A stretch of 20,142 nucleotides of DNA from a virus. The notes under the pieces were generated by a model that was not told the origin of the DNA, made no database searches, and saw only the letters and a program-made list of their open reading frames with translations. Below, piece after piece: positions 1 through 20,142 of this stretch. The position numbers and the translations under genes were made by a program. Within the stretch, counting starts at the first letter, position 1; each line of letters begins with the position of its first letter. The stretch covers positions 1-20,142 of IMG/VR virus record IMGVR_UViG_3300011010_000213, one strand, 5' to 3'.

Positions 1-397
1 CTGTAGGACTGTCTACTGCTTCACGAATTTGCATACGTGCGGCATAACCTGTTAGCGGAACGGGTTGATTAAACTCTACTACACCACCACTTGTATATGT
101 GGTATACGCCAAACTATTTACCTGATTTATTTCTACAGTAGTAGTAGTTGGTGTAAGAGTAGATAAGTAATAGGCGTCGTCGCCTACCGAATTAATTTCT
201 TTCATACCACCCGCACCAACTACACGAAATCTCCAGCCTACTGGTAGATTGTGTGGTGTGGTAGTAGTAACTACGCAAGGGGCTGACTTTGCAATAGCAG
301 AAATTGGTACATAAACTTTTGTTTCTGATTCCCAACGAAATGTCTCTTGAAAAGTGCTGCCTTGATAGATTTTATAGTTAATTTTTGCTGGTTGCAT
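1..397 (-). CDS. Phage structural protein of the QGSTF / GYAARMQIR type with an FCCH-like insert (partial, 3' end outside window)
   Basis: An open frame starts at an ATG at 397-395 and runs off the left edge without a stop (132 codons visible). The start shares its A with the stop of the upstream 118-aa gene (TAATG), so translation is probably coupled. The protein opens with MQPAKINYKIYQGSTFQETF and later has LTGYAARMQIREA. These two blocks are a recognisable signature of small beta-rich virion proteins in many tailed phages; their exact function is not established. Between them (about residues 32-108) lies an insert with PHNLPVG, a GAGGMKEIN block and AYTTYTSGGVVEF. This resembles the FCCH-type beta-barrel found in many phage tail proteins. 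The position after the tail-tip genes fits a tail or fibre accessory role, which is inference. Family recognition is from memory of motifs only. Confidence 0.75.
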   Translation of the reverse strand, partial: MQPAKINYKIYQGSTFQETFRWESETKVYVPISAIAKSAPCVVTTTTPHNLPVGWRFRVVGAGGMKEINSVGDDAYYLSTLTPTTTTVEINQVNSLAYTTYTSGGVVEFNQPVPLTGYAARMQIREAVDSPT

Positions 398-753
398 TAG
401 CCCACCTTAACCTTTTTAGCTGCAGCTATAGTAGCTGATACTCTAAACTTATTAACTTCTTCAGTTAGTGCAACAACTTCTGTTTGTAGTTGTTGGTTTT
501 CAATGCATAACTGTGCTAGTTGAGTATTAAGTAAAATCATTTCTTGTTGCAAGCGATTTAATTCGGTTGCTAGTAAGCCGTTTTGTTCACTCATGCGCTC
601 TAGTTCTGTGTGCATTAAAGTAATTACGCTAGTTTCCGCATTAGTACTTTTCCAGTCTTTTAACAGTTTCTGTATTCCAACTGAGAAAGCAACAACTGCT
701 AACGCAACTAGTGAAACTGTCTGAATGAGGCTGTGGTCGTTAATCTCCACCAT
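397..753 (-). CDS. Small membrane-anchored coiled-coil protein (holin- or spanin-like candidate)
   Basis: A 118-aa product. After a short polar start, residues about 9-28 are hydrophobic (TVSLVALAVVAFSVGI), suiting one transmembrane helix or signal anchor. Residues about 45-103 are a Leu/Glu/Gln-rich heptad-like stretch predicting a long coiled coil, and the C-terminus is basic. One membrane helix plus a coiled coil is the layout of inner-membrane spanins and of some small phage membrane proteins. There is no second helix and no cell-wall hydrolase beside it in the window, so a lysis role is only a guess. It is the first gene behind the promoter at 877-905. A strong AAGGAG site lies about 8 nt before the ATG, and the gene overlaps the next one by one base. 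A role in the virion or in membrane penetration is equally possible. Confidence 0.75.
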   Translation of the reverse strand: MVEINDHSLIQTVSLVALAVVAFSVGIQKLLKDWKSTNAETSVITLMHTELERMSEQNGLLATELNRLQQEMILLNTQLAQLCIENQQLQTEVVALTEEVNKFRVSATIAAAKKVKVG

Positions 754-870
754 AATCAGATCTCCTTATTAGCAGTGGTTGTATATTTAATTATAATCCA
801 AACGGCAGGTCCGCCCTTTACATCTAGTTAAAAGCTTGTCAAGAAAAAATATTGAAACGTTCTGACATTT

Positions 871-885
871 TGGTATATTATACCA
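871..885. repeat. 15-bp palindrome covering the -10 box (possible operator)
   Basis: The plus strand reads TGGTATA, T, TATACCA: two 7-bp arms around a single central base. It covers the -10 hexamer and the presumed start region of the promoter at 877-905. Part of the symmetry is forced by the AT-rich -10 itself, but the outer TGG/CCA pairs are not. The other consensus promoter (15255-15283) has the left part (GTGGTATAAT) but not the right arm, so any protein binding here would be specific to this promoter. An operator role is inference. Confidence 0.4.
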
Positions 886-905
886 CAAGGGCGGTAAGTT
901 GTCAA
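877..905 (-). promoter_or_regulatory. Consensus sigma-70 promoter with extended -10, upstream of the 118-aa membrane protein gene
   Basis: On the minus strand a perfect -35 hexamer TTGACA (900-905) is followed by exactly 17 bases and a perfect -10 hexamer TATAAT (877-882). The bases before the -10 are TGG, giving an extended -10 (TGnTATAAT). Transcription should begin near 870, leaving a leader of roughly 115 nt before the ATG at 753. The promoter lies immediately after the terminator of the preceding unit. The -10 also sits inside a 15-bp palindrome (871-885), so a repressor could cover it. Nothing here tests activity. Confidence 0.85.
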
Positions 906-908
906 TGC

Positions 909-942
909 AAAAAAATACCCTGCCCATATAATGGACAGGGTA
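909..942 (-). terminator. Rho-independent terminator at the end of the tail-tip operon
   Basis: On the minus strand TACCCTGTCC and GGGCAGGGTA form a 10-bp stem (one G-U pair) around a short AT-rich loop. Seven T residues (909-915) follow directly. It lies 12 bases after the stop codon of the 277-aa gene and just before the promoter at 877-905, so it separates two transcription units. Confidence 0.88.
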
Positions 943-953
943 AAATTTAACAA

Positions 954-1787
954 TTACCAGCCAGTTATATCCATGCTATGCGCATAAAAACTATATAACT
1001 GATATTGGATTGAGGAGTTAGAACGTTTACCGTAGATTGAAGAGTCTTGAGCTGTTTTAGCCGAGGCATCTTCAGGTAATAGGCTTACAAATATGTTTTT
1101 ATATGTGCCTATACTACGAATAATCTGTAATAGCTGTGATTTGTCTACTTCTGGCAATAAGCTAAAGTTAAAGCTAAAAGTATCGTGTACAAACTTTCTA
1201 TTTGTAACGAGATCACCACTATCACGTCTAGTAATTTCTGAGTTATCTACAAATTGAAAGTCAGCCCCATTTTGTATATTGAATTGTGGAGACCAGTATT
1301 CGCCTACTACTAATCTAGCTGAATCAATGTAACCAACAGGATTGCTTGAGTCAGATATATCAACTAATACTGCTCTAATATTACTAGGTTGATTAGGTAT
1401 CCATACTGTTATTTTTGTACTTCCACCATAAGCAAAAGTATTTGCGTTTAGACCCTGAGGCCATTGCTTAGGGTCTAAATTGTACCCAGGTACTGCGGTA
1501 ACAGTTCCTGAACTATATACTAATTGGGTTGCTTGTTCGTCGCTATATAGTCTGACTGAAACTGTGGCTGTACTAGTGACATTAGTACAAGGTATTGCAA
1601 CACAGCCTACTTTTTGAGCAGAGTTCCAAGTAAGAGTATACGTCACAGCAGTAGTTGTACTACGATGTACTTGAGTTTTTAAGTCTGTTAGAAGATTGCT
1701 TGCCACTAAGCTGCCACTAGTATTACTAGCAGTTAAGGCTGTAGCAGTGTCTGCAATATTTCTATAGACTATTCGCATATTTGACAT
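954..1787 (-). CDS. Beta-rich virion (tail) structural protein, 277 aa
   Basis: The start is set at the ATG at 1787 (MSNMRIVYRNIADTATALTA), 6 nt after an AAGG site. An in-frame TTG at 1814 would begin inside the preceding gene with no ribosome site of its own. The N-terminal part has SNLLTDLKTQVHRST, alternating strands, VGCVAIPCTNVTSTATVSVR and then LYSD. Such patterns occur in phage tail proteins with a jelly-roll or discoidin-like fold that may bind carbohydrate. The C-terminal half has DNSEITRRDSGDLVTNRKF and FSLLPEVDKSQLLQIIRSIG, which I do not assign to a named domain. It is last in the tail-tip operon, right before a terminator. A role in the tip or side fibres is inferred from position and composition; no catalytic motif is visible. 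Confidence 0.75.
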   Translation of the reverse strand: MSNMRIVYRNIADTATALTASNTSGSLVASNLLTDLKTQVHRSTTTAVTYTLTWNSAQKVGCVAIPCTNVTSTATVSVRLYSDEQATQLVYSSGTVTAVPGYNLDPKQWPQGLNANTFAYGGSTKITVWIPNQPSNIRAVLVDISDSSNPVGYIDSARLVVGEYWSPQFNIQNGADFQFVDNSEITRRDSGDLVTNRKFVHDTFSFNFSLLPEVDKSQLLQIIRSIGTYKNIFVSLLPEDASAKTAQDSSIYGKRSNSSIQYQLYSFYAHSMDITGW

Positions 1788-1793
1788 ATAATA

Positions 1794-1797
1794 CCTT
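1794..1797 (-). promoter_or_regulatory. Ribosome binding site that fixes the start of the 277-aa gene
   Basis: AAGG lies 6 nt upstream of the ATG at 1787 and overlaps the TAA stop (1796-1798) of the 121-aa gene. A ribosome finishing the upstream gene therefore stops on the site. This favours the ATG at 1787 over the TTG at 1814. Confidence 0.7.
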
Positions 1798-2161
1798 ACG
1801 TTAGTTGTCGCCAATTTTCATCAGCAACTTGCGGAGCTGGCAAAGGATTTGCTTCAATATCCCTGATTTCGGCACAATCTAAGTAAAGTGAATATAGAGC
1901 TAAGTATACCATACTTTGTTTCATCATTACTCCTGTTTTTTCACCAGTTTCAGGATCTCTTAAATTAATTAGTTCGTCTGGATTATATAATGCAGAGATT
2001 GAGCCTCTGTTAGTATGGAATTCATTAGTTCCTATAACAGCTACATCTTCTTCCATAAAAATTATTGGTTTTGGTGTAGTACCTAAGTCATTGTTAATGA
2101 CTACTTGCTTGGACCTTCTCCAAGTTGTGCCTTCGGCAGTTGTTTCTTTATAATTTGCCAT
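1796..2161 (-). CDS. Small conserved tail-region protein, 121 aa, function unknown
   Basis: The product begins MANYKETTAEGTTWRRSKQV. Its core contains NDLGTTPKPIIFMEEDVAVI, then NRGSISALYNPDELINLRDP and MKQSMVYLALYSLYLDCAEI, and it ends with a Pro/Ala-rich tail. The order of a short W-containing start, a beta segment with an acidic EED turn, a 'DPETG' turn and a final helix ending ALYSLYL matches a family I recall from many phage tail-fibre regions. That family has no assigned function. AAGGA lies 7 nt before the ATG and overlaps the TAA of the upstream 616-aa gene, so the two are probably translationally coupled. It has no signal peptide or membrane segment. A tip accessory or small chaperone role is conceivable but unsupported. 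Confidence 0.75.
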   Translation of the reverse strand: MANYKETTAEGTTWRRSKQVVINNDLGTTPKPIIFMEEDVAVIGTNEFHTNRGSISALYNPDELINLRDPETGEKTGVMMKQSMVYLALYSLYLDCAEIRDIEANPLPAPQVADENWRQLT

Positions 2162-2171
2162 TTTTGTTTCC

Positions 2172-4022
2172 TTATAGCCATAAACCGTATTGAGCAGGAG
2201 TTTCTCGAATGTAATTCCAGTCTAACACACAACGTAAGCGTACATCATACTGTGCTGTTGCTACGGTTGGGGGTCGTATTTGAGTAAGAGCACTAAAAGT
2301 AGAGTTTGCAAATACGTTAACTGTTGAGCTAAATCCCGAGAACCAATTACCCCACTCAGTTTCATCAGTTCCAGTCGCCTTTATACTAAACTGAATAACA
2401 AAATTACGTTGTTCTGGATAAGCGGGGGTACTTGTTATTTGAGCATATACGATACGGGTAGCTCCATATTGGTTTGCTCCACTAACTGTAAAATCAAAAC
2501 CATATATTGGCCAAGTTTGCACACTTGAAGTACGAGTTATAACATAGTCTGCGTAGCCGTATCCACTAAGCATTATTTGAAAATCGAATACTCCATCATT
2601 GCCCCCTGGATTAGTGTTATATACAACAGGCCCTGCTGTCATACTATAAGCGTTGGCAACTAAACTACTGCCACTACTTGTTGTATTCCAACTACCGTAC
2701 CCAGTAACTGCGCCTGCACTTGCTGCAGGTTTTGCACGAAACAATATAGTAAAAATCCTTTGCTCTGGGTAAGGACTAACATTATTTATTTGTACTGTAG
2801 TATCGGTAGCTGTTGCGTCTATTACCATAGCAGGGCTCTCTATGTACAAGGGAACATCCCAGAAAGCTGTGCCAGAAGTACTGTTTACTCTCCAAACAAC
2901 TATAAGAGATTCTAAAGGTTCTGACTCATTGTCTATTCTTGCATATATAGTAAAATCTATAGTTTCAGCAGTCCATACCACTTCCCCATTTACATCCCCA
3001 AAATTTGTGTACGCATATCTCCAGTCTTGGTAGTTAGCTGTACCAGAACTTGTAGTAAAATAAAAACTAGCTGAGCCATCTAAAGGAATATACTGAATAG
3101 TCCCTCTAAGAGTGGTAGCGTACCCCTCACGTATAGTAGAAGGAGAAAAACTAAAAGAAGGTATAGGAGTTCGATAAATAACAATATTTGGACTAGTTCC
3201 TAGTAAAGCTCCGCCAGAGTTACCTAACCTAAACGTAACGTTTGCTACTTTGTCTTCGTTCATGTAATTGCCGGTCCAATTTAATGAACGTAATACCAAA
3301 AGAAGTGAACCGCCTGATGGCACTGTTACAGTACCTGTTAGTGGTGTTTCAAGATCTGCTGAAGTTATTTGGCTACCAACAATCGTATTTACCTGATAGT
3401 GAACTGTTGCACCATCTAGTCCTGAAATTGGTACAGTTACTGTTGACGTTCTTGCCTCTATATTTCTATTTGCATACCTAAATATATTATCTCTGGTAGC
3501 CGTTATGGTTCCTACAGAATATGAATCTGTTACACTTAGTACAGTGCTGCTTTTACCAATTAAGTTAGTTCTAGCAGGGTCAGAGTATACAGAAACGTGA
3601 AAAGTACCTGTACCTTCAAATTGAGAGTCTGTTGCAATAGTTATAGGCTGAGCGTAGTAATAAGAATCTTCATAACTATATGTTGCAGAGCCGCTGGAAC
3701 TTTGAAAATCAGCGTCTTGTAAATTAACATAATCAGTTAATTTCCAGTATACTGTAGGGTATATTAGAGTCTCAACATATAGAGTAAAATAAAAAGTCCC
3801 GCCTTCAGCAGCCGTACTAGGAAATGCAAAAACTTGCACTGGACTAGCTTTAGTTTTATTTCTAAGGTCATTCATAGTTATTTGACCACTAGTTGGTACG
3901 CCTGCTGTAGATGCGGGTACATAGAGTCCGCCCGCATAATACTCATTTATGGCAATAGGAGGGCTACCTCCAAACTCTGTTTGAACATCTAATAAAGTTA
4001 TTTGTCCACTAGGAGTTGTCAT
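2172..4022 (-). CDS. Modular beta-sandwich virion protein, 616 aa (fibre or tip accessory)
   Basis: The N-terminus carries a motif common in phage structural proteins, twice: SGQITLLDVQTEFGG with the INEYYAGG block (about residues 5-31), then SGQITMNDLRNKT (about 45-57). After this, the protein is low in charge and rich in Ser/Thr/Tyr, in a series of Ig-like or Calx-beta-like sandwiches. Two C-terminal modules are related: one begins near SPYPEQRIFTILFRAK, the other near PAYPEQRNFVIQFSIK, each followed by a G-S/N-W turn and a Ser-rich strand. This looks like a tandem domain duplication. Its ATG overlaps the stop of the S74 fibre gene (ATGA) and has AGGA upstream. Adhesion to the cell surface or decoration of the tip is the likely role, inferred from fold type and position. 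Confidence 0.8.
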   Translation of the reverse strand: MTTPSGQITLLDVQTEFGGSPPIAINEYYAGGLYVPASTAGVPTSGQITMNDLRNKTKASPVQVFAFPSTAAEGGTFYFTLYVETLIYPTVYWKLTDYVNLQDADFQSSSGSATYSYEDSYYYAQPITIATDSQFEGTGTFHVSVYSDPARTNLIGKSSTVLSVTDSYSVGTITATRDNIFRYANRNIEARTSTVTVPISGLDGATVHYQVNTIVGSQITSADLETPLTGTVTVPSGGSLLLVLRSLNWTGNYMNEDKVANVTFRLGNSGGALLGTSPNIVIYRTPIPSFSFSPSTIREGYATTLRGTIQYIPLDGSASFYFTTSSGTANYQDWRYAYTNFGDVNGEVVWTAETIDFTIYARIDNESEPLESLIVVWRVNSTSGTAFWDVPLYIESPAMVIDATATDTTVQINNVSPYPEQRIFTILFRAKPAASAGAVTGYGSWNTTSSGSSLVANAYSMTAGPVVYNTNPGGNDGVFDFQIMLSGYGYADYVITRTSSVQTWPIYGFDFTVSGANQYGATRIVYAQITSTPAYPEQRNFVIQFSIKATGTDETEWGNWFSGFSSTVNVFANSTFSALTQIRPPTVATAQYDVRLRCVLDWNYIRETPAQYGLWL

Positions 4023-6457
4023 TTAATTTTCCTGTCTAATTCTTTAATTGCTTCAATTATTAGTGGTATTAGCTTTTCGTATTGAACACCAAGCGTTCCG
4101 TCTGGTTTAGTGCCTACACATTCCGGCAGTACTTTTTGTACTTCCTGTGCTATAACACCTACATCGTGTTTTTTCACAAAGTAACCGTCTTCTCCACCTT
4201 TTTTATCAATTAACGAATCTATCCAATCATAAGAATATCCGCCCAAAGTCTTTAGCTTATCTAAAGCATTAGTTAGTGGAACAATATTTGTTTTTAACGT
4301 AATATCAGAACTATAATATGCAACTACATTACCTGTTGCATACGTATCTCCAACTACATATAGTGCTGCACCAGTACCAGCTTGTATACCAACTGTAGGA
4401 GAATTACCATTAGATCTAAATGCGGCTGCACTTGTATTAGCTGCAGTGCTGTAATTATGTACACTAATACCAGTATCGCTCATGTTGCCTTTGACAAATA
4501 TTCCTGTAGTATGGCTAGTTGCACCTGTGCTACTATTCCATACTCGCACTCCGTATGTACTAGTCATATTTTCAATATTTAGTCCAGAACCAGTATGACT
4601 ACCATTTCCAGCATTAATATAGATAGCATCTACTCTTGTACCCGATATATAAACTGTATTGGTGCCGTTACCTGGAGCGCCTTGAAATTTTGCGGCACCT
4701 CCTTTAGCAGAGTATGCATAAAAGGCATAAGTACCGGGATTTGTAGAAAGATCCTCTGCAATTAGTGATGGACCTGTAGCAGGAGGGGCTGCGGCCAATC
4801 TTTTATTTACCTGCCCAACAGAGTACGTCTGATTATCGCCAGCACTATATGTTGAAGTACCCATAACTAAATCAAATAAGTTATCAGTAGATTGAAAAGT
4901 TCCGCCAGTTAGTTTATTTGCTGTAATAGACTTTTCTACGATTAAAGAACCTGTAATATAAGTTACTTGTAGTGCCCAAGTTGCAGAAAATCCACTGCTT
5001 GTTGCACGATAAGCAGTAGAATTACTTCCACTATTGTAAAGTATAGTAGCTATGTCGCCAAGTTGGGCGTATCTAAACCCTGTTGCCGTTAAAACTTCTG
5101 ATCCCGTAGGCTGAGTAGCGTCACCGCTACCACCACGATTAATTAAGTACGTAGCTGAACCGGGAGTACCTGCTGCTCCTGGATCACCTTGTCCTCCTGG
5201 AGCACCTGGAGCACCGTTAATACCATTAGCACTAATTGCACGAATACTATAACTAGCGTTTGTCCAGTCTAATGTGCTTTGCGTTGTTGTGGCTTCAACA
5301 TTTAACGGAACTGTAATCGACCATAAAACCCAACCGGCAGTAGTATTTGTAGGAGCTTCAATATCCCAAGTTGATGGTGCAGAGTATACGCCTGTATTCC
5401 AGTAATAGATAGTACTATTACTTGGTCTAGCAGGTGCAGAACCTGAAGTCCATTTATAAATCGCAGGATACGCACTCATCAAACCATTTTGACCAACTTG
5501 ACCAGGAATACCTTGTTCAACAACACTCATTGATCTAGTAATAGTTAATGGTGTTGTGAGATTAGTACCATTTACAACTAACTGTGCAGTTATTGTAGCT
5601 ACACCTGTTGGTGTAATAGTTACTTGACTTTGTAACGAACTACTTGGAGTGGCTCCAGTTATAGTCCACGAATAACTAGGAGTAGTAACTCCGCTAGTAA
5701 TTGCTGCTAATGTTCTTGCGGAGGGGCTTATAGCTCCTCCGCTATTTTTATAAAAAGTACCTATACCATCTATATCAATAGAAGAAGAAGATGTACCGCT
5801 AATTCCTGCTTTAGCTTTAGAAATTGTAAAAGTTTTTACTTGTGTTGGCCAACCTTGTTTAGTCGCGGTACACGTAAGAGTAGTAGTATCAAGAGTATCG
5901 ATCATATTAGTAACCGATATTGTTCTTGTATTTGCTCCAGTAGCTGTTACACCTGTAGGCACTGTCCAAACATATGCCCAAGCCGCAGAATCATCAACAC
6001 TACCTATAAGTACTGACATAGTGCTAGTAGCACCAGTATAAACACCTAGTGTGCCGTCAGCTTTAGTAGGTACTTGTACACTATTAGTAGATAATGATGA
6101 TGTAACTGTTTCTGAACTATTACTAAGTATTAGGGAACTTGTGTAAGTTTGACCATACAACTGTAAAGTAGCAGTTACTGTAACAATGGTACCAACCTGA
6201 ACAGATGTTGCAGGTATAGTTATATAGTTACCATCTACAGTATTTGCAACAGTAGGGCTAACAGTCCAAGTAACTGTACCTTTTAACTCTCCAGCTAAGT
6301 TAGCCTTAATTAAAATTTGAGAAGGCTGTGTGCCACTATAGTTTGTATAAAACGAATTAGTTGCTGAATTAAGGGAAATGTAGTTACTAGTTACATTTAG
6401 CATCCTGGGTACAGTTGCTAAAAGTAAGAGGTCTCTTTGATTGATTACTGTTGCCAT
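4019..6457 (-). CDS. Tail fibre with Ig-like modules, collagen-like stretch and C-terminal S74 peptidase chaperone
   Basis: An 812-aa protein. The first ~310 residues form about three Ig-like modules, marked by VTWTVSPTV, YVWTVPTGV and YSWTITGAT. A GIPGQVGQNG linker follows (about 314-324), then a domain containing PAIYKWTSGSAPARPS. About eight Gly-X-Y triplets (GIN GAP GAP GGQ GDP GAA GTP GSA, about 411-434) are expected to form a collagen-like triple helix. The shaft then leads to a C-terminal S74 domain (about 710-812). It starts with YYSSDITLKTNI, which holds the conserved Ser-Asp and Lys-Thr-Asn signature, and continues through VGVIAQEVQKVLPE, VQYEKLIPLIIEAIKEL. In known S74 proteins this domain trimerises the fibre and then cuts itself off near the conserved serine (here 716-717). 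It overlaps the hub gene by TAATG. The receptor is unknown. Confidence 0.9.
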   Translation of the reverse strand: MATVINQRDLLLLATVPRMLNVTSNYISLNSATNSFYTNYSGTQPSQILIKANLAGELKGTVTWTVSPTVANTVDGNYITIPATSVQVGTIVTVTATLQLYGQTYTSSLILSNSSETVTSSLSTNSVQVPTKADGTLGVYTGATSTMSVLIGSVDDSAAWAYVWTVPTGVTATGANTRTISVTNMIDTLDTTTLTCTATKQGWPTQVKTFTISKAKAGISGTSSSSIDIDGIGTFYKNSGGAISPSARTLAAITSGVTTPSYSWTITGATPSSSLQSQVTITPTGVATITAQLVVNGTNLTTPLTITRSMSVVEQGIPGQVGQNGLMSAYPAIYKWTSGSAPARPSNSTIYYWNTGVYSAPSTWDIEAPTNTTAGWVLWSITVPLNVEATTTQSTLDWTNASYSIRAISANGINGAPGAPGGQGDPGAAGTPGSATYLINRGGSGDATQPTGSEVLTATGFRYAQLGDIATILYNSGSNSTAYRATSSGFSATWALQVTYITGSLIVEKSITANKLTGGTFQSTDNLFDLVMGTSTYSAGDNQTYSVGQVNKRLAAAPPATGPSLIAEDLSTNPGTYAFYAYSAKGGAAKFQGAPGNGTNTVYISGTRVDAIYINAGNGSHTGSGLNIENMTSTYGVRVWNSSTGATSHTTGIFVKGNMSDTGISVHNYSTAANTSAAAFRSNGNSPTVGIQAGTGAALYVVGDTYATGNVVAYYSSDITLKTNIVPLTNALDKLKTLGGYSYDWIDSLIDKKGGEDGYFVKKHDVGVIAQEVQKVLPECVGTKPDGTLGVQYEKLIPLIIEAIKELDRKIK

Positions 6458-7938
6458 TATGTTATAACCCCTATTTCAACTTTACCCATAATCCAATCTC
6501 GATTTATACTAATAATTGCTCCTAATTTACCGGAACTTAGACCAAAACGTGGATTAACTAAAGTCACACCATCACCTAGCTCTACGGGTAGCAGGTGTGC
6601 TGCTCCACTTACTGTATACACTGTTCGCGGTATACCAAACAAAGCATTTCGATCATCTGCAGCCCACTCAGCACCAGCTTGTGTTATTAGCAAAGTATCT
6701 TCCGCTACAGGTTCAACTGTTAGCTTATAGTCCAGCACATTTGTACTTACAATATCTGTTGAGTACAAATACTCGGTGTTAAAAAGTGCAAGACTGCTAG
6801 GATTTATACCTGCTGCGAGTCCGCTATCTTGCACTGTCCAGTTTTTGCAATATCCGATTTTTGTGGCGGCCCTAACTACTGACTTTTCTTGTATTTGTAA
6901 GCTGTCAAGGTCTATGTCTTCTGGAGATATATTGTATGTAACGCCACTATAGTAGTATATTTTTACTAGCTTTAATAAGCCTAAACTACTAAACGTAAGT
7001 TGTGCCCCTATACTGGCAGCCAACTGGTTGCAAACATCTAAAATGTTCTCTCTATTTGTAGAATATACGCCTACGGGATGTGGGTATACTGTATTAAAAG
7101 TATTAAAGTTAGTTAGATCAATATCACTGTCGATTAGTCTAGTATTTGTTGGTCCGTAGTTTTTGACAATATCTAGAATAATATTAGGTATAGTATTATA
7201 ATAATTAACACCACGTTTTGCACCTTGTACGCTTGCAGTTATTTGACCAAAAGGCGCTTGATTAAGCGTAAACTTTCCGTTAGCTAAATCTTTAGTAAAA
7301 CTTACTGGTGCACCATTATCTCGAACTTCGATAATATCTTCTATAGCTCCAGTATGTACTTGATAGGTAAGTGTAGCACTACTAACTACTAGTGGTGATA
7401 CATTAAAACATTCTCCAAAAACAACAGGAATAAGTGTATCACTACCAAGAGCAGAACTTGAAAGTACTGTTTCTGATATAGGATTATTAAGTCGCTGTAA
7501 TTTATCAACAAGAATTAAGTTTAAAGACTCTCTGCTTCTACTAGAAATGTCGGAAATTAATCCTGAGAAAACTAGTCTAAAATCGGCTCTAGTCCATCTA
7601 GGATCACCAATATAAATTTTAACTGGTTTATTAACCCAGATATAGTTTATCCAAGCATCTTTTGCTCCACCGGTATTATCTAATTCAAGATCGCCATATC
7701 CTAAACTAATAGAGCTATCTAATGATAGTGTTTCTGAAAAGCTTACTCCTCCTACTAAGCAAGGATCATAACTAATACTACTAGGAGTATCTGACGCCGC
7801 TGTAACAAAAGGTCTATTAGACAAATAGAAAGTGGCCGATTGGCCACTTCCTATTGCTACGTTTTCAATCTCTACTAATATAGTTTTAATATGGTCGGAT
7901 GTTTTTAACCAGGTGGTTATTTCTGCGAGGGTTTTCAT
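6457..7938 (-). CDS. Tail-tip / baseplate hub protein, 493 aa
   Basis: The ATG overlaps the tape measure stop (ATGA), and the stop overlaps the fibre start (TAATG). The N-terminal half contains a beta-rich region with a GYGDLELDNTGG segment and a FRLVFSGLISDI strand. A block LVDKLQRLNNPISETVL then VVFGECFNVSPLVV follows (about residues 143-187). The second half has NREN..DVCNQLAASIGAQL and a long beta-rich tail ending in GDGVTLVNPRFG. I recall the 'VFGE..N..PL' block from tail-tip proteins that follow the tape measure in other siphophages. The hub would cap the tail tube and carry the fibre encoded next. No lysozyme or peptidase motif is apparent. The position just after the tape measure gene is the strongest evidence; a baseplate wedge or minor tail protein is the alternative. 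Confidence 0.75.
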   Translation of the reverse strand: MKTLAEITTWLKTSDHIKTILVEIENVAIGSGQSATFYLSNRPFVTAASDTPSSISYDPCLVGGVSFSETLSLDSSISLGYGDLELDNTGGAKDAWINYIWVNKPVKIYIGDPRWTRADFRLVFSGLISDISSRSRESLNLILVDKLQRLNNPISETVLSSSALGSDTLIPVVFGECFNVSPLVVSSATLTYQVHTGAIEDIIEVRDNGAPVSFTKDLANGKFTLNQAPFGQITASVQGAKRGVNYYNTIPNIILDIVKNYGPTNTRLIDSDIDLTNFNTFNTVYPHPVGVYSTNRENILDVCNQLAASIGAQLTFSSLGLLKLVKIYYYSGVTYNISPEDIDLDSLQIQEKSVVRAATKIGYCKNWTVQDSGLAAGINPSSLALFNTEYLYSTDIVSTNVLDYKLTVEPVAEDTLLITQAGAEWAADDRNALFGIPRTVYTVSGAAHLLPVELGDGVTLVNPRFGLSSGKLGAIISINRDWIMGKVEIGVIT

Positions 7939-10900
7939 ACGACTTGAGTTCTCCTACGAATAGCTTCAGTATGTGAAGTTGTTATGCCCGTATCTTTTAC
8001 TGTACGAGAAACCTCAACAGTATTTCGATTTGTAGCGTCTGCATTAATGATAGCACCTTCTGCAACAGCTCTTTCTAGTGAATCTATTTTCTGATTTAAT
8101 TTCTTAATTTCAGAAACTAGTACTTCGTTAGTTCTGTTTCTATCGCCCATATTTGCCATTAATTCAACATTATCTGCTGCAGGTATAATACGTTCGCCTT
8201 GATGAATTTGTGCTAACATATCTTCTGGTACAAAGTTAGTGCCTGTTGCAAACGTTGGTAAGGTAGGGTCCATTCTCTTAAACCATGCTAACACATCTGC
8301 TTGACTCATGCCAGTTATACGTGAAAAGATTTTAGAGTCGTAACCCCAGTCTTCTACATATATTCTACGCAGTTCTTTGGCTTGTGCCTCGCCACGCTCA
8401 ACCATTTTCATGTAGTTAGTAGTACCTTCATAACCACCATTAGCACCGAGCACTATTCCAGTATTGCCTTTTAAGCCATACATTTGATTACCAATAATGT
8501 ATCCACCTAATGAGCTAGTTAGAACATTACTGTTAGCAGCAGGAGTAGTTGCCGCTGCCGTTGCTGAAGTTAAGCTAGGTAGCTTGGCTTTTGCTAAATC
8601 TAGCAGCCTAATAGCTTCTGCTACACTTAGTATGCTATCATTTAATTTGTTAAGGGCTGCAATTTGTTCTTCGTGCAAAGTTATTTGAGTGTTTAATGCA
8701 GCCAAAGATTTCTCTTCAGCAGTTAGTTGGTCTGATAGTGATTTAGTACTATCAGTTAGTGCTTTTTGTACTAAGTTAAAGTCATCAATATACTTTGAAG
8801 AACTTGCGTTATAAGTTCTGCTTGCGTCTAAGAAGGCTGTAGATGCAGACTCTAGTTGACCTAGTGCTGCGGTTTTTGCGCGCTCTTCTTCTGGTGTGAC
8901 TGCCACGCCAGTAGCTGTAGCTAAAATTGCATCAAACTGTTTCTTAGCCTCGGCATACTTTTCAGTAGGAGTAAGAGGAGATGCTGAGCCAAGCAATAAC
9001 GAATCTTTAAATTTCTTAAACGATTCAATGTAGTTCTTAATAGAAGTAATAGTAGTTTCTATTGCTGTTTTCTGTTGTTTAACTTTATTTAGTTCTGCAT
9101 CTCTGGCTTTTGTAAGGGCTTGTTCAGCCGATTTAATATCTTCGAGCGCATATACATATTCTTGTAAAGGTACTAATTCTTTGGCTGTGTCGGTTAACTG
9201 TTTAGCTCTGCTTACTGCTAATATCTCAGCAGGTGTTCCTGTAAGAGATAAGATTTGGGCGAATAAGTCTTCACGTGAAGTTTTTAATTTTTGAGCTGCT
9301 TCTTCAGCAGCGTCAATCATTTTTACAAAACCTTCTTGAACATTCATTAAAGATTGGTATGCGTTACGTCCAGATACTGTTGATAGATCTAAACCTTGGA
9401 CCAATAGCTTAAACTCTTCGCGAGTATCTACAAGCCCATCAGCTGCTTTAAATCCTAGCTTTGACAAACGTATTAGTTCCACATTTACAGCTGTTGTAAT
9501 AGGAGCTAATTGTTCTGCTGACGTTAAGAAATTTTCTCTAAAAAACTCTGCTTGGGAAAGGAAACTTTCTAAGTTACCAGCATTTTCTACTAGTGCTTCA
9601 CTAATATCAAAGGCTGTGTTGCCTATCATATTAATTATTGTTTCCGTTTTACCACCAACTGTTACTATAGTTTCGACTGCTTTTTGATAGCTTTTTGTTA
9701 CATCAAATGTAGAACCTGTGTTCTTTAAAGCTTGATTAATCTTTACATTGCTGTCAATTACACGACTAACAGTTTCTAACATACCTTCGCCAAACTTAGC
9801 ATATTTTTCAAAACTGCTAAAAATAGCTGAACTTGCGTCGTCTAGTATACTGCTAATAATAGAGCTTAGTTCTTTTTGGAAGTCTTCGCCTTTTAATCCA
9901 CGTAAACTAATAAAATAGTCTTTTAGATTCATAGCACCTAGAATTTCATCAATGGTAGCTGCACTAATACTTGCTTTAGAACCCGCTTCTTTTAACAACG
10001 TTGTAGCATTGCCAAAAATCTCTGAAAAGAATTGGCTGGTAGAATCATCGATTTCTGCACGTGTAGTTTCAACCCAGGTTTTAGTTTTGCCGTACCAAGA
10101 TTTCTTTGAAACAGTTACTTGTTCAAAGAAGTCAATAACCGCTTTGTTAGTATCTTTAGCAAGTTGAGCAAAAGTACCTTCAATTATTATTCCACTATCA
10201 CTAATAGTACGAGTTGTTTTACTAGCAAATACGCCAGTACCTAAGAAGCCGCCACCGCTTTGTGTTCCCGGTACAGTACCGAACATACTACCGCTACGTA
10301 AGCCTTCAATAGAATACAAACTTTTTGCTGTTCTGTTAATACCACGATCAATACTTTCCAATAGTTTAACCATTTGATTATCATAGTTTAAGCCATCTAC
10401 TGATGTTTCACGCATTGTTTCAAGGCTCTTGACAATCGATTCTGACTTAGCATCCGTATCGCCAAATACTCCACGACGTACTTGAACTTTTTTGCCATCT
10501 TTATCATAACCCATGGCAGTGCCTTGAGTTTCTTGACGTTGCTCAGAATTAGGAACAAAACTAGCTCCACCCTTACTACCAAAAGCGCTACCAACAAATG
10601 CAGCAATCATAGCTGCAGCAACTGGTGGTCCAAAAATACCTAGTTGGCCAATAGTAGCGGCATAGATCTTGGGAATATCAATACCAATGGATACTAAGGC
10701 ACTATTAGCTTTCATTGCAAGTTCTTTTGCACTTGCAGCAAAACTAGCTAATTGTACTTCAGTAATTAACCCTAGTTTAATAGCGGCTTCTTTTATACTT
10801 AATGCAATAGATTGCGCTGCACGAATTTTCTCTAAGTTATTGAGAATTTTATATGCCGCAGTCTTTTCTTTGAATAAGCCTTTGGCAACTTTGGCAGCGT

Positions 10901-13900
10901 TCATTTCACCGTCAATTTCAAACTTTTCACGCTCTTGAGCATTTTCTTTAGCTTTGTCTTTGTAAGCTTCACTGTCTTTGTCCATTTTTAGCAGACTGTC
11001 GGCATGACGTTTAGTCATAGCAGCAGAGCCCATACTGTACTTAACTAATGCTTCGACTGTACCACCAATTTTAGTACCTAATTCGCCGAATAAAGATGCC
11101 AGTGATTGTGTAGCATCAGCAACTTTTTGCATAGCTGATGCTTGTTCCATACTAGATTTATTTATGTCTGTTCTTAAACCTAGCTGCGCAATAAGGCTTG
11201 CTACCTGTTTGTCACTGCTAACATTAGTTTCGTCTATTAATTGGCGCTGTAATCTGATTGCTTCGTTCAAAGCTTGGGCGGTTGCTGGATCGGCTGTTTT
11301 AAGAGCGACCTGTGCCTGACCGATAACTTTTTCAGCTCCCGCAGTAATATCATTAGAACCTTTTCGTATTTGATCGATTCTTGTTTGAGTTTCTAATCTA
11401 GCTTTGTCATTGTCTAAAGATAATTTCTCTCTTAAGTAACCTTGTTCGCCTATGGCATTTAGTTGTTTTGCGCTTTCTAAGCGCATATCAGCCATACCCA
11501 TTCTTTCAGATTCTAAGGCTTGGTTTTCTTGTAATCTGGCGTACAGTTTTTCTTGCTCTTTTACTTGTTCAGCGTATGCTAGGTTAGAATTATCAACAAT
11601 CTGTTTATTATCTAGATTTGTTTTTGCTATTTTTCCTGTTGTTTCAAGCTCTTTTATTTTATTGTTGGCTGTAATTATATCAGACTTAATAGCAGCTTTA
11701 TCTGCATCCGACTTTGCCTTAGTAAGTAAAATTTCGTTTGCAGCTATTTGAAGTCTAAGTTCGTAAGATTTTTTATCGTTATCGTACTTTAACTGTTGTT
11801 GGTCTATGCCTTGTTTAAGAGTATTTACTATAGTAGATTCTGTACCTACAATAGATTCTAAAGTACCTAAGTTATCTTTACTTAGCTTTAGTCTATCGGC
11901 CTGTCTATCTAAAGACTCTTGCTCGGTTTTCATACCTAATTTAGCAGTATCTACAGCGGTTCTTATAGCAACTACACCCATCTGAGCGCTAATATTAGCC
12001 ATTGCTGCAAAAGCTGATTCTGCAGCTGCAACATAACCTAAACTTTCTTTTGCACCAAGAGTACCTTCTTTAATACTTTGAGCTAACTTAGCCGTACTAC
12101 CTTGAGTAACTCGTCCCTCTAAGATTTTTCTACGATTATCAAGAGCTGCCTGTCTTGGGGCTAGTACTGCACGATCATTTTTATCAGCATTTTTAAGTTG
12201 TTCGTCTATAGAGGATTGCTCTAATGCTATTGATAAACGCTCATTTGATTTTATTAACTCAAGTTGAGTTTTTATTTGTTCCATCTGCACTTGCAGTGCG
12301 GCTGTCTCATACTTAGCACGTAGCCTTATACCACCTTCAGTATCTCCAAGCATACCTGCAATAGCAGCACCAATTGTGTTACCTGCTTTTGCCCACTCTA
12401 GACTTAGTTTGTCACTTAATAACTTAGCGCCATAAAAGAATTGATCTCTTAAAATTGCGTCAAATTTATTAGCTTCAAGTTTTGCTTGAGCTTGTATATC
12501 AAACAACAATTTAGTTTTAATTTCTTTGCGGTCTTTTAATTGCTCAAGCTCTTTATTAATTTGTTCGAGTTTTTCAAGATTTGAACCAAATATTCCTGAC
12601 GTTGGTGTAGTATTTGCTTTTTCCTCGTTTAATAAAGCTATTTTACTTTCAGCTTTGTCTATTTCGTTTGATGTAAGTGAATAGCTTTGTTTCAAAGCCT
12701 CTACATTTACTTTGAGAGCTATTAGCTGTTTCTCACTTTCTGGAGCAAATAAACTTAAGGTATTACTGTCTCTTACCGCTGCATTCATTGCGTTCAATGT
12801 CTGCACTGGATCTTTTAATGCAAGATCTAATTTACCTGCATTATCAATTATAGTCATACCAAGCTTACTTACGGCATCAGTAGGTAAAAAACTGTTTCGC
12901 AAATCTTGCAATTGTTTTGCAGATTGAGCATATGCCTCTGTTAGCTCTTTGCCTTTAGCCGCTGTAACTTCTGCTGCTAAAGCAGCTGCTTTTAAATCTT
13001 TGGTAAGAGTGTCTAAGCGTACTTTTCGTAATTCTTCAGGCAATTTTTCTAGTGCTTTTTTGATACTTGTAGCATCTAATTCATCAATACCTAAACTATT
13101 TTTAAACGATTCACGTAACTTGTCTGAAGCAGGGCCGCGCTCAAGCGTTGCAAAAGCTTTTGCAAAACCTTGTGCCGTTACTTCGTTTAACTTAGTTTGA
13201 ACGTCACCGTTCCATAATTTAGATACCCAATTAACAAATTGATCAGTATTGCCCATTTTTGCAAACTCAGCAACTGCTCGCATATTTGCTAGTTGAATAT
13301 TTTCTGCTAGTTCGCCAAAAGCTGTAGCTCTTGCACTAATACCTTCAACACTGATTCTTTCTAAAGGGCTTTTCTTAGCCAATGCTTCTAGAGTTCTAGT
13401 AACATTTTCTACTGAGCTTGTTACGGCGTCAAATGCTTTTGCTGTTTCTGCAGACTCTTTTGCAGTGTTCGATAAGTAGCTAATTAACCCACCTATTGCT
13501 GATGAGATTAAACCAAATATAAGCATCAAAGGGCCAAAAGCATTTAGCGCTGTTGTAGCAGCACTGCCCGCTATACTTAGTGCTCCGCGCAATACTACAA
13601 AAGATTTGCTTACAGGGCCTGCATCTAATTTTTTGGTTTGTTCACTTAATTCTCTAAATGCAGCTGTTGGGCCAAGTACTGCAGCAGTATCAGCAACACC
13701 TGCTAGTAAGCGGGATTTTGCAGCATCTCTGTTTAGTTTTTCTAAGTTTTTAGTCATTTGTTGTTGATGACTATACCACTTAGCGTCTTTAGCCTCATTG
13801 GTTGCTGCTGCAGCATCTCCACGAGCGGCACTTTCTCTTCTTAAATCTTCCATTTTTGAAAGATGAGCTTGCAACTTTGCACCTTGTTTTCTCTGTGTGT

Positions 13901-15188
13901 CGTTATCGCTGTCTAACAATGCTTGCGAACGTGCTTTTAGTGCAGAAGTTTCTTCTGGTGTAATATCAAAAGCACTTTTCTTTAAACTAGTGCGTAAATC
14001 TTTGCCTAGCAAATCTTGGCTAAATCTACCTTTTTGTAATTTCGCTATTCTATCTTGTGTAGTTTTTTCTAATTGGAAAGCTTTTTCTGCGCGCATTGCA
14101 GAAGCTGCATCCATAACAGAAGCAGCTGCTTGTTGATCTTTAACACTTCTAGCTACTCTTTCGCGAGTTTCTTCCGCTAAGGCTCGGGCATTCTCGCGAT
14201 ACATTCCTAATGCAGGTATGGCTTGTTTTAGTAAAATACCAGCAATACCAGCTAAAGCAACTCCCAGAGCTTTAGGGCTCTGAGACAATATTTCCATTAA
14301 CGGCCCTAAAGCTTTGTTAATTGTCTCTAAAATAGTCTGTGCCAGATTAGTTACGCTAGCCAATAGTTTGCTGTATGGATTTGCGTCTAGCTGAATACTA
14401 CCAAATTTCTTTTCGCCTTGTTCAATTGCAGCAATTGCAAAAGCATGACGACGTTCAAAATCAGTTAGTCCAGTCGCAGTTTTTCCTATGCTACGTGCAT
14501 AATTTGTTACTGCTTCATCTACTTTAACAAAAATACCTAATTCATCTAATAATTCAGGTTCTAACTTAGTAACGCCTCGACTTAAACGACTTAATGCGTC
14601 AGGCATATTAATACCAAGCGCCTGGCTTGCAGTTTTTGCAACTGTAGTTAAACGTTCTAAATTACGGCTACTCATGCCTGCTGCAGTAGCTTGAGCAGTA
14701 GCGGTCATTGCTTCGCGTAAACTAACCGCACCATCGCTTAGATCAGCAATACGCAGTGACAAGGCCCCAAGGTTTCTTCCACCCTGTGCACCAAGTTGTT
14801 CTAATCCACGTATCATGCTAGTAGTATCAGCTGCATTCTTTAAAGCACTAAAAGCTGCGCTTACTGCAAACAAGTTAGCCGCAAAAGTAGCGTACACACG
14901 TACTAAACCACCCAAACCTTGTGCTTGATTAGCAAAGTCTCTGCTACTTGCTCCTGTTGTACCTGCAGTACCACGAGCTCTGCCGTATTCTTGTCCAGAC
15001 ATACCTTGACTTTTTGGAGCTGCTGCGGCTGCGGCTGCTCTAGAACTAGCTGTACCTGCCTCTAGTCTTTCGGTTGCTTTTTGCGCAGCGGCTGCCGCTG
15101 CCTGGATTTCATTAATATTCTTTACTACTTTTTTAGCAGTGCCATTATCACTGACATTTACGCCAATGTTTACATTTTTTTGAGCCAT
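7935..15188 (-). CDS. Tape measure protein, about 2417 aa
   Basis: The largest gene of the window; it sets tail length and probably helps DNA entry. The start is placed at the ATG at 15188 (MAQKNVNIGVNVSDNG), 4 nt after GGGGGA. The in-frame TTG at 15200 overlaps this ribosome site. The N-terminus is Ala/Gln-rich and helical. Hydrophobic segments lie at about residues 306-328 (VALAGIAGILLKQAIPALGM), 551-573 (PLMLIFGLISSAIGGLISYL) and 1507-1538 (IFGPPVAAAMIAAFVGSAFG). Long Lys/Glu/Gln-rich coiled-coil stretches fill most of the remainder, as expected for an extended protein inside the tube. Near residue 2316 the C-terminus has TGTNFVPEDMLAQIHQGERI, a motif typical of tape measure C-termini. I see no HExxH or transglycosylase-like site. 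By the usual ~0.15 nm per residue, an unprocessed protein implies a tail of about 360 nm. Its own consensus promoter lies about 70 bp upstream. Confidence 0.95.
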   Translation of the reverse strand: MAQKNVNIGVNVSDNGTAKKVVKNINEIQAAAAAAQKATERLEAGTASSRAAAAAAAPKSQGMSGQEYGRARGTAGTTGASSRDFANQAQGLGGLVRVYATFAANLFAVSAAFSALKNAADTTSMIRGLEQLGAQGGRNLGALSLRIADLSDGAVSLREAMTATAQATAAGMSSRNLERLTTVAKTASQALGINMPDALSRLSRGVTKLEPELLDELGIFVKVDEAVTNYARSIGKTATGLTDFERRHAFAIAAIEQGEKKFGSIQLDANPYSKLLASVTNLAQTILETINKALGPLMEILSQSPKALGVALAGIAGILLKQAIPALGMYRENARALAEETRERVARSVKDQQAAASVMDAASAMRAEKAFQLEKTTQDRIAKLQKGRFSQDLLGKDLRTSLKKSAFDITPEETSALKARSQALLDSDNDTQRKQGAKLQAHLSKMEDLRRESAARGDAAAATNEAKDAKWYSHQQQMTKNLEKLNRDAAKSRLLAGVADTAAVLGPTAAFRELSEQTKKLDAGPVSKSFVVLRGALSIAGSAATTALNAFGPLMLIFGLISSAIGGLISYLSNTAKESAETAKAFDAVTSSVENVTRTLEALAKKSPLERISVEGISARATAFGELAENIQLANMRAVAEFAKMGNTDQFVNWVSKLWNGDVQTKLNEVTAQGFAKAFATLERGPASDKLRESFKNSLGIDELDATSIKKALEKLPEELRKVRLDTLTKDLKAAALAAEVTAAKGKELTEAYAQSAKQLQDLRNSFLPTDAVSKLGMTIIDNAGKLDLALKDPVQTLNAMNAAVRDSNTLSLFAPESEKQLIALKVNVEALKQSYSLTSNEIDKAESKIALLNEEKANTTPTSGIFGSNLEKLEQINKELEQLKDRKEIKTKLLFDIQAQAKLEANKFDAILRDQFFYGAKLLSDKLSLEWAKAGNTIGAAIAGMLGDTEGGIRLRAKYETAALQVQMEQIKTQLELIKSNERLSIALEQSSIDEQLKNADKNDRAVLAPRQAALDNRRKILEGRVTQGSTAKLAQSIKEGTLGAKESLGYVAAAESAFAAMANISAQMGVVAIRTAVDTAKLGMKTEQESLDRQADRLKLSKDNLGTLESIVGTESTIVNTLKQGIDQQQLKYDNDKKSYELRLQIAANEILLTKAKSDADKAAIKSDIITANNKIKELETTGKIAKTNLDNKQIVDNSNLAYAEQVKEQEKLYARLQENQALESERMGMADMRLESAKQLNAIGEQGYLREKLSLDNDKARLETQTRIDQIRKGSNDITAGAEKVIGQAQVALKTADPATAQALNEAIRLQRQLIDETNVSSDKQVASLIAQLGLRTDINKSSMEQASAMQKVADATQSLASLFGELGTKIGGTVEALVKYSMGSAAMTKRHADSLLKMDKDSEAYKDKAKENAQEREKFEIDGEMNAAKVAKGLFKEKTAAYKILNNLEKIRAAQSIALSIKEAAIKLGLITEVQLASFAASAKELAMKANSALVSIGIDIPKIYAATIGQLGIFGPPVAAAMIAAFVGSAFGSKGGASFVPNSEQRQETQGTAMGYDKDGKKVQVRRGVFGDTDAKSESIVKSLETMRETSVDGLNYDNQMVKLLESIDRGINRTAKSLYSIEGLRSGSMFGTVPGTQSGGGFLGTGVFASKTTRTISDSGIIIEGTFAQLAKDTNKAVIDFFEQVTVSKKSWYGKTKTWVETTRAEIDDSTSQFFSEIFGNATTLLKEAGSKASISAATIDEILGAMNLKDYFISLRGLKGEDFQKELSSIISSILDDASSAIFSSFEKYAKFGEGMLETVSRVIDSNVKINQALKNTGSTFDVTKSYQKAVETIVTVGGKTETIINMIGNTAFDISEALVENAGNLESFLSQAEFFRENFLTSAEQLAPITTAVNVELIRLSKLGFKAADGLVDTREEFKLLVQGLDLSTVSGRNAYQSLMNVQEGFVKMIDAAEEAAQKLKTSREDLFAQILSLTGTPAEILAVSRAKQLTDTAKELVPLQEYVYALEDIKSAEQALTKARDAELNKVKQQKTAIETTITSIKNYIESFKKFKDSLLLGSASPLTPTEKYAEAKKQFDAILATATGVAVTPEEERAKTAALGQLESASTAFLDASRTYNASSSKYIDDFNLVQKALTDSTKSLSDQLTAEEKSLAALNTQITLHEEQIAALNKLNDSILSVAEAIRLLDLAKAKLPSLTSATAAATTPAANSNVLTSSLGGYIIGNQMYGLKGNTGIVLGANGGYEGTTNYMKMVERGEAQAKELRRIYVEDWGYDSKIFSRITGMSQADVLAWFKRMDPTLPTFATGTNFVPEDMLAQIHQGERIIPAADNVELMANMGDRNRTNEVLVSEIKKLNQKIDSLERAVAEGAIINADATNRNTVEVSRTVKDTGITTSHTEAIRRRTQVV

Positions 15189-15192
15189 TTGT

Positions 15193-15198
15193 TCCCCC
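15193..15198 (-). promoter_or_regulatory. Ribosome binding site deciding the tape measure start
   Basis: GGGGGA lies 4 nt before the ATG at 15188. A start at the upstream in-frame TTG (15200) would place this site inside the coding sequence and leave only AT-rich sequence upstream, so the ATG is preferred. Confidence 0.75.
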
Positions 15199-15254
15199 AA
15201 TAGGCAAAGACTGTCCTAAATTTTTAAATTAAATCTAGACTTATAGTTAACACG

Positions 15255-15283
15255 ATTATACCACGCTGGCATTGTTTTGTCAA
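15255..15283 (-). promoter_or_regulatory. Consensus sigma-70 promoter with extended -10, upstream of the tape measure gene
   Basis: On the minus strand TTGACA (15278-15283), a 17-base spacer and TATAAT (15255-15260) are all at consensus, with TGG before the -10. Transcription should start near 15248, giving a leader of about 60 nt. It follows the terminator at 15303-15339, so the tape measure and tip genes form a separate unit. It shares the ten bases GTGGTATAAT with the promoter at 877-905, but the rest of the spacers differ. Copies of CCTAAATTTTT (plus strand) lie at 15215-15225 and 15285-15295, on either side of it; their meaning is unknown. Confidence 0.85.
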
Positions 15284-15302
15284 GCCTAAATTTTTTAGGT
15301 AC

Positions 15303-15339
15303 AAAAAAGCCCATAACAACAAAGTGTTATGGGCTTTTT
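15303..15339 (-). terminator. Strong rho-independent terminator after the tail chaperone genes, symmetric enough to work both ways
   Basis: A 15-bp perfect inverted repeat (core GCCCATAACA with TGTTATGGGC, 6-base loop) is flanked by A on one side and T on the other. On the minus strand it ends in six T residues. The stop codon of the frameshifted chaperone frame (15327-15329) lies inside the stem, so the final codons of the gene are part of the hairpin. The A/T flanks would also let it stop plus-strand transcripts, though no plus-strand gene is apparent. Confidence 0.9.
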
Positions 15340-15641
15340 GCTTTTAATTTTTCTGAAACTAACTTCTGTCTTACACCATCCATATGTTGTAAGAAATCTA
15401 AACAAAGTAATATCTCAGCCGAATCTTCTATTCCGTATACCTTAAACAAGTTAAAAACTATAGAATAGTGTTTACCCATAAAACCGCCGCCCATTGAGTC
15501 CCAATTATCTGGTAATATTCCGTATATTACAAAACATTGTTGAACTAATTCAGGGAAGTCTCCTACTTCTATAGGTATTTCTTCTTCTATTGGCTCTTGA
15601 TCTAGCATTTCACACATTTCAAAGTAACTGTCCTTTGTCAT
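15327..15641 (-). CDS. Tail assembly chaperone, T frame (downstream half of the frameshift product)
   Basis: This frame would give 104 aa if started at the ATG at 15641, but no Shine-Dalgarno site precedes that ATG. The same frame is open for 23 more codons upstream, back to the slippery site at 15710-15716. It is therefore best read as the C-terminal part of a G-T fusion and not as a separate gene. It is acidic near the start (EPIEEEIPIEVGDF). It then has GILPDNWDSMGGGFMGKHYS and VFNLFKVYGI, and a basic helical end. I recall a WD-x-M-GG-x-(Y/F)-(L/M)-GK block in comparable T-like chaperone domains. In lambda the T part recruits tube protein while G binds the tape measure; the same division of labour is inferred here. 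Confidence 0.7.
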   Translation of the reverse strand: MTKDSYFEMCEMLDQEPIEEEIPIEVGDFPELVQQCFVIYGILPDNWDSMGGGFMGKHYSIVFNLFKVYGIEDSAEILLCLDFLQHMDGVRQKLVSEKLKAKSP

Positions 15642-16099
15642 GTGTACATCGCTATTGTGAAAGTATCTGCGAAGCTGTTCTCTTACAGCAGTTATTTGTT
15701 CGCTGAAAAGTTTCCCAAGTCTGTGACCTGTTCACTAATAAAACTGTCAAAGTTTGTAGAATTCTTCATTAGGTACAAAGAGTTTTCCTCTGAGTACTCT
15801 AGTTCGGCTTCTAAATCTTGGTCAGTAAGGTCAACAGGAACTAGTTGTTCTAAGTATTTTAACTTTAGACCATTCCAGCCTTTAATGGCGTTTTTAACGT
15901 AAAGTTCTAGGAACAGGTCGTCATTTAGTTCTTCGACTGGTTGACGATTTTTGAAACTAGTTTTAGTAGACTTCTTGCGAATAGTCTGTAAAGTCTCGCG
16001 AGAAAGAAAAGCTACTTGAACTTTGAAATCAGGCATGCCTGGATATTCTACTTCAAGAGACTTTGAGGGAACAAGGAGATTTTTTAGAGAAATTGACAT
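15327..16099 (-). CDS. Tail assembly chaperone GT fusion made by -1 ribosomal frameshift
   Basis: The first 130 codons (16099 to 15710) are read in the G frame. At G_GGA_AAC the ribosome slips back one base and continues as CTT TTC AGC through 127 codons to the TAA at 15329-15327, giving about 257 aa. I checked the junction by hand: the T frame has a stop at 15734-15732 and the G frame ends at 15694-15692, so frames can only be joined in a window of about 40 nt. The slippery heptamer falls inside it. This is the layout of G/GT chaperones in many long-tailed phages, encoded just before the tape measure as here. The fusion would be the minor product. Slippage frequency cannot be read from the sequence. 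Confidence 0.8.
15692..16099 (-). CDS. Tail assembly chaperone, G form (135 aa)
   Basis: The start is set at the ATG at 16099 (MSISLKNLLVPSKSLEVEYP). An in-frame TTG at 16150 would begin inside the terminator hairpin of the tube gene and add a 17-residue extension with no family resemblance, so it is rejected. The sequence continues with GMPDFKVQVAFLSRETLQTI and RKKS, FKNRQPVEELNDDLFLELYV and YLMKNSTNFDSFISEQ. This pattern is familiar from tail chaperones encoded between tube and tape measure genes. The G form should bind and keep soluble the tape measure during tail assembly and is absent from the finished virion. Unusually for this window, no Shine-Dalgarno site precedes the ATG; the leader is simply AT-rich. 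Together with the terminator just upstream, this suggests expression well below that of the tube protein. Confidence 0.85.
   Translation of the reverse strand: MSISLKNLLVPSKSLEVEYPGMPDFKVQVAFLSRETLQTIRKKSTKTSFKNRQPVEELNDDLFLELYVKNAIKGWNGLKLKYLEQLVPVDLTDQDLEAELEYSEENSLYLMKNSTNFDSFISEQVTDLGNFSANK
15710..15716 (-). promoter_or_regulatory. Programmed -1 ribosomal frameshift site (G GGA AAC)
   Basis: On the minus strand the heptamer GGGAAAC sits in the G frame as G_GGA_AAC, fitting the X_XXY_YYZ rule; both tRNAs can re-pair after slipping to GGG and AAA. Lambda uses the closely similar GGGAAAG at the same gene junction. A small hairpin GCTGT/ACAGC lies about 20 nt downstream, further than is usual for a stimulator, and no convincing pseudoknot is visible. 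Confidence 0.85.
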
Positions 16100-16127
16100 A
16101 TGTATAATATTTTGTTGTCGTTCAAGG

Positions 16128-16158
16128 AAAAAAGCGGTACCGGAGATCAACCGGTACC
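16128..16158 (-). terminator. Rho-independent terminator or attenuator between tube and chaperone genes
   Basis: On the minus strand GGTACCGG and CCGGTACC form a perfect 8-bp GC-rich stem around a 7-base loop, followed by GC and six T residues (16128-16133). It lies about 16 bases after the major tail protein stop. No good promoter is visible between it and the chaperone ATG at 16099, so some transcription must read through it. It could therefore act as a partial terminator that lowers chaperone expression relative to tube protein. Confidence 0.85.
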
Positions 16159-16174
16159 TTGAAAGTTTTGGCTA

Positions 16175-17311
16175 TTAAGCCGCGTTAGTTGTGTAGTACT
16201 TAACTTCTAGTTCATTAGCCGAACCAATGTCAAAGGCACTTGATGCAGAACCTTGAGCAGTAAAGTTAATTGTTGTAGAAATAACCTGTTCAGTTGCAAC
16301 AGTTGGAATTGTTAACACAGCTGCTGGCATCGTTAACGATACTCGCGTTGCGTTACTAGATCCACCAATATTTACTTCGATTTTAAACTCTGGATCAACG
16401 TCAGTTGTTGAACCGGCTAACAAATCGGCTAACAGACCTGCAGTGTTTGTTGAACCTGCACGTAAGTAAGCATTAATGCTTCCGCTAATAGCGCGCGTAC
16501 CAGTAAAGTAGGTAAAGGGACGGTTAACAACACCTAAGTTAGCTGGTGTTAAGTATGTTAAGTTGTTAGCAATTGTTAAGCTACCACCAGTAAGGGCTAC
16601 GGTAAACGCAGTACCACCACCGCCAATACCTTTAGCAATTGAAAGAGTACTTAGCTTGTTAGCAATAAACGGAGCGGTAGTAATCTTAGCTTTAGCACTT
16701 CCAGTTAAGCCGCCACCAAATACTGCAGGTGAAGCTGTTGTAGCTGTTAAACCTGAGATTTGACGTAAAATAGCACCTTTACCAGCCCAAGCAATCATAG
16801 CAATAGCATCTAAACCAAAATCAATTGTAGCGCTATCTAAGGCGCAGTTGTCAATAATGTAAGATACACCATCGATTAAAATGATTAGTCCAAATTTTTG
16901 TAATTGGTGAGAGTTGGAATTTGTTGCAACTACTGTTGCGTATGTAACACCATCTGACCAAGCTGGAGCACTACCACCGATTGCGTCAGTGCCTAACAAA
17001 GCATTCCATAGTACCGCTTCTTCAGCTGTAATATTTGTTCCGCCATCAGCAGGACGAATATAAGTGCTCATAGAAAAATCAACTGGCTCTAGTGCAGTAT
17101 TAAAACTACGCTGACCACGAACTGGAGAAGCTCCTGCTTCGTTAAGTGTAACGGTTTCGGCAGTTGTATTCTGACTAAAACTAAATCCATCCATAACCTG
17201 GAGTTCTCTAGTGTTAGTATCAGTAAAACCGCTGGTTGCAACGACACCTGTTTCTGAATTTACGTTAGTAGTGAAAAATACACGACTATTACGAATTAAA
17301 TTAAATGACAT
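16175..17311 (-). CDS. Major tail (tube) protein, 378 aa
   Basis: The product begins MSFNLIRNSRVFFTTNVNSE and has TNTRELQVMDGFSFSQNT, TVTLNEAGASPVRGQRSFNT and DFSMSTYIRP. These blocks match tube proteins I recall from other siphophages. The C-terminal half is Ser/Thr/Ala-rich beta sequence with a Gly-rich loop (GIGGGGTAF) and an extra FTYFTGTRAISGSINAYLRA segment; it may be a second tube-like or decorating domain. Many copies would stack into hexameric rings around the tape measure. Placement between the tail terminator and the chaperones is the canonical order. An AAGGA-type site precedes the ATG. A GC-rich hairpin terminator directly behind the stop suits a gene needing high mRNA levels. 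Confidence 0.9.
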   Translation of the reverse strand: MSFNLIRNSRVFFTTNVNSETGVVATSGFTDTNTRELQVMDGFSFSQNTTAETVTLNEAGASPVRGQRSFNTALEPVDFSMSTYIRPADGGTNITAEEAVLWNALLGTDAIGGSAPAWSDGVTYATVVATNSNSHQLQKFGLIILIDGVSYIIDNCALDSATIDFGLDAIAMIAWAGKGAILRQISGLTATTASPAVFGGGLTGSAKAKITTAPFIANKLSTLSIAKGIGGGGTAFTVALTGGSLTIANNLTYLTPANLGVVNRPFTYFTGTRAISGSINAYLRAGSTNTAGLLADLLAGSTTDVDPEFKIEVNIGGSSNATRVSLTMPAAVLTIPTVATEQVISTTINFTAQGSASSAFDIGSANELEVKYYTTNAA

Positions 17312-17388
17312 ATTTCATTTCCTTTTAAGTTTAGTATCTTCGTGCTTTAACTAGATATTTATCTGTTGTGACACATTGATACGATTTC

Positions 17389-17826
17389 TTACATAATTGC
17401 ATAACGCACTTGTAAGTTAATTTCTCCAACTGCATAAGGGGCTAGTAGCCCTTCATCAGTAGTTATTGACTGAATTAATATTTCAGTTGTTTCGTGGCCT
17501 GTAATTGTATCATAGGCCAGCACTCGATTAGCATCTACGCAGGTCTCTACATCTTCCAACAATTCTTCTAATTGTTGTTGTGCTTCTTCGCCTCGGCAGT
17601 ATACTTTTAGGCTGATACCTAGAAAACCCCAAGCAAAATTACTTGGTAAGTATTCTCGTATTTCTGAGCCAGGGGTTAAATATATAGCTGGAAAGTCTTG
17701 GATTTCATCCCAAAATTTTAGTTTTGCATACGCATTATTACTTAGATTAGTTTTATAAGGCGCTTGCCCATCAATTGTATTAAGTTTTTCTGTTAATGCT
17801 CTTATAATAGATGTTCTTTTGCTCAT
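17389..17826 (-). CDS. Tail terminator protein, 145 aa
   Basis: The product starts MSKRTSIIRALTEKLNTIDG and continues with KLKFWDEIQDFPAIYLTPGS, then EIREYLPSNFAWGFLGISLK and VYCRG. An acidic helix (LEELLEDVETCVDANR) follows, and it ends EINLQVRYAIM. Small alpha/beta proteins of this length with a central 'FPA(I/V)YxTPGxE' strand and the helix 'LEDxExCxDAN' are familiar as terminators of siphophage tails; in lambda this role belongs to gpU. It would form a ring on the finished tube and provide the surface for head joining. The ATG overlaps the stop of the 557-aa gene (ATGA), and the tube protein gene follows after 77 bp. Family assignment rests on motif memory and gene order. Confidence 0.8.
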   Translation of the reverse strand: MSKRTSIIRALTEKLNTIDGQAPYKTNLSNNAYAKLKFWDEIQDFPAIYLTPGSEIREYLPSNFAWGFLGISLKVYCRGEEAQQQLEELLEDVETCVDANRVLAYDTITGHETTEILIQSITTDEGLLAPYAVGEINLQVRYAIM

Positions 17827-19496
17827 ATGGCTACTGCCCTTAATCTATTGTCAACTTGTGTAGAGGCAATCTCTCGAATTGACTTAGATATTAATAACTT
17901 AGGATCTCGCGATTTAGGGTTAGATTGCACTCCACCAGCACTAAAAGTTGCATACGGATTCTTCATATAACTATAAAAAGCTGTTACCATTCCTGCCCTA
18001 GATTCTGTTAATCGCTCTACTTTTACGCTTTCAGCAAATCTTCCGCTACGTAAATTTAATATGTCACGCCTAGATCCGTTGCCCATATTCTGCTTTATTT
18101 TTTCAGCAAGAGTACTGTCTAGTAGTAGCTGTAAAGAGTTTAAACTTACTTGTCGTGCATTACTAAATTTTAGAGCAGGCTCTTTGAATACTAGATCAGG
18201 TTTCTTAGATCTAGTTGGTTTTGTAACCTTTGATTTGCTTTGTTTAGTACCTACGGATAGTTTATTTTTTAATACTAAAGTGGTACGAGAACCTTTTGTG
18301 ATTTTTCCTACTGCAGCATCTGCCATCATAGTAGTTAAGTGATTTAACATACTTGGAGAACCTTCTGTACTTATTAAGGCATCAAAAGTTTGCTGACTTT
18401 CCAGTATTTTAACTAGTTTTTTCTCTAGTATAGGATCTAGGTTTGTAGTATTATTTAATTTTTGCAACTGCAGCGCTCTATCTTTTACATAGTAGCTTAC
18501 TTTTTGTAAGTTACTAAGTAGTTTCTTAAAAGCTTCTTGTGCAGCTTTTTCTTGTGCAATATTAGATACGTTAGGCTTAACAGAAGAAATAAGTTTTGAT
18601 AGATAAGTACCTGCAGTTGTTAATAAATCTCCTGCTTCCTTATTAAATTTTGCAAACTGAACTTCAGTTGTCAATCGTATCTCTGCTGCATTTGAAAACA
18701 AACGCTTATCAGTTTCTGTAAAAAGATTAACGTCTAATGCAATATTACTACTTAAAAAGTCAGCATTAGTAACTAAATCTACTACTACCCCTAGTTGTTT
18801 TTCTAAATCTGTTAATTGTTTTGTGGAATTGTTAAATTTAACTTGTCCTGCAGAGTCTTTTCTTAGTCCGAAAGCTCTGATCAATCTTGCTGTAAAAACG
18901 CCAGTTAAGTGGCCGCCTTGTAAAGATTTTCTTAGCTGGGATTTTATTTCGTCTGTTATACCTGGGGTATTCTGCGCAATATACTCAGTGTAGTACGTTA
19001 CAATCTTTCCTTGAGGAATATTTTTTAATAGTAAAAGATCCTTAAAAGATTCGTCTTCGTTTTGCGCTTTAGCAAAAACTGCTACGCTTTCTTTAGTATT
19101 TCGCGTAGGGCCCGAGTATATAAAACCATTCTTAACACGTCGGTTATCAGTTAACAAAAATTCTTTGTCTTTATAGTATACGTCTGAGATATAAGATACA
19201 AAACCATCGAATGATGCATTTTGTACAGCTACAGTTAATTTATCGGATAACTCTTTTTCTTCAATTGCTTTTGACATATCCTGCAATAATGCTGCAAAAG
19301 AGCCTCTACTCATTATAGATTCGTGTCTGCCGCCAACTGTATCCGTATCTTTTCTAATTTGATCCCTACTAGTGTAGGACTCAAATGTTTTTAATTTACG
19401 TTCAGTTAACGAATCTCCAGTACCTTTAGTAATTACGTCAGTTAATCTGGAGACTATGTGCGAACGTACCGTCGCAGACATTTTATCTAAACTCAT
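17823..19496 (-). CDS. Large neck / tail-completion candidate with gp10-like C-terminus, 557 aa
   Basis: The last ~90 residues (about 465-557) contain LNLRSGRFAESVKVERLTES, then FYSYMKNPYATFSAGG and DPKLLISKSIREI. This has the look of HK97-gp10-like neck or tail-completion proteins, which are normally only 100-200 aa and sit between connector and tail terminator genes, exactly as here. The preceding ~450 residues are mostly helical and charged, with motifs I do not recognise (for example SLQGGHLTGVFTARLIRAFG). A very basic stretch at about 410-425 (KQSKSKVTKPTRSKK) may be a flexible linker or contact nucleic acid. Start and stop both overlap neighbours as ATGA. The simplest reading is a neck protein fused to a large N-terminal domain of unknown role. 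An alternative is an independent virion protein with a chance gp10-like end. Confidence 0.7.
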   Translation of the reverse strand: MSLDKMSATVRSHIVSRLTDVITKGTGDSLTERKLKTFESYTSRDQIRKDTDTVGGRHESIMSRGSFAALLQDMSKAIEEKELSDKLTVAVQNASFDGFVSYISDVYYKDKEFLLTDNRRVKNGFIYSGPTRNTKESVAVFAKAQNEDESFKDLLLLKNIPQGKIVTYYTEYIAQNTPGITDEIKSQLRKSLQGGHLTGVFTARLIRAFGLRKDSAGQVKFNNSTKQLTDLEKQLGVVVDLVTNADFLSSNIALDVNLFTETDKRLFSNAAEIRLTTEVQFAKFNKEAGDLLTTAGTYLSKLISSVKPNVSNIAQEKAAQEAFKKLLSNLQKVSYYVKDRALQLQKLNNTTNLDPILEKKLVKILESQQTFDALISTEGSPSMLNHLTTMMADAAVGKITKGSRTTLVLKNKLSVGTKQSKSKVTKPTRSKKPDLVFKEPALKFSNARQVSLNSLQLLLDSTLAEKIKQNMGNGSRRDILNLRSGRFAESVKVERLTESRAGMVTAFYSYMKNPYATFSAGGVQSNPKSRDPKLLISKSIREIASTQVDNRLRAVAI

Positions 19497-20059
19497 GAAA
19501 AGTCTGCCATATATTGATCTAACACACGTTTGATCGATGCTGGAAAATTACTGGAAGCTACATAATTAATCTGTGTAGTACCAGGATTTAAGTCACGAGT
19601 GCTGTGAACCACGCCATTGTTTCGTGAGTAGTACTCTATTAAGTCTAAAACTGCTAATTTTAAATCGCCAGGTACTACTTCGTATCCTGCAAAATAATTT
19701 ACTCTGTATCCATTAATTTGTTCTGGGAATCCCATAGGGCTTAAACTAAGTACATAATCGTCACGTACTACCCAATCTGTAAACTTTACAAGATTAGTAT
19801 AAGTCTTACCGTAATCTGCACTGTAAGCTACTGAGTTAACTGCTACTACTGGAGTTTCTTTTAAAATAATTTGTTTAAAGCCACCATCAAATACTTCTGT
19901 TTTAGCCTCGTCGTAAAAGTCAATGAAGGTACGACGGCAATATGTTTTTACTAAATCGCTAACCTTGGGTATTAATAAATCAACTTCTGCATCAGAGTTT
20001 ATACTTGTAATTCCCATGTAAGCTTTGTATTCTGCTTTTGTTACTAAATTTGTTGCCAT
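19493..20059 (-). CDS. Head-tail connector (adaptor) protein, 188 aa
   Basis: The start is set at the ATG at 20059 (MATNLVTKAEYKAYMGITSI), 5 nt after GAGG. A longer version from a TTG at 20131 would translate through two hairpins and is unlikely. The N-terminal helices read LVTKAEYKAYMGI..N SDAEVDLLIPKVSDLVKTYC followed by RRTF, which is the typical beginning of gp6/gp15-type adaptors that dock under the portal. A central beta region follows (ILKETPVVAVNSVAYSADYG) and then the familiar GYRVNYFAGYEVVPGDLKLA with VLDLIEYYSRN. The end (FPASIKRVLDQYM) is a helix. The gene heads the block seen here and would normally follow capsid genes. Its stop overlaps the next start by ATGA. Confidence 0.87.
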   Translation of the reverse strand: MATNLVTKAEYKAYMGITSINSDAEVDLLIPKVSDLVKTYCRRTFIDFYDEAKTEVFDGGFKQIILKETPVVAVNSVAYSADYGKTYTNLVKFTDWVVRDDYVLSLSPMGFPEQINGYRVNYFAGYEVVPGDLKLAVLDLIEYYSRNNGVVHSTRDLNPGTTQINYVASSNFPASIKRVLDQYMADFS

Positions 20060-20064
20060 AAATA

Positions 20065-20068
20065 CCTC
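20065..20068 (-). promoter_or_regulatory. Ribosome binding site deciding the connector start
   Basis: GAGG lies 5 nt upstream of the ATG at 20059 and directly next to the foot of the 17-bp hairpin (20070-20108). It supports the short 188-aa start, and the hairpin could influence access to it. Confidence 0.7.
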
Positions 20069-20069
20069 G

Positions 20070-20108
20070 CTTGTTTTATAAAGGTACCGAATACCTTTAT
20101 AAAACAAG
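20070..20108 (-). repeat. Perfect 17-bp inverted repeat (hairpin) in the leader of the connector gene
   Basis: The arms 20070-20086 and 20092-20108 are perfectly complementary, with a 5-base loop. In the minus-strand RNA this gives a long, mostly A-U stem that ends one base before GCGAGG. It shares CTTGTTTT with the terminator hairpin just upstream, so the two structures compete for the same bases. Possible roles are protection of a processed 5' end, an RNase III target, or control of read-through; none can be decided from sequence alone. Confidence 0.7.
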
Positions 20109-20126
20109 ACCCCGAAGGGTCTTGTT
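20101..20126 (-). terminator. UUCG-loop hairpin, probable weak terminator of the upstream gene
   Basis: On the minus strand AACAAGACCC and GGGTCTTGTT form a 10-bp stem closed by the very stable C(UUCG)G tetraloop. Only four T residues follow, so termination may be partial and allow read-through into the connector gene. The upstream gene, cut by the window edge, may end at a TAA at 20134-20132. The same 11 bases around that TAA (TTAACAATTAC on plus) also occur at the stop of the 277-aa gene, likewise just before a terminator. Confidence 0.6.
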
Positions 20127-20142
20127 AACAATTACACTAGCA

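Follow-up and report, generated by a model that had tools for sequence, protein, structure and literature searches.

The tail assembly chaperone gene of an uncultured phage related to T5 very probably undergoes programmed -1 ribosomal frameshifting, judging from its sequence and those of its relatives. The window analysed here is the whole of a 20,142-base virus record (IMG/VR record IMGVR_UViG_3300011010_000213), in which two overlapping frames, G and T, are flanked by the major tail protein and tape-measure genes. More broadly, this chaperone pair is likely expressed throughout the T5-related phages by frameshifting at one fixed codon. The direction of the shift appears to have flipped between +1 (at TTT_C, the form of T5-like phages and of a marine sister clade) and -1 (at A_AAT_TTT, repeatedly exchanged with G_GGA_AAC), with both proteins kept. 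The features of the window are as follows.

16175 to 17311, minus strand: major tail protein gene, the upstream neighbour (phrog_3575, E 5.6e-62).
15692 to 16099, minus strand: G-like tail assembly chaperone frame, 135 aa, the zero frame (phrog_313, E 4.6e-17).
15726 to 15729, minus strand: weak Shine-Dalgarno-like AGGT, a possible stimulator, 9 nt 5' of the heptamer (CAG enrichment, see below).
15710 to 15716, minus strand: slippery heptamer G_GGA_AAC in -1 phase (same codons in 116 loci, codons fixed).
15327 to 15731, minus strand: T-like frame, -1 relative to G, open from 15731 (phrog_3914, E 5.3e-15).
15639 to 15641, minus strand: first ATG of the T frame, with no preceding Shine-Dalgarno sequence (position not conserved).
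7935 to 15200, minus strand: tape-measure protein gene, the downstream neighbour, encoding 2421 aa (phrog_3779, E 7.4e-42).

Both frames match PHROG tail assembly chaperone families; in Pfam, G gives just one sub-threshold match, Phage_TAC_5. On the minus strand, G starts with ATG at 16099 and stops with TAA at 15694-15692. The last upstream stop of T is TGA at 15734-15732, and T ends with the stop at 15329-15327. Zero-frame codons at the overlap read GTC ACA GAC TTG GGA AAC TTT TCA GCG AAC AAA TAA. A preliminary description made from the window by itself had placed the G stop, the upstream T stop and the T ATG at these positions, and every one is correct. Its claim that T lies at -1 relative to G is borne out by the frame positions. 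As it also stated, G_GGA_AAC (15716-15710) is the sole in-phase heptamer in the short overlap, and the ATG at 15641 lies 23 codons past the slip. Recomputed from the sequence, the predicted fusion has the 257 aa and the junction (DLGN-LFSEQ) given there, the fused part of T starting at codon 15710-15708. GGGAAAC occurs only once in the 20,142 bases, both strands counted.

By far the closer relatives of the window are uncultured contigs. The isolate relatives are T5-like Demerecviridae, with at most 43% identity in G, and homology makes the window a relative of that family rather than a placed member of it. Several signals were also observed around the pair. Between T and the tape-measure gene lies a perfect sigma-70 consensus promoter (15255-15283, minus strand; TTGACA, 17 nt, TATAAT; 12/12), which also carries TG before the second hexamer. 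Just before it, and overlapping the T stop, is a strong terminator-like hairpin of 15 pairs (15304-15339), listed on the plus strand and followed by a T run on the minus strand too; T5 and Sugarland have terminators annotated at the equivalent place. A second terminator-like hairpin (16136-16158, minus strand; 8 pairs, then a T run) separates the major tail protein stop from the G start.

Frame phases, slip sites, codon fixation, stem covariation and the tree are shown by the sequences themselves; from these we infer slippage, its efficiency and the roles of the products. The majority of ribosomes would stop at 15692 and release the 135-aa G protein, and a minority would slip back one base on G_GGA_AAC and continue into T, yielding the 257-aa G-T fusion. 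By analogy with lambda, G may coat the tape-measure protein and G-T may recruit the major tail protein. The family as a whole would conserve the fusion, with its junction beside one conserved Phe codon. Some relatives would make this junction by a -1 shift at A_AAT_TTT, presumably aided in the main marine clade by a 3' stem-loop and an upstream Shine-Dalgarno-like element. T is in +1 phase in the T5-like phages and the marine sister clade, where ribosomes would likely slip +1 at TTT_C, in nearly every case TTT_CGN.

We collected 341 loci from viral contigs found in five scans and from annotated isolates, pairing G and T by profile search; 336 have both frames, and the other five end inside or just past G. 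Aeromonas phage AhSzq-1 was left out, as G and T were not both found in its partial genome. In all 336 pairs the two frames overlap out of phase, and each pair has, at the same codons, a slip site that suits its phase. T is in -1 phase in 225 pairs (G_GGA_AAC in 116, A_AAT_TTT in 109) and in +1 phase in 111 (TTT_CGN in 109, TTT_CAC in 2). The -1 sites all fall at one place, typically D-L-x-N-F, and the +1 TTT_C falls at the matching Phe. Slip site and motif are 27-28 codons apart in almost every -1 locus, and 27 or 31 codons apart in +1 loci. Every T5-like phage sampled falls in the +1 group, T5 itself included (GAT ACT TTT CGT AGC). Nine further isolates (Serratia, Proteus, Vibrio, Enterobacter and Pectobacterium phages) are likewise +1, with TTT_CGN. 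Isolate records list G and T as two genes, and none is annotated as a frameshift. Vibrio T5-like phages (L126-L128, L348-L350) have an extra gene, ~740-775 bases long, that separates T from the tape-measure gene.

Codon usage at the slip site supports the -1 reading of the preliminary description, as do the in-phase site in 225/225 same-phase relatives and the stop-free trans-frame segment. The fixed codons are those that the slip needs, and often the rest of the gene mostly uses other synonyms. All 85 members of the GGGAAAC class have GGA for Gly (26% elsewhere), AAC for Asn (41% elsewhere) and a G-ending codon for the preceding Leu (~15% elsewhere), whereas the Phe after the heptamer is free (76 TTT, 9 TTC). 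AAT and TTT are found in 87/87 genes of the AAATTTT class. The +1 class has TTT followed by C in 101/101 distinct genes, with TTT at 68% elsewhere; TTT is also present in L185 and L187, two +1 loci whose preceding codon differs. Kinship among loci makes p-values for this fixation optimistic, but needed and unneeded codons are contrasted within the same data. GGGAAAC is absent from some close relatives, which the preliminary description had singled out as counting against a frameshift; each of these carries A_AAT_TTT instead, placed one codon further downstream and in unchanged phase. Fused or separated frames, which it had likewise singled out, occur in no same-phase relative.

For the T5-like group, the same fusion could be reached by a -2 slip, as in Mu, in which case the groups would differ in the size of the slip and not in its direction. 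A +1 and a -2 shift end in the same frame, and Mu G-T is cited in PMC3498833 as a -2 case. We consider this unlikely. The only fixed element is TTT plus C, which fits P-site re-pairing from UUU to UUC and favours +1 over -2. In bacteria, UUU_Ynn is prone to +1 shifts (PMC5009743), and +1 shifting is proven at UCC_UUU_CGU (PMC3498833).

T might instead be a separate protein made from its own ATG at 15641, by internal initiation or by reinitiation past the G stop, which lies within reach at ~50 nt. The two-gene annotation of isolates agrees with this, and an ATG at T codon 23 is common in the class of the window (52/85). Even so, we judge separate synthesis of T very unlikely. For most of the marine -1 clade, no T ATG comes before codon 42-43, which already falls within the T domain. 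The T frame remains open and coding-like upstream of its ATG, with 0 stops there against 101 and 194 in the other two frames, and between the G stop and T codon 23 stops are confined to the other frames. Separate initiation would also leave the fixation of the slip codons unexplained. A Shine-Dalgarno core is found ahead of candidate T starts in 0/87 AAATTTT, 2/85 GGGAAAC and 7/103 +1 loci, versus 77/87, 31/85 and 91/103 for candidate G starts. This argument against a separate start is strong for the AAATTTT and +1 classes and weak for the GGGAAAC class, because G starts lack a core in 54/85 there; we therefore rejected the missing Shine-Dalgarno sequence as proof in the window clade. With cores at ~88% of G starts in the other two classes, the low rate in this one may indicate another type of host.

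That the split reflects gene decay or a mistake in sequencing or assembly, with a heptamer present by chance, is scarcely credible. Canonical heptamers occupy 263 of 36,099 codon-phase positions within the bodies of homologous G genes, so ~7% of such overlaps (~10 positions) would hold one by chance, but the same layout with a matching site recurs in 225 contigs from numerous samples, and neither frame is interrupted in any of them. GGGAAAC itself occurs at 0/36,099 of those positions, and the heptamer of the window is far beyond chance since G_GGA_AAC occupies the same codons in 116 loci. Transcriptional slippage was also considered and rejected, as none of the three site types has a homopolymer run.

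The preliminary description had noted no clear stimulatory structure, and this holds: in the 70 nt downstream, searched for a 3' stem-loop or pseudoknot, the window clade averages a z of -0.26 and shares no hairpin, and the small hairpin of the window is not conserved. A few subclades of the window clade (L100, L104) do have hairpins. The mean z of the AAATTTT class is -2.47. In the marine A_AAT_TTT clade (L209-L290), a stem-loop CAAGTAG...CTACTTG starts 8 nt past the heptamer and overlaps the T coding sequence. Its stem covaries, with 91.8% of cells paired and 62 double-change cells versus 20 in shuffles; slid controls score far lower. Because the arms also code for T, protein constraint could account for some of this conservation, but the compensatory changes are harder to explain in that way.

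The marine clade also has a AGGTGATC-like sequence ~9 nt upstream of the heptamer. Such a sequence is complementary to the end of 16S rRNA. At this distance the window clade has just AGGT, with weak pairing energy. Across that clade, Gln at the AGGT position is encoded by CAG in 50/66 cases versus 114/422 elsewhere in the gene.

How the direction changed was traced on a tree of G from 51 representatives, with the slip codons excluded and the root not inferred. Direction changes once, on a single branch (98/91). Heptamer changes are more frequent, and at least five of them are required by well-supported branches within the freshwater clade. On the T tree, too, one direction change is needed, with weak support (86/65). 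With a root among the +1 rows, where the midpoint falls, -1 would be derived. One locus (L155) combines a -1 heptamer with a +1 site in GAA AAT TTT CGT, with T in +1, and is a possible dual-direction site. Eleven +1 loci are one synonymous change from a dual site of this type, and five -1 loci have A_AAT_TTT_C. The flip may have gone through dual sites such as A_AAT_TTT_CGT, and a one-base insertion or two-base deletion downstream would suffice to move the T frame.

Among known systems, the window resembles lambda G / G-T (Levin 1993; Xu, Hendrix and Duda 2004, as relayed in PMC5009743), in which overlapping frames before the tape-measure gene yield G and a fusion by a -1 shift near the end of G. 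The chaperone families differ by sequence, and relatives of the window pair also occur in +1 phase. The heptamer of the window is one base from G_GGA_AAG, highly shift-prone in E. coli according to the same review. AAC, described as a second codon of mammalian type that shifts less readily in E. coli than AAG does, counts against slippage, as does the lack of a conserved 3' structure in the window clade; E. coli may not be the host of the window. Burkholderia phage KL1 (PMC3483164) and Caulobacter phage Colossus (PMC3556154) use GGGAAAC for a -1 shift in a tail chaperone, as in the window, and phiCbK and Colossus show an exchange between AAAAAAC and GGGAAAC, much as the relatives of the window exchange heptamers. 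As far as these two papers show, however, the tail modules are unrelated, and no direction change was reported. As GGGAAAC tail chaperone sites were already known, the window site alone is another textbook -1 case.

A further comparison is T5 itself. T5.143 and T5.142 are homologous to G and T of the window, lie in the same neighbourhood and overlap at the same Phe codon. They differ, as does the Demerecviridae tail module, in that T is in +1 with TTT_CGN and an additional (tail-tube) gene lies between the major tail protein gene and G, with no intervening gene in the window; they are also annotated as two genes. According to the Sugarland genome paper, no frameshift signal is predicted there or in T5 (PMC6256483). 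We found no description of a T5 or Demerecviridae tail chaperone frameshift in the open literature, most subscription journals lying outside the search. If our reading of the family is correct, T5, among the best-studied phages, makes a hidden +1 fusion protein that has gone unrecognised. The T5-like sites share UUU_CGU with the influenza A PA-X site UCC_UUU_CGU (PMC3498833), and phages DU_PP_V and My1 match it exactly (TCC TTT CGT); this likeness is convergent, the PA-X host being eukaryotic and the gene unrelated.

Signals that are interchangeable, with and without a stem-loop or Shine-Dalgarno-like element and with the same protein output, would allow their trade-offs to be measured in one reporter. 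A genome-wide survey found that orthologs keep the direction of programmed ribosomal frameshifting, and it read a mixture of directions as indicating transcriptional slippage (PMC3711429). The chaperone family would break this rule without homopolymer runs, and direction would then not always be conserved among orthologs. A precedent for both directions is the fungal Rab-GDI displacement factor, a eukaryotic gene unrelated to the window pair, in which the shift is -1 in most species and +1 in some (PMC5009743).
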